From Candidatus Thorarchaeota archaeon (GTDB lineage Archaea; Asgardarchaeota; Thorarchaeia; Thorarchaeales; Thorarchaeaceae), in the NCBI GenBank assembly GCA_018335335.1, contig JAGXKG010000009.1, forward strand, positions 1-52,119: DNA of 52,119 bases, written 5' to 3'. Both the position numbers and the translations under genes were made by a program. Numbering within the stretch: the first letter of the stretch is position 1; every line of letters begins with the position of its first letter. Below, in pieces: positions 1 through 52,119 of this stretch. A model generated the notes under the pieces. It searched no databases. It saw nothing but the letters and a program-made list of their open reading frames with translations, and was not told the origin of the DNA.

Positions 1-161
1 GAGGAAATCTCGTTTTGGCATTGCGGGCATTAGTTAATACACATCCAGTACATTTTCATGGGTTGAGCAATTCCACATGGGAACCACTGGGTTATTAGAT
101 TTGCCCTTATCTACTTCAAAGCATTGAATAATCACCAGCGTATTCCAAAACTAGACCCTCC

Positions 162-785
162 ATGAAGTTTGGTGACAAAACATTAGAGCTCAACGGCCCT
201 AAAGTCACTTCTGCAAGGGTCATTTCGCGATTGACTGCGGCGCCGTTAATAAACTTCTATACGGGAATGATAATATCAATCGTCGGATATCCACCACTTG
301 GACCTATCTTGAACCCTTGGTCAAACATGTTAATTTGTATTCTTTTCATGGTTATCGCCCCAGTAATGCCAATTGTCATACAAGCCAAGCGCGGAATAGT
401 GGATCTAGATGTCTCAAATCAAGAACAAAGACTCCGTTTCTTTCTATTTGCTATTCTATGCTACATTTTTGCCTATGGCGTTTACTGGTGGCTAGCAAGT
501 GATGTGATGCGGATACTAGCAGCTGCGTACATCACGGTCACAACTGGTGTTACAATAACAAATGAGTATACCAAAGTATCTGTTCATGCTGCAGGTATTG
601 CGGGCCCTTCCACAGCTCTCATCTATATGTATGGAGTCCCAGCCTTGCCAATAATAGCGATATGGGGATTAGTTGTTTGGGCACGCAGTACACTGAAACA
701 GCATTCTATTGCTCAAGGAATTCTGGGAATTTTGCTTGGCGTTCTTATCACTGTTGCGACCTACTTTGTATTATATCCGCTCTAG
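162..785 (+). CDS. PAP2-like integral membrane protein (possible lipid phosphatase)
   Basis: The 207-residue protein is very hydrophobic, with about six predicted membrane segments. Residues K138, S140 and H142 form a KxSxH element. R176 with H181 then forms an RxxxxH element followed by a glutamine. These resemble the two histidine-containing motifs of the PAP2 phosphatase superfamily, which removes phosphate from membrane lipid phosphates. A basic/acidic loop near residues 75-91 could correspond to the first PAP2 motif, but it is not canonical. The last acidic residue of the usual SRxxxxxHxxxD motif is replaced by Q185, so catalytic activity is uncertain. The gene stands alone, 160 bases before the next gene. 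The fold is a family-level guess; a different polytopic protein is possible. Confidence 0.55.
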   Translation: MKFGDKTLELNGPKVTSARVISRLTAAPLINFYTGMIISIVGYPPLGPILNPWSNMLICILFMVIAPVMPIVIQAKRGIVDLDVSNQEQRLRFFLFAILCYIFAYGVYWWLASDVMRILAAAYITVTTGVTITNEYTKVSVHAAGIAGPSTALIYMYGVPALPIIAIWGLVVWARSTLKQHSIAQGILGILLGVLITVATYFVLYPL

Positions 786-945
786 GATAATATCTGAACA
801 AGCCTTATGAAAGAATGATGACACATACCGTTATGTAAAAGTGCAAAGCTTTCGTGCTGTTGTGGTTCATAGTATCCCTCTATTATCAGAAATGTTCCAC
901 AAACGAGAGGTATACTCATATTAGGAAATTGAGCGGTAGAAGACA

Positions 946-2226
946 ATGCCTGAATTCATAACCTGCCCAATGTGTGGGAAGAAAGTGAGAGAAGGATCTA
1001 CATTTTGTATTGAGTGTGGAGCCCGGCTAGCAGGCGAAAAGGAAAAACCAAAGAAAAGCGCGCCGCAACCCAAAGAAAAGGAAACTGAAGAGGAAGACAT
1101 TACTGATCTTGAGAAGCGAATGCTCGGTCTGCTAGGAAATGAAAAGGTAATGTATTCTCAAGAGTCCAGCGAGCGGACTACACAAAATCAAGTCACAGAT
1201 ACAAAGGATACCGCACCATCAGAAGAGGAAGAAGAATCATCTCCTGATTTGGAATGGGATGTAGGACTGGAGGAGGAAACGGGTTCTGTTGAAGAAAACG
1301 AGCCAAAAGTTAGTTCTAGTACTGCTTCAGTGCAGGAAAAGACCCCTCAAGAATCCAATAGCAAATCCACCCAGCATGATGGAAATTTAAGCTGGGACGT
1401 CGAGGACATTCCAGAAATGGAAGCAGATCAGGTTCAAGAAGGAATGCCATTCAAGGAGGTCGAACCACCGAAAGTCAAATCATCTGGACCTACACCCACT
1501 CCCAAGGAGGCAAAGAAACACCTTTTCCCAGAAGATGAAGAATGCGGTGCCCGCGAGGCTGTTTCGCATCTATTCCCACAAGGTCGAGGAGTAACAGACA
1601 ATGACTTCATCGATGTAGTTGTGGGAAAACCTCGGAAGATCAGTATCGAGGAACCTATGAAGGAGCTTGAGGAACCAATGTGTCCTAGCTGCGGCTCTGC
1701 TCTCACATCGGATGGGTTTGAGTATCCACCGTACGTCTACGAAGCCATGGGAAAAGCCAGACTTGAACATGGTGAACAACTACTGGAGGAAAACGAGCAC
1801 GAAGAAGCCATTGAGAGTTTTGAGAAAGCAAAGCTGCTTTATGAAAGGGCCAATGATGAAAAGAAGATAGAAAAGTGTAGAGAGAAAATAGATGAAGGCT
1901 ACGAGTCCATGGCTGAATTTCATTATGACCAAGCTGAAGTGCACAAGAAGAACCGGGAATATGAATGGGCGATAGTACAATACAAGAAAGCTAGAGAAAT
2001 CTACATGCTCACAACCAAACGGAAGGAACGGGCTAAGTGCGCTGAGAAGGTAAGAGAATGCTACGTTGATTGGGGAGAGGAACTCGAAGAAAGAGGGGAA
2101 TACTTGGCCAAAGAGGGGAGGACAAGAGAAGCACTTGCGAAGTATCAGAAAGCAGCTGAGAGATACAGGCAAGGCGAGGATGACAAACACCTGAAAGGTT
2201 TGGAAAAGAAAATCAGGGAAGCCTAA
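946..2226 (+). CDS. Zinc-ribbon, acidic linker and TPR-like repeat protein
   Basis: A 426-residue soluble protein. The N terminus has a complete short zinc ribbon (C7, C10, C22, C25). A long acidic, probably disordered linker follows (residues about 35-215), and it contains the LFP tripeptide twice (KKHLFPEDEE and VSHLFPQGRG). A lone CxxC pair (C246, C249) has no partner pair. From about residue 260 to the end there are three helical repeats of roughly 45-50 residues, rich in E, K, A and Y, that look like TPR hairpins. TPR arrays usually bind protein partners, so a scaffold or adaptor role is plausible, but no function can be assigned. ATG start at 946; no neighbour on this strand suggests an operon. 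Both the repeat count and the TPR assignment are by eye. Confidence 0.75.
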   Translation: MPEFITCPMCGKKVREGSTFCIECGARLAGEKEKPKKSAPQPKEKETEEEDITDLEKRMLGLLGNEKVMYSQESSERTTQNQVTDTKDTAPSEEEEESSPDLEWDVGLEEETGSVEENEPKVSSSTASVQEKTPQESNSKSTQHDGNLSWDVEDIPEMEADQVQEGMPFKEVEPPKVKSSGPTPTPKEAKKHLFPEDEECGAREAVSHLFPQGRGVTDNDFIDVVVGKPRKISIEEPMKELEEPMCPSCGSALTSDGFEYPPYVYEAMGKARLEHGEQLLEENEHEEAIESFEKAKLLYERANDEKKIEKCREKIDEGYESMAEFHYDQAEVHKKNREYEWAIVQYKKAREIYMLTTKRKERAKCAEKVRECYVDWGEELEERGEYLAKEGRTREALAKYQKAAERYRQGEDDKHLKGLEKKIREA

Positions 2227-2243
2227 GGTCCCCAAATCAGGTG

Positions 2244-3161
2244 TTAGACATTCGGTTCGAAACCTGTTAATCTAAGAATATTTTCATGAAAAATCAAATC
2301 GATGTCTTCCTGTGTTAGGTTCAGCTTTTCTCTCAAGGAATCGACCGCCTGATACTGCTTCTCAAGAATGTCTATTCTAAATCCACGAGGAAAGAATGAA
2401 GAGTCAGTCCCAAAAACAGTCCTGCATGAAGCACCCGCTACCAGAGCACGTTCAAAAATCTTCTCCAAGTTGAGGTCGTAGGGCTGGTATTTCATCCAGC
2501 TATTACTACCAGAGCTATCCATGACCACGTTAGGTACCTGGTATAGTAGCATCAGACATTCTCGGAAAAAGCCAGCGCCAAAATGAGCAATCATGAAATT
2601 GAGTTCCGGAAAATCTTGGGCGGGTTTCTGTATGTCAAGGGGATTGCCGTATTGAAGATTAGCAGTGGGACCGATAGTAATGCCAAAATGGAGTATCACA
2701 AGAAGGTCATGCTTTGCAGCCTCCTCATATACAGGATAACATATCTCATCGTAGGCGTGGAAATCCCATGTGCTCGGATATAGCTTTATGCCTTGAAAGT
2801 CATCATTTCCAGCTTTACGGACGAGCTCAATAGCATTTTCTTCTGAAGGGTCTATATTTGCATACCCCATAAAACGACCAGGAAACCTCTTGCGGGTTTC
2901 TAGGAACTCATCCCAGGTGTTAGGGCTAATCATCATACCAATTGCTTCAATTCCATATTTGTCGAGTTCGTCTATCCACATTGCACCGATATCCCATGGC
3001 TCATCAGGGAGTTCAAGTGGACTCATGTCCGTTTGATGCTTCACTCGTTGCTGCATGCGCTCCACCCGCTCAGGATCTGATAACCACTCCTTTAGCATAT
3101 CATAGGTAAAGAAATGAGCATGCGAATCAACAACAGGTATACCAACGCTTGACTCTATCAT
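2244..3161 (-). CDS. Amidohydrolase family protein (COG2159-like TIM barrel)
   Basis: A metal-dependent hydrolase of the amidohydrolase superfamily, the group that includes aminocarboxymuconate-semialdehyde decarboxylase-like enzymes. The N-terminal VDSHAHF motif supplies the HxH metal ligands. Later histidines in VILHFG and MIAHFG and the aspartate in FGTDSS occupy the usual barrel strand ends. Length (about 305 residues) is typical for the family. The reading frame is open to a GTG at 3173, but the ATG at 3161 (protein beginning MIESSVGIP) is the more ordinary start. Its substrate cannot be told from the sequence. It converges with the zinc-ribbon/TPR gene, with only 17 bases between the stops. 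Confidence 0.85.
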   Translation of the reverse strand: MIESSVGIPVVDSHAHFFTYDMLKEWLSDPERVERMQQRVKHQTDMSPLELPDEPWDIGAMWIDELDKYGIEAIGMMISPNTWDEFLETRKRFPGRFMGYANIDPSEENAIELVRKAGNDDFQGIKLYPSTWDFHAYDEICYPVYEEAAKHDLLVILHFGITIGPTANLQYGNPLDIQKPAQDFPELNFMIAHFGAGFFRECLMLLYQVPNVVMDSSGSNSWMKYQPYDLNLEKIFERALVAGASCRTVFGTDSSFFPRGFRIDILEKQYQAVDSLREKLNLTQEDIDLIFHENILRLTGFEPNV

Positions 3162-3276
3162 TGTGAATCCCACTCGTGAGCAAATCGGGTGGATTCCATT
3201 AGAATATCAAGCATATTAGGATTGTCAGACAGGCAGTCTGTTACAACCACCTGCAATTATGCCAACCCTTCCTTGT

Positions 3277-6129
3277 CTAAATCCAGTCGCCAGTTTCAAT
3301 CTTTCTCGGCAGGTAGTCATCAGTAAGATAATTGAAGCCGTGACTTGCAAACGCCTGTATCTCAGCTTTCTCCTTCATCTTGAGCATGAGCTCCAAGTCA
3401 CGCACCCACTCCTTATTTTTCTGCACGAATGGCTCATCAAGCATCTGTTTGACCCGTCGTATGTCTGAGTCCTCCATGCGGATTCTTACAGCCTTAGGGA
3501 TATTATACTCCTCTAGGTCGCGACTCAGTACACCCAGAAGCTTGAGTTCGGGAGTAGCAATGAATGGTGACTCATAGCTCAGCCTCTTGCTACCGCGCAG
3601 GAATACAGAGTAGATGTAGTGTCCATATGGATCAGAGTCAACAAGCGCAAACGCTGGAATCTGCAATTCTCGTACCAGCATCTTGAGGAACGCTCTTGTT
3701 GCTATGTCACCAGTTCCCTTTCCAGTCAGAATGATACAGGGTTGACGCTCCCAGTATTTCGCTTCTGCCAATCGCATCATGGCGGCGTCTTTCTCTGATA
3801 GTATGATGAATTCAGCATCACTCTCAACGATTTCAACTTGGTCTAGGAACGGTGTGATAGACCATCCACCAGTACCCATCTTGGTTAGGTCGAGGCGGTC
3901 ACCACCATCACGCAACACTACCCGTCCCATAGCTGAACCTCTTGCTGAGGCCACAACATGGATACTGTCACGAGTAGTCTGAAGCATCGATGCTACATCT
4001 TCAATGATTTTATCGCTATACTTCTGATCTCTAAACAGATTAACGTCACTGTAGAAAACTTCTCGTTTCGTTGCGTGAAGATTATCACGTAGTAGTTCGT
4101 AGACGATTTCCATCACTCTGGCAGTTCGCGTTGCATCAAGAACCGATCCGAGTGAATGGTATGGTCGAGAAATCTTTCGAGTACCTAGAAGAAGCAAGTC
4201 CCGAACTTGATCCCAGACGATGTTATCCGCCGAACGGCTGGGAATCTCGAAAACTGGACGGCCCGTTGTCATGGCTTCGGCCAGTACTGTTCGAACCTCT
4301 TCAACCAACCTCTCACTGGTTTCTTCAGCGCTTAGAGCAACCACCTCCATGGTTTGTCGAGAGGCAGCCGTTTCCTGTTGCTCTTGCTCCTTGGCCTCTT
4401 CCATGAGTTCCTCGGTTTCCTTCCAAGACTCAACCATTTGAGCTCGAAGGTTTTCAATCGAGTCTGGGACATCAAGGCCAGAATCCTTCCTTTTGATAGA
4501 TTCTCGTGCCTTCTTCAGTTTCTTAACTGATGTACTGACAATCGGGATTCGAGGTCCAGAAACAACTTTCATCCCTTGTTCCTCTATAACCCCACCCCGG
4601 TCAACGACTTCCTTGGCGGTTTCTATGAGCTGTTCACCACCAGTTTTTCCGATTCCATTTACATCCTTTGCCAAATCAGAGGGGGACGCCGACACTATCT
4701 TTGCAATACTGTCGTAGCCTTTAGAAACGAGACTCTTCGCTGTTTTTGGACCGATACCATCAAGATCTGTCAGCTCAACATCGTCCAAATCAGCAGCTTC
4801 AGCCCGTTCAAAAGATACAGTCTTAGAGGCTAGCTGGATCACCTTGCTAGCGCCTTTCTTCCCTATGCCTTCCACTTCATTGGCCAGTTCATCAGGGTCG
4901 CATGCAGCAACTTCAGCTATAGAAGTATACCCAGCGTCTTTGAGAAGCTGTGCAGTTTTTTCGCCCACACCCTCTAGATCAATGAGGGCATAATCAGAGA
5001 CTACTTCCCGTGCTTGGCGTAACCTGAAAGCTTTCTGAGCAGAAGTGACTATTTTCTCAGCTCCCTTATCCCCCACACCAGTGACGAAGCGAGCGAGTGT
5101 GTTTGTATCTGCTGTTGCAATCTTTTCAAGACCAGCGTAGCCAGCCGCTTTTAGATTCTCTGCGGTTTTCTTTCCAACACCATCTAGCTGAACCAAATCA
5201 AAGGTTTCCTCGTCCTCTTCACTTCTTGGTTCCTTGGTCTTTGCAACCTGTTTGGCAGAGGCGACGATTTGTTCAGCACCTTTACCGCCCACCCCATCTA
5301 CTGACTTAGATAGTTTACTGGGTGAAGTGTCTGCGATTTTGAAAATGGTATCATAACCTGCCGATATCAGACTCTCTGCAGTTTTTCCTCCAACTCCATC
5401 AAGGGTTTTGAGTTCGTCTATCTTATCTCCGGCAGAGGGTTGCATTTTTCTCCAGAGCTTCTTTGCAGATTTTAGCATCTGGTCGGCTCCTTTCTTACCT
5501 ACACCAGGAACAGATGACAACTCGTCGGAATCTGCTTTTGCTATAGATTCTACTGTATCGTATCCTGCCTCGATAAGGTTCTCCGCAGTCTTACCACCTA
5601 CCCCATCAAGCTCTTTCAGTTCAGCTATCTTCTTAGTGGGTTTTGGCTTCATTTCACGCCATAATTTCTTTGCGGCGGCAAGAATCTGTTTCGCACCCTT
5701 CTTGCCAACACCAGAAACTGAGGAGAGTTCTTTTTCATCTGCATTAGCAATGACCTCTACAGAATCATATCCAGCGTATATGAGATTCTCTGCAGTTTTT
5801 CCGCCTACACCATCAAGTTTTGATAATTCTTTGATTTTTTCCGTGGGTTTTGGTTTAATCTCTTCCCAGAGCTTAGTTGCAGCTGCCAAAATCTGTTTAG
5901 CTCCTTTCTTTCCCACGCCATCAACAGAGGACAGCTCTTCTTCATTTGACTTTGCAACAGATTCTATGGAATCATATCCTGCATCCCTAAGATTCTCTGC
6001 AGTCTTCGCTCCAACACCATCCAAATCCTTGAGTGACACCGTTGAGTTCCTTCCGTTGTGTTTATTCGTTGTTTTATCATGTTCTAGTAGAGTTGATTGA
6101 CGTAGCTCGGTTCTACCTGCTGGTGTCAT
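3277..6129 (-). CDS. top6A: DNA topoisomerase VI subunit A with N-terminal array of helix-hairpin-helix domains
   Basis: Type IIB topoisomerase cleavage subunit, Spo11 family. At 950 residues it is more than twice the usual archaeal length of about 360-390. Residues about 33-512 hold seven tandem units of 60-70 residues. Each unit begins near LDGVGxKTAxxL and ends with a GVGxKGA-type element, that is, two helix-hairpin-helix motifs per unit. A charged linker follows (about 513-620). The C-terminal third is a full Top6A core: a winged-helix domain with the catalytic tyrosine Y693 in TKREVFY, and a Toprim domain with E779 (SEKDA) and D831/D833 (DSDPYG) for magnesium. The ORF is continuous, so this is a true fusion. 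It starts on an ATG that overlaps the stop codon of top6B by one base, so the two subunits are translated together. The array probably adds DNA-binding surface. Confidence 0.95.
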   Translation of the reverse strand: MTPAGRTELRQSTLLEHDKTTNKHNGRNSTVSLKDLDGVGAKTAENLRDAGYDSIESVAKSNEEELSSVDGVGKKGAKQILAAATKLWEEIKPKPTEKIKELSKLDGVGGKTAENLIYAGYDSVEVIANADEKELSSVSGVGKKGAKQILAAAKKLWREMKPKPTKKIAELKELDGVGGKTAENLIEAGYDTVESIAKADSDELSSVPGVGKKGADQMLKSAKKLWRKMQPSAGDKIDELKTLDGVGGKTAESLISAGYDTIFKIADTSPSKLSKSVDGVGGKGAEQIVASAKQVAKTKEPRSEEDEETFDLVQLDGVGKKTAENLKAAGYAGLEKIATADTNTLARFVTGVGDKGAEKIVTSAQKAFRLRQAREVVSDYALIDLEGVGEKTAQLLKDAGYTSIAEVAACDPDELANEVEGIGKKGASKVIQLASKTVSFERAEAADLDDVELTDLDGIGPKTAKSLVSKGYDSIAKIVSASPSDLAKDVNGIGKTGGEQLIETAKEVVDRGGVIEEQGMKVVSGPRIPIVSTSVKKLKKARESIKRKDSGLDVPDSIENLRAQMVESWKETEELMEEAKEQEQQETAASRQTMEVVALSAEETSERLVEEVRTVLAEAMTTGRPVFEIPSRSADNIVWDQVRDLLLLGTRKISRPYHSLGSVLDATRTARVMEIVYELLRDNLHATKREVFYSDVNLFRDQKYSDKIIEDVASMLQTTRDSIHVVASARGSAMGRVVLRDGGDRLDLTKMGTGGWSITPFLDQVEIVESDAEFIILSEKDAAMMRLAEAKYWERQPCIILTGKGTGDIATRAFLKMLVRELQIPAFALVDSDPYGHYIYSVFLRGSKRLSYESPFIATPELKLLGVLSRDLEEYNIPKAVRIRMEDSDIRRVKQMLDEPFVQKNKEWVRDLELMLKMKEKAEIQAFASHGFNYLTDDYLPRKIETGDWI
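4600..6033 (-). repeat. Seven tandem (HhH)2 coding repeats in top6A
   Basis: The first four units are nearly uniform, with the core LDGVGxKTAExL followed by an AGYD turn and a second hairpin GVGxKGA. Units 5-7 are more diverged and have longer linkers. Units 1-3 end in a Lys/Trp-rich helix (KLW) and units 1 and 2 share the linker KPKPT. This gradient suggests that recent duplications added the N-terminal units. Confidence 0.9.
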
Positions 6130-8066
6130 CAGTCACCACCTGTGGCAACATCAGCGACTAAATCGCTGCCCTTGCCATCTTCAGTTACATCGTCTTCTTC
6201 TTGTGGCTTATCGAAACCAGATATTGAATCTCGCATTCTCTGGGCTATTGATTCGGCATCGTAGACCTTCTTTCCCTCAGCGTCATTTACGATACTCACC
6301 AAACTGTCTGCAAACTGATCAGCGTACATGGCAAGCACACCTGCTCTCTTCGCCTTCCTCCTCGCCTTTTCCTTCTTGGACATGTAGCGCCTGAAAGATC
6401 TGCCGGCTTCTTCCAGTGCCAATTTTATCTCCTTAAGAAGAACCTCATCTTCAGCAAGTGCCTGTTTGCTTTGACCTTTGAACATCACGTGCACATATGC
6501 ACCACAAACATGAATGAATACCAGTAACGGGCCCTTGGGAAGGCCGTTGTCGAAGGTATCAAGCTTGTAATTCTTCCAGTTCACCATAGCAGTTGCTTTC
6601 CAAGTAGCACAGTCACTGTTATCACGCATTTTGGGCACACGATTGACGAATCGCTTCAGTACAACCGGGGAAGATGATGCGGGTTTTATGTCACCCCCAT
6701 AAGCTATGCAAACCTCGACCGAGAAGGAAAGACCCTTTCCGGAAGTCGGACTTCGCGTAACAGCCGTAATGAAATCAGGGTTGTAAGCCATCTGTACAGT
6801 CCGTTTGAAAACCTCTTCGCCAACAGGTACGACCGTATCCGTTGGGGGTGCATAGTAGTCTTCCGACGAAAATGACCTATAGAGAAGCTCAACCTGTAAT
6901 TTCGAGAGGGTAGAGGGATCTTGGCTAGAATCAATCAGCTTCATTTCGCGAGTTTTTAGAGCTTCATTCGTATTCGAAATGATATCTTTTGCCTTACTGT
7001 TACTCATTCTCACAAATGCTTGGGTCAGAAATGATTGAACAGTCCGGTGCTCTGTCTCTCTAAGAATATCTTGAAACTCTCCAATACGGATGCTAGCAGG
7101 ATGAGGTTTGGCATATTTCGGTTCATCCGGAAAGCTATTGACTCGACGGGGGTAAATATGGAGATCCCCATATGGATCAATGAAAACGATTGTGACGTGT
7201 GAATTCAACAGAGAAGCCATTTCTGCATACTCATCAGCATAACCCCGTCGATACTGTATATTCAGATAGTGTAATCTGATGTAAGTGCCCTGCTTGAATG
7301 GCAAATCCATCTTCTTGGGACCAGCCACGTAATCCTTCGTATTAGCTGTCGTAGTATAATAATCAGCAACCGTAGCTTTGTCAGCTTTGTGATGCTTTGA
7401 AATTGTAAAAATCGGTTTTCCAGTAGTATTCTGAGCATCGCTAAATGCTGAGGGAGCACCAAATCCCTGGCTACCACGGGTCTGTCTCAGTTTCTCGCTC
7501 TTGCTCGACGCAAGATAAATCCCGAATTTCTCAAGGTCTGATGGCACCATACCAATACCATTGTCGAAAATGGTGAATTCGTATACTTTGAAACCATCCT
7601 CATTATCAATAGGAATTAGATTAGGCATCTGAATCTCTTTCAGCTGCATAACAACCAACGGTTCTTGATTATCGATCAATTTCTTGAAAGGTGCAAGGAA
7701 CTCTTTGAAGTCCCGGACCCGTTTTTCCAAATCCTCCTTGGGATATGGAGGTATATGCACCTTCTTACCGGCCTGAACTTTCTTCTCCAAATGTTTGCTT
7801 TTTGAAATTGTATCAACAAGTTCAGGTTCCAAAGTCTCAGCTATCTCCTTGACAAGTTTAGGATCAAGCTGATCACTGAGCTCCGGCTTATTTTTCGTTC
7901 GCCACCACCAGCTTTCAATGGCATCGATGGAATTGTCAAGAAACTCAATAGCATACTGTATATGCTTATTGAGTCCTGTTTCGAACCCAACTAATTGGGT
8001 CCTTTTGCGCATGAACTTAGCTATAGTTCCTTGCTTGATATCGCCAGTCTCTTGGCCACTTGCCAT
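6129..8066 (-). CDS. top6B: DNA topoisomerase VI subunit B (GHKL ATPase)
   Basis: ATP-binding and transducer subunit that dimerises on ATP and drives strand passage by Top6A. The Bergerat fold is clear: N-box ELFDN-like EFLDNS (E41, N45), G1 box DNGIGM (168-173) and G2 loop GSQGFG (198-203). The transducer lysine is K534 in FKGQSKQA. A basic helix follows (RRYMSKKEKARRKAKR). The spacing from N-box to G1 box is about 120 residues, where typical Top6B proteins have about 30. The extra part (about 52-150) is lysine- and glutamate-rich with prolines. The start ATG is preceded on the minus strand by an AGGAGCG ribosome binding site. top6A follows with a 1-base overlap. Confidence 0.95.
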   Translation of the reverse strand: MASGQETGDIKQGTIAKFMRKRTQLVGFETGLNKHIQYAIEFLDNSIDAIESWWWRTKNKPELSDQLDPKLVKEIAETLEPELVDTISKSKHLEKKVQAGKKVHIPPYPKEDLEKRVRDFKEFLAPFKKLIDNQEPLVVMQLKEIQMPNLIPIDNEDGFKVYEFTIFDNGIGMVPSDLEKFGIYLASSKSEKLRQTRGSQGFGAPSAFSDAQNTTGKPIFTISKHHKADKATVADYYTTTANTKDYVAGPKKMDLPFKQGTYIRLHYLNIQYRRGYADEYAEMASLLNSHVTIVFIDPYGDLHIYPRRVNSFPDEPKYAKPHPASIRIGEFQDILRETEHRTVQSFLTQAFVRMSNSKAKDIISNTNEALKTREMKLIDSSQDPSTLSKLQVELLYRSFSSEDYYAPPTDTVVPVGEEVFKRTVQMAYNPDFITAVTRSPTSGKGLSFSVEVCIAYGGDIKPASSSPVVLKRFVNRVPKMRDNSDCATWKATAMVNWKNYKLDTFDNGLPKGPLLVFIHVCGAYVHVMFKGQSKQALAEDEVLLKEIKLALEEAGRSFRRYMSKKEKARRKAKRAGVLAMYADQFADSLVSIVNDAEGKKVYDAESIAQRMRDSISGFDKPQEEDDVTEDGKGSDLVADVATGGD

Positions 8067-8404
8067 TTTGTTCCAACACGCTCCTGTAGTTGATAGATAA
8101 CTAGCTGGATAAGCCTGATAGATTCGAATTGTTTGTTTTCCCGGCGTTCCAGAGTCGATTTATATTCAATGTGGTTCGGTTATTAGACCCAACCCACCTA
8201 GGTATTAGAGAGTTCTAAGATGATTAACTCTCTTCTTCTTATTATCGTTTTCCAGCCAGATATATGAAATGCACGACCCACATAATAAGAGGTTTATTCT
8301 TGTGTCAGGGGGGGTAGAGACACGGTTATTAGAGTTTCTAGTAGCAATGACCTGATAGACCTGAAATCAGAGTGTTTAGCCATATTCAGCGGAGGTAGAT
8401 TGCT
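8067..8404. other. Divergent intergenic region between top6B and cofE
   Basis: This 338-base gap separates two divergent genes and should carry both promoters. The minus-strand TATA-like box is listed separately. On the plus side there are AT-rich stretches (around 8256-8263 and 8288-8295) and a GGAGGT ribosome binding site just before cofE. A heptamer GACCTGA recurs near 8350-8362. No RNA gene or small ORF of credible quality was seen. Confidence 0.5.
8158..8166 (-). promoter_or_regulatory. TATA-like box for top6BA
   Basis: Read on the minus strand, AATATAAAT lies about 92-100 bases upstream of the top6B ATG. It is the best match to an archaeal TATA box in this gap and implies a leader of roughly 65-75 bases. 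Confidence 0.45.
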
Positions 8405-9160
8405 TTGCATGAGCATGAGGTTAGGATTATTCCGGTCCGAGTAGAGCCACTTGTTAGGGAGGATACAGATCTCGGCAAATTACTCGTTAGAAGTATGAAG
8501 AATCAAGAAATCAAGCTTCACCATGATGATATCATTATCATCACTCATAAGATAGTCTCCAAGGCCGAAGGAAGAGTAGTCAGCAAGAGAAATATTTCAG
8601 TTTCAGCAAAGGCAAAGATAATAGCTGAAAGAGAAGGTTTCGATGCGCATCAAGTTGAACTAGCCCTGAGAGAAAGCGAAAAAATCATACGTGAAACAAG
8701 AACCCTCATAACCCTGAACAAGAATGGTCAAATATGCAATTTCGGAGGTGTAGACCATTCAAATGCACCAAGAGATAGCTATGTTCTTTTACCGGCGAAT
8801 CCTGATGAAAGTGCCGTACGAATAAGACAGAGAATAAGTGAACTGACTGGCAAGGATCTTGCAATCATCATCACAGATACTGAAGGAAGACCATGGAGAA
8901 AAGGAGCAATAAACATGGCAATTGGCTGCACCGGCATAAACGCTTTCAAGTACAATAAGAACCGACCGGACCTCTATGGAGAAGAACTCCAAAGATCCAC
9001 AGTTTGCCAAGTGGATCAACTGGCTTCTGCAGCAGAACTTGTCATGGGTCAGGCTGACGAATCAATACCGGTGGCAATAATTCGAGGATATCTCTATGAA
9101 GAAGGAGAAAAGCAAGTGGCTGAAGTCTATCGGTCAGCTGAAAACGATTTATTTCGATAG
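8405..9160 (+). CDS. cofE: Coenzyme F420-0:L-glutamate ligase (CofE)
   Basis: GTP-dependent ligase that adds glutamate residues to F420-0 to make the polyglutamylated deazaflavin coenzyme. The 251-residue length fits archaeal CofE. The family pattern is visible: IIPVR near the N terminus, DDIIIITHKIVSKAEGR, RETRTLI, and the conserved ITDTEGRPWRKGAIN region with its metal-binding acidic residues. The start is a TTG at 8405 with GGAGGT eight bases upstream; no in-frame ATG lies nearby. The organism therefore probably makes F420 and may feed it to oxidoreductases elsewhere in the genome. No other F420 genes are in the window. The gene ends before a strong stem-loop. Confidence 0.93.
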   Translation: MHEHEVRIIPVRVEPLVREDTDLGKLLVRSMKNQEIKLHHDDIIIITHKIVSKAEGRVVSKRNISVSAKAKIIAEREGFDAHQVELALRESEKIIRETRTLITLNKNGQICNFGGVDHSNAPRDSYVLLPANPDESAVRIRQRISELTGKDLAIIITDTEGRPWRKGAINMAIGCTGINAFKYNKNRPDLYGEELQRSTVCQVDQLASAAELVMGQADESIPVAIIRGYLYEEGEKQVAEVYRSAENDLFR

Positions 9161-9201
9161 ATTGTGAGAGGGACGCAAGCTGGAGAATTGATGCAGTTGC
9201 A

Positions 9202-9240
9202 GGCCCACAATACAGGTTCAAACGACCGGTTATGTGGGCC
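9202..9240. terminator. Stem-loop between convergent genes, plus adjacent palindrome
   Basis: GGCCCACA (9202-9209) pairs perfectly with TGTGGGCC (9233-9240) around a 23-base loop. A second element, the 16-base perfect palindrome ATTTAGCATGCTAAAT (9260-9275), touches the stop codon of the minus-strand gene. Their position between convergent stops suggests transcription termination for both genes, though no long T-run follows. Confidence 0.45.
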
Positions 9241-9274
9241 TCCTTCGCGTCAAGAAATCATTTAGCATGCTAAA

Positions 9275-9940
9275 TCAGAGTGGAGAGCCACATTTCCCAC
9301 AGAATTTGTCTTCTGCAGAATACGGTTCTCCACATTCGGTGCAAAAGCCACCCTCACCACCGCCAGCCGATGCTTGTGCGGGTTCTGCTCCGGGCTGCAG
9401 TGGAGCTCCACATTGAGGGCAGGAAAGCTTGCCAGCAGTTGCTGCTCCACAGTACGGGCACTTACCTTTCTCCTTTGCGCCGCGGATATTCGCTATAATA
9501 GTTGGAATGACCTTCTTTTGTTTAAAATCGAAACGCATGTTGCCGCCAGATTCCAGCTCAATTATGAGCTCGTCACCGCTTTGTTGAGCTTGAGCGACAG
9601 CGATTATGGGCACCGCCACACTATCTGTATCCCCGTCCTCCGTTTTGTTTATGTAGGAATCACGATTCCACGAAGTAACAGCACCGAGCACGGCTGCCGC
9701 GCCCATACCCCTTCCGAATCTTCGCAAAGCACGGCCACCAATACCCCCGACTTCACTACCTATTGCACTTAGAGCTGCGGCCCCTGCAATAGCACCGGCT
9801 ATTCCGCCTACCTTCTTTAGCTTTCCCCATCGAGAGGGTTTCTTCTTCCATACAAGGCGAACATCGGTTAGCTGAACAGTCCCGTCTTCGCCATCGAATT
9901 TTACGTTTTCTTCGCGGACCATCGTCTCTTCGTGTTGCAT
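9275..9940 (-). CDS. PH/GRAM-like N-terminal region with two C-terminal zinc ribbons
   Basis: A protein of about 221 residues with no assigned function. The N-terminal part (VREENVKFDG...GTVQLTDVRLVW, then a later strand FDFKQKKV) has the strand pattern of small PH/GRAM-like domains. It is interrupted by a glycine/alanine-rich stretch (KKVGGIAGAIAGAAALSAIG...) that could be a short membrane-associating insertion. The C terminus carries two zinc ribbons: CPYCG...CPQCG and CTECG...CGKCG. The frame stays open to an ATT at 10006, but the ATG at 9940 (MQHEETMVREE) or the next one at 9922 is the likely start. The combination suggests an adaptor binding a membrane or a protein partner. The PH-like call is tentative. 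Confidence 0.7.
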   Translation of the reverse strand: MQHEETMVREENVKFDGEDGTVQLTDVRLVWKKKPSRWGKLKKVGGIAGAIAGAAALSAIGSEVGGIGGRALRRFGRGMGAAAVLGAVTSWNRDSYINKTEDGDTDSVAVPIIAVAQAQQSGDELIIELESGGNMRFDFKQKKVIPTIIANIRGAKEKGKCPYCGAATAGKLSCPQCGAPLQPGAEPAQASAGGGEGGFCTECGEPYSAEDKFCGKCGSPL

Positions 9941-10137
9941 AGTCTGGAGGCGATTATTATCGCCAAATGATACGTGTAAGAATCCAGGTGGTCTTCTTCT
10001 GGGCAATTATAGCACCTAAATTCTAATCGAAAGTTGACGTATTAATCTTATTGGCTTTAGACGCTCTGTAACTGTTTCAAATAGAGAATCAATGATAGAT
10101 CATGCGGTATCCATGTTCAAGACGAGCAAAAAGCTGG

Positions 10138-11712
10138 TCAGGATAGTGGAATTGTGAAACTGAATGTAGATCCATTCCCAGGTTCGCTTTCGACAAATAT
10201 CTCTCCACCCTGCATTTCCACAAATGAACGGGTTATCCAAAGTCCCAGTCCCGTCCCATCTATTTTGGTTGTTTGGGGATTTTCCGCTCGAAAGAATTTA
10301 GAGAATAGTTTTTCCATTTCTTCGTCGGATAATCCAATACCGTTGTCCGACACATCAACCCGAACATAATCTGCTTCAGACGCTGCAGTGACGGTGATGT
10401 TTCCACCAGGGGGGGTGTATTTGTGAGCGTTCGAGACGAGATTCAGAATGATTTGTGAAGTTTTTCTCTCATCCGCTTCAACCTTTGGCAAATCCTTAGG
10501 GATTTCAATCGATAAATTCTGATCCTTCTTTTCCATCCGTGGCCGCATCCCATCCACAACGTCCTCAACAACAGTAGTGAGATTAAATTCCTTGATATCA
10601 AGTTTCACAGCTCCTGCTTCAATGCGTGAAACATCCATGAGCTCATCAACGAGCTCAGAAAGGTAATCCGCATTTCGAGATACAATTTCGAGGAAATCCC
10701 GTTGTTCGTTTGTGATCTTACCAGTATCACCTTCTAACATCAGCTCAACATAGCCTATGATTGATGTAAGAGGAGTACGGAATTCATGAGTGACTAATGA
10801 AACGAATTCTGACTTCAAACGCTCAGCCTCCCGTTCTGGACTGATATCTCGAAATACAATCAGTTCTCCTACATATTCATCTTCAGTATCTCGAACCGAG
10901 GCTGAATAGACCTGGAACTCTCTTCGAACAGGCCATTCCTGGATGAAAGTCATCTTTTCGGAATTCTCGGATTCGGACTCATCCAAAATAAGATCGATAA
11001 TTCTTTCATTTCCGAAAACTCGCCTCCAATGTTCTGCGTGGTCAGCATAATGATGATTCAAAACTCCATTTTGAGTCACTGAGAACATCTTGCAAAAGGA
11101 TTCATTGACTCTGAGTATCTCTCCCGCTGGAGAAAGAAGCATCATACCATCATTTGCTGCATCCAGCATAGCACTCATTTGGCTTCTCGCTTGATCGAGT
11201 GCTTTAGCTATCTCAGTTAGTTGTGCCATTGGCTCAGTGAAATCGTCTTCAATAACTTGATTGGGGTTCTCATACTGCGGAAATGTCTCAGTCGAGGTTT
11301 CTTCCTCTGTGATATCCGTCTTGATTACTAGAAAATGTGTGATACTGCCGGTTTTGTCAGTGATTGGTTTGATTTCAACTGCCTCTAGGTACCTGCTACC
11401 ATCTTTTCGCTGATTGACTACCTGACCCTCCCACGTTGCACCACTTCGAATAGTAGACCAAACCTCGATATAGAAGGAGCGATTCTGGCGCTCCCATCTT
11501 AGGAGCTTCATTTGAGTTCCAAGGACCTCTTCGAGTGAATATCCACTCAACTCGGAATAACTCTCATTGGTCCAGACAACCGTGCCTTCAGTATTCGTCA
11601 AAACAAGAGCTGCACCATCAACTGCTGAATTCAATATCTGCTTCCATTTGTCATTGGTGATGGTATCAGGCCGTTCATCCATCCGAATCACCGCATTACT
11701 TCCCGAATCCAT
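10138..11712 (-). CDS. Cytosolic PAS-PAS sensor histidine kinase
   Basis: A 524-residue two-component kinase without membrane segments. PAS domain 1 covers about residues 25-150 and a second PAS domain about 170-290. The HisKA dimerisation domain has the phospho-accepting H309 in THEFRTPL. The HATPase domain follows, with N-box NLVSNAHKY, G1 DNGIGL and G2 GTGLGLW. PAS domains typically sense small molecules, redox state or light; the ligand is not visible here. The ATG at 11712 overlaps the upstream helicase gene by 25 bases. A second possible ATG (11682), preceded by GGTGAT, lies just after the helicase stop. Either way the two genes are translationally coupled, and the receiver protein sits upstream of the helicase. 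Confidence 0.93.
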   Translation of the reverse strand: MDSGSNAVIRMDERPDTITNDKWKQILNSAVDGAALVLTNTEGTVVWTNESYSELSGYSLEEVLGTQMKLLRWERQNRSFYIEVWSTIRSGATWEGQVVNQRKDGSRYLEAVEIKPITDKTGSITHFLVIKTDITEEETSTETFPQYENPNQVIEDDFTEPMAQLTEIAKALDQARSQMSAMLDAANDGMMLLSPAGEILRVNESFCKMFSVTQNGVLNHHYADHAEHWRRVFGNERIIDLILDESESENSEKMTFIQEWPVRREFQVYSASVRDTEDEYVGELIVFRDISPEREAERLKSEFVSLVTHEFRTPLTSIIGYVELMLEGDTGKITNEQRDFLEIVSRNADYLSELVDELMDVSRIEAGAVKLDIKEFNLTTVVEDVVDGMRPRMEKKDQNLSIEIPKDLPKVEADERKTSQIILNLVSNAHKYTPPGGNITVTAASEADYVRVDVSDNGIGLSDEEMEKLFSKFFRAENPQTTKIDGTGLGLWITRSFVEMQGGEIFVESEPGNGSTFSFTIPLS

Positions 11713-14700
11713 CCTTCTACAATCCTAACATCACATCCCTCTAGCAATTTGACAAGATGGCTCCTCAATTTGGTTGGAGAGTAATCACGAGGGTCTTTAA
11801 CATAGATGAATGGACTGTGATCAGATCCACTAGAATATTCTCCTGTCAGAGGGTTTACAGAGAAGCTGTTGGAGTGCTTCCTTGAAACAACACTGCTGCG
11901 TTTCCATTTCTCAGTTCTTCTATCAAATGTGACCTGACTGGTGCTTCCATAGGCTTTGACTAATTCGTAGATATGTGTAATCTTATTTCGAGCCATCATC
12001 AGTTCCACAGCGAGCTTGATTCTCTCTTCATTACTAAAAATACTCAAATCTGCTTTCCGTATTTTTCTGATAAGAGAATCATCGAATTTACTATCTTCCA
12101 TGTCGCTACTGGCTTGCTTATGCACATCAATGAGCAAATCCTGTGTCCGTTTTTCCAGCCGAATAGGAGGCGTATCTTTGTCATGTGAGGGTTTCGAATT
12201 CGAACCCCTTTTGCCAGTATCCTCCCTCCCAGCACCTAGCAAGAACATCATAGCCTCATAACAATCCGTATCCCAACTGTCCAACGCCCTCATTGTTCTA
12301 CCTCTCAATTGCTGCCATGCTGTAACATTCCTGGTAGCAGTTGCGTCGATAAGAAGATTAGGCGTGGTCACATCCCAACCTGTTCTGGCCCACCGCGAGA
12401 CAATTACCACATTTACAGGAAGAGACTCTTCGTCGATAATTCGTGCTGCCAAATCGTACATGAGTTGTTGCTTCTTTCCCTGAGCCATCTGAATGACATA
12501 GAACTTCTTCTGCCCCCCGCTTGGCCGTTCAAGTTTGGCTTCAATTGGGTCAGAGAAACGAGAAGCGATAAGAGCGTAATCAAAGAAGCTTCTCATCCAT
12601 TTCTCCAAATGTGGGTAACTGTCATCCAAACGCGAAAACAGAGTGTCTTGTTCTTCAATATCAAGACCCTTGACAGATTGTTGAAGAGGTAGGAGAACCT
12701 CTTTATCAAACTCTACAGGACGCCATGCTCCGACAACATCCAGATTCGTAATATAATCGTGCATAGTTTCATCAAAATCCTGCCGGAAGGATTGAATTTG
12801 TTCCTGAGATAATTTGATACCTTGTGTAAGAAGACCAAATAACGTGTCACGGAGTTCGATTCCCATAATATCATGTCTTATGAAAGAAGCTATTTTCAGG
12901 GGAATTGGCTCCTTTTTAGAGAATGGCAAATAGATTTCACTGGAGAGCACTGCCATCGGAGAAAACCCTCTTTCTACTATCATTTGAGAGAAGATACCAG
13001 CAACTCCGGAGTAACCGGGTTCAGCTATGTCGCCCTCCCAATCAAGGGTCTTTCCTCTTCCAAAAACGATCACATTGCTCAGATTTCGTGTTTTCCGTTC
13101 CGCTTTAATGATTGAACTGATTGCCTGAACTCTACCCTCACCCATCCGATAATACAGGGACCGTAGGATGTTATACAAACCTGCGATAGTAGTGGCTAGA
13201 ATATCGTCTACCCGCCGTCCCAGTTCTTTCTTCGTCGGAATTGCTTCATATGTTTCCAGAAAAGATTCAGCATCAATATGCTGCCCAAAGCCGTTCATTC
13301 TGAGCTTGGATAGCATACTTGAATTACGAACAACCCCAAGGAGGCTTGCACGGACATCATTGAATTTGATGAGAAGTCTACCAAATCTGATCCTCACATC
13401 TTGTTTGACTTCTTCCAAGTCACCAACTAGTTTCCTGCGAATAAGGGCTTCATCTGACATGTTCTTGGCGATTTGAATCATACTGATTAGAGAAAGCTCG
13501 TTGAGCCCCAACTCACCACCTTTCTTCCAACTCCTGAGTCGAGACCTGATTGCATCTTTCTGATCCTTACGATAAGAATACATATCGAGAATATCCTGAG
13601 CAATGGTCATTCTTTGTTTGAATGGAATATCAGCAAAGATAGTTCGCAAGAAATCAGATCCTAGAAGATTGATGTAATCCCTGAGAAGAGACTTATATCG
13701 ACTTAACAGCGAACGGATATCTTGTTCTCTATCAGAGTAGGTGAAAGGTACTCCAAACTCTCCAAACGGTGCCACAAACCCATATGCGATGAGGTCAACG
13801 GGTGGTACTATATAAACCAGCTCTAGGCCGAGTTCTTCAAAGCGCTCACGAAACGCTTTGGCTGTGCCTGAGAAGCCTATGAGCCCTTCTACAGTGCCAT
13901 CTTCAAGCCACTCAACTAGTAACCTTGCGACGGCCGCTGAAACCCCATCCATATCCTGTACAACTTTATGCACTTCATCCAGAATAACATATCTCGTGTT
14001 ACTACCCTGAAGAAAACGCTCCACCGATATTTGATCAAATCCACCTTTGCCCTTGGGCGATCCTAACTGTGCAAGACCAGCATAGGTCATAATTAGAACC
14101 ACAGGTGGAGTCTTTGATTCATCACGCTTCGTCGTATAATCACTCGGTGTGCCTGCAAAGACATCATCAGGTGAAAGGTGGAGTCCGACGGATTTGTAAC
14201 AGAGTTCGCGAACCCATTGCTGCTCATAGTTCATAGTGGGTACAAGCACGAGAATCGACTCACCCGGAGAAGCATTCTTGAGCCAATCCTGAATGGCCAT
14301 CATGCCAATCAGTGTCTTTCCAGACCCTGTAGGTGCTTCAATGAGAGGGCCTTGGTACCCATAACCACGGAATATAGTATAGGCATCACGTTGATACGGT
14401 CGGGGAATTGATGAGCCAATCAAATCGCTGTAATGCCACCGTTCTATTTCAGCCATTTCTGCTTCAGGAGTAACAAGGTCACTAATCGTAGCAAGGAAAA
14501 GCTCTGAGACCAGTCTACCTGTTCCGGTTATTTCTTCAAAAAAATGTTTGAACTCATCGCTTTTGTTTTCTATATTGGAGATACCTGGGAATCCATTTTC
14601 TTCAAACTCGACATAAAGATCATCTCCCAGAAGAGCCTGCAACCCTGCGTCATCAAGATTGGTGGACTTGTAGGTTCTGTTGGTTCGGGAATAGGTATCA

Positions 14701-15281
14701 TCCGTTTTCGAAAGGTATCCGCTTTCTACAAGACTGTTTAGGTGTCGTTCAATGGTACGATCAGTAGTTTCTTGTAAGAACTCGTGTTTATTGACGTATT
14801 CAGCAAGCTTGCTAACGCTCATAGAATCCAATGATTCTTCCAAAGCCTTAACGATAAGATCTCTGATGAGTTTACCTTTCAGATGAGGTTCCAGCGTAAT
14901 ATGAAGAGGAATGCTTTCGGGCGCCTTAGAATGCATGTAGTTCAATGGTGCATTCAGTGCAATTAGACTCCGCAAAGAGCAAACCAAACCAGCGGTATGT
15001 CCGTCCCTTAGGGCACGACGAAGCGATTGGACTGATTTCTCATAATACTCGAAAAGTGCATAGAAACGGCTCCTCATTCCTGCAGTGAAGCCCTTTTCCA
15101 GACTTGCCTCGAACTCCTTGTGTATTCTAGCAGCAAATGATTGAGCTTGCCAGCAGTCAATAGCTAAAGATTGTTCTTCCTGGAGTTCGATGTCTACTGG
15201 GAAAGGAAGCTTGGTAATCTGTGAGCGCCTATTGTCAAGAAGGTTTTCACTGTCCTTTACCTTGGCTTCTCTTTTTGTCAC
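11688..15281 (-). CDS. Large SF2 helicase/ATPase with N-terminal winged-helix region
   Basis: A 1197-residue superfamily II DNA/RNA helicase-like ATPase. Motif I is APTGSGKT (K322), motif II is DEVH (D435-H438), motif III is FSGTA. Motifs V-VI lie near the C-terminal side (SRWARTGWDV, then QLRGRTMRA at about 991-998), separated by a roughly 380-residue helical insertion between the RecA-like halves. Residues about 125-205 look like a winged helix (TDRTIERHLNSLVESGYL). The frame opens at an ATG (15305), but AAGGAGGT placed 7 bases before GTG 15281 makes that GTG the likely start (VTKREAK). The exact subfamily is not recognised; type III restriction Res subunits and defence-associated helicases share this layout, but no nuclease or methylase is adjacent. 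It lies between a receiver gene and a histidine kinase gene. Confidence 0.88.
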   Translation of the reverse strand: MTKREAKVKDSENLLDNRRSQITKLPFPVDIELQEEQSLAIDCWQAQSFAARIHKEFEASLEKGFTAGMRSRFYALFEYYEKSVQSLRRALRDGHTAGLVCSLRSLIALNAPLNYMHSKAPESIPLHITLEPHLKGKLIRDLIVKALEESLDSMSVSKLAEYVNKHEFLQETTDRTIERHLNSLVESGYLSKTDDTYSRTNRTYKSTNLDDAGLQALLGDDLYVEFEENGFPGISNIENKSDEFKHFFEEITGTGRLVSELFLATISDLVTPEAEMAEIERWHYSDLIGSSIPRPYQRDAYTIFRGYGYQGPLIEAPTGSGKTLIGMMAIQDWLKNASPGESILVLVPTMNYEQQWVRELCYKSVGLHLSPDDVFAGTPSDYTTKRDESKTPPVVLIMTYAGLAQLGSPKGKGGFDQISVERFLQGSNTRYVILDEVHKVVQDMDGVSAAVARLLVEWLEDGTVEGLIGFSGTAKAFRERFEELGLELVYIVPPVDLIAYGFVAPFGEFGVPFTYSDREQDIRSLLSRYKSLLRDYINLLGSDFLRTIFADIPFKQRMTIAQDILDMYSYRKDQKDAIRSRLRSWKKGGELGLNELSLISMIQIAKNMSDEALIRRKLVGDLEEVKQDVRIRFGRLLIKFNDVRASLLGVVRNSSMLSKLRMNGFGQHIDAESFLETYEAIPTKKELGRRVDDILATTIAGLYNILRSLYYRMGEGRVQAISSIIKAERKTRNLSNVIVFGRGKTLDWEGDIAEPGYSGVAGIFSQMIVERGFSPMAVLSSEIYLPFSKKEPIPLKIASFIRHDIMGIELRDTLFGLLTQGIKLSQEQIQSFRQDFDETMHDYITNLDVVGAWRPVEFDKEVLLPLQQSVKGLDIEEQDTLFSRLDDSYPHLEKWMRSFFDYALIASRFSDPIEAKLERPSGGQKKFYVIQMAQGKKQQLMYDLAARIIDEESLPVNVVIVSRWARTGWDVTTPNLLIDATATRNVTAWQQLRGRTMRALDSWDTDCYEAMMFLLGAGREDTGKRGSNSKPSHDKDTPPIRLEKRTQDLLIDVHKQASSDMEDSKFDDSLIRKIRKADLSIFSNEERIKLAVELMMARNKITHIYELVKAYGSTSQVTFDRRTEKWKRSSVVSRKHSNSFSVNPLTGEYSSGSDHSPFIYVKDPRDYSPTKLRSHLVKLLEGCDVRIVEGWIREVMR

Positions 15282-15365
15282 ACACAGTACCTCCTTAGTG
15301 AGCATAAACCCATGAGAGTCTATAGCTACGTATAGAAAACCGATTTGTAAACCTTCAGTATAGTA

Positions 15366-16022
15366 CTAAGTTTGCTCTACTGACTCTGCCTGGGCAGCAC
15401 GCCGTTCCTTCAGAAGAGATACATTGATTCGTTCTATCAATTCAGTGGGGCTAAATGGTTTTGTTATGTAGTCATCCGCACCCGCAGTAAGACCTTCCAT
15501 CATATCTTGTTCCTCAGATTTTGAAGTTAGCATGATTGCCACTGGAGCGTTCTTGCCCATCTTCTTTTTTATCTCAGATACTACCTCGTAGCCGTTTTTC
15601 TTGGGCATCATGACATCAACGAGCATGACATCTGGGTGCTTATCAAGAACAGTGTCTATACCTTGGGCTCCATTTTGTGCCGTAATTACCCGAAAACCCT
15701 CCCTAGAAAGCTTGATGCGGATAAGACGAAGAATATCCTCTTCATCATCGATTGCTACAACACGTGTCTTTCTCCGGCTTTTCTTCTCTGTGGGGCGTAT
15801 AGGTGCTTCTTGAATACCGCGAGCAACAAGTACGGCGCTCAAAGAGTAAGCCAGAAAAGCTACTGCAAGCTGGAGATACCATTCAGCCGGACCAATATCT
15901 AGAAGCGGAGGAAAAGGCAACAAATCAAAAGTTTGACGCAAGAAAGGAAAAAAACCAAGAAGGGTACCAAGGAGGATCAGTATTGCAGCTGCAAGAATGA
16001 CTACTGGTTTCCTTCGCGCCAT
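15366..16022 (-). CDS. Membrane-anchored response-regulator receiver protein
   Basis: A 218-residue protein with two N-terminal membrane segments (about 7-29 and 48-68), then a basic linker and a complete receiver domain (86-210). Receiver residues are intact: acidic pair D92/D93, phospho-acceptor D136 in LVDVMMP, T166 and K188. There is no output domain after the receiver. So it is a receiver tethered to the membrane by its own N terminus, an uncommon design. The helicase starts 84 bases downstream on the same strand and the kinase follows, so the kinase is the obvious phosphodonor. Output could be through protein contact with the helicase or another partner; this is inference. Confidence 0.9.
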   Translation of the reverse strand: MARRKPVVILAAAILILLGTLLGFFPFLRQTFDLLPFPPLLDIGPAEWYLQLAVAFLAYSLSAVLVARGIQEAPIRPTEKKSRRKTRVVAIDDEEDILRLIRIKLSREGFRVITAQNGAQGIDTVLDKHPDVMLVDVMMPKKNGYEVVSEIKKKMGKNAPVAIMLTSKSEEQDMMEGLTAGADDYITKPFSPTELIERINVSLLKERRAAQAESVEQT

Positions 16023-16174
16023 GAGAGGGTAACTCCATTAAAGACCTCCATGAAACACATATAAACAAATCACAATGAGAAAAATACCTGAATCCAGTTT
16101 TGGATTGACCAAGCTGGACTTCCTTCGAGAGGAATTTAAGGGAGCATGCGGTCTAACCGCAAGGAGATATTTAC

Positions 16175-17056
16175 ATGACAATCGAAAAGATAGCAGTATT
16201 AGGAGCTGGACAGATGGGGAACGGAATAGCCCAAGTCTGTGCTCAAGCCGGATACAACGTAGCAATGCGGGACATCAAGCAGGAATTCTTGGACAGTGGA
16301 ATGAAAACAATTCGGAAGAATCTTGAACGAGGATTGAAGAAAGATAAAATAACCAAAGAAGAAATCGAAGAAATCCTAGACTCGATAAATCCCGTCATTG
16401 ATTTGGAAGAAGCCGTAAGTGATGCAGATCTCATCATTGAAGCTGTGCCAGAAATAGTGAAGCTAAAATTGGAAGTTTGGGAGGATGTAGAAGGCCTCGC
16501 AAAGGAGGAGGCAGTATTCGCGTCAAACACCTCAAGTATCAGTATCACACAGATGGGTGCCGTAACAAAGAGGCCAGAGAAATTCATCGGCATGCACTTC
16601 TTCAACCCTGTTCCGGTCATGAAACTGATCGAAATCATTCGGGGAGCCGCCACAGATGATGACACAGTCGAAGTCATCGAAAGTGTTGCTGCTGAACTCG
16701 GAAAAGAGACGGTCCTTGTTGAAGAGGCACCAGGTTTCGCTGTTAATCGGTTGCTGGTACCAGCCATAAACGAGGCAATCTTCGCTATTCAAGAAGGGGT
16801 TGCCAGCGTTGCTGATATGGATAAATCAATCGAATTGGGGCTGAACTGGCCTATGGGACCACTCAAGCTGGCTGATTTCGTAGGACTTGACACCCTGCTA
16901 CATATAGCGGATTACTTCGTTGAAGAGTTTAAAGATTCGAAATATCGAGCACCGCCATTGTTGAGAAAGCTAGTACGGGCTGGATGGGTAGGTCGGAAGG
17001 CAGGCAAAGGGTTCTATGATTATTCAGGAGATAAGCCAGAACCATTAGAATTCTAA
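16175..17056 (+). CDS. hbd: 3-hydroxyacyl-CoA (3-hydroxybutyryl-CoA) dehydrogenase
   Basis: NAD(P)-dependent oxidoreductase interconverting (S)-3-hydroxyacyl-CoA and 3-ketoacyl-CoA, used in beta-oxidation or in butyryl-CoA-type pathways. The N-terminal Rossmann motif GAGQMGNGIA is at residues 10-19. The catalytic region is HFFNPVP (H141) with E153 in the following helix. The C-terminal dimerisation domain carries the typical NRLLVPAINEA and GPLKLADFVGLD elements. At 293 residues it is a single-domain Hbd/PaaH-type enzyme without a fused crotonase. A CAAGGAGAT ribosome binding site precedes the ATG. It is divergent from the receiver gene and ends in a clean hairpin terminator. Confidence 0.95.
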   Translation: MTIEKIAVLGAGQMGNGIAQVCAQAGYNVAMRDIKQEFLDSGMKTIRKNLERGLKKDKITKEEIEEILDSINPVIDLEEAVSDADLIIEAVPEIVKLKLEVWEDVEGLAKEEAVFASNTSSISITQMGAVTKRPEKFIGMHFFNPVPVMKLIEIIRGAATDDDTVEVIESVAAELGKETVLVEEAPGFAVNRLLVPAINEAIFAIQEGVASVADMDKSIELGLNWPMGPLKLADFVGLDTLLHIADYFVEEFKDSKYRAPPLLRKLVRAGWVGRKAGKGFYDYSGDKPEPLEF

Positions 17057-17086
17057 CTTGGAAGCAACGTTCGAAGTTGTATCCAA

Positions 17087-17109
17087 TCAGGGGGTACACA
17101 ACCCCCTGA
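17087..17109 (+). terminator. Hairpin terminator after the 3-hydroxyacyl-CoA dehydrogenase gene
   Basis: Nine perfect base pairs, TCAGGGGGT with ACCCCCTGA, flank a five-base loop and are followed by CTATCTTTTTCTTT. The stem starts 30 bases after the stop codon. Confidence 0.65.
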
Positions 17110-17177
17110 CTATCTTTTTCTTTCCATCTCAAGTAGACCAAAATTTTTTGACAAAGGCGAAGAATTGAATAGATGCA

Positions 17178-18047
17178 ATGGAGGGTGAGATATCAGTGAT
17201 CCGCATGATGCATGAGGAAACCGAGTATGTAGGTTATGACGGAAAGCGGATGTTCATGCATCTGTGGAAGCCATCTAACGACAAACCTAGAGCACTCATT
17301 GTGGCTATTCACGGACTCGGTAGCCACGGTGGAGATATGAAGAAGATAGGTGAGTTTCTGGCTGAACGAGGGTTAGCAGTATTTGCTCCAGATATGAGAG
17401 GGTTTGGACACTTCGAAGGAATCAAGGGGCACGTAATGGATTTCAACGAATATAACGAAGATATGCACAATATCATTATGCAGGTCAAAGATCAATACAA
17501 GAATAGGTTGACATTTGTGTATGGCCATTCACTGGGAGGTTTGCATGTTGTTCGCTATGCGATAACCTATCCTAACGAAATCGACGGAATGATGCTCTCT
17601 GCTCCGGCTGTTTCTGAAACCCTAGAGATAGGAATGGCAACAAGGCTCGTGGGAAGACTGCTATCAACTCTGAATGTTAAGCGGTACATAGAAAATGGCA
17701 TCAAATTCGAAGAGCTAACGAGGAGTGAAGAAGCTGTAAAGCGGCACAAGCAGGACGAATTGCGTTTCGACAAGGTAACGCCACGCTTTGGCATCGAAGC
17801 ACTGGATGCGAGAGCCGAAGGATTCGAATCAGCGGATCGAATCAGGGTGCCAGTATTGATACAGCAAGGGGGAGAGGACAAGCTAGTATCTTCAGACAAG
17901 AACAAAGAATTCTTTGAGAACATTGATATCAAAGACAAGACATGGAAATTCTACGAGGGTTTCTATCACGAACTCTTCGAGGAACCGCAAAATGAGCAGG
18001 TCCTTTCTGATTTGTATTCCTGGTTGGATAGGAGATTGCCCAGATAA
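17178..18047 (+). CDS. Alpha/beta hydrolase, monoacylglycerol-lipase-like (serine aminopeptidase S33 group)
   Basis: A 289-residue alpha/beta hydrolase of the lysophospholipase/monoglyceride lipase type. Visible are the oxyanion-hole region HGLGSHGG, the nucleophile elbow GHSLGG (S118 from the ATG start), the acid in GGEDKLV and the catalytic histidine in FYHELFEE. No signal peptide, so cytosolic. The ATG at 17178 gives the longest form. The in-frame GTG at 17196 has GGAGGGTGA seven bases before it and may be the true start, matching the start habit of this genome. It probably cleaves fatty acyl esters. Sitting next to a fatty acid oxidation enzyme it could supply acyl chains, but a terminator separates the two genes. 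Confidence 0.88.
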   Translation: MEGEISVIRMMHEETEYVGYDGKRMFMHLWKPSNDKPRALIVAIHGLGSHGGDMKKIGEFLAERGLAVFAPDMRGFGHFEGIKGHVMDFNEYNEDMHNIIMQVKDQYKNRLTFVYGHSLGGLHVVRYAITYPNEIDGMMLSAPAVSETLEIGMATRLVGRLLSTLNVKRYIENGIKFEELTRSEEAVKRHKQDELRFDKVTPRFGIEALDARAEGFESADRIRVPVLIQQGGEDKLVSSDKNKEFFENIDIKDKTWKFYEGFYHELFEEPQNEQVLSDLYSWLDRRLPR

Positions 18048-18499
18048 ATGCACTCAGAAAAAGAGGGCAAAACCTTCATGGCAAGCATTGCGGCCGCAAA
18101 AGACCACCCATTAACGATTCTACGTGTTTAGACTCGTTTACAATCCGATATGTGCCAGGTAAGGGTTCATGCTCTCCCTGAATGAAATCGCTTTGCCATG
18201 ATTTCCCGGTGTTTTGCAAAAATGGCCAAAAAAAAGTGGAAAATCACCGAAAAGGATGATTAGAATGTATCAGCTGAGAGGATATGGTAACGTCCTCCTG
18301 TTTTGCATGGGTTATCTAGAGAGGGCATGTATCCGACTATCAAGAAGATACAAGGTGTCCCGCCCGGCCATTTGTGCGTTGGCTTATCAGAACACAACAC
18401 AGGTATTGCACAGGATCGTCTATATCCTGAGGCCGGGTCGGGACTCGGGTGCCGGTCAGCTTGGGTTCCTCGCATCCATGGACCATTGTATTCTCTGCG
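18048..18499. other. Gene-poor stretch, partly GC-rich and unexplained
   Basis: No convincing gene is seen in these 452 bases. The first part (to about 18300) is AT-rich with an eight-A run near 18228. The second part (about 18355-18480) is clearly more GC-rich than its surroundings and contains a possible six-pair stem GGCCGG/CCGGTC around 18431-18457. Short open frames exist on both strands but resemble nothing known and have poor starts. At 18498-18513 CGCTAG/CTAGCG forms a short stem over the stop codon of the next minus-strand gene. A structured RNA or a decayed gene are both possible. Confidence 0.4.
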
Positions 18500-18835
18500 C
18501 TAGTTCACTAGCGTAACGGTTGCAGGATAGTAAGTAGTAATTCCCAAGTCATGTTGGCTTTCATCTTCTGTTGCATAACCACTCTCACTACGCCATATCC
18601 AACCAACATTTTCTTCAATTGTTACATCCCCAGTATGAAAGAGGAATCCATCCATTTCTGAAGGTAGATTCACGTTCAGATAGGTGTGTGCACTTGGATC
18701 AATAGTGGCACTACTCCACGGGCCAATCGTCACGTCCATCCCGCCCCGAAAATGAGTAAGTCCTTTCCAATCTGCATTCTTGGGTGGATAGAAGATTCTC
18801 GAAATAATGGGTAGCAAAGAAAATGAGAAGAGCAA
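18500..18835 (-). CDS. Small probable exported protein of unknown function
   Basis: A 111-residue frame lying 47 bases downstream of the Ca2+ ATPase on the same strand. The N terminus is hydrophobic (LLFSFSLLPIISRIF) and could act as a signal or anchor. The rest is polar and aromatic with a beta-rich look (MDVTIGPW, TYLNVNLPSEMDGFLFHTGDVTI), as in small extracellular beta domains. The only start is a TTG, with a weak GGGGG upstream, and the frame extends only 30 more codons before a stop. No family is recognised. It may be a real small secreted protein or the remnant of a longer one. Confidence 0.4.
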   Translation of the reverse strand: MLFSFSLLPIISRIFYPPKNADWKGLTHFRGGMDVTIGPWSSATIDPSAHTYLNVNLPSEMDGFLFHTGDVTIEENVGWIWRSESGYATEDESQHDLGITTYYPATVTLVN

Positions 18836-18882
18836 CCCCCATGCTAAGCCATTGTGTCCGCATGAAGGTAGCTCTGTTGTCT

Positions 18883-21684
18883 CTAGTCTTTCACATCAAG
18901 TTCGTCCTTGTGCCCAAACAATATGTGTGGTGGAATCAGTAGGGCGGGCAACGATGTCAGTATGATTAGTACCCAAGCCCGTGGTTCTAGGGGCATCGTG
19001 TCGAACAGTGGTTGCATGAACGGTGCATAGATTGTGAGTAACGTCAACACAATCGAGACTGCCACGGCAGCAAACAGTGCTGTGCTGTGGCGAATCTCTG
19101 TGCGCCAAATCGGGTGGTATTCATCTCGACAGTTCCACACGAATATCAGCTCGAACGTCACCACGCTGGCAAACACCAGAGTTCGTGCATGTTTCAAGGC
19201 TGTGCTCCAGTGGGCGGTTTTCCACATGCCTTCAACATACGGAACTGTGAAACCAGGAATCCCCCCACCATAGGTGGTCAATCCCCACAGGTACAGGAAA
19301 CTCGAGGCGAGGAATGCGATAAACCCTGCTACCACGACGAAAGAAGCCATGCCTCTGTCCATCATCTTCTTGCCTGGTTCTCGCGGCGGCCGCTCCATCA
19401 CGCCTCTGCTCGGTGGGTCAACACCAAGAGCTAAAGCCGGGAAGCCGTCCGTGGCAAGGTTCAACCAGAGAATCTGTATCGGTGTGATTGGGAGTGGTAG
19501 ACCCAACATAATAATCGTGAAAATCAAGAAAATCTCATCGAAGTTAGCCGCTAGAAGGAATCTAACGAACTTTTTGATATTCGAGTAGATTTCCCGCCCT
19601 TTTTCAACAGCCGAGACGATTGTTGCGAAATTGTCGTCAGTAAGAACGACATCAGAAGCCTCTCGGGTAACATCGGCGCCTCTGATACCCATGGCAATCC
19701 CGACATCGGCCTGTTTCACAGCGGGGGCGTCGTTGACACCGTCGCCGGTCATAGCAACGACTTCGTCGGAGTTTTTGAGAGTCCGAACAATTTGCAGTTT
19801 GTGTTTTGGATCTACACGAGCATAGACATCCACGTCAGAGACCACTTGTTGGAATTCTTCATCACTCATTTCTTCGATATCAGAACCGGTGATGACACGA
19901 CCATCTTCATCGATAAGACCCACCTCGATAGCTACAGCACGAGCAGTCAGAGCATGGTCACCGGTAATCATGACGGGGCGAATACCAGCTTGCTTGCAGA
20001 CGTTCATAGCATGAAAGACTTCATCACGTGGCGGGTCAATCATGCCTTGGAGTCCGACGAATATCATCTGTTGCTCTACGTCTTCGGGCTCGGAGTGGTC
20101 CGTATTGTCGTCAAGAGGTCTGCAGGCGAATGCAAGAACCCTGAGTGCGTCCTCAGCGAATTGTGCGTTTATATCAAGTATTCGCTTTTTGTCCTCCTCG
20201 GTCAAGGAACGGACTTCTCCCTTCTCATAGATTCTATTGCACAACGAGAGAACGACTTCGGGAGCACCTTTCATGAAACCGAATACAGATTTTGTGTCCT
20301 TGTCTTCACAGACGCTGGTCATCCTTTTTCTTGCAGAGTCAAAGGAGATTTCTGTTAGCTCTTTGTAGCGAGCAAGTGTGTCATCATAGTTGATGCCTGC
20401 TTTTTCTGCTGCAACAAGCAATGCTCCTTCTGTGGGATCACCTACTACTGACCAGTCAGCTGCTCCAGTTGGGTCATCTTGAATAATGGTATTGGAGCAA
20501 CACTGACCGATTTCCAGTAAGTGCCTTGTGTGTGAATTAGAGGTGACATCGAAGGTATCATCCTCAAGAGTGAACTCACCTTCCTCGTTGTATCCCACAC
20601 CGCTAACTGAGATGACTTTTCTGTCAGTGTAGAGTTTCGTAACAGTCATCTCGTTCTTGGTGATAGTGCCGGTCTTATCCGAGCAGATGACGGTTGTTGA
20701 ACCCAGTGTCTCTACAGAGGGTAAGCGTCGTACAATCGCGTTTCTGTCTACCATGCCTTGGACACCGATAGCCAGTGTGATGGTAACAACAGCTGGTAAT
20801 CCTTCAGGAATGGCTGAAACAGCCAACGCAATCGCAGCCATCAGTTCTTCAAAGAGTTCCTCTGTTCCATATCTGAAGATTTCAGCTCCAAAAACAATTA
20901 CACAAAGCGCAATCACAAGAGCGCCTAGCTTCTTTCCGAGGTCGTCTAGGTCGTGTTGAAGAGGAGTCATACCCTTTTCGCTTTCTTGGACCATCTCGGC
21001 AATCTTGCCAAATCGAGTGTCCATGCCTGTCGATGTGACTACCGCTCTGCCTTTCCCGGCAACAACAGTTGTACCCTGAAAGACCATGTTCCGTATGTCA
21101 CCCGCTGACGGGTTTTCAACATTCATGGGTTCGTCGGTCTTCCTCACACTCTGTGACTCGCCAGTAAGGACAGCCTCATCAATTCCCAGGCCCACAGCGT
21201 ACGTGATTCTTGCATCGGCGGGAATTTTGTCACCAGCTTCAAGACCAAGAATATCTCCCGGAACTACGTTTCTGGAATCCATCTGTTTCCAGAGGCCATC
21301 TCGTTTGATTCGAGCCTTTGGAGCAGCCATCTCCTTCAACTTCTCAAGGGCTTTCTCAGATCGATATTCTTGAACAAATCCGAAAATCGCATTGAAGATA
21401 ACAATGGCTGAAATAACAATTGCATCAATAATACCCTCACCACCATGAAAGAACGATGTGGCGACGGAAATCGCGATTGCTACCAGCAATATGATAACCA
21501 TAGGATCGGCGAATTGCTCAAGAAACATTTGTATGGGGCTAATCCCACCTGTTTCAACGAGCTCGTTCCGTCCGTATTTCTCCAAGCGCTCTTCTGCCTC
21601 TGTGCTCGTGAGGCCCTCTTCGGAAGTATCCAATTTCTCCATGGTGTAATCGGCGCTATTATTGTACCAGTCTTGTTCGGACAT
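18883..21684 (-). CDS. P-type Ca2+-transporting ATPase (SERCA-like, P2A)
   Basis: A 933-residue ion pump. The phosphorylation site is D336 in SDKTGT. The Ca2+ site residues of SERCA are matched: PEGLP in M4 (E294) and NxxTD in M6 (N742, T745, D746). The actuator loop (VLTGES), the nucleotide-binding KGAPE and the hinge TGDGVNDAPA are also present. Ten membrane segments fit the family, and the last four lie at the C terminus. It is expected to export Ca2+ (or Mn2+) from the cytoplasm at ATP cost. A GGAGCA element precedes the ATG. It is divergent from the YkgJ-like gene. Confidence 0.95.
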   Translation of the reverse strand: MSEQDWYNNSADYTMEKLDTSEEGLTSTEAEERLEKYGRNELVETGGISPIQMFLEQFADPMVIILLVAIAISVATSFFHGGEGIIDAIVISAIVIFNAIFGFVQEYRSEKALEKLKEMAAPKARIKRDGLWKQMDSRNVVPGDILGLEAGDKIPADARITYAVGLGIDEAVLTGESQSVRKTDEPMNVENPSAGDIRNMVFQGTTVVAGKGRAVVTSTGMDTRFGKIAEMVQESEKGMTPLQHDLDDLGKKLGALVIALCVIVFGAEIFRYGTEELFEELMAAIALAVSAIPEGLPAVVTITLAIGVQGMVDRNAIVRRLPSVETLGSTTVICSDKTGTITKNEMTVTKLYTDRKVISVSGVGYNEEGEFTLEDDTFDVTSNSHTRHLLEIGQCCSNTIIQDDPTGAADWSVVGDPTEGALLVAAEKAGINYDDTLARYKELTEISFDSARKRMTSVCEDKDTKSVFGFMKGAPEVVLSLCNRIYEKGEVRSLTEEDKKRILDINAQFAEDALRVLAFACRPLDDNTDHSEPEDVEQQMIFVGLQGMIDPPRDEVFHAMNVCKQAGIRPVMITGDHALTARAVAIEVGLIDEDGRVITGSDIEEMSDEEFQQVVSDVDVYARVDPKHKLQIVRTLKNSDEVVAMTGDGVNDAPAVKQADVGIAMGIRGADVTREASDVVLTDDNFATIVSAVEKGREIYSNIKKFVRFLLAANFDEIFLIFTIIMLGLPLPITPIQILWLNLATDGFPALALGVDPPSRGVMERPPREPGKKMMDRGMASFVVVAGFIAFLASSFLYLWGLTTYGGGIPGFTVPYVEGMWKTAHWSTALKHARTLVFASVVTFELIFVWNCRDEYHPIWRTEIRHSTALFAAVAVSIVLTLLTIYAPFMQPLFDTMPLEPRAWVLIILTSLPALLIPPHILFGHKDELDVKD

Positions 21685-21875
21685 TTTTGTGATTGCTCCG
21701 GGAAGGTCTCTGACTTGATAGCAGATTATGTGTGATTTTCGAGATACCGCGGATAAAAATACCTTTCGAAAGGTGTATCACAAGACACATTTTAGATATG
21801 CATTTTTGTGGGGTTCGAAAGCGTTAAGAATTGTTCTCCATTTCAATGTGATTCGAGTTCAACGGGTGACTGGGT

Positions 21876-22463
21876 ATGGCTAACAAGAAATACAGCTTCA
21901 AATGCCTAGAACAGGATTGCGAGACACAAGCATGTCATTTGAGAGAGCAGGTCAATGTGACTATTGATGACTTGACCAGATGGACACAAGGAGGGTATTT
22001 GCAGAATATCCTCCCAGGTTTGAGATTCAATCTACCAGAATCAGAGAATGAACCAATCACGATAGAGACTAGGAGAAAGAATTTGGAAGGTCAAGATGCA
22101 ACTGCTTGCATCTTCTATCATGAGGAATCTGGTGCTTGTGAGATTGGATACAGCAAACCTATCTCCTGCCAAACCTATCCGCTCAACTACAACGGCGAGA
22201 AGTTCTACGTAAGCGACCGCGATTGTCCAGGGGTTGGAGAAGGAGACGTAACCAAAGAAGCTTTGAAGAAGGCAAAAGAGAAAGCAGAACAAGATTTTCA
22301 AGAAAGACAACGAACGCAAGCGTCCCTTCCGGCACTCTATAGCCTCATGATGGGTCAGCTGATGCAGCAGTCAGCTCAAGCTATGCAGAATCTATCCGAC
22401 GAGGATCGTGAACGAATCCAAGAGATCATGTCAAAGCAGGAACAAGACGAAGAAGAGGCATAG
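21876..22463 (+). CDS. YkgJ-family cysteine cluster protein (CxxCxxCC-like)
   Basis: A 195-residue protein with seven cysteines arranged as in the YkgJ/UPF0153 family: C10, C15 and C20 at the N terminus, then C78, C88 and C98 in CIFYHEESGACEIGYSKPISC, and C117. These probably bind zinc or an Fe-S cluster. The C-terminal third is a charged helix with Met/Gln-rich turns (MMGQLMQQSAQAMQNL), which may mediate oligomer contacts. The biochemical role of the family is poorly known. ATG start; convergent with the peptidase gene, 11 bases apart. Confidence 0.85.
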   Translation: MANKKYSFKCLEQDCETQACHLREQVNVTIDDLTRWTQGGYLQNILPGLRFNLPESENEPITIETRRKNLEGQDATACIFYHEESGACEIGYSKPISCQTYPLNYNGEKFYVSDRDCPGVGEGDVTKEALKKAKEKAEQDFQERQRTQASLPALYSLMMGQLMQQSAQAMQNLSDEDRERIQEIMSKQEQDEEEA

Positions 22464-22474
22464 CGTTAGGCTGC

Positions 22475-23584
22475 TCATCGTTCGATAACGACAAAATCTC
22501 TAGGTGCAAAAGTCAGCAGCTCAACACCATCTTCGGTTATGTGCACAAGGTCTTCCATTCGTATACCGAATTCCCCCGGAAGATAGACTCCGGGCTCTAC
22601 ACTATGAGTCATACCTGGAGCCAGTTTCAATGAGTTTCCACGTACGAGGTAAGGAGCCTCATGGACCTGTAATCCTATCCCGTGGCCTAAACGGTGTGTG
22701 AAGTACTTGCCGTATCCTTCAGATTCAATCACACTTCTTGCAATTCCGTCCGCAGAGCCGCATGATAACCCGGGACCGATTTCATCAAGAGCCGTTTTCT
22801 GTGCCTTCACCACCACATCGTAGACTTCACGCTGTTTCTCGGTAGGTTCACCAACCACTCCAACTCTTGTCATATCGGTGTTGTATCCATCTATAGCACA
22901 TCCACAGTCCAAAAGGACGACATCTTTCTCTTGTAGCTCGCGATTACTTGGTTCTGCATGTGGAAGTGCACTATTCTCACCGAATTGAACTGCGGCAAAA
23001 GTTGGATCTGCCCCATGCTTGATGATTTCATTCATCACGATCTGCTTGAGCTGCCGTTCTGTCATGCCTGTCTTGGCCCCCTTAAACGCAATCATTATAG
23101 CATCCTCTATAACTCGCCCCGATTTCTTCATCAGCTCGATTTCATCTTTGCTTTTTCTCAATCGCATCTTATCAATAAGGGGAGTAATTGAGGACGTAGA
23201 ATTGAAACCACCTAGAGCCTTCTCAAGCTTCCAGAAAATTCCAAGAGAGGTGCTGTCATCCAAAAGGATGTTAGTTTCACTGTTCGTCATATCCAGTCGT
23301 TCACTGATGAGCCTGTATGGGTCCTTTTCTTCCGACCAAGACAAGAAATCATCAATCCAAGTTCTCTGTGAAATTTCTGAGAGTTCAAAACTAGGAACAA
23401 CTAGGATAGGATCCCTTTCTGGCTGAATGATTAGCGAGACAAGTCTTTCGCGCATTTCATATGCTAATCCGGTTAGATATTGAAAAGTAGGTGAAGGTGT
23501 CACAAAAGCCATATCTGCATTCTTAGATAAAATCAAATCCTCTACAGCTGAAAGACGTCTTTTGTACACAGAAGTACTAAGCAT
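22475..23584 (-). CDS. M24 family metallopeptidase (Xaa-Pro aminopeptidase/dipeptidase-like)
   Basis: A 369-residue creatinase/prolidase-fold enzyme that removes N-terminal residues before proline or cleaves Xaa-Pro dipeptides. Residues 1-140 form the creatinase-type N-terminal domain. The pita-bread catalytic domain follows with all five metal ligands: D226, D237, H301, E330 and E344. It is probably cytosolic because no signal peptide is seen. Length fits PepQ-like enzymes. The ATG start faces the PadR gene across a 160-base divergent region. Confidence 0.93.
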   Translation of the reverse strand: MLSTSVYKRRLSAVEDLILSKNADMAFVTPSPTFQYLTGLAYEMRERLVSLIIQPERDPILVVPSFELSEISQRTWIDDFLSWSEEKDPYRLISERLDMTNSETNILLDDSTSLGIFWKLEKALGGFNSTSSITPLIDKMRLRKSKDEIELMKKSGRVIEDAIMIAFKGAKTGMTERQLKQIVMNEIIKHGADPTFAAVQFGENSALPHAEPSNRELQEKDVVLLDCGCAIDGYNTDMTRVGVVGEPTEKQREVYDVVVKAQKTALDEIGPGLSCGSADGIARSVIESEGYGKYFTHRLGHGIGLQVHEAPYLVRGNSLKLAPGMTHSVEPGVYLPGEFGIRMEDLVHITEDGVELLTFAPRDFVVIER

Positions 23585-23667
23585 TGTAAATAATAATCCT
23601 TATTCCTCCCAAATAACGGCTCCGATTTTGAGAAACATTTGGTGTCACGTTTCAGTTACGCACAAAA

Positions 23668-23676
23668 CTTAAATTC
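23668..23676 (+). promoter_or_regulatory. TATA-like box of the padR-type operon
   Basis: CTTAAATTC lies about 30 bases before the operator palindromes, which would put the transcription start near 23698, inside the first palindrome. Confidence 0.4.
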
Positions 23677-23696
23677 TCATATTGAGATGGTAGTGA

Positions 23697-23731
23697 TACC
23701 TAGCGATGCTAGGTACCTAGTATGAATACTA
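23697..23731. promoter_or_regulatory. Palindromic operator candidates for the PadR regulator
   Basis: Three overlapping inverted repeats are packed here: TACCTAGC-GAT-GCTAGGTA (23697-23715, eight perfect pairs), CTAGGTACCTAG (23709-23720) and TAGTAT-GA-ATACTA (23718-23731). They lie between the TATA-like box and the gene start, a position fit for autorepression. ATACT/AGTAT half-sites are common in known PadR operators. Confidence 0.6.
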
Positions 23732-23750
23732 AGTCAGAGGATTGCCATCG

Positions 23751-24110
23751 TTGAAGAATACACGAAGCTTTGAGGATAGCTGGAAGGTTGAGATGCGCAG
23801 AGGAATACTTCAATATGCAATCCTAGCAATAGTGAAGAACAATCAAAACGGCATTCATGGCTACGGAATTGCCAAGGAACTCGAAGAAAAGACCGGCAGC
23901 GTTCTTGAAGTTAAAGATGGAACGCTATATCCAATCCTGCATAGACTTAGGAATGAGCGTCTTCTCAATGTCCATACCGAAAAATCGGATGCTGGTCCAA
24001 AACGGAAGGTCTATGTGCTTACGGCCGAAGGAGACAGGGTTCTACGGGCAATGGAAGTAATCCTCGAAGAGATGATTGAGAAGTTGGAGTTGCTTAGAGA
24101 TGGACAGTAG
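23751..24110 (+). CDS. PadR-family transcriptional regulator
   Basis: A winged-helix regulator of about 120 residues. The family pattern is clear: RRGILQYAILAIV, then HGYGIAKELEE, a recognition helix region and the wing DGTLYPILHRLRNERLL followed by RKVYVLTAEG. A C-terminal dimerisation helix ends the protein. Starts are ambiguous: TTG 23742 sits almost on the GAGG element, while TTG 23751 has better spacing and is used here. PadR proteins usually repress their own operon and a transporter or membrane partner. The next gene overlaps its stop and encodes a HAAS-type membrane protein, the classic PadR partner. Confidence 0.9.
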   Translation: MKNTRSFEDSWKVEMRRGILQYAILAIVKNNQNGIHGYGIAKELEEKTGSVLEVKDGTLYPILHRLRNERLLNVHTEKSDAGPKRKVYVLTAEGDRVLRAMEVILEEMIEKLELLRDGQ

Positions 24111-24564
24111 AGAAGTACAAGACCGAATTGATGAGTACCTTGATAGGGTCAGAGAGCTCCTTCCAGAAGTGGTAGAGAGGGGGGAAGTGATAGATGAGTT
24201 AAGAGTGCACATTAATGACGCACTTTCGGACAGGAGGGAGAAGAGACCTTCGGAATCCTCCATGATGCTCCTTGAGGAAATACTGGTCGATTTAGGATCC
24301 CCAAGGGAGATTGCTTCTGAATACCGGAAAGAGCTACCTGAAAGCGCTATCTGGACTTCCAAACGAAAAAGAATGCTATATATGATAGGGCGATTCGTAG
24401 TGGTCGTGTTTGTTGTCTTTCTTGCCAGTGTATTTGTTTCTAACAGATTCCCATCTATCAACTTTCCTGGGTTCTTTTTGGTTCTGCTTTTCTTCACGGT
24501 AATCGAATGGTTAATCAAGTTGTATCAAGGCGGAATCTTCATCTTCCACGAAAAAGAAGAGTAG
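24100..24564 (+). CDS. HAAS-domain membrane protein (DUF1700-like) paired with PadR
   Basis: About 154 residues. The N-terminal 75 residues match the HAAS signature: DRIDEYLDRVRELLP, EVIDELRVHINDAL and LVDLGSPREIASEYR. Two or more membrane segments follow (FVVVVFVVFLASVFV and FFLVLLFFTVIEWLI), and the protein ends with a charged tail. HAAS modules are known as partners of PadR regulators and may act as signal-receiving or sequestering membrane elements. The ATG at 24100 overlaps the last codons of the PadR gene; the longer frame upstream lies inside PadR and is unlikely to be used. Confidence 0.85.
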   Translation: MDSREVQDRIDEYLDRVRELLPEVVERGEVIDELRVHINDALSDRREKRPSESSMMLLEEILVDLGSPREIASEYRKELPESAIWTSKRKRMLYMIGRFVVVVFVVFLASVFVSNRFPSINFPGFFLVLLFFTVIEWLIKLYQGGIFIFHEKEE

Positions 24565-24578
24565 CTAACCTTGATATA

Positions 24579-25169
24579 ATGACAGCTCAAGATAGGAATA
24601 TGTCTAAGAATACACACTATTTTGACCATGCGTCATCTGAGCACACGGACACGGTGCTTGATATCGTGAAAGATTACTTGAAAGACAATCCTCAAATCAA
24701 GCGCATTCTTGTAGCCACAACAGAAGGTTCAACTGGGGCGAAAGCCGCCGAGCTGTTTTCGGATAGCGATGTTATTGTAGTCACTCATATGACTGGCTTC
24801 TCAGAACCAAACAAGAACGAGCTTAAGCCTTCAAATAGGGAGAAGATAGAAGAACATGAGGCTGAAATCCTCACAACCACCCATGCTCTAGCAGGAATTG
24901 CCAGAAGTTTTAGGAAACAGCTTGGCACTTGGACTGCAACTGAACTGATGGCTGTTGCCTTTCGTACGTTCGGACAAGGAACTAAAGTTTGTGCAGAAAT
25001 AGCACTGATGGCCGCTGATGCGGGACTAGCCCGTGTAGATGAAGACGTAATCTGTATCGGAGGTACTGGTAGAGGAGCAGATACAGCGTGGGTAATACAA
25101 CCAGCCAATACGAGTGCATTTCCTGATTTGAAAATGCGACGCTGTCTGTGCAAGCCAAGAGATTTCTAA
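24579..25169 (+). CDS. Pyruvate-kinase C-terminal-domain-like protein (COG1751 type)
   Basis: A stand-alone protein of about 196 residues resembling the alpha/beta C-terminal domain of pyruvate kinase without the catalytic barrel, a type widespread in archaea. Features: [46 protein letters not shown], and the C-terminal [21 protein letters not shown]. Possible starts are ATG 24579 (MTAQDRN) or ATG 24600 (MSKNTHYF). It follows the HAAS gene by 14 bases and is probably in the same transcript. Function in the family is not established; nucleotide or phospho-ligand binding is likely from the fold. It overlaps the end of dnaJ by four bases in convergent orientation. Confidence 0.85.
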
Positions 25170-26200
25170 TCAAAGAATTCCCGGAATTTCTCTAGGTATT
25201 CGCGCTGTTTATCGTTTAGATTCTCAGGGATGTCGATGTGAACCCGGACTAATTGATCCCCTTCTCTGCCATCGTCAGCATGAACACCCTTTCCACGCAT
25301 TCTGAAGAGCTTCCCACCTTCTGTGCCAGATGGAATATCCATTTTGCTCTTCCCGTACATCGTTGGAACTTCTATTTCACCACCAAGAACTGCCACCGAA
25401 AAGGGGATATCAATCTCAGTATACACATGAAGACCGCGTCGAACAAATTCATCATGTGAATCAACAGAAAACATGATAATGAGGTTGCCATAGGCACCAC
25501 CTCGAGGCCCAGCATTTCCTGCCCCCCTGATTCTCTGTCCCATTCCATCTTCCACGCCGGCAGGAATAGGTATCTCGATTTCCTTTCGTTCGGTTTCTAA
25601 ACCGGATCCATCGCATTCTGAACAAGGGTTATCAATCATCTCCCCCGAACCATGACAGCGAGGACAAGTCTGTGAAACCCGCATGAATCCGCCCATTGAG
25701 CGCATGACTTGACCTCTTCCATGGCACTGAGAACATGTCCTTGGGGAGGTCCCTTCTGCCGCTCCAGTTCCTCCACATTTATCGCACTTGACTTTCCGTT
25801 GAAAAGCGATTTTCTTTTTGGTCCCAAAAAAGGCCTCTTCGAATGTCAAATTGATTCGTATGCGTAGGTCTTCGCCTGGTGGTGGGCCGCTTCTGCGGCT
25901 GCTTCCAAAACCACCGAAGCCGCCAAAGAATTGCCTGAAGAGATCTCCAAGCCCGTCCATTCTGATGCCATCAGTATCAGCGGTTCCAAATCTATCGTAG
26001 TTGGCCCTCTTCTCCGGATCATTCAAAACCTCATAGGCCTTGTTTATCTCCTTAAACTTCTCTTCGGCTTGCTTGTTATCCGGATTTCGATCGGGATGAT
26101 ACTTTTTTGCAAGCCGTCTAAATGCTCGCTTTATTTCATCCTGACTGGCGTTTCTATCTACGCCTAAGATGTCGTAATAGTCCTCTTCAGCCAAGCCCAT
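25166..26200 (-). CDS. dnaJ: Chaperone protein DnaJ (Hsp40)
   Basis: Type I J-protein of 344 residues that delivers clients to DnaK and triggers ATP hydrolysis. The J domain has HPD at 35-37. The Gly/Phe-rich segment ([13 protein letters not shown]) follows. Four zinc-finger CxxCxGxG repeats ([32 protein letters not shown]) lie around residues 135-205. The C-terminal substrate-binding domains are complete. It starts 18 bases after dnaK on the same strand and is the last gene of the operon. Confidence 0.97.
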
Positions 26201-26218
26201 TCACCAAACGTTCAGAGC

Positions 26219-28108
26219 CTAGTCGATATCCTCAAAGTCTACATCAACAACATCGTCGTCATCAATGTCTTCATCGCTTGTTGAAGCACCAGCTCCAGGT
26301 GCACCTTGTGCTCCCATCTGACTGGGATCAAAGCCTGCAGCACCCATCTGACTCGGGTCGAAACCTTGAGCGCCAGATCCCGCTTCACCATATGCCTTCT
26401 GTGAGATTTCATAGATGATTTCTTTCACTTTCTCGGTACCAGATTCCATCTTCTCGAGTTCCTCTTGTTCGATAGCCTGCTTAAGAGCCGCTGATTCTTC
26501 TTCGAGCTTCGCTTTCAGGTCGTCGGGGACTTTATCCCCAAAATCCTTGACAAGTTTCTGGCCCTGGTAAATCATCTGATCGGCTGTGTTTTTGGCATCA
26601 ATAATGGCCTCACGCCTTTTGTCTTCTTCAGCATATTCTTCAGCTTCTTCAACCATCTCTTCGACTTCATCTTCAGAGAGGTTTGTTGTAGCCTTTATTG
26701 TAATAGACTGTTCATTGCCTGTAGCCTTGTCCTCAGCCTTAACATTGACTATACCGTCGGCATCAATATCAAAGGTAACTTCAATCTGGGGAGTTCCTCT
26801 TGGTGCAGGGGGTATACCCACAAGCTGGAATTTGCCAAGGCTCATGTTATCTTTTGCCAGGGGTCGTTCACCCTGCACAACATGAATATCAACAGCAGTC
26901 TGACCATCCGCCGCGGTAGTGAACACCTTGCTTTTCTTAGTTGGAATAGTGGTATTACGTGGTATAAGGGGTGTAGCTTTGCCACCTAGTGTTTCAATAG
27001 CCAGTGTTAGAGGAGTTACATCCAGCAACAGGATATCTTTCGTTTCACCAGATAGCACACCTGCTTGAACAGCAGCACCAAGTGCCACAACTTCGTCTGG
27101 GTTGATGCCTTTCTCACCTTCCTTTCCAAAGATTCCACGTACACTCTCTTGAATCATGGGCATACGGGTAGACCCACCAACAAGAAGGATTTTGTCTACT
27201 TCTTCAGGTTCTAACTTAGCATCAGATAACGCGCGACGGAGAGGACCCATTGTCTTCTGCAATAGGTCATCTGTCATTTGCTCGAACTTTGCCCTCGTAA
27301 GATCCAAATCGATATGCTTTGGGCCACTCTCATCAGCAGTAATGTAAGGTAAATTGATGTTTGTCTCCTTTACTGTGGAGAGCTCAATCTTCGCCTGTTC
27401 GGCTCCTTCCTTTATTCTCTGCATGGCCTCCAGATTGTCTGAGAGATCCACACCATGTTCTTTCTTGAATTCTTCCACAATCCAGTCCATGATGCGACGA
27501 TCCCAATCATCGCCACCTAACTTGGTGTCTCCGGCTGTGGACATAACCTCGTAGACATCTTCAGCTATGTCGAGTATCGAAACGTCAAACGTTCCTCCAC
27601 CAAGATCGTAGACTAATACTTTCATTTCTTCTTTCTTTCCGAGACCATAAGCGAGTGTTGAGGCTGTGGGCTCATTCACAATTCTAAGGACATCTAGGCC
27701 TGCAATACGACCTGCGTCCTTTGTCGCCTGCCGCTGACTATCATTGAAGTACGCAGGTACCGTGATGACGGCTTGTTCGATTTCCTCATCAAGATACTCC
27801 TCTGCGTCTTTCTTCAGTTTCCTGAGAATCATGGCAGAGATTTCTTGAGGGGTATAATCCTTGTCGTCAATCTCAACGGTATAGTCCTCACCCATGTGGC
27901 GTTTGATTGACCTGACAGTCCGGTCAGGCATTGAAATTGCCTGCCTCTTGGCCAATTCGCCCACAGTAATCTCACCTTTCTCTGTAATGCCTACGACGGA
28001 TGGAGTAAGCCTCTTGCCTTCTGCATTGGGAATAATCTGAGGCTTCCCGCCTTCCATATAGGCTATTCCACTATTTGTAGTGCCTAAGTCTATGCCAACT
28101 ACGGTCAA
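26219..28108 (-). CDS. dnaK: Molecular chaperone DnaK (Hsp70)
   Basis: A 629-residue Hsp70. ATPase signatures are present: [24 protein letters not shown] and the [13 protein letters not shown] motif. The substrate-binding domain and a helical lid follow, and the C terminus has a duplicated segment GFDPSQMGA before an acidic [14 protein letters not shown] tail. The start is a TTG, preceded by GGTGAGTGA at the end of grpE, with six bases between the genes. The lack of the long insertion in lobe I, normally seen in Gram-negative DnaK, fits archaeal and Gram-positive-type Hsp70s; archaeal dnaK genes are generally thought to come from bacteria by transfer. Confidence 0.97.
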
Positions 28109-28114
28109 TTCTAA

Positions 28115-28723
28115 TCACTCACCAGTATCATCATTTTTGTTATCTTCATTATTGTCCGATGAATCCTCATCGCCAATCTTGCGTCTGTTGACGCAAACAA
28201 GCGCAGGACGCAACACCTTGTTCTTCAACATGTAGCCTTTCTGATATTCTTCGAGTACGATACCATCAGGCTCATCCGGGTTATGTACTTTCTGAACTGC
28301 ATGTTGGTAATAAGGGTCAAAGTCTTGCCCATTGCATTCAATGGGCCGAACCCCTTCATGTGTAAACAATTTCTCGAGTTGCTTTCGTATAGCTGCAACT
28401 CCTTCCTCAGCAGCTCCGGGGTTCTCCTCGAAATCAACTTCCAGAGCCCTTTCAACATTGTCATATACTTCTAAGAGTTTAAGGAGAATAGATTCACCAG
28501 CGACTCCTCGTATATCATCGATTCTCTTATTCATACGTTTCTTGTAGTTCTCGAATTCTGCTTGGAGACGTTGAAGTCTGTTTGTCAAATCATCCGTTTT
28601 CTCCTTGTGCTCCTTGAGTTTTCTTTCGAGCTCATTTTCAGGTGTCAGCTCAAATGCTTCGAGCTCAGCATCTTTTTCAGGTGTATCCGAGCTGTTCATT
28701 GCATTTTCCTCTTCATCCTGCAT
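28115..28723 (-). CDS. grpE: Nucleotide exchange factor GrpE
   Basis: A 202-residue co-chaperone that releases ADP from DnaK. An acidic N terminus precedes a long coiled coil (LERKLKEHKEKTDDLTNRLQ...) carrying LQAEFENYKKR. The beta-domain follows, with GVRPIECNGQDFDPYYQHAV and the conserved LEEYQKGYMLKNKVLRPALV. The acidic C-terminal tail is longer than usual (DEDSSDNNEDNKNDD). First gene of grpE-dnaK-dnaJ; the upstream region carries a cluster of inverted repeats. Confidence 0.95.
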   Translation of the reverse strand: MQDEEENAMNSSDTPEKDAELEAFELTPENELERKLKEHKEKTDDLTNRLQRLQAEFENYKKRMNKRIDDIRGVAGESILLKLLEVYDNVERALEVDFEENPGAAEEGVAAIRKQLEKLFTHEGVRPIECNGQDFDPYYQHAVQKVHNPDEPDGIVLEEYQKGYMLKNKVLRPALVCVNRRKIGDEDSSDNNEDNKNDDTGE

Positions 28724-28739
28724 TGTTCGGTCACCCTAT

Positions 28740-28853
28740 CTAATCAAGATTGACTCTGATTAGCAAACATGCACAGAAGCTAGCCGATAATTTACATCGG
28801 CTGCAAAACGACCACAAGGGTCGCATCCCCATTGGTGACTCTCGCGGTGAGTC
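28740..28853. promoter_or_regulatory. Cluster of four inverted repeats in the grpE/sirtuin divergent region
   Basis: Reading from grpE outwards: CTAATCA/TGATTAG (28740-28763), AGCCGAT/ATCGGCT (28782-28802), CGACC/GGTCG (28809-28823) and GACTC/GAGTC (28837-28853). The loop of the second repeat holds GTAAATTA on the minus strand, a TATA-like box. The first repeat then falls where transcription of grpE would begin. This is a layout expected for repression of a heat-shock operon. Confidence 0.5.
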
Positions 28854-28937
28854 GCGTTCTAAGCAAGAAAAACTTTTCGAAAAGCCCATCAAAAAGATAG
28901 GAAAACCGAAAGTAACATTTGGGTAGATACGAATACC

Positions 28938-29684
28938 ATGACCATGTCATTAGATGAGGCTATTTCCAAGGCTAGGAAATGGGTTGAAGAAGCGGAAAAT
29001 ATCTCAGCGCTAACTGGAGCTGGAATCAGCGTAGATTCAGGGATACCGGATTTCCGTTCCGAAGGGGGGCTATGGGAAAAATACAATCCTAATGAATATG
29101 CCACCTATGATAGTTTCATGAGAGATCCCAGCAAGTTCTGGAAAATGGGGCAGGAGCTAGCTGAGGTGATTCTTGATGCTCACCCGAACGAGGCTCACAG
29201 GGCCTTGGCCAAGTTGGAGGAGGAAAGCAAGCTTCTCGGAATAATAACCCAAAATATCGATAACCTGCATCAAGAGGCAGGGAATCAGAAAGTCGTCGAA
29301 CTACATGGTAACTACCTCAGAGCCTATTGCATTGAATGTGGGAAGAAATATGTGGGCGCGAAGATACAGCGACGAGTAGCGGAAGGCGAAATACCACCAA
29401 GATGTGATGAATGCGACGGCGTCCTCAAGTCTGAAGCCATACTTTTTGGCGAACCACTGCCGGAAGAAGCCATGTCAGAAGCAATACGCATTTGTCAGGA
29501 GACGGAACTCATGCTTGTTATTGGTACCAGTCTACAAGTTTACCCGGCTGCCTATTTGCCCCATCTTGCCAAGAAATCGAATGCAAAAATCATACTTGTC
29601 AACCTGAATGGCGATAACCGCAAAGATGTAGCAGATCTCTTGCTCGAAGGCAGAGCTGCGGATATAATGCCCCAAATTGTCTAG
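28938..29684 (+). CDS. NAD-dependent protein deacylase (Sir2 family)
   Basis: A 248-residue sirtuin that removes acyl groups from lysines at the cost of NAD. NAD-binding GAGIS (27-31) with DSGIPDFR, the QNID motif (105-108) and the catalytic H123 in ELHGN are intact. The zinc site is formed by C131, C134, C156 and C159. Further motifs LFGEPLP and GTSLQVYP are present. The protein-length fits a class III/U type archaeal Sir2; archaeal targets include Alba-like chromatin proteins in other species. Starts ATG 28938 or 28944. Divergent from grpE and sharing its regulatory region; the stop overlaps a convergent membrane-protein gene by four bases. Confidence 0.95.
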   Translation: MTMSLDEAISKARKWVEEAENISALTGAGISVDSGIPDFRSEGGLWEKYNPNEYATYDSFMRDPSKFWKMGQELAEVILDAHPNEAHRALAKLEEESKLLGIITQNIDNLHQEAGNQKVVELHGNYLRAYCIECGKKYVGAKIQRRVAEGEIPPRCDECDGVLKSEAILFGEPLPEEAMSEAIRICQETELMLVIGTSLQVYPAAYLPHLAKKSNAKIILVNLNGDNRKDVADLLLEGRAADIMPQIV

Positions 29685-30019
29685 GTTATGATTTCAAAAC
29701 CGAACCATGAGTATGCAGCGAAAATCCCAGGAGCTATGATGACTGAGAGGAATATAGTAGCTACTCCAAGCAAGTACAGGTCATTGTCCATCATCCAAAG
29801 GCCAACATACGAATAGGCATAGGATACGCAGCATGCAGTGAAGCCCATTACAATTACGGGGATGATTGGCAAGGCTATCGAGAGCCAGCCACCCTGGACA
29901 AACCATAATGGGCCATTAATTGACAGCATGACCAAACCGCCCCTAACAGCCAAATACACAATAGCAGAAACAAATATTCCAACCTGCGAAAATGTCAACC
30001 TAGCTGAGATGTTTTCCAT
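29681..30019 (-). CDS. Small three-helix membrane protein, unknown
   Basis: About 112 residues from the ATG at 30019 (MENISARLTFSQ), after discarding an upstream extension that overlaps the next gene's promoter. Three hydrophobic segments are visible (FVSAIVYLAVRGGLVML, LSIALPIIPVIVMGF and LLGVATIFLSVIIAPGIF). No motif or family was recognised. It converges on the sirtuin gene and is divergent from the CitG-like gene. Confidence 0.6.
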   Translation of the reverse strand: MENISARLTFSQVGIFVSAIVYLAVRGGLVMLSINGPLWFVQGGWLSIALPIIPVIVMGFTACCVSYAYSYVGLWMMDNDLYLLGVATIFLSVIIAPGIFAAYSWFGFEIIT

Positions 30020-30085
30020 ACATTCAACCCTGCTGGGATGAGGAAAGATATGAATAAGGCTTTTTGGTCTAGAACGGAGAACAGG

Positions 30086-31060
30086 ATGCAAACTCATGAA
30101 GAAGTAGATGATGTGGCCTGGAGATTAAGCTCCTGCGGACAGCTTGCATTGCTGATTGAGGCAAGCGCACCCAAGCCTGGCAATGTTAACAGAATCCGAT
30201 GTTTTTCCGATACCCAGTATCGCCATTTCCTTTCTAGTGCTGCTCAGGCAGGAAGGGGATTCTTCCGGGCTGTACGGGTGGGAATATCAGTCGCAGAAGG
30301 TAGCAGAAGGTATGACGAAGCAAATCTAGGGCAACTCATTCTATACTCTGAGAGAGAAACTCTCGGAGGATTTGTGGGTCAAAATACAGTTTTCGGAAGC
30401 ATTCTATTGTTGATTCCGCTTACCGTGGCAATTGGTACAACCATTTTTGAAGAAGGAGGTATGGAGCCAAAGCTGGTAAGACACCACCTGCGAATACTCG
30501 TTGAAGAAACAACTGTGAATGATGCACTGGCGTTCTCACAGGCTCTTCAAATGATAGACTCTGAAAACCACGAGAACAAACAAGAGAGAAGTTGGGAAGA
30601 TATCCATGATCGCTATGACATAACCAATCCGCATATGCAAGACAATATCCGAGAAGATCAACTGACGCTTGGCAGGTTGTTCGAGATTTCTGCCCCAGTT
30701 GATCCATTATGCAAGGAAATAACTGAGGGATATCCATTAGTCCTAAGAAGGTTGTATCCCCGACTTCTGAAGAAGGCTGCAGGAATCGATTCAATCGAAG
30801 AAGCTGTGGTCCAGGTGTTCATGTGGATGCTCTCTGAGAAGCTGGATGGACATATACTAAGGAAGAATGGTCTAGCAGCTGCCAAGCTAATTAGGGAGTA
30901 TGCAAAAAAGACTCTAATCAAATATGATTCAAATCAAAGCTTAGATGAAGCTACTGCGTATCTTGAGAAAAATATTCCGCATGAAATCAACCCTGGAACA
31001 ACTGCAGATTTTATGGCTGCTTCAATCATGTGTTGGTTGGTAGACAAAGAGTTCAGTTAG
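30086..31060 (+). CDS. Triphosphoribosyl-dephospho-CoA synthase-like protein (CitG/COG1767)
   Basis: An all-helical protein of about 324 residues. It shows the family signature LLIEASAPKPGNVNR followed by a serine/alanine-rich helix (FLSSAAQAGRGFF), and the later GGFVGQNTVFGSILLLIPL region with the pattern of CitG/MdcB proteins. CitG makes the prosthetic group of citrate lyase, but archaea carry homologues without citrate lyase, so another phosphoribosyl or coenzyme reaction is likely. The open frame begins at ATG 30038; ATG 30086 with GGAGA five bases upstream is the better start. No partner genes (citrate or malonate metabolism) are seen nearby. Confidence 0.82.
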   Translation: MQTHEEVDDVAWRLSSCGQLALLIEASAPKPGNVNRIRCFSDTQYRHFLSSAAQAGRGFFRAVRVGISVAEGSRRYDEANLGQLILYSERETLGGFVGQNTVFGSILLLIPLTVAIGTTIFEEGGMEPKLVRHHLRILVEETTVNDALAFSQALQMIDSENHENKQERSWEDIHDRYDITNPHMQDNIREDQLTLGRLFEISAPVDPLCKEITEGYPLVLRRLYPRLLKKAAGIDSIEEAVVQVFMWMLSEKLDGHILRKNGLAAAKLIREYAKKTLIKYDSNQSLDEATAYLEKNIPHEINPGTTADFMAASIMCWLVDKEFS

Positions 31061-31251
31061 CCTATGATGCCACTGAACACTATGACCGCTATTATAAAGA
31101 GAATTATGGCTGAAGGTATCAACATAATGAACCCCTCTTGTCGTTTAACTTCGCGAACCTCAGTTCGTGGCCCAAAGTAGTAAATGATTAACAGAAACAG
31201 TCCAAGAACCACCAAGGTAATACTCAATCCTTCATGTGCCATTATACTCAC
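31057..31251 (-). CDS. Small two-helix membrane protein, unknown
   Basis: A 64-residue protein from GTG 31251 (or 61 from ATG 31242) with two membrane segments (ITLVVLGLFLLIIYYFG and IMLIPSAIILFIIAVIVFSGIIG) joined by a basic loop (RTEVREVKRQEG). This topology is common in small archaeal proteins of the DUF131 kind, but that link is only a resemblance. It overlaps the end of the CitG-like gene by four bases on the opposite strand. Confidence 0.6.
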   Translation of the reverse strand: MSIMAHEGLSITLVVLGLFLLIIYYFGPRTEVREVKRQEGFIMLIPSAIILFIIAVIVFSGIIG

Positions 31252-31339
31252 TCATAGTAGATGGCATTACTACCGCTTGTTAAATCTAGTTGTGACCTGC
31301 TTGACGTAGAGAATAGTCTAACCAGGAGTAAAAGCAGAC

Positions 31340-31624
31340 CTATTGCAAGAATTGCCTGAAGACATGATTAAACTTTGTACGTATCTCTTTTGCCCGATCC
31401 GTGTCAGCCAAATAGAGTGGTTGTCGCATATCCTGCAAGTTCGGAATTTTGCGGCAAAGCTTTCTCCCCATCAATTTTCGTAGCGCAAAACTAACTGTCC
31501 TCGGAGCCAGGTCGACTTCCCTGCTTATATCCTTAGGAGTCATAGGGCCCTCCTTACTCAGTTTATTGAGGACGACTATAGCACTCTTGGGAAGTTCAAG
31601 TGACACAACGTTTCTCTCCATCAT
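31340..31624 (-). CDS. MarR/ArsR-type winged-helix transcription regulator
   Basis: A 94-residue DNA-binding protein. The helix-turn-helix is visible in MTPKDISREVDLAPRTVSFALRKLMGRKLC, followed by a wing with KIPNLQDMRQPLYLA. A short C-terminal helix would make the dimer contact. The double ATG start gives MMERN. It is divergent from the 2-hydroxyacid dehydrogenase gene and could regulate it; no palindrome of convincing quality was noticed between them. Confidence 0.8.
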   Translation of the reverse strand: MMERNVVSLELPKSAIVVLNKLSKEGPMTPKDISREVDLAPRTVSFALRKLMGRKLCRKIPNLQDMRQPLYLADTDRAKEIRTKFNHVFRQFLQ

Positions 31625-31803
31625 ATTTTGGAAACTTTCTTCTATTTCTACTTTACCCTCTTTTTACATATAAGCAAATACATGGACGCACTAAATATTG
31701 TACCGGGGCCGAGGACTTATCAGAATCCCACCATTTAGAAAAATGAAAGAGTCCAGTATGGGCAAGCGTACTATTTCATACTACCAAGGAGGCGAAAAAT
31801 ACC

Positions 31804-32787
31804 TTGGACAAGAAGGTGTTTGTTACACGAGCGATTCCGGACCCAGGCCTAGAACGAATCAGGAAGGAATTCGTAACAGATGTATGGATGCCAGCTAAAC
31901 CCCCGACAAAAAAGGAAATTATCGAGAGGGCACAGGGATGTCATGGTTTAGTTACCCTATTGTCAGATCCGATAGATTCCACAGTACTGAATCAACTCGA
32001 CGAGTTATCAATCATAGCGCAATATGCAGTAGGATATGACAACATAGATGTGAAAACAGCTACCAGCAAAGGAATCATGGTTACAAATACCCCAGGGGTC
32101 CTTACTGATGCTACTGCAGATTTTACCTGGGCACTCATTATGGCAGCAGCCAGGAGAGTTGTCGAAGCTGATGCATATGTCAGAGAAGGAGCATGGAAAG
32201 TTGCATGGGGGCCCAAGATGCTTCTCGGAAAGGACATTGCAGGTGCCACCCTGGGCATCATCGGACTTGGTAGAATCGGTAGTGCTGTAGCACGAAGAGC
32301 AAAAGGATTCTCCATGGATGTCCTATTCCATACCAGATCAGAAACAGAACAAACAGAGACTATCAGACATGAACTTGATGCAAAAAGAGTAGAACTAGAT
32401 ATGATTCTAGAGGAGTCTGATATCATATCCTTGCATGTTCCATTGACCTCTGAAACGAAAGGAATGATAGGCAAAAGAGAATTAGAGATGATGAAGGAGG
32501 GAGCAATTCTGATTAACACTTCAAGGGGGGAGGTAGTCGATGAAGCGGCTCTCTTCAATGCCTTGAAGAATGGACATCTCTTTGCAGCTGGGCTAGATGT
32601 TTTTCACAACGAGCCTGTTCAACATAACAATCCTCTCCTCCAACTCGACAATGTTGTTCTAGCCCCACATATAGGAAGTGCAACACTTGCAACAAGATCG
32701 AAAATGGCAGAAATATGTGCTGAGAATCTGAGCAAGGGATTAAAGGGGGAAAAACCTCCTAATCTAGTAAACCCAGAGGTGTTATGA
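31804..32787 (+). CDS. D-2-hydroxyacid dehydrogenase (glyoxylate/hydroxypyruvate reductase-like)
   Basis: A 327-residue NAD(P)-dependent enzyme of the D-isomer-specific family. The Rossmann motif GLGRIGS is at 154-160, and the catalytic triad is R241 (TSRGEVVD), E270 (NEP) and H289 (APHIGSAT). The start is TTG 31804, with AAGGAGG 11 bases upstream. Likely substrates are glyoxylate or hydroxypyruvate; a phosphoglycerate role is less likely because there is no ACT domain. The nitroreductase gene starts one base after its stop. Confidence 0.93.
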   Translation: MDKKVFVTRAIPDPGLERIRKEFVTDVWMPAKPPTKKEIIERAQGCHGLVTLLSDPIDSTVLNQLDELSIIAQYAVGYDNIDVKTATSKGIMVTNTPGVLTDATADFTWALIMAAARRVVEADAYVREGAWKVAWGPKMLLGKDIAGATLGIIGLGRIGSAVARRAKGFSMDVLFHTRSETEQTETIRHELDAKRVELDMILEESDIISLHVPLTSETKGMIGKRELEMMKEGAILINTSRGEVVDEAALFNALKNGHLFAAGLDVFHNEPVQHNNPLLQLDNVVLAPHIGSATLATRSKMAEICAENLSKGLKGEKPPNLVNPEVL

Positions 32788-32788
32788 C

Positions 32789-33313
32789 ATGAATGAAGAC
32801 GAGACCATTGAGCTGCTGAAATCACGATCTTCAGTAAGAAACTTCTCTGATGAAGACATACCAAAGGAGATTCTCAACGAGATTCTTGAAGCCGGTCTAC
32901 GAGCCCCTTCAGCAGGCAACAGGCAGCCGTGGAGGATTTTCGTTGTGAAGGGCAATACGAAGAAAAGGAAACTGGCAGAAGCGGCCTATGGACAGCACTT
33001 TGTCAGCCAAGCTCCTGTAACCTTGGTAATATGTGCTGTACCCTCAGAATCAGCTCAAAGATATGGCCAACGCGGTAGAGAGCTGTATTCGATTCAAGAT
33101 ACTGCTGCTCTCACATACGGCATCTTGCTTGCCGCACACTTCAAAGGATATGCTGGATGCTGGGTAGGTGCATTCGATGAGAACGCGGTTTCAGAAGTTC
33201 TTGATTTATCTCAGGAGTTCAGACCCGTTTCGATTATTCCGCTTGGCAAAGGTACTCCAAAAACCAAAGCAAGTAGAAAATCACTTTCTGAAGTCGTAAT
33301 TGAAATCGATTAG
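32789..33313 (+). CDS. Nitroreductase-family flavoprotein
   Basis: A 174-residue FMN-binding oxidoreductase. The signatures are LLKSRSSVRNFSDEDIP, LRAPSAGNRQPWRIFVV, a central QDTAALTYGILLAAHFKGYAGCWVGAFDE, and the C-terminal IIPLGKGTPKTKA. Such enzymes reduce nitro groups, quinones or flavins with NAD(P)H; the physiological substrate is open. It is co-transcribed with the 2-hydroxyacid dehydrogenase, from which it is separated by one base. A hairpin terminator follows the stop. Confidence 0.92.
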   Translation: MNEDETIELLKSRSSVRNFSDEDIPKEILNEILEAGLRAPSAGNRQPWRIFVVKGNTKKRKLAEAAYGQHFVSQAPVTLVICAVPSESAQRYGQRGRELYSIQDTAALTYGILLAAHFKGYAGCWVGAFDENAVSEVLDLSQEFRPVSIIPLGKGTPKTKASRKSLSEVVIEID

Positions 33314-33319
33314 ACACAC

Positions 33320-33339
33320 AGCCCTCAGGTGTTAGGGCT
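33320..33339 (+). terminator. Hairpin terminator after the nitroreductase gene
   Basis: AGCCCT pairs with AGGGCT around an eight-base loop and is followed by TATTTTGTACTTT, seven bases after the stop codon. Confidence 0.6.
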
Positions 33340-33498
33340 TATTTTGTACTTTAATACATTCTAAGTTCCACAGTCTCCAATGCATTATAGGTCTATATTC
33401 CAAGTTCGTACAACACATTAATCTGCAAAACGCAGAAGCTGTTTCTTTTGATGGAGGTAAATCTCGATTTCGATAATAAGCCAAAAAAAGTAAGGATA

Positions 33499-33514
33499 GG
33501 GGACCGAAGTCCCC
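33499..33514 (-). terminator. Hairpin terminator of the giant subtilase gene
   Basis: On the minus strand GGGGAC-TTCG-GTCCCC forms a six-pair stem with a TTCG tetraloop. It is followed by TATCCTTACTTTTTTT. It lies 15 bases after the stop codon. Confidence 0.65.
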
Positions 33515-33528
33515 ATTTTAAACTAAGC

Positions 33529-36500
33529 TTACCTTCTCTTCACTAAGAAGAGAATCAGCACAACTACTACGCCCGCACCGATGCCAGCAACCAGACCCAG
33601 AATTAGCGGGTCAATTGGTGGAGGTGGTGGAGGCGGAGGTGTCGTGGTAGTGGTGGTCGTGGTTGTCGGAGGTGCAACATTACCTGCAGTAAAGGTACTA
33701 GACTCTATGTCGTCATAAAGACCAGGCCAGAACTGCGCACCGGCCCGTGCACTAGCAGGGGCGGTAGGATCGTTGTCATACACTCTCACCTGAATCATGT
33801 AGTCGTCACCCTCCGTGAAGCCGTCCGAGTCCCAAACATATTCGGTCTCGTTAAGCTCCTTAGCCAGCAGCTGATAAGTGGTTCCACCATCAGCAGAGAC
33901 TAGTACCTCGAAGTAGTGCTCGTCACCGGCATTAGTGTCGGAGACGTCCCAGGTGATTGTGTGCTCGGTTCCACTAGTGGACACATCTAGATTCGACAGC
34001 ACAGGAGCGAAGAAGTTGGTGAATGTCATAGCACCATAGTTGATACTGAATCCAATATTGGTATCAGTCTCAGCCGTGAGCTTGACATCAAACTCTCCGT
34101 TCTTGTAGAACTGGTAGGTGTCATAGGTGACTCCCTGTCCAGCTGCTGTCTCAGTGATGCCCACTCTCGTGTCGACCTCAATGCTCCAAGTGCCAGGCTG
34201 TCCATCATAGTCGAAACAGCCTATTGCTAGGGTGCCGCCACGATCTGCTACGAACTGTCCGATCTCAGGATGATCACCAGTGGCCATGTCAGCGCCCATC
34301 AGGTTGTTGTCGTAGGTCCAGCTACCGTTGTCAGTATCGGCCCACCATACCATGAAGTCACAGTCACCATTAGTGAAGTCACCAACCATATCGACTGTGT
34401 CACCCTCCTTCACACCTTCAACAAATTGCCATGAAAAGGCGTCCAAGTTGATGGCTCCGGAGAATGGATCATAGCCGGATGGCGGAATCACAAGCGGAAT
34501 ACCGTCCTCGTAGTAGTACAAGCCTGAGAGGAACTGTACGCTTGTTTGTGTGATCTCATACTCTGGCATGTTTGGCAAGTTGAAGTCTGGGTAGGTAGCG
34601 TTAATCACCGCGTGATCGCCAGTAATCTCGTCCTCGATGACTGTTGGGCCATCCGCAAGTACAACTGGATCGTCCAAGTTGTTTGCGTTGTAGGACAAGC
34701 TGACGTTCTTGGTGGTCAATTCCTCGTACCACATTGTTGTGATGTTGTACTCAACCGGCAGTTGAACTGTGCCGTTGAGTGCTGTGGGATGTACGACAAG
34801 GAAGTAGTGACCTGTTGGACTGCTATCCAGTGCGGCAAGCATTGCCGTAGTAGTGGCTGTACCGTCCGCCGAGGATGCAATCTCCACGCCGCGGTCATCA
34901 AGTAGTGACATAGTCATACTGTTGCCCATGTCCTCCCAGATTACGCGGATACCTAGATAGGTAGCTGTTGCATGCTGGTTGTGGATATGATATGCTCTGA
35001 AGTCCCAATCGTCTGGATCGGAACCCATACAACCGTACATTGCTGAATCGTATGGCTCAAGCTCAGTGCCGTAGCCGTCAACAATCACATGCTCCTCACC
35101 AGCATCACCAGTAAGGTTGGCTATGACGTTGTAGCTGAACGGTACTCTCAGGTTACCATCATCAAAGACTATGAATCCTTGATGGATACCTGTCTCAGCA
35201 TCAGCAGGAACGTCCAGTGTGATATTGTACGTGTAAGTATCACTGGCATCATCTGTGAAGCTGATTTCGCTTGCGGCAACTGTCTCCCAGAATGTCACTG
35301 TGCAAGTGAAGTCGTTACCAACAGCTGTTGCATTGGCATCAAACAGCGGGTCGTGAATGACCAGCGTCATGTTGCCTTCAAAGAGCGCATCATCAGCAAA
35401 ACTGGCTGCGTCAGTTGCGACTGGCATCATGTTGGTGGAGCTAGGATCGCTTGCAGAGGTGATCCGGGTCAGCTCATTACCTTCTCCAGTAGTCTCGTTG
35501 TACAAGTTTGGCATACCATCGTTCGGGTCATTGTCGTTCCAATCGTAGAGGAACATCCACGGATACCCGAAGGTGTTGTTCATTGCGGCGTCATCAAATG
35601 CGACGCCAACTGTTGCATAGTTGTAGGTCTCTGTTGCACTGACATAGTCAGCTCCAGAAATCGAACCATTGAGGTTGTGATAACCGTAGGCGATGTCATC
35701 TGAAACTGGATCAGTGTACCACCATGTGGTATCCTCGAAGGTGTAGGTCTCTGCCTCTCTCATGTAGTAGGCATTGGCCCCACTAGGAGTAGTCACAATG
35801 GAAGTATCATCAGAAATCCATTGGTGAACTGTTGTACTGGTTCCTGGGAATACATGACCGAAGAATATTGAACCGTCCCAGAAGTCTCTTGGATGGTCAG
35901 TTGCAGTCTCGTTCACGTCTGCACCGATGCCAATGTGACCCCAGTAACTCCAAGGATCATCAAGCAAGCCAGCGATGTTGTTGAACGAGTCTTCGTTCCA
36001 GGTCACATAGCCGCTATTACCCTCAACATAGTTACAGGCTGCTTCAACGTCAATACGTCCAAAGCCCTGTGTTGCAGGGTCGTAGCCCATATCCTTTGCA
36101 GTGCTCTGCAGTACAATCTTAGCATCTGCAGGCCCACTTCCAGGCATGGCGTTAACGTCCATGGCTTCCAACACAAGTGCTGCCGCACCAGCTGCAACTG
36201 GAGCTGCTTGACTTGTACCAGAGAAGAGGGTGTAGTTTAGCCAACTACCGCCACCAGTACCCCAAATGCTGGGTTGCCAGAACATCTCCATGTATGGAGC
36301 ATACCATGGTGTTGCCGAATAACCAGCAAGACCAGGTGCTAGCACGTCAGGCTTGGGATATCCAGAAGTTGCAGGACCTTTGCTTGTGAAACTTGCAATG
36401 CTCTCAATATCCTGATCAGGACCATAGAGATAATCAAGCCAGTGGCTTGTGGTTGAGGCTCCGACAGTCAGAACCGCAGGACTGCTTCCTGGGGGTCCGC

Positions 36501-38337
36501 CAGTCATGAAACCAGAACCTTCGTTGCCAGCCGAGAACACATGCAGTGTACCCGGATAGCCGGTCTCAATGAAATCAGGTACCGAAAGAACTGTCCATGT
36601 AATGGATAGATAGTTGAACTCACTGCTGGGTGGAGTAATCCAACCCCAAGAGTTGGTAACGAGGTCAGACTTGTGATTACCGGTGTAGTACCACTCACCA
36701 CTAGTTGCGTTCAAATCGAAGCCGCATGTCCAGAGGTACGAACCAAAGTCGCTCGCACCTGAGACGATGGTCCTTGTAGACCACAATTGCGCGTCGGGGG
36801 CAATACCTTCCATTGTGAAGGTTTCGCCATCTTCCTGTGTCTGGTTGTAGGTGTAGTTACCACCGCCAGCCACGTGTGCAGCTGTAGCCGTACCGTGAGT
36901 ACCTTCGTCGTAGTAGAGTGCGAATGCATCACCGTCTGACCTGAAACCATGGAAGTATGGTTCATCAGCAAACCAGCCGCCTGCATCGTACTCGTAACAC
37001 AAGGCACCTAGGCTGAAATCATCGATGCCATCGCCATCGTAGTCGTGGGCAACAATCGGATTGGTCATGTCGAAGACATCACCGTCATCAACAATGTCAT
37101 CTGTGAAGTTGAAATCGAAAGTGTTTGCGATGTCAACTATATCGAACGCATCCGTGAGATCATAGGTCTCATAGTAAAATGCGCCGGTCCAGAGTTTGTT
37201 CCAACCCATAGTGTCTTCCCAGTTAATGGCCATATGGTATTCATTGTCTGTTCCATTCCAAACTAGGGATGGAGCAAACATTTTGGCATAGGGTGAGTAT
37301 CGCTGCTGCATAACCCAGCCAACAGAGTAGTTGAGTCCTGGTTCTGCAAGATTACTCGGATCAGGCAGGTGCCAATCTTTCCACATGTACTTCTTGAAGT
37401 TCTCTGCACCGTCTATGCCCCAGAAGTAAGCATAAAGCCAGATGAAACCGACTCTATTTACGTAGGGGGTCGTGGAGTTTCCGTCACCTATCAGGTATCG
37501 ACCGCCTCCTTGGTAGTTGGTAATGGGATCCCAGCCATCAACATCAAGGAAGACGTTACCGTCTGCGTCCTCGTATGTGTATAGAGCGTATGGGTCCGCA
37601 TCCCACTCAGTCTCGTTCACGTTTGTGCTGTTAGCGTGATAGAATGTTGGTACGAGACCGTATCCAGTGGGGTCATAAGCACCGCCGTAGGCATGCTGCA
37701 AATCTGGTTGACCGAAGTCAGCACCAGTGTCAACATGACCAACGTTGATACCATCACCTGTGTAGCCAGTGGCAGGAGCAGTTTCTGCACCAATAACCTC
37801 CCGAATCTTATACATATCCAAGCCAGCTTTGGGCTTGCTTTCGTCGGGAGATCCTAAGTCTTTAATAAGGTCGTTCTGAAGGGCGAACTTCTTTTGGTCA
37901 GCTTCAATATAGCTGACGCCGTCAATCTGCACAAGAGTGTCGAGTACCTCAGCAGAGGATATCGATATCTTGAATGCCTGCATGACGCGAAGATCCGCCT
38001 CCCACTCGATATTGACAATGTCTGAAATTAGAGCTTTGTCGGCCCATGGAGCCGCTATCAAAAGCGCATCCACGTTGCCATCGAGGTCAGTGACGGCCTT
38101 GTCACTTAGCTCACCATCCTCATTCCATGATGCCAAAACTGAATCTAGCTTGGCCTCGTAGCCAGGCTGTTTCATGGTGTCATACCATTGATCCAGCTCA
38201 TTTTTGGTTTCATCAGGAAGTGAGGGTGATGATTCTGCCAGGTCTGCTCTAGCCACAGGAGTGGCGGGTGCCATTACCATAGAGAAGAGCATAGCACACG
38301 CAAAGAGTAGAACTGCCATGTTTTTCTTATCAATCAT
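33529..38337 (-). CDS. Giant membrane-anchored subtilisin-like protease (S8)
   Basis: About 1602 residues from the ATG at 38337, which has GAGGAG upstream; the open frame extends 19 codons further. A signal peptide (NMAVLLFACAMLFSMVM) and a propeptide-like region are followed by a subtilase domain with D203 (VDTGAD), H481 (THGTATAAHV) and S709 (SGTSQAAP). The D to H gap of 278 residues is very large and holds a calcium-type DYDGDGIDD loop and aromatic-rich segments. The remaining 850 residues are beta-rich, probably several Ig/CUB/PPC-like domains. The C terminus is a Thr/Pro stalk (TTTTTTTTPPPP), one membrane helix (LILGLVAGIGAGVVVVLILFLV) and KRR. It is therefore a cell-surface protease facing outwards. 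Its transcript ends at a strong hairpin. Confidence 0.9.
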   Translation of the reverse strand: MIDKKNMAVLLFACAMLFSMVMAPATPVARADLAESSPSLPDETKNELDQWYDTMKQPGYEAKLDSVLASWNEDGELSDKAVTDLDGNVDALLIAAPWADKALISDIVNIEWEADLRVMQAFKISISSAEVLDTLVQIDGVSYIEADQKKFALQNDLIKDLGSPDESKPKAGLDMYKIREVIGAETAPATGYTGDGINVGHVDTGADFGQPDLQHAYGGAYDPTGYGLVPTFYHANSTNVNETEWDADPYALYTYEDADGNVFLDVDGWDPITNYQGGGRYLIGDGNSTTPYVNRVGFIWLYAYFWGIDGAENFKKYMWKDWHLPDPSNLAEPGLNYSVGWVMQQRYSPYAKMFAPSLVWNGTDNEYHMAINWEDTMGWNKLWTGAFYYETYDLTDAFDIVDIANTFDFNFTDDIVDDGDVFDMTNPIVAHDYDGDGIDDFSLGALCYEYDAGGWFADEPYFHGFRSDGDAFALYYDEGTHGTATAAHVAGGGNYTYNQTQEDGETFTMEGIAPDAQLWSTRTIVSGASDFGSYLWTCGFDLNATSGEWYYTGNHKSDLVTNSWGWITPPSSEFNYLSITWTVLSVPDFIETGYPGTLHVFSAGNEGSGFMTGGPPGSSPAVLTVGASTTSHWLDYLYGPDQDIESIASFTSKGPATSGYPKPDVLAPGLAGYSATPWYAPYMEMFWQPSIWGTGGGSWLNYTLFSGTSQAAPVAAGAAALVLEAMDVNAMPGSGPADAKIVLQSTAKDMGYDPATQGFGRIDVEAACNYVEGNSGYVTWNEDSFNNIAGLLDDPWSYWGHIGIGADVNETATDHPRDFWDGSIFFGHVFPGTSTTVHQWISDDTSIVTTPSGANAYYMREAETYTFEDTTWWYTDPVSDDIAYGYHNLNGSISGADYVSATETYNYATVGVAFDDAAMNNTFGYPWMFLYDWNDNDPNDGMPNLYNETTGEGNELTRITSASDPSSTNMMPVATDAASFADDALFEGNMTLVIHDPLFDANATAVGNDFTCTVTFWETVAASEISFTDDASDTYTYNITLDVPADAETGIHQGFIVFDDGNLRVPFSYNVIANLTGDAGEEHVIVDGYGTELEPYDSAMYGCMGSDPDDWDFRAYHIHNQHATATYLGIRVIWEDMGNSMTMSLLDDRGVEIASSADGTATTTAMLAALDSSPTGHYFLVVHPTALNGTVQLPVEYNITTMWYEELTTKNVSLSYNANNLDDPVVLADGPTVIEDEITGDHAVINATYPDFNLPNMPEYEITQTSVQFLSGLYYYEDGIPLVIPPSGYDPFSGAINLDAFSWQFVEGVKEGDTVDMVGDFTNGDCDFMVWWADTDNGSWTYDNNLMGADMATGDHPEIGQFVADRGGTLAIGCFDYDGQPGTWSIEVDTRVGITETAAGQGVTYDTYQFYKNGEFDVKLTAETDTNIGFSINYGAMTFTNFFAPVLSNLDVSTSGTEHTITWDVSDTNAGDEHYFEVLVSADGGTTYQLLAKELNETEYVWDSDGFTEGDDYMIQVRVYDNDPTAPASARAGAQFWPGLYDDIESSTFTAGNVAPPTTTTTTTTTPPPPPPPPIDPLILGLVAGIGAGVVVVLILFLVKRR

Positions 38338-38767
38338 CTTTCTTTTCTCCTCACAAACCTTGATAGGGAAACAAGTCCATCTGAGAAGCTCCAAAATAGA
38401 GAGAGCTGTCTCATGGACTCACCATACCTCGGATGCGAAGATAGTCGTAAAAGTGTAAGGACTATCTGGCATCTCTCCTCATTCGCGTTCCCTACAATGA
38501 TGTGATTAAGTTAAGTGAGATGCTGGTGTCTATTAAGGCTTACGACTAAATTTCAGAGACATTTCATCTATTCGTAGCATGTCAAATCGTCCTTTAACAG
38601 AGGAGTTCCTGAGGGGTGGTATAACCACGGACTGCCTATGCTGCTTCTATCCCACTTAGTCTCAGAATTCAACGTGAGATTCAACGATCATAGCAGGCCA
38701 ATTAAATAGTGTCAGTTGAGGAATTCAACTTTTCTAGGAAGAGGAGGTCTTCCGATTCAGAAGCGAG
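38338..38767. other. Upstream region of the giant subtilase gene
   Basis: This 430-base stretch lies between two genes on the minus strand. The half near 38340-38560 should hold the subtilase promoter; AT-rich candidates are near 38440-38450 and 38502-38514, and none is decisive. The far half carries two adjacent hairpins listed as a terminator. No ORF or RNA gene was recognised. Confidence 0.45.
38714..38753 (-). terminator. Two adjacent hairpins after the coiled-coil membrane protein gene
   Basis: GGAAGA/TCTTCC (38737-38753) and AGTTGA/TCAACT (38714-38730) form two short perfect stems with five-base loops, 14 bases after the stop codon. The tail is only modestly T-rich on the minus strand. 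Confidence 0.35.
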
Positions 38768-39892
38768 TTACTTGGGCTGGCGAGTCATACGTTTTACTTG
38801 ATCAACCAGTTCATGAACCATCATAACCGCACCTATCATCTCCACATTGCCTTCTTTAGCCTCAGCGGATTGTGCTTCTTCCGAGATTCTACTCATAGAG
38901 CGTCCAATGTCTTCAAGCAGTTTGATTAACGCTTTCTTCGCTGGGGTTTCAAGAGCACTCGATTCCACCTTTGAAATGAGTTCAGCCAAGTCAGATATTA
39001 TGCTATCAGCCACTTCAGAAGCTGTCTCTGAACGACGGCCGATTTCATCAAGGCGCTGATCCCTCTTCTTTAGTTCTTGTTGGATACTACTAAGCTTCTC
39101 CATAACATCTTTGGGAATTGTTCTTTCGCCCTCGGGCTGTTCCTGCTTAATCTCCTTGATCTGTTCTTCAAGAGCCTGGATTTTCTCATCCTTCTCTTTA
39201 ACCTCTTCTTGAATTATATCTTCCACATCATATTCGGGTTCAACTTCAACCTCAGCCGCAGCCTCTAGTTGCTCTTCCATCTCAGCGAGGGTTTCTTCTC
39301 GAGCTTCAAGTTCATCTTGTAGAGATTCAACCTGATTCTGCAAATCCTGAAGCTTTTCTTCCCGTTCACCGAGAAACTCGTTCAGACGTTTATTTTCAGC
39401 TTCAATCTCTGAGAAGCTCTCTTCCATTTTTGTGTACGCTTTCCGCATCTCACTCGTCTGCTGCTGTATTTTCACCGCGTCTAAATCAGGTGGGGACACC
39501 ATCTTAGTAGAAAGCAAGCCAAGAACGACACTTACGGCGGCTACATAGATGACGCCTACAACCACCGAACCGAATGCAGTATCGGTAACTAGCTGCAAGC
39601 GGCGTATCAAGGGCCACCAAGACCCAAATGTCAATTCACTTGGCCCCCACCATACTGAGCCAAATCCTGCATAAAGAATCGCAAGAATCGAGACCAAGAA
39701 GCTTCCTAGACCTACAAAGACGATTATATTTCGCTTCATATCTTCTCTAGGGAGATACCGTTGATATAGTAGCAAAAGGATGGCTAGAAAAATCAACGGA
39801 AATACGTATGGCAGAACTGCTATCAAATCACTGGCTGGAAATACGAAATCAATTGTCGGTCTTGGTACCATGTTCAAGTCTGAGATGACCAA
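38768..39892 (-). CDS. Membrane protein with long cytosolic coiled coil
   Basis: A 374-residue protein. Three hydrophobic segments occur in the first 125 residues (LIAVLPYVFPLIFLAILLLLY, NIIVFVGLGSFLVSILAILY and FGSVVVGVIYVAAVSVVLGLL). A long coiled coil follows (about 140-290), rich in Glu, Leu, Gln and Lys, with heptad spacing. A short helical tail ends in a basic RMTRQPK. The start is TTG 39892, with GAGGAGGT six bases upstream; the ATG at 39871 is an alternative. The architecture suggests a membrane-tethered scaffold or sensor. No enzyme domain or family was recognised. Confidence 0.8.
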   Translation of the reverse strand: MVISDLNMVPRPTIDFVFPASDLIAVLPYVFPLIFLAILLLLYQRYLPREDMKRNIIVFVGLGSFLVSILAILYAGFGSVWWGPSELTFGSWWPLIRRLQLVTDTAFGSVVVGVIYVAAVSVVLGLLSTKMVSPPDLDAVKIQQQTSEMRKAYTKMEESFSEIEAENKRLNEFLGEREEKLQDLQNQVESLQDELEAREETLAEMEEQLEAAAEVEVEPEYDVEDIIQEEVKEKDEKIQALEEQIKEIKQEQPEGERTIPKDVMEKLSSIQQELKKRDQRLDEIGRRSETASEVADSIISDLAELISKVESSALETPAKKALIKLLEDIGRSMSRISEEAQSAEAKEGNVEMIGAVMMVHELVDQVKRMTRQPK

Positions 39893-40018
39893 TGTTGGAC
39901 CTCCTCTTTGAGCAACTAACCTATGTAACTCGTACGTTAAATATGTTTATTGAACCGCCTTCCCCACACTATCGAGGGCGTGGAATGCTTTTTGAGGAGG
40001 TCTTACTAGTTTCAAATG

Positions 40019-40315
40019 TTATTTTTTCTCGTCCCAAAGCCTTGCCTTTTCCTCTTCGTGTTCTGCAGCAATCATCTCCAGGGAGTTAAACAGACGACAC
40101 ACTTCCTCGATTGAAAGCAAGAAAGCGCCTTTCACGTCTCGATCTTCGCCAAGGGAGATTCTGACTTTACCATCGTTTACCCAGCCTTCCTGACTCTTCT
40201 TGGGAGGCTGATATTGTACCTCCATCCAAGTTCTTCTTGTCTTCCCGGACTCATCATCGTAAAAATGCTTGAGCTGCAATCGCCGGTGATACGTCCATTT
40301 TTTATTATTACTCAC
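40019..40315 (-). CDS. Small basic/beta protein of unknown function, PC4-like look
   Basis: About 98 residues from GTG 40315 (GTG 40324 is also possible). The sequence alternates hydrophobic and charged residues in strands (KWTYHRRLQLKHFYDD, RTWMEVQYQPP, KVRISLG), then a helix (SIEEVCRLFNSLEMIAAEHEEE). This strand-strand-strand-helix order recalls PC4/YdbC-type single-stranded nucleic-acid binding proteins, but the likeness is weak. It is followed by a divergent subtilase gene. Confidence 0.5.
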   Translation of the reverse strand: MSNNKKWTYHRRLQLKHFYDDESGKTRRTWMEVQYQPPKKSQEGWVNDGKVRISLGEDRDVKGAFLLSIEEVCRLFNSLEMIAAEHEEEKARLWDEKK

Positions 40316-40477
40316 ATTGAACACCTATTATTCGCTTTGAATGTAAATCCACGAAAATGCTATTGGATTTCTCTCTCGTAATTTACGAGTAACATTCAGA
40401 TAGCAATCGAGAAACCACCCCCAAGAATAAACTCATAAGACGATTGAACTCACTCCATGCGATAGGATTCGATTGAG

Positions 40478-43363
40478 TTGAAGCAGCACCCATCTAGGCC
40501 TAAATTAACTGTTCTAGCGATTGGAATACTAGTTTTGCTTTTCCTGCCTCTGGTTCCAGCCCAATCTCACGAAGTTCAGGCTGACTTTTCAGAAAAGCAT
40601 CCCAAAATTGAATCAGAACTGATCGAGAAAATGAATTCGGTTCCAAACGAAGAGAAAATCCCCATTGTAGTGAATTTTCCAAAGGGGTATTCTCAGCGTG
40701 AAATGAGTGATTTCTTACAGGAACTAGACCTGCAGGATGTCCTGATTAGACATGTGTTCTCGCTAATCCCGGTTGTGTCCTTGTACGCAGAGAAAAGTGC
40801 CATCAAAGAATTGACGACCATTCCCCTGATAGAGAGAGTAGGATTCGATTCCAAACTTCAAGTCACCTCAGGCAATGAGAAGGTTGTGACCAATGACGAT
40901 GGAGACCTCGGCTATACCCACCCTGATGAGATTCTGGACACCGGTTCACTAATAGAAAACGGATTCAACGGAACGGGAATTCAGGTTGCAGTTCTTGACA
41001 GCGGAGCTCAAGGAAATCATCCAGATTTCGAGGACAGACTTATTGGATTCAAGGACTTCGTGAGCGATTCGAACCAAGATGACATGGACCCATCAGATGG
41101 CGTAGATGCTTATGACGATAATGGGCATGGTACGGCATGTTCTTGGCTCGTTGCTGGCACGGGAGAAATGAATGGTGGAAACTACACTGGAATAGCCCCA
41201 GGAGCCAATCTTCTCATCGTCAAGGTATTAGATGAAGATGGCGCTGGTGATGATTCGGTCATCGCTCAGGGCATAGAGTTTGCTGTAGATAGCGGTTCGG
41301 ATGTTATCTCTTTGAGTTTGGGAGGACCCATGGCTGACGTTACCACTGAGGATCCGTCCATGCAGGCTGTAGAAGCTGCTGTTGAAGAAGGAGTGACTGT
41401 AGTAATTGCTGCGGGAAATACCGGCCCTGCAGCTTATACGATCAATTCGCCGGGAGTTCTCGAACAAGCGATTACAGTAGGATCTTCGGCTGATGGAACT
41501 GGAGTTGTAGCTTTCAGTAGCAGAGGGCCTGTAAATAGGCAGTACGCTGAACCAAATGGGTTTTTCGCGAAACCTGATATTATAGCCCCTGGCCTGAATA
41601 TAATGTCTGGAAGGGCTGAAAGTGCCGGCTCTTTCGAGTATCCAATTTACAACTATAGTCAGTATGGCTCCCATTACACCCAATTCTCTGGAACCTCTGC
41701 ATCTACACCTCAGATAGCTGGCTTGGTTGCTTTATTGATGAGTAAGTATCCGTATCTACGACCTATCGAATCAAAGACAGCAATCATGGCGGGTGCAACT
41801 GATTTGGACCAAGATTCTATGGAACAAGGATGGGGGCTTGCGAACGTAACCAGGTCGGACATCTTGCTTGACTCAACCGACACATTCACGTTGATGACAC
41901 CAAGAAGCTATCCGACCCTGCCCGGTAGCAAGAAAGTTCTCATAGTTGGTGAGGATAGAGGAGGACAAAATATTTCTGTATTGTCAACTGATGACAGAGG
42001 GAATCTCAATATCCAGTCCTTTGGTAATGCAAGCCAGTTTATTCGGGTGCCTCAATCAGTAAATGTTCAAGAAGGTTACTCCCATTTCGGGATTTCTCTA
42101 AATATGCCCAAGGACCTACCATTGAGCTCGATAGGAGATTACACAGGACAGCTTGTTCTATCAACTTCAAGCAATAACATAACTTCAATCGAACTAGAAT
42201 TCTCTATCACAAGTTACGGCGGGAAATTGATGGTTGATATGGCTCATCATTCCGCAGAAGATGCCGATGATCCATCGTACTACAGATACTTCACGGAGTA
42301 TCTAAAGAATCAAGGGATTCTGCTATCTCAGTTTCCGGGTGACTCCGGAAGCAGTACTATTGACACAGGAATCCTATCAACAACTGAAACCTTCATGATA
42401 ATGGATACAGAAACGGCCTACGCGGAGCGGGAAATCGAAGCAATTCATGAATTCGTTGAAAATGGAGGGACGCTTTTCATTCTTTCCGAGTTCTACGATA
42501 GCCAAGCAGGAAGTGCTAGTTTCGGTATTGACTACTACAACATGATACTCGAGCCCTATGGAATCCAATGCGAGGAGTATGAAATCGGAAGGGGACCAGA
42601 CGATCAAACAGGCGTCTTCTACGGCGAGGATTATGGAGGAATAGTGGAGAATGACTCTCTGACAGAGGGCGTGGAGAATTTGTATGTCCTATCAGGAAGC
42701 ACTCTGTCGATTAACTCATCGGTAGCTGGTGCCCAAGGTCTCTTCTGGTATAGTTCTGACAAGGAACATGCACTTATCGCTAAGGCAGATTACGGTGACG
42801 GGCGTGTTATAGCAATGTCGGATGGTTCTACGCTGTATGACAATATCCTGTACGATGCTATTCGTGGAGGAGCAGACAATCTGAGGCTTCTCCGCAACAT
42901 AGCAGGATCACTGATACCCGAAAGACCAAGAGTTTTCGACATTGAGTTTGATGAGGATCAGGTCGGCGAAATCACGAACATAGTGACATATGTATTTGAT
43001 AATGACCTGGAAGATGTCACAATGAGAATCACTGGTCCTAATGATGAGGTTCTTGAACCTGAAGTAACCGAAGAGCTAGGCTACAAATTCGTTGCCTCGA
43101 TGAATGTAACGAATGGTGGTTTCTACGAAGTCACAGTAACCGCAACAGACGCAAGCGGGAATACCAGAATAGCAAAGAAGATTTTCTTAGTTCCAGTAAG
43201 CAGCCCCGGACAAGACCTAACGACCATTGTTACTATCCTCTTCATCGGCATTGTTGTTATTGGCCTAGTGTATGTAGCTGCCATCAAATTCAATGTGCGG
43301 GATAAACTAGATTCGGGCTGGGAAATAGAGGTAGAAGAGGATGAAGGGCCCCTTATCGAATAG
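40478..43363 (+). CDS. Subtilisin-like protease with S1P-like C-terminal domain and membrane anchor
   Basis: A 961-residue secreted S8 protease. Signal peptide (LTVLAIGILVLLFLPLVPAQS), an I9-like propeptide (about 45-125), then the catalytic domain with D174 (AVLDSGAQ), H217 (DNGHGTA) and S407 (SGTSASTP). After about residue 590 comes a GATase-like fold region (KLMVDMAHHSAEDADD..., FMIMDTETAYAEREIEAI, FVENGGTLFILSEFYD, GDGRVIAMSDGSTLYD). This order resembles the post-catalytic region of eukaryotic site-1 protease (MBTPS1). The final membrane helix (TIVTILFIGIVVIGLVYVAAI) is followed by a short acidic cytosolic tail. TTG start, with no strong ribosome binding site. Topology: the catalytic domain is outside. 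A processing role on envelope or membrane proteins is the natural inference. Confidence 0.9.
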   Translation: MKQHPSRPKLTVLAIGILVLLFLPLVPAQSHEVQADFSEKHPKIESELIEKMNSVPNEEKIPIVVNFPKGYSQREMSDFLQELDLQDVLIRHVFSLIPVVSLYAEKSAIKELTTIPLIERVGFDSKLQVTSGNEKVVTNDDGDLGYTHPDEILDTGSLIENGFNGTGIQVAVLDSGAQGNHPDFEDRLIGFKDFVSDSNQDDMDPSDGVDAYDDNGHGTACSWLVAGTGEMNGGNYTGIAPGANLLIVKVLDEDGAGDDSVIAQGIEFAVDSGSDVISLSLGGPMADVTTEDPSMQAVEAAVEEGVTVVIAAGNTGPAAYTINSPGVLEQAITVGSSADGTGVVAFSSRGPVNRQYAEPNGFFAKPDIIAPGLNIMSGRAESAGSFEYPIYNYSQYGSHYTQFSGTSASTPQIAGLVALLMSKYPYLRPIESKTAIMAGATDLDQDSMEQGWGLANVTRSDILLDSTDTFTLMTPRSYPTLPGSKKVLIVGEDRGGQNISVLSTDDRGNLNIQSFGNASQFIRVPQSVNVQEGYSHFGISLNMPKDLPLSSIGDYTGQLVLSTSSNNITSIELEFSITSYGGKLMVDMAHHSAEDADDPSYYRYFTEYLKNQGILLSQFPGDSGSSTIDTGILSTTETFMIMDTETAYAEREIEAIHEFVENGGTLFILSEFYDSQAGSASFGIDYYNMILEPYGIQCEEYEIGRGPDDQTGVFYGEDYGGIVENDSLTEGVENLYVLSGSTLSINSSVAGAQGLFWYSSDKEHALIAKADYGDGRVIAMSDGSTLYDNILYDAIRGGADNLRLLRNIAGSLIPERPRVFDIEFDEDQVGEITNIVTYVFDNDLEDVTMRITGPNDEVLEPEVTEELGYKFVASMNVTNGGFYEVTVTATDASGNTRIAKKIFLVPVSSPGQDLTTIVTILFIGIVVIGLVYVAAIKFNVRDKLDSGWEIEVEEDEGPLIE

Positions 43364-44636
43364 GACCATATTGGTCTTCTAGCAGACCTTCCATCCGATC
43401 ATGTTGAGGGGGGAGCAAGGGCGATTCCTTGAGATTCGCTCGTTCATCTACGCGCTCCAGTATCTGATATGCCCATCTTGAACCCAGTCGAGGCGCAATT
43501 ACTTGTCCTCCAATGAGTATACCATCTTTGTACGTAACAAGGGCAATCTTTGTGAATTCTGCATCATCGTATAGAAATGTCACATCGGTCTTTATGTTCA
43601 TGCGACGGGCAGTTTCTGAAGAGTGACCTACGCAAACAATGTCTGTATCGAAAATACGGTCATATTGCAGACGTAGATTGACGTCCTTGAATGTCTTGTC
43701 ACGTCCGACAATAGCCAGACCTGCCTGCTTACCCGCTCGTGCTGCTGTACTCCCAATGGGCATCACAACAGGTTCACCTGTCAAGAAGTCGGACATCTCT
43801 GCACAATCTCCTACCGCATATACACCGTCAGCTGAAGTCTCCATACGCTCATCTACAACAATAGCGCCCGTCGGTCCGATTTCCAAACCAATTCTCTTCG
43901 CCAATGAGACATTAGGTATGACGCCAGTCATGAAAAGAACCGCATCACAATGCACAATCTCATCGCCAATCTCTACACCTTCAACTTTCTTCGATCCAGT
44001 TATGGCGGTCGGAGCCTTGCCCTTGTGAAGAATCATATCAGCTGGTATTCTAGATTCAAGTTCAGAACTCATACTTGGTTCGAGCAGACGTCGCATGAAG
44101 CGCGAACGAACAACAAGGTGTACTTCCTTGCCAATCTTGCTAAGATGATCTGCGATTTCCAAACCACTAAAGCCAGCTCCTATTACGGCTATCTTACTTA
44201 GAGATGGAAGGCATTCACCTAGAGCTGCAGCATCATCTCTGCTTTGAATTGTGTAGGTTCCGTCCAAATCAGCTCCTGGGAGATCCGGTATGTTGGGAAG
44301 ACCCCCTGTAGCTAGAACCAGCTTATCAAATTCTACTTCTGAAGTAGTTCCATCAGGTCCGCGAATAGTCAATTTTTTGTCATCCAGATTTACATTCACC
44401 ACACGCGTTCCCAATCGTACTCGAATACCCTTTTCATTGAATTCTTCCAAGGACCAATCCGCAATGGCAAGTTCATCGGTATTCGGTGTCTCGAAAGCCA
44501 AAGAAGCACCTGGCTTCCTGTGAGGGGGCTCTGTCTCCTGTGTGATAATTTCTACATCAGCTTCTCGATCAAATGTGCTGACCGTTGAGGCCACCGATGC
44601 CCCGCCAGGGCCCATTCCGATAACAACTAACTTCAT
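43353..44636 (-). CDS. FAD/NAD(P)-dependent pyridine nucleotide-disulfide-type oxidoreductase
   Basis: A 427-residue flavoprotein of the NADH oxidase/CoA-disulfide reductase/ferredoxin reductase group. The FAD-binding motif GMGPGGASV is at residues 7-15, the second dinucleotide motif is VIGAGFSGLE near 153, and the third is VYAVGDCAEM. The C-terminal dimer domain is present. The position where CoA-disulfide reductases and NADH oxidases carry the redox cysteine (about residue 42-45) has HRKPGAS here, with no cysteine, so it is not a standard thiol enzyme. NADH:acceptor or ferredoxin-type electron transfer is more likely. It overlaps the subtilase gene end by 11 bases in convergent orientation and is three bases after a second subtilase gene on its own strand's other side. 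Confidence 0.88.
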   Translation of the reverse strand: MKLVVIGMGPGGASVASTVSTFDREADVEIITQETEPPHRKPGASLAFETPNTDELAIADWSLEEFNEKGIRVRLGTRVVNVNLDDKKLTIRGPDGTTSEVEFDKLVLATGGLPNIPDLPGADLDGTYTIQSRDDAAALGECLPSLSKIAVIGAGFSGLEIADHLSKIGKEVHLVVRSRFMRRLLEPSMSSELESRIPADMILHKGKAPTAITGSKKVEGVEIGDEIVHCDAVLFMTGVIPNVSLAKRIGLEIGPTGAIVVDERMETSADGVYAVGDCAEMSDFLTGEPVVMPIGSTAARAGKQAGLAIVGRDKTFKDVNLRLQYDRIFDTDIVCVGHSSETARRMNIKTDVTFLYDDAEFTKIALVTYKDGILIGGQVIAPRLGSRWAYQILERVDERANLKESPLLPPQHDRMEGLLEDQYGPIR

Positions 44637-44639
44637 ACG

Positions 44640-47600
44640 CTATGCACCATCCTTCCTGAAGTACCTACTCACAAGCACAATGATTGCAAGTATCCCTCCC
44701 ACAACAACTCCGCCTATAATCAATATGGTATAGTCTTGAATGACCTCTAGGGTGGCAAATCTTTCTTCTATACGTTGCCCCGTTCTACTAATTGCATATG
44801 CATAGACACTATATTCACCTGGGGACAAACCAGATGGCCTTACTCGGATTTCATAGACGCCTTCAGTACCACTGAGCGAGAAATTCAAGGGGTTGCTTGT
44901 CCCACCCGCAAAGGAAATTCCAACCTCAGTGGTCTTCAGGTATCCTTCAACCACGATTCTGCCGGTAATCATGTCTTGAACGAATGGACCAACCCGTGCA
45001 GTATTGCTATCAAGTGAAGCACTTGAAATCTCTAGAACCCCAGAAGCTGTTCGTTCCAACATCAGAGAATTGAGATGAAGTGTGTCATGTCCATCACTGA
45101 CATTCAGCAGAGCGCTTACAACATAGGTAGTATCCCACGATGTGGAATTGAATGTAAGGAAATAGTTCTTCGAACCGCTTGCGGTATCTGTTTGCAAGAT
45201 GGAATCTTGACCAAATACCAGTTGCCACCCTAGATTGATACTCTCTGATTGGGTATCTCTGTCTTTAATCGAGATGTTCAAAGAATAAGTTCCCGCAGTG
45301 GAGCCAAATTCGATGTTTTTGAACAGCGGTCGCCACATATTCTCTAACGTCATGTCCTGTAAGAAGTCTACGGTCGAATCAGTACTGTTGTACGTATAGG
45401 TGTTAATCGAGAATCTATCAGCTACTGAATCCGCATTCACTCTGATGAAAATCGTAGCCGAGCTATTCCACCATTCAGCTTCATTCTCAGCTGCCTCAAC
45501 CCAAACCTCGTCCCAGTGATAGAGCTGGAGAGAACCCATAGTCATGTTAACCACAGAATCGGTTCCCTGATATCCTGTGCCTTCATTGTTGTCCAGATTC
45601 AGTTCCAATGAAAGATTGAAAGACTCCCAAGAGGGGGCGTTCCGTACTGTTATGGCAGCACCAACCTGATTCTCATCATGATATGCAGAAAATGACAGTA
45701 TGTCCAGCTTACCATCCAGAGTGATGTTTTCGTGGCCATCAACCAAAGGAGGAATTCCTGCCCAATCCGATAGTGGCGTTCCGTTTCTTAGGGGTAGATC
45801 AAGAACATGACGAACTGTATGAAGGGAGTCGCAAAGGCCAAAACCTGCATCATTAGTGGGAAGTGAATTGTGAGCGTCAAAACCACCGGCCCCTTCGAAT
45901 AACGCACTCAAATCATCCCATGCACTACTTGACTGTGAGCTTTGATAGCTCAGTGCAAGTGCGCCAGCAACATGTGGGGTCGCCATACTCGTGCCTGTTC
46001 GTGAGGTCCAGAGCGAATTGGATATGCTTGTGAATCTAGAAGCTGCTTCAATTGATGCACCAGGTGCTGAGAGTTCTGGTTTAATGTTGCCATCTATTCG
46101 AGGGCCATTGCTCGAGGTTGGACTAATTCTTTCCGTCGCCTCGCTGTAAGAAGACACTGCCACCGCGAAATCTGCTGTTGCTGGACAACTGATAGTGTGT
46201 GAATTATCAATCCTTGATGTGAAGCGAAGCGAGCCACCGGACCAAGCATTGTCCCACGCATAAGCGTCTACAGTAAGTTCTTCTCCACTCGGATTTTCAA
46301 CAGTAACAGTCCATACTCCTGAAGTCCAATTGTGTTCACTCTCTGAGACCTGGATAATCAACCGATTGAAGCCTCGTGAACTCACATCCACAAAGGCATA
46401 TGCGTTAATATCACCGGTTGTCACAGAGTAGGCTGATCCCACCATCTCCCCGATAGGCCCAAGAGTTACATCTTCGCCTCCATCAGGGGGTGACAGAGTG
46501 ACCGACTCATCTTGATTAGAGCTATACCAAATCACATTCAAAAATGAGTAATCCGGTGGATTCGATACAGAGAGGGTGGTTCCGGCATCATCGCCAGTAG
46601 GAACACTAAACCTACTATGTTTCGAACGGCCCCCGAGGTTACCTGCTGCTGCGACGCACAACGTGTCGTTTTGAAGAAAGGCATCAGTTGCAGCCAGATC
46701 CTCCAAATCTGTTCCATCAAGGAAACCAAGGTAACTTGAAAATGACATATTGATGACATCTGCGTCATGAGCAGTAGCAAAGTGAATGCCATCGATAATA
46801 GATGCTGATGTCAGGGGGCTTTTGATGACTATGAGGTCAACCCCTGGTGCGACACCGAGCATCGACGTTAGCCCGATCTGCCCGCCGGCTATTGTTGAGG
46901 CTACGTGAGTTCCGTGTCCATTATCATCTCCCCCAGGTAATACACTGGAAGTCAGATTGACGCCCCGAACAAAGACCTCATTCTCATCTTGGTCATAGAA
47001 CATCTTTACTTTTGATTCTCCAAGAAGCGCAACGTTTTCTGTGGGCAAGGTGAGAATACCATCATCGTTTGCATCGATGCCGGCCACCCATCGATCTCCA
47101 GCTCCATAGGAGAATTGGTCATCATCACCAACATCGATGAATAGATACTCATTGCTGACTTCAATGGTCCCTGTAGACTGTTCCTCAGTTTGTTTCAATG
47201 GACCCTCGTTATTATCAGCAATACCATCATCATCGAGATCAGCGTAGAATTCACCATTATTTTCAATGACGTTAATATCATTCTCTGTTGCTCGCCAGAA
47301 AGTAGGATGCAACCAGCTTGCACCTGTATCGATAACAGCCACTTTAACACCAGAACCATCTATCCTGGCACCTTCTTTTTCCAAATTGTTCCACACCGAC
47401 GGTGTGTTCATTGTGGGTACAGAGGTTTCAAGAGATGGATAGAACTTCTTCTCGCCTGAAGTAGCTCTCTTGAGTCCAATAGCAGAAAGGCGTTCAAGAG
47501 CATCGATAGTTGGAACGTCACAAAGGTATGTACTTCCCACGCGAATAGGCTGTTGATTCCTTTTTCTGAATTGTATACCAAGATCCTCAGCAAACGCAGT

Positions 47601-47825
47601 TTCACGAGGAGTTAGGGAGTCCTTGAATTGCAGTACAGCTCGCTGGGATATCACTCCAGCCCCAATACTCCCTTGATAGGATTTCAGATTATGTCGAAGA
47701 AATGACTCAACATAGGGTCCGGTATCTGACTCAAATCTGACACTAGCAATCCCGGCTTCTGGAGTTACTATCAATGGTACAGTTGGGCATAATACAAGAA
47801 GGATAATAGCGTAAGCTTTGTACAT
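44640..47825 (-). CDS. Subtilisin-like protease with PA-like/beta domains and C-terminal membrane anchor
   Basis: A 1061-residue exported S8 protease. The signal peptide (YAIILLVLCPTVPLIV) precedes a propeptide-like segment. The catalytic residues are D166 (VIDTGASW), H304 (NGHGTHVAS) and S613 (TGTSMATP). The D to H spacing is 138 residues and includes an acidic insert (DLDDDGIADNNEG) that looks calcium-binding. About 170 residues inserted before S613 carry a beta domain. The C-terminal 400 residues are beta-rich, ending in one membrane helix (YTILIIGGVVVGGILAIIVLVS) and RYFRKDG. ATG start. It resembles the other two subtilases in overall plan but differs in every linker, so they are not recent copies. 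Confidence 0.9.
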   Translation of the reverse strand: MYKAYAIILLVLCPTVPLIVTPEAGIASVRFESDTGPYVESFLRHNLKSYQGSIGAGVISQRAVLQFKDSLTPRETAFAEDLGIQFRKRNQQPIRVGSTYLCDVPTIDALERLSAIGLKRATSGEKKFYPSLETSVPTMNTPSVWNNLEKEGARIDGSGVKVAVIDTGASWLHPTFWRATENDINVIENNGEFYADLDDDGIADNNEGPLKQTEEQSTGTIEVSNEYLFIDVGDDDQFSYGAGDRWVAGIDANDDGILTLPTENVALLGESKVKMFYDQDENEVFVRGVNLTSSVLPGGDDNGHGTHVASTIAGGQIGLTSMLGVAPGVDLIVIKSPLTSASIIDGIHFATAHDADVINMSFSSYLGFLDGTDLEDLAATDAFLQNDTLCVAAAGNLGGRSKHSRFSVPTGDDAGTTLSVSNPPDYSFLNVIWYSSNQDESVTLSPPDGGEDVTLGPIGEMVGSAYSVTTGDINAYAFVDVSSRGFNRLIIQVSESEHNWTSGVWTVTVENPSGEELTVDAYAWDNAWSGGSLRFTSRIDNSHTISCPATADFAVAVSSYSEATERISPTSSNGPRIDGNIKPELSAPGASIEAASRFTSISNSLWTSRTGTSMATPHVAGALALSYQSSQSSSAWDDLSALFEGAGGFDAHNSLPTNDAGFGLCDSLHTVRHVLDLPLRNGTPLSDWAGIPPLVDGHENITLDGKLDILSFSAYHDENQVGAAITVRNAPSWESFNLSLELNLDNNEGTGYQGTDSVVNMTMGSLQLYHWDEVWVEAAENEAEWWNSSATIFIRVNADSVADRFSINTYTYNSTDSTVDFLQDMTLENMWRPLFKNIEFGSTAGTYSLNISIKDRDTQSESINLGWQLVFGQDSILQTDTASGSKNYFLTFNSTSWDTTYVVSALLNVSDGHDTLHLNSLMLERTASGVLEISSASLDSNTARVGPFVQDMITGRIVVEGYLKTTEVGISFAGGTSNPLNFSLSGTEGVYEIRVRPSGLSPGEYSVYAYAISRTGQRIEERFATLEVIQDYTILIIGGVVVGGILAIIVLVSRYFRKDGA

Positions 47826-47952
47826 ACTGAGTCCTCGGTAGGAATGTTCTCATGAGAGTTGTGGCAGCTTGATATGCTTTTTCACAAGACGGTACATCTC
47901 CGTATCTTTATCATATATCGGTAGCTTGGAATGGTTAAATGTCTCATTATGG

Positions 47953-49674
47953 TCAAAAATCTGTGAATGCCCACGAAAACCAGTGAGCATCCTTTCTATA
48001 GATTGTCTCATCACGAAGGATGCGTTGATTGGAGCTCACACCTGCAAGAGGGTAAATCTCACTTTTTTCCAAATCGATACTACGTGATACCATTTCTCGT
48101 TCATAAGCTGCAGGGCAAGAAACAACCGAATACGCCATTCCCTCAGAAATGAAAACAGTCGCCTCAAGGGCACACGATTCTACAAGATTCTGGATCTCCT
48201 CTGGATTTCCTTTCAGCAAGTAATTCGGTCTGATTCCTAAATGGTTAAACGAAGGGAGCAAGATCATACATCCAGTTTCTACCAGTGTTCTCACAGTTTC
48301 AGGCGAACCTAGGAGGGTGTTCGAAAGCATTTTTTCATCGCCAGTCATCAGTCGTTCGAGAACAGCAGACTCAGTAGTCCCCAGCTCCTTGTCCTCAAAT
48401 ACGATGCTTTTCTTGAATGTGCCATCCCAACCGCTTTGAAGACCAAGTCGGCTAAGCGCCCATCTGACAATGTCTTTCATCCTCGGTTGAATCCCACCGG
48501 GCTTCGGGGTCAAATCATCGATGTTGAGAAGGTATGTAACGGAATCAACCGACTTACCCTCAAATGCTCCTGCAGTGAGGGTTTTCACCTGGTTTCCATA
48601 TATGTACTGAACAGATAACCAGCAATCGGACTCAGAATCTTCTTCCCCATCAGTCATACTGAGGGGAAAGCCAAGTGGTTTTGGATTACAAATCGCTCGG
48701 GCTCCTAAATGAACCTTTGACAGAACATCCTTTCGTTTCCGTAGTGCGGAAACATCACCAATGCGCTGGCAGAACCTACGCATAACGTGATAGTCGCCGG
48801 TCTCCAACGGGACCTCAACGTAGTCGTGGATAGTTTCAAGACCTTCAAGCCACAGGTTCAAGGTTACATCTTGTGGCGCATTCCGTATCATTTCAAGTAT
48901 TGTCTCAAAGCCGCCTGTAGAATAGGCCTGAGTATGTCGAACCAAATGATTGAGCAAAGGAAGGAAGCGGGAGTCTTTGGAGATTTTCATCCACTTCTCA
49001 AACCAGCTTTCTTTTTTCTTTGTACCAATATGTGAGAAGGCGATTCCATTTCCGATACACTGCACGAATGGTATGTCGCGCTTTGTAGAATCTACTAGAA
49101 GGAGAAAAGCTGCTCTCAGACATACACCTTCAGCCCATTCAGTTCGAACAGCTGATTCCTCAAAAATGAGAGCTCCGTCTTCTTCAAAAGTCATACCGAA
49201 ATTCTGTGACTCATCGGAAGTTTCCTCTGCTATGACATACAGCTCGGGAAATTCAGGCTCACTCTGGGCAAGCTCGCGTGATACCTTCCGTATTGCCTTT
49301 GAAAGCATGTTTCGTGTTTCTTCCGTGGCCTCCATCCGCAACTCTTCTTCAGTTGGTGGAGTCGGCTTCTCATAACTCGTGAGTAAGCGAGACTGTTTTT
49401 GCACCTTTTCATAATCAGAGGGATCCAGATTCTCGCCAACAAGCAATCGACCATGTGAATCAAAGAAATATACTCGAACCCGATCTAGACTGACAACCCC
49501 TACCAAGTAGGTTATTCCTCTCAATTGCTGGAAGTGCTTCCGCATAGTTGATGCTTTAACACGAAGAACATCAACCCGCTTGGCTCCGGTTTCATTGAAT
49601 TGCTCCTCGCCAAATTGGGCTACTTTTTTGGGAACTCCTCTGAATCTGGGGTTCAAGGTGAATCTCCACAACAT
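47953..49674 (-). CDS. Large soluble protein of unknown function (573 residues)
   Basis: No family was recognised. The protein is soluble and of mixed alpha/beta character. Its N terminus is basic (WRFTLNPRFRGVPKKVAQFGEEQ) and a helical stretch (about 105-140) contains TEEELRMEATEETRNMLSK. The central part includes VQCIGNGIAFSHIGTKKK and many leucine/charged helices. There is no signal peptide or membrane segment, and no nucleotide-binding motif was seen. It has several scattered cysteines but no zinc pattern. The start ATG lies 93 bases from the leaderless small gene, which is transcribed in the opposite direction. Confidence 0.7.
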   Translation of the reverse strand: MLWRFTLNPRFRGVPKKVAQFGEEQFNETGAKRVDVLRVKASTMRKHFQQLRGITYLVGVVSLDRVRVYFFDSHGRLLVGENLDPSDYEKVQKQSRLLTSYEKPTPPTEEELRMEATEETRNMLSKAIRKVSRELAQSEPEFPELYVIAEETSDESQNFGMTFEEDGALIFEESAVRTEWAEGVCLRAAFLLLVDSTKRDIPFVQCIGNGIAFSHIGTKKKESWFEKWMKISKDSRFLPLLNHLVRHTQAYSTGGFETILEMIRNAPQDVTLNLWLEGLETIHDYVEVPLETGDYHVMRRFCQRIGDVSALRKRKDVLSKVHLGARAICNPKPLGFPLSMTDGEEDSESDCWLSVQYIYGNQVKTLTAGAFEGKSVDSVTYLLNIDDLTPKPGGIQPRMKDIVRWALSRLGLQSGWDGTFKKSIVFEDKELGTTESAVLERLMTGDEKMLSNTLLGSPETVRTLVETGCMILLPSFNHLGIRPNYLLKGNPEEIQNLVESCALEATVFISEGMAYSVVSCPAAYEREMVSRSIDLEKSEIYPLAGVSSNQRILRDETIYRKDAHWFSWAFTDF

Positions 49675-49741
49675 AGCAGTATCAGTTGCTACCCGAAATA
49701 AAGGATGCGGCCGATGCCTTGGGCAATACGCTTAAACCAGC

Positions 49742-49749
49742 AAAATATT
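49742..49749 (+). promoter_or_regulatory. TATA-like box of the leaderless small gene
   Basis: AAAATATT ends 17 bases before the ATG at 49767, so transcription would begin close to or at the start codon. Confidence 0.45.
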
Positions 49750-49766
49750 GTTGAAACTTGTTGACA

Positions 49767-49925
49767 ATGCTTCAATTGGACCTTACGCTATTATTTATCT
49801 GGTATTTTCTGCCGATGATCATCCTCGTTGGCAAGGCAGGACTAGAAGCTTACAAAACGAAAAAGAAGAGAGAAGAGCTTCAAGCTCTTGAGGAAGAATC
49901 CACACCCTTCACACGAGAACTGTAG
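49767..49925 (+). CDS. Single-pass membrane microprotein of 52 residues
   Basis: ATG 49767 opens a 52-codon frame ending with TAG at 49923-49925. The first 24 residues form one hydrophobic helix (LTLLFIWYFLPMIILVG), followed by a highly charged tail (KTKKKREELQALEEES). No ribosome binding site is visible, which together with the nearby TATA-like box suggests a leaderless transcript. The codon pattern and the clean hydrophobic-then-charged layout favour a real gene. It is convergent with the next gene, four bases away. Confidence 0.6.
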   Translation: MLQLDLTLLFIWYFLPMIILVGKAGLEAYKTKKKREELQALEEESTPFTREL

Positions 49926-49929
49926 GTTC

Positions 49930-50412
49930 TTATACAGCTGATTCAGCGCCGCCTCCAGAACCCTCTTCGTAGGTTGGCATCATAATCTGTCGAGTCGTAT
50001 CGGTGTCCATTACAACATCAAGGACCTGATTTTTCCGCATCAGAATACAGCTGGTAAACTCGTAGGTGAACTTATCTAAACGAATATTGACTCCACGCCG
50101 GGGGACTTGTGTAAGAAGCAAGTGAATATTGAAATCCCCACGCGGCAGCTGGTTTAGAATCCCGCGCTTCATATCGGGATCAAGGTCTTTCTCAAGTTGC
50201 TTGGTCATATGACCTCGTTCAATAAAGCTATACTTAATCCTCTCAAACTTGCCAGAAGCCTTCTTCTTGGGCCGAATGAAGGATATTGAGAAACCCAAAC
50301 GGCGGAGTGAATTGTAACCTATCTGAGTCATGTACAGCGGTGGAGAAAGCGGTTCTAACTCAACCTTTCGTAGCTCAGTGATTTCTCCATTTCTTCTGAC
50401 TTTCAGATTCAA
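49930..50412 (-). CDS. Conserved-looking hypothetical protein, 160 residues
   Basis: A soluble protein with a basic, beta-rich pattern (YSFIERGHMTKQLEKDL, DFNIHLLLTQVPRRGVNIRLDKFTYEFTSCILM). No family, zinc site or catalytic motif was recognised. The C terminus has a short glycine/glutamate-rich tail (EEGSGGGAESAV). The start is TTG 50412, with a weak upstream GGAG; an internal Met (MTQIGYNS) is an alternative. Its role is unknown. Confidence 0.6.
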   Translation of the reverse strand: MNLKVRRNGEITELRKVELEPLSPPLYMTQIGYNSLRRLGFSISFIRPKKKASGKFERIKYSFIERGHMTKQLEKDLDPDMKRGILNQLPRGDFNIHLLLTQVPRRGVNIRLDKFTYEFTSCILMRKNQVLDVVMDTDTTRQIMMPTYEEGSGGGAESAV

Positions 50413-50562
50413 GCTTGAATCGCACGCTCCGGTGAACCAGCAATTATCTTAATTGCGAAGCCTATGTAAAGTGTTGTGTTTGTGGGAAATCGTGGCGCTT
50501 TCCGCATGGCGAGATGAGAGTCTGACCAGGTTCACAGACCATGTTGCGAACCCGACAAGGTC

Positions 50563-51540
50563 TCACAAATAGCGATCTGCAACTACTTTAAATGCATAAG
50601 CGAGAAGAGAACTCAGCTCTGGATCGCTTTTATTAAGGCCGATGTATGCCCAGCCGCCATCCTCACGCTGCTTTTCCCCGATGAGTTCGAGTGCATCTTC
50701 CAGCAGCGCTTTCTCACTTTTTGTCGCTGGTTTCCCTACAGAGACAATATCCACCATGTCACAAACATTTTCTTCCTCTATTGAGGTTTTGAGGTGATGA
50801 AGAAGAGCCGCTTTGCCATCTTGTAAGACATCACGATCTTCCTCAACTCCAGCAGCTCTGAGAGCTGGTAGGATATTACCAGTACCAAGAGGATCGGATG
50901 TCTTTGATTCTTTGTAATTAGGCCAGTGACCATCCTCATTCTGATTGTATATGAGATAATCTCTTGCTTTGCGGAGCCGGTGTTCTTCTTCATAATCGAT
51001 GCAACAGAGTGCCTCAAGTGCTTTGCCGGTCAACCAAGTAATGCTGACGCCTACCGGGTACCATTCGCGCCCGCTACTGTTTCCCCAGCGGTCTTCAATC
51101 AAATTATCCAAATTCAAGGCCTCTCCAAATCCACCGTCGTTCTTCTGCCGAGAAACCAGAAACTCGGCCATTGTGTTCTTGAGAACGTCAGGAGCCTTAC
51201 CGGAGTTACAAATAAGGAAAAGCAACTCAGCAGTTTCTTTTACTGAACTCGGGTTTTCGTTCCAGAGTTCAAAGGGAATACCACCATCAGGATTTTGGAT
51301 CTCATTGATTTCCCCAAATATGTCCTCAAGTATTCCGTCGGGCATTTCAAACCCAGCAACAAATAGTCTGAGTTTGTCAGCAACGCTCCCTTCAGACAGC
51401 ACAAAATCAGTACAATCACGATGCAATTCTATTCTTGTCAAGTAAGCACCTCCAGGTTCATAGCCGATGTGCCTGCAAAAGATTGCCACCAAAGAAAAAG
51501 TGGCCGGTCCTACACAGTCCCTTTGCAACACGTTTACCAT
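50563..51540 (-). CDS. Prenyltransferase/squalene-cyclase-repeat (alpha/alpha toroid) protein
   Basis: A 325-residue helical protein. Repeats of the kind found in terpene cyclases and protein prenyltransferase beta subunits are visible: IQNPDGGIPF, RQKNDGGFGE, NQNEDGHWPN and KQREDGGWAY, each with the Gln/Asp-Gly-Gly/His-Trp pattern that ends the helical hairpin. The DxDD or QW triad of a true squalene cyclase and the zinc ligands of prenyltransferases were not found. It is therefore probably a repeat-only binding or scaffold protein rather than a cyclase. No membrane segment. Stand-alone gene with ATG start. Confidence 0.75.
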   Translation of the reverse strand: MVNVLQRDCVGPATFSLVAIFCRHIGYEPGGAYLTRIELHRDCTDFVLSEGSVADKLRLFVAGFEMPDGILEDIFGEINEIQNPDGGIPFELWNENPSSVKETAELLFLICNSGKAPDVLKNTMAEFLVSRQKNDGGFGEALNLDNLIEDRWGNSSGREWYPVGVSITWLTGKALEALCCIDYEEEHRLRKARDYLIYNQNEDGHWPNYKESKTSDPLGTGNILPALRAAGVEEDRDVLQDGKAALLHHLKTSIEEENVCDMVDIVSVGKPATKSEKALLEDALELIGEKQREDGGWAYIGLNKSDPELSSLLAYAFKVVADRYL

Positions 51541-51577
51541 ATTAAGGTGCGAAACATAAAGTTATCCTAGGCGGGCC

Positions 51578-51859
51578 TCAACTTTCTGCATCGAAATGCT
51601 CGTAGATTTGCTTTCGGCGTTCCCGCTTTTCGTCCTCGGTCATCTCACGCTTGATGCTTCGATCCTCTTCAACAACAACAATTTTCTCCCGAGGGCCATG
51701 CTCTATCCTGTGTTCTATCCGATATTCAGGTGCTTTCCTCACACGTGTTTCATGTCCGCACTCACGACACCTGAATAGCTTTGTTTTCTTATTCTCCTCT
51801 TCGCGAACAGGCAGCATTAAGGCCCCACACTTGTCACAGAACTTCAATGTACTTGTCAC
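51578..51859 (-). CDS. Rpb9/TFS N-terminal-type zinc ribbon protein
   Basis: A 93-residue protein. The N-terminal ribbon (C8, C11, C31, C34; CDKCGALMLP...FRCRECGHE) is of the type shared by RNA polymerase subunit Rpb9 and archaeal transcription cleavage factor TFS. A full TFS has a second C-terminal ribbon with the acidic DE pair in the RNA polymerase funnel; here it is replaced by a charged helical tail (EYRIEHRIEHGPREK...KREMTEDEKRERRKQIYE). It could therefore be a polymerase-binding or regulatory variant rather than a cleavage factor. GTG start with GGGGAGA upstream. Stand-alone gene. Confidence 0.75.
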   Translation of the reverse strand: MTSTLKFCDKCGALMLPVREEENKKTKLFRCRECGHETRVRKAPEYRIEHRIEHGPREKIVVVEEDRSIKREMTEDEKRERRKQIYEHFDAES

Positions 51860-52081
51860 TTCTCCCCGGATTAGTTTGGCTTTAGGTGTGCTATATTTTC
51901 AGCATTTAAATTTGACGTTTAGTAATAGAAATCGAGCGGGTTCTATCAATGCAGAAGAATTTCAGCTTGATTTATGGATCAAACAATCGTCTGTTATCAA
52001 ATGAATACTAAGAAAAGCTTAAGACAGCCATCCCTTGGATTGAAGCCAAACAGCAAGATACGTACTAGGAAGCGGTAGATT

Positions 52082-52119
52082 ATGGTTAAAGTGGTTCCTT
52101 TCAAAGCACACAGGTATAA
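52082..52119 (+). CDS. Start of a DUF1015-like gene, cut by the window end
   Basis: ATG 52082 opens a frame still running at the window end, giving MVKVVPFKAHRYN. DUF1015 proteins usually begin with a short hydrophobic strand and a PF...RYN element like this one. An AGGAAGCGG element lies just upstream. Only the first 12 full codons are visible, so the call rests on that motif alone. Confidence 0.45.
   Translation, partial: MVKVVPFKAHRY

Follow-up and report, generated by a model that had tools for sequence, protein, structure and literature searches.

Thorarchaea possess a topoisomerase VI whose A subunit (Top6A) is joined at its N-terminus to a tandem array of double helix-hairpin-helix units, here termed (HhH)2, and by analogy this fusion is best read as a type IIB enzyme that carries a DNA tether in cis and has converged on the design of topoisomerase V. 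The fusion was analysed in a 52,119-nucleotide stretch of DNA from a Candidatus Thorarchaeota archaeon (the window), where seven units precede the catalytic core, and in its relatives among Asgard archaea.

The fusion gene and its Top6B partner

The top6A fusion gene occupies positions 3277..6129 of the window, the coordinates being those of the preliminary description, to which the minus strand has to be added, and encodes a protein of 950 amino acids. Pfam finds in this protein seven HHH_5 stretches (E 1e-94), and Pfam and the predicted fold place the (HhH)2 units, all on the minus strand like every feature of the window given below, at residues 33-90 (5860..6033), 102-159 (5653..5826), 171-228 (5446..5619), 240-297 (5239..5412), 312-369 (5023..5196), 382-439 (4813..4986) and 453-510 (4600..4773). 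The autocorrelation of the array reaches its maximum at 69 residues, with an identity of 0.34, a value that never exceeds 0.15 when the array is shuffled 1000 times. Upon single-sequence AlphaFold2 prediction of the array alone, each unit shows five helices with pLDDT mostly 70-89, and the GVG/GIG glycine hairpin is present at both positions in all seven units. A full-length structure prediction, based on a 7-row alignment, modelled the core poorly (pTM 0.24).

The junction between array and core is marked by the linker motif SGLDVP...W at residues 550-569 (4423..4482), kept in nearly all orthologs in the family form SGLPVPxxVxxLxxEMKxxW. The core then includes a TP6A_N winged-helix domain (residues 667-725, 3955..4131; 5e-20), with the catalytic Y693 encoded at 4051-4053, and a TOP6A-Spo11_Toprim domain (residues 774-944, 3298..3810; 3e-54), which contains E779, D831, D833 and E923. 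Together with R689, these residues complete the catalytic set, whose alignment equivalents in Methanosarcina mazei are R102, Y106, E202, D254, D256 and E342, with roles taken from PMC13040014. Seven tandem units before a complete Top6A core, as first read from the letters alone, are therefore borne out by Pfam, by the 69-residue period and by the presence of Y693, E779, D831 and D833.

The partner gene, top6B (6129..8066, 645 amino acids, with transducer and GHKL ATPase domains assigned by Pfam and NCBIfam), lies directly upstream and matches NF003218 Top6B (E 6e-105) and Topo-VIb_trans (E 4e-42). The Top6A ATG overlaps the Top6B stop codon (TGATG), and a similarly tight coupling is found in most relatives. 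Because of this overlap, translation must begin ahead of the array, so that the array lies inside the translated gene and a wrong start codon is ruled out. The winged helix with Y693, the Toprim acidic residues with the clasp glutamate, and the adjoining Top6B all identify the protein as topoisomerase VI subunit A, while the best PRK04342 model of NCBIfam scores 305.5 bits, below its equivalog cut-off of 465. Since the Pfam domains pass their own cut-offs, the shortfall counts against the named subfamilies and not against Top6A as such, the equivalog models being apparently lineage-specific. From its sequence, the gene product is predicted to serve as subunit A in the main Thorarchaeal topoisomerase VI, with an N-terminal extension and a putative ATP-dependent type II strand-passage activity. 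The window genome encodes three Top6A/B pairs, and the array is found in the 3277-6129 pair only; the two other Top6A paralogs were examined and have no array.

Conservation and spread of the fusion

The preliminary description had allowed for an assembly join between array and core. This is ruled out, as another species of the genus (L040), assembled independently, also carries these seven units in an array with 92% amino acid identity to that of the window, and related fusions are present in all 13 Thorarchaeal genera. Between these two species, dN/dS is 0.079 for the array, 0.025 for the linker and 0.009 for the core; the value of the array is thus about nine times that of the core and clearly points to purifying selection on the array.

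A count of the genomes with the fusion, which the preliminary description had put forward as a check, gives at least two (HhH)2 units in 34 of the 34 Thorarchaeal genomes with a readable N-terminus, and 13 of 13 genera carry the fusion once partial N-termini are added. Two further loci (L049 and L065) lack visible units owing to a run of N and to a frame change at a contig edge; they are uninformative and stand outside the count of 34. Most genera have two units, g2 and g9 have four, g7 has five and g1, the window's genus, has seven, which by sequence comparison is an expansion in one genus of the usual two. None of the 20 Top6A orthologs examined from other Asgard families has a unit, their ORFs being at most 477 amino acids long among the matches listed, and the array was not seen in any Asgard family examined outside Thorarchaea. 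The idea that known archaeal Top6A proteins are devoid of such an array consequently holds for the solved chains and for the orthologs listed from other Asgard families, and fails for Thorarchaea. In the tree, the Thorarchaeal Top6A cores form one clade with support 100, so that the simplest reading is one gain in the Thorarchaeal ancestor, probably followed by the separate expansions suggested by the unit tree. The scan of viral contigs gave no relative, and the plasmid records gave three haloarchaeal Top6A matches. In the literature searched, whose scope leaves out most subscription papers, no description of the fusion was found.

Similarity to topoisomerase V and other topoisomerases

The nearest match of the array is represented by the tandem (HhH)2 domains of topoisomerase V, both in sequence (E 7e-9) and in predicted fold (Foldseek E 8e-8 and 2e-5), and the parallel proposed in the preliminary description is in this respect well chosen. 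The topoisomerase V of Methanopyrus kandleri (type IC) likewise joins a tandem (HhH)2 array to a topoisomerase, although it differs in having an unrelated type I catalytic domain and a C-terminal array of 12 units that include AP-lyase sites (PMC9489208), whereas the Thorarchaeal array is N-terminal, has two to seven units and shows no identified repair site. As the core of the fusion is a type IIB Top6A and no type IC catalytic domain is found, the protein is not a topoisomerase V.

In its core, the fusion resembles the archaeal Top6A proteins of Sulfolobus shibatae (2zbk), Methanocaldococcus jannaschii (1d3y) and M. mazei (2q2e), with which it shares the winged-helix and Toprim domains, the catalytic residues and the coupled Top6B gene, while their chains of 301-389 amino acids lack the array and the Thorarchaeal protein adds about 600 N-terminal residues. 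Other Asgard Top6A proteins belong to the same orthologous clade and share the TKRE-FYxDVxLFxxQ active-site context, again without the array and with the shorter ORFs noted above. HhH repeats are also present near the C-terminus of the NCBIfam family PRK14973, DNA topoisomerase I, where positions 774-932 match residues 4-155 of the fusion; going by the family name, we take it to be a type IA enzyme, which has the repeat domain alone in common with the fusion. Thus, topoisomerases with (HhH)2 units are already known as type IC and, by PRK14973, as type IA, while the core described here is of type IIB.

The preliminary description held the active site to look more like eukaryotic Spo11 than like most archaeal Top6A. 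The REVFY context is real and the comparison fair: the fusion has REVFYSDVNLF where yeast Spo11 has RDIFYSNVELF, and both lack an insertion that follows the catalytic tyrosine in the three archaeal Top6A proteins of solved structure. The context TKREVFYxDVxLFxxQ, for which yeast Spo11 has TVRDIFYSNVELFQRQ, is nonetheless found with and without the array in every one of the 20 aligned Top6A sequences of the Asgard main clade, and hence says nothing about the fusion. Eukaryotic Spo11 differs in having no array, and its partner is a degenerate B-like protein. In the tree, the fusion nests among Asgard Top6A, and the single yeast Spo11, on a branch of length 3.6 with support 79, is too divergent for a firm placement.

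Charge and motifs of the N-terminal extension

In the other twelve genera, wherever the start can be read, the N-terminal extension is basic and mostly lysine-rich, with a net charge of +25 to +70; in the window's genus its net charge is -9. In particular, the window array is near-neutral, with a net charge of -10 over 479 residues (33-511) and of -4 to +3 in single units. The window's genus thus appears, by sequence, to have lost the charge of the extension and to bear extra units instead. That the array is neutral owing to a general acidic shift in this genus is not supported, the charges of the core and of Top6B being ordinary for the family. In parallel, the second hairpin is degenerate (GLS) in most two-unit proteins, and its glycine is kept in most units of the genera with four to seven.

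Ahead of the array, residues 11-18 (QSTLLEHD, 6076..6099) form a PIP-box-like motif, for which ortholog comparison gives the family consensus [VI]-Q-x-T-L-G-[ED]-[LVI]-[VI]. Within its Q-x-T-L part, Q and L are invariant in 34 of 34 orthologs and T is replaced by S once in 34. In comparison with the PIP box Q-x-x-[LIM]-x-x-[FHY]-[FWY], the places of the aromatic residues are taken by aliphatic ones or by H/D, so that the motif can be called at most PIP-like without the aromatic pair. In Thorarchaeal FEN1, the canonical PIP boxes finish with Q-S-S-L-S-D-F-F or close variants. An XPG-family FEN1 paralog (L131, L162-L181) mostly carries a terminal half PIP box, Q-T-T-L-E-Q-W, which reads QTTLEEIC in the window's genus.

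The array as a putative DNA tether

Topoisomerase VI bends one duplex, cuts it and lets a second duplex through the break in an ATP-dependent manner. In the mechanism proposed here, Top6A2B2 would cut the bent duplex with Y693 and pass the second one in its ATP-dependent cycle, while the (HhH)2 array of each A subunit would grip the flanking duplex by contacts between hairpins and the phosphate backbone. The enzyme would then stay on the same DNA molecule between strand passages instead of dissociating, and this retention could make it more processive or more tolerant of salt. Most Thorarchaea would divide this task between their two units and a flexible, lysine-rich segment, the place of which might be taken in the window's genus by neutral extra units.

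Retention of flanking DNA by the array between strand passages is the reading we favour, with a probability of roughly 60%, as the arrays of topoisomerase V wrap DNA and are the best match to the array in sequence and fold. Indeed, the (HhH)2 domains of topoisomerase V wrap DNA, raise relaxation activity and give processivity when grafted onto other enzymes (PMC9489208), and by analogy the Thorarchaeal array possibly works like that tether. That the array binds DNA, keeps the enzyme there and brings a gain in processivity or salt tolerance is what we infer from this likeness. The glycine hairpins of all seven units, the presence of the extension in all 13 genera and the purifying selection on the array speak for this reading too. 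The basic extensions of the other genera fit the expectation for a DNA-holding tail, while the near-neutral charge of the window array means that its binding would rest on contacts between hairpins and backbone and not on charge. Points against the tether are that (HhH)2 units are also found on ribosomal protein eL32 and apparently on eS25 in the window genome, and that such units can mediate binding to proteins, as the N-lobe of RAD51 does.

In the foremost alternative, the array would be a docking scaffold that brings topoisomerase VI to chromatin, RadA or the replisome without holding DNA itself. One unit taken alone overlays the N-lobe of RAD51 (8xbw) with a TM score of 0.79 and 34% identity, and this lobe binds the histone H4 tail and nucleosomal DNA; the near-neutral window array and the PIP-box-like motif at the N-terminus agree with docking as well. 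We nevertheless hold it to be unlikely, as both hairpins retain the glycine pattern of DNA-binding HhH motifs, the extensions of other genera are strongly basic and the closest tandem array, that of topoisomerase V, binds DNA. Less probable than docking is a structure sensor that would steer the enzyme to junctions, crossovers or bent DNA, with an effect on substrate choice and not on processivity. The (HhH)2 domains of RuvA and XPF act as such sensors and are found among the weaker fold matches, and topoisomerase VI already prefers crossings and bends (PMC5922973). The best matches, however, are of the topoisomerase V and RadA/RAD51 types, and a unit number that varies from two to seven between genera is easier to reconcile with a graded tether than with a sensor of defined shape.

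Least probable of all would be an expansion from two to seven units by repeat drift, with little functional effect, in which the units gained by the window's genus would be a largely neutral spacer. Unit duplications are lineage-specific, (HhH)2 units also occur on eL32 and on an eS25-like protein, and the higher dN/dS of the array relative to the core is in line with drift; yet the array value is still clearly purifying, every unit retains both hairpins, and at least two units are retained in all 13 genera.

The tether may also be combined with the N-terminal motif in a clamp-coupled topoisomerase VI, a doubtful extension in which the PIP-like motif would dock on PCNA while the duplex is held by the array or by the basic tail. 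The enzyme would then act at the replication fork as a processive swivel or as a decatenase, in archaea most of which have no gyrase. If so, the missing factor proposed for the M. mazei enzyme would be supplied in cis, and in the window's genus a folded array that works independently of charge would have replaced the electrostatic tail.

Topoisomerase complement and significance

A GyrA/ParC-type topoisomerase was not found in 46 of 47 genomes of the Thorarchaeal family, in agreement with PMC9348778. The window genome has one gene as its sole topoisomerase IA match, and, given the absence of GyrA/ParC-type enzymes, topoisomerase VI must supply the type II activity. The lone GyrA/ParC-type gene among the 47 genomes is G038:C269 (L100), which may stem from transfer or from contamination. 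Lack of gyrase does not in itself require the array, since Hermod-, Odin- and Baldrarchaeota are also reported without gyrase (PMC9348778), and the array was seen in none of the Asgard families examined other than Thorarchaea.

The topoisomerases VI studied so far are slow and distributive on supercoils, and the mismatch with the needs of the cell has been noted; in particular, the M. mazei enzyme is strongly distributive, and a missing processivity factor has been suggested (PMC5922973, PMC8837201). A natural topoisomerase VI with a holding domain would address this puzzle in lineages that mostly lack gyrase, and a family-wide fusion makes the puzzle testable by deletion and grafting. The range from two to seven units, together with the exchange between lysine tail and folded units, would represent a natural series on the effect of a tether in a type II topoisomerase. 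The fusion is also a second origin of the design that joins a topoisomerase to tandem (HhH)2 units, a design for which no parallel among known topoisomerases had been described (PMC9489208).

Related proteins and paralogs

In the window genome, ribosomal protein eL32 (L103:1020-1961) carries a pair of (HhH)2 units, as does, by eye, an eS25-like protein (L102:985-1929), and the unit is thus promiscuous in this genome. A different N-terminal domain is present on the Top6A of Asgard family f13 (L097:1365-2753, minus strand), which has a ubiquitin/SUMO-like domain (Rad60-SLD 5e-7, ubiquitin 3e-6) and no array; extensions of similar length at L098:2618-4027 and L099:2953-4359 are alike by eye and have no Pfam match. 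For the third Thorarchaeal Top6A paralog (L003, L114-L117), each of the five sequences read shows DMS (VDMSPWS) where the DxD metal motif would stand, which suggests that cleavage is altered or lost. In several Thorarchaeal genera, FEN1 and the second Top6A/B pair are about 8 kb apart, as in G000 (contig C1, about 51.3-59.4 kb) and in G004, G005, G009 and G011.
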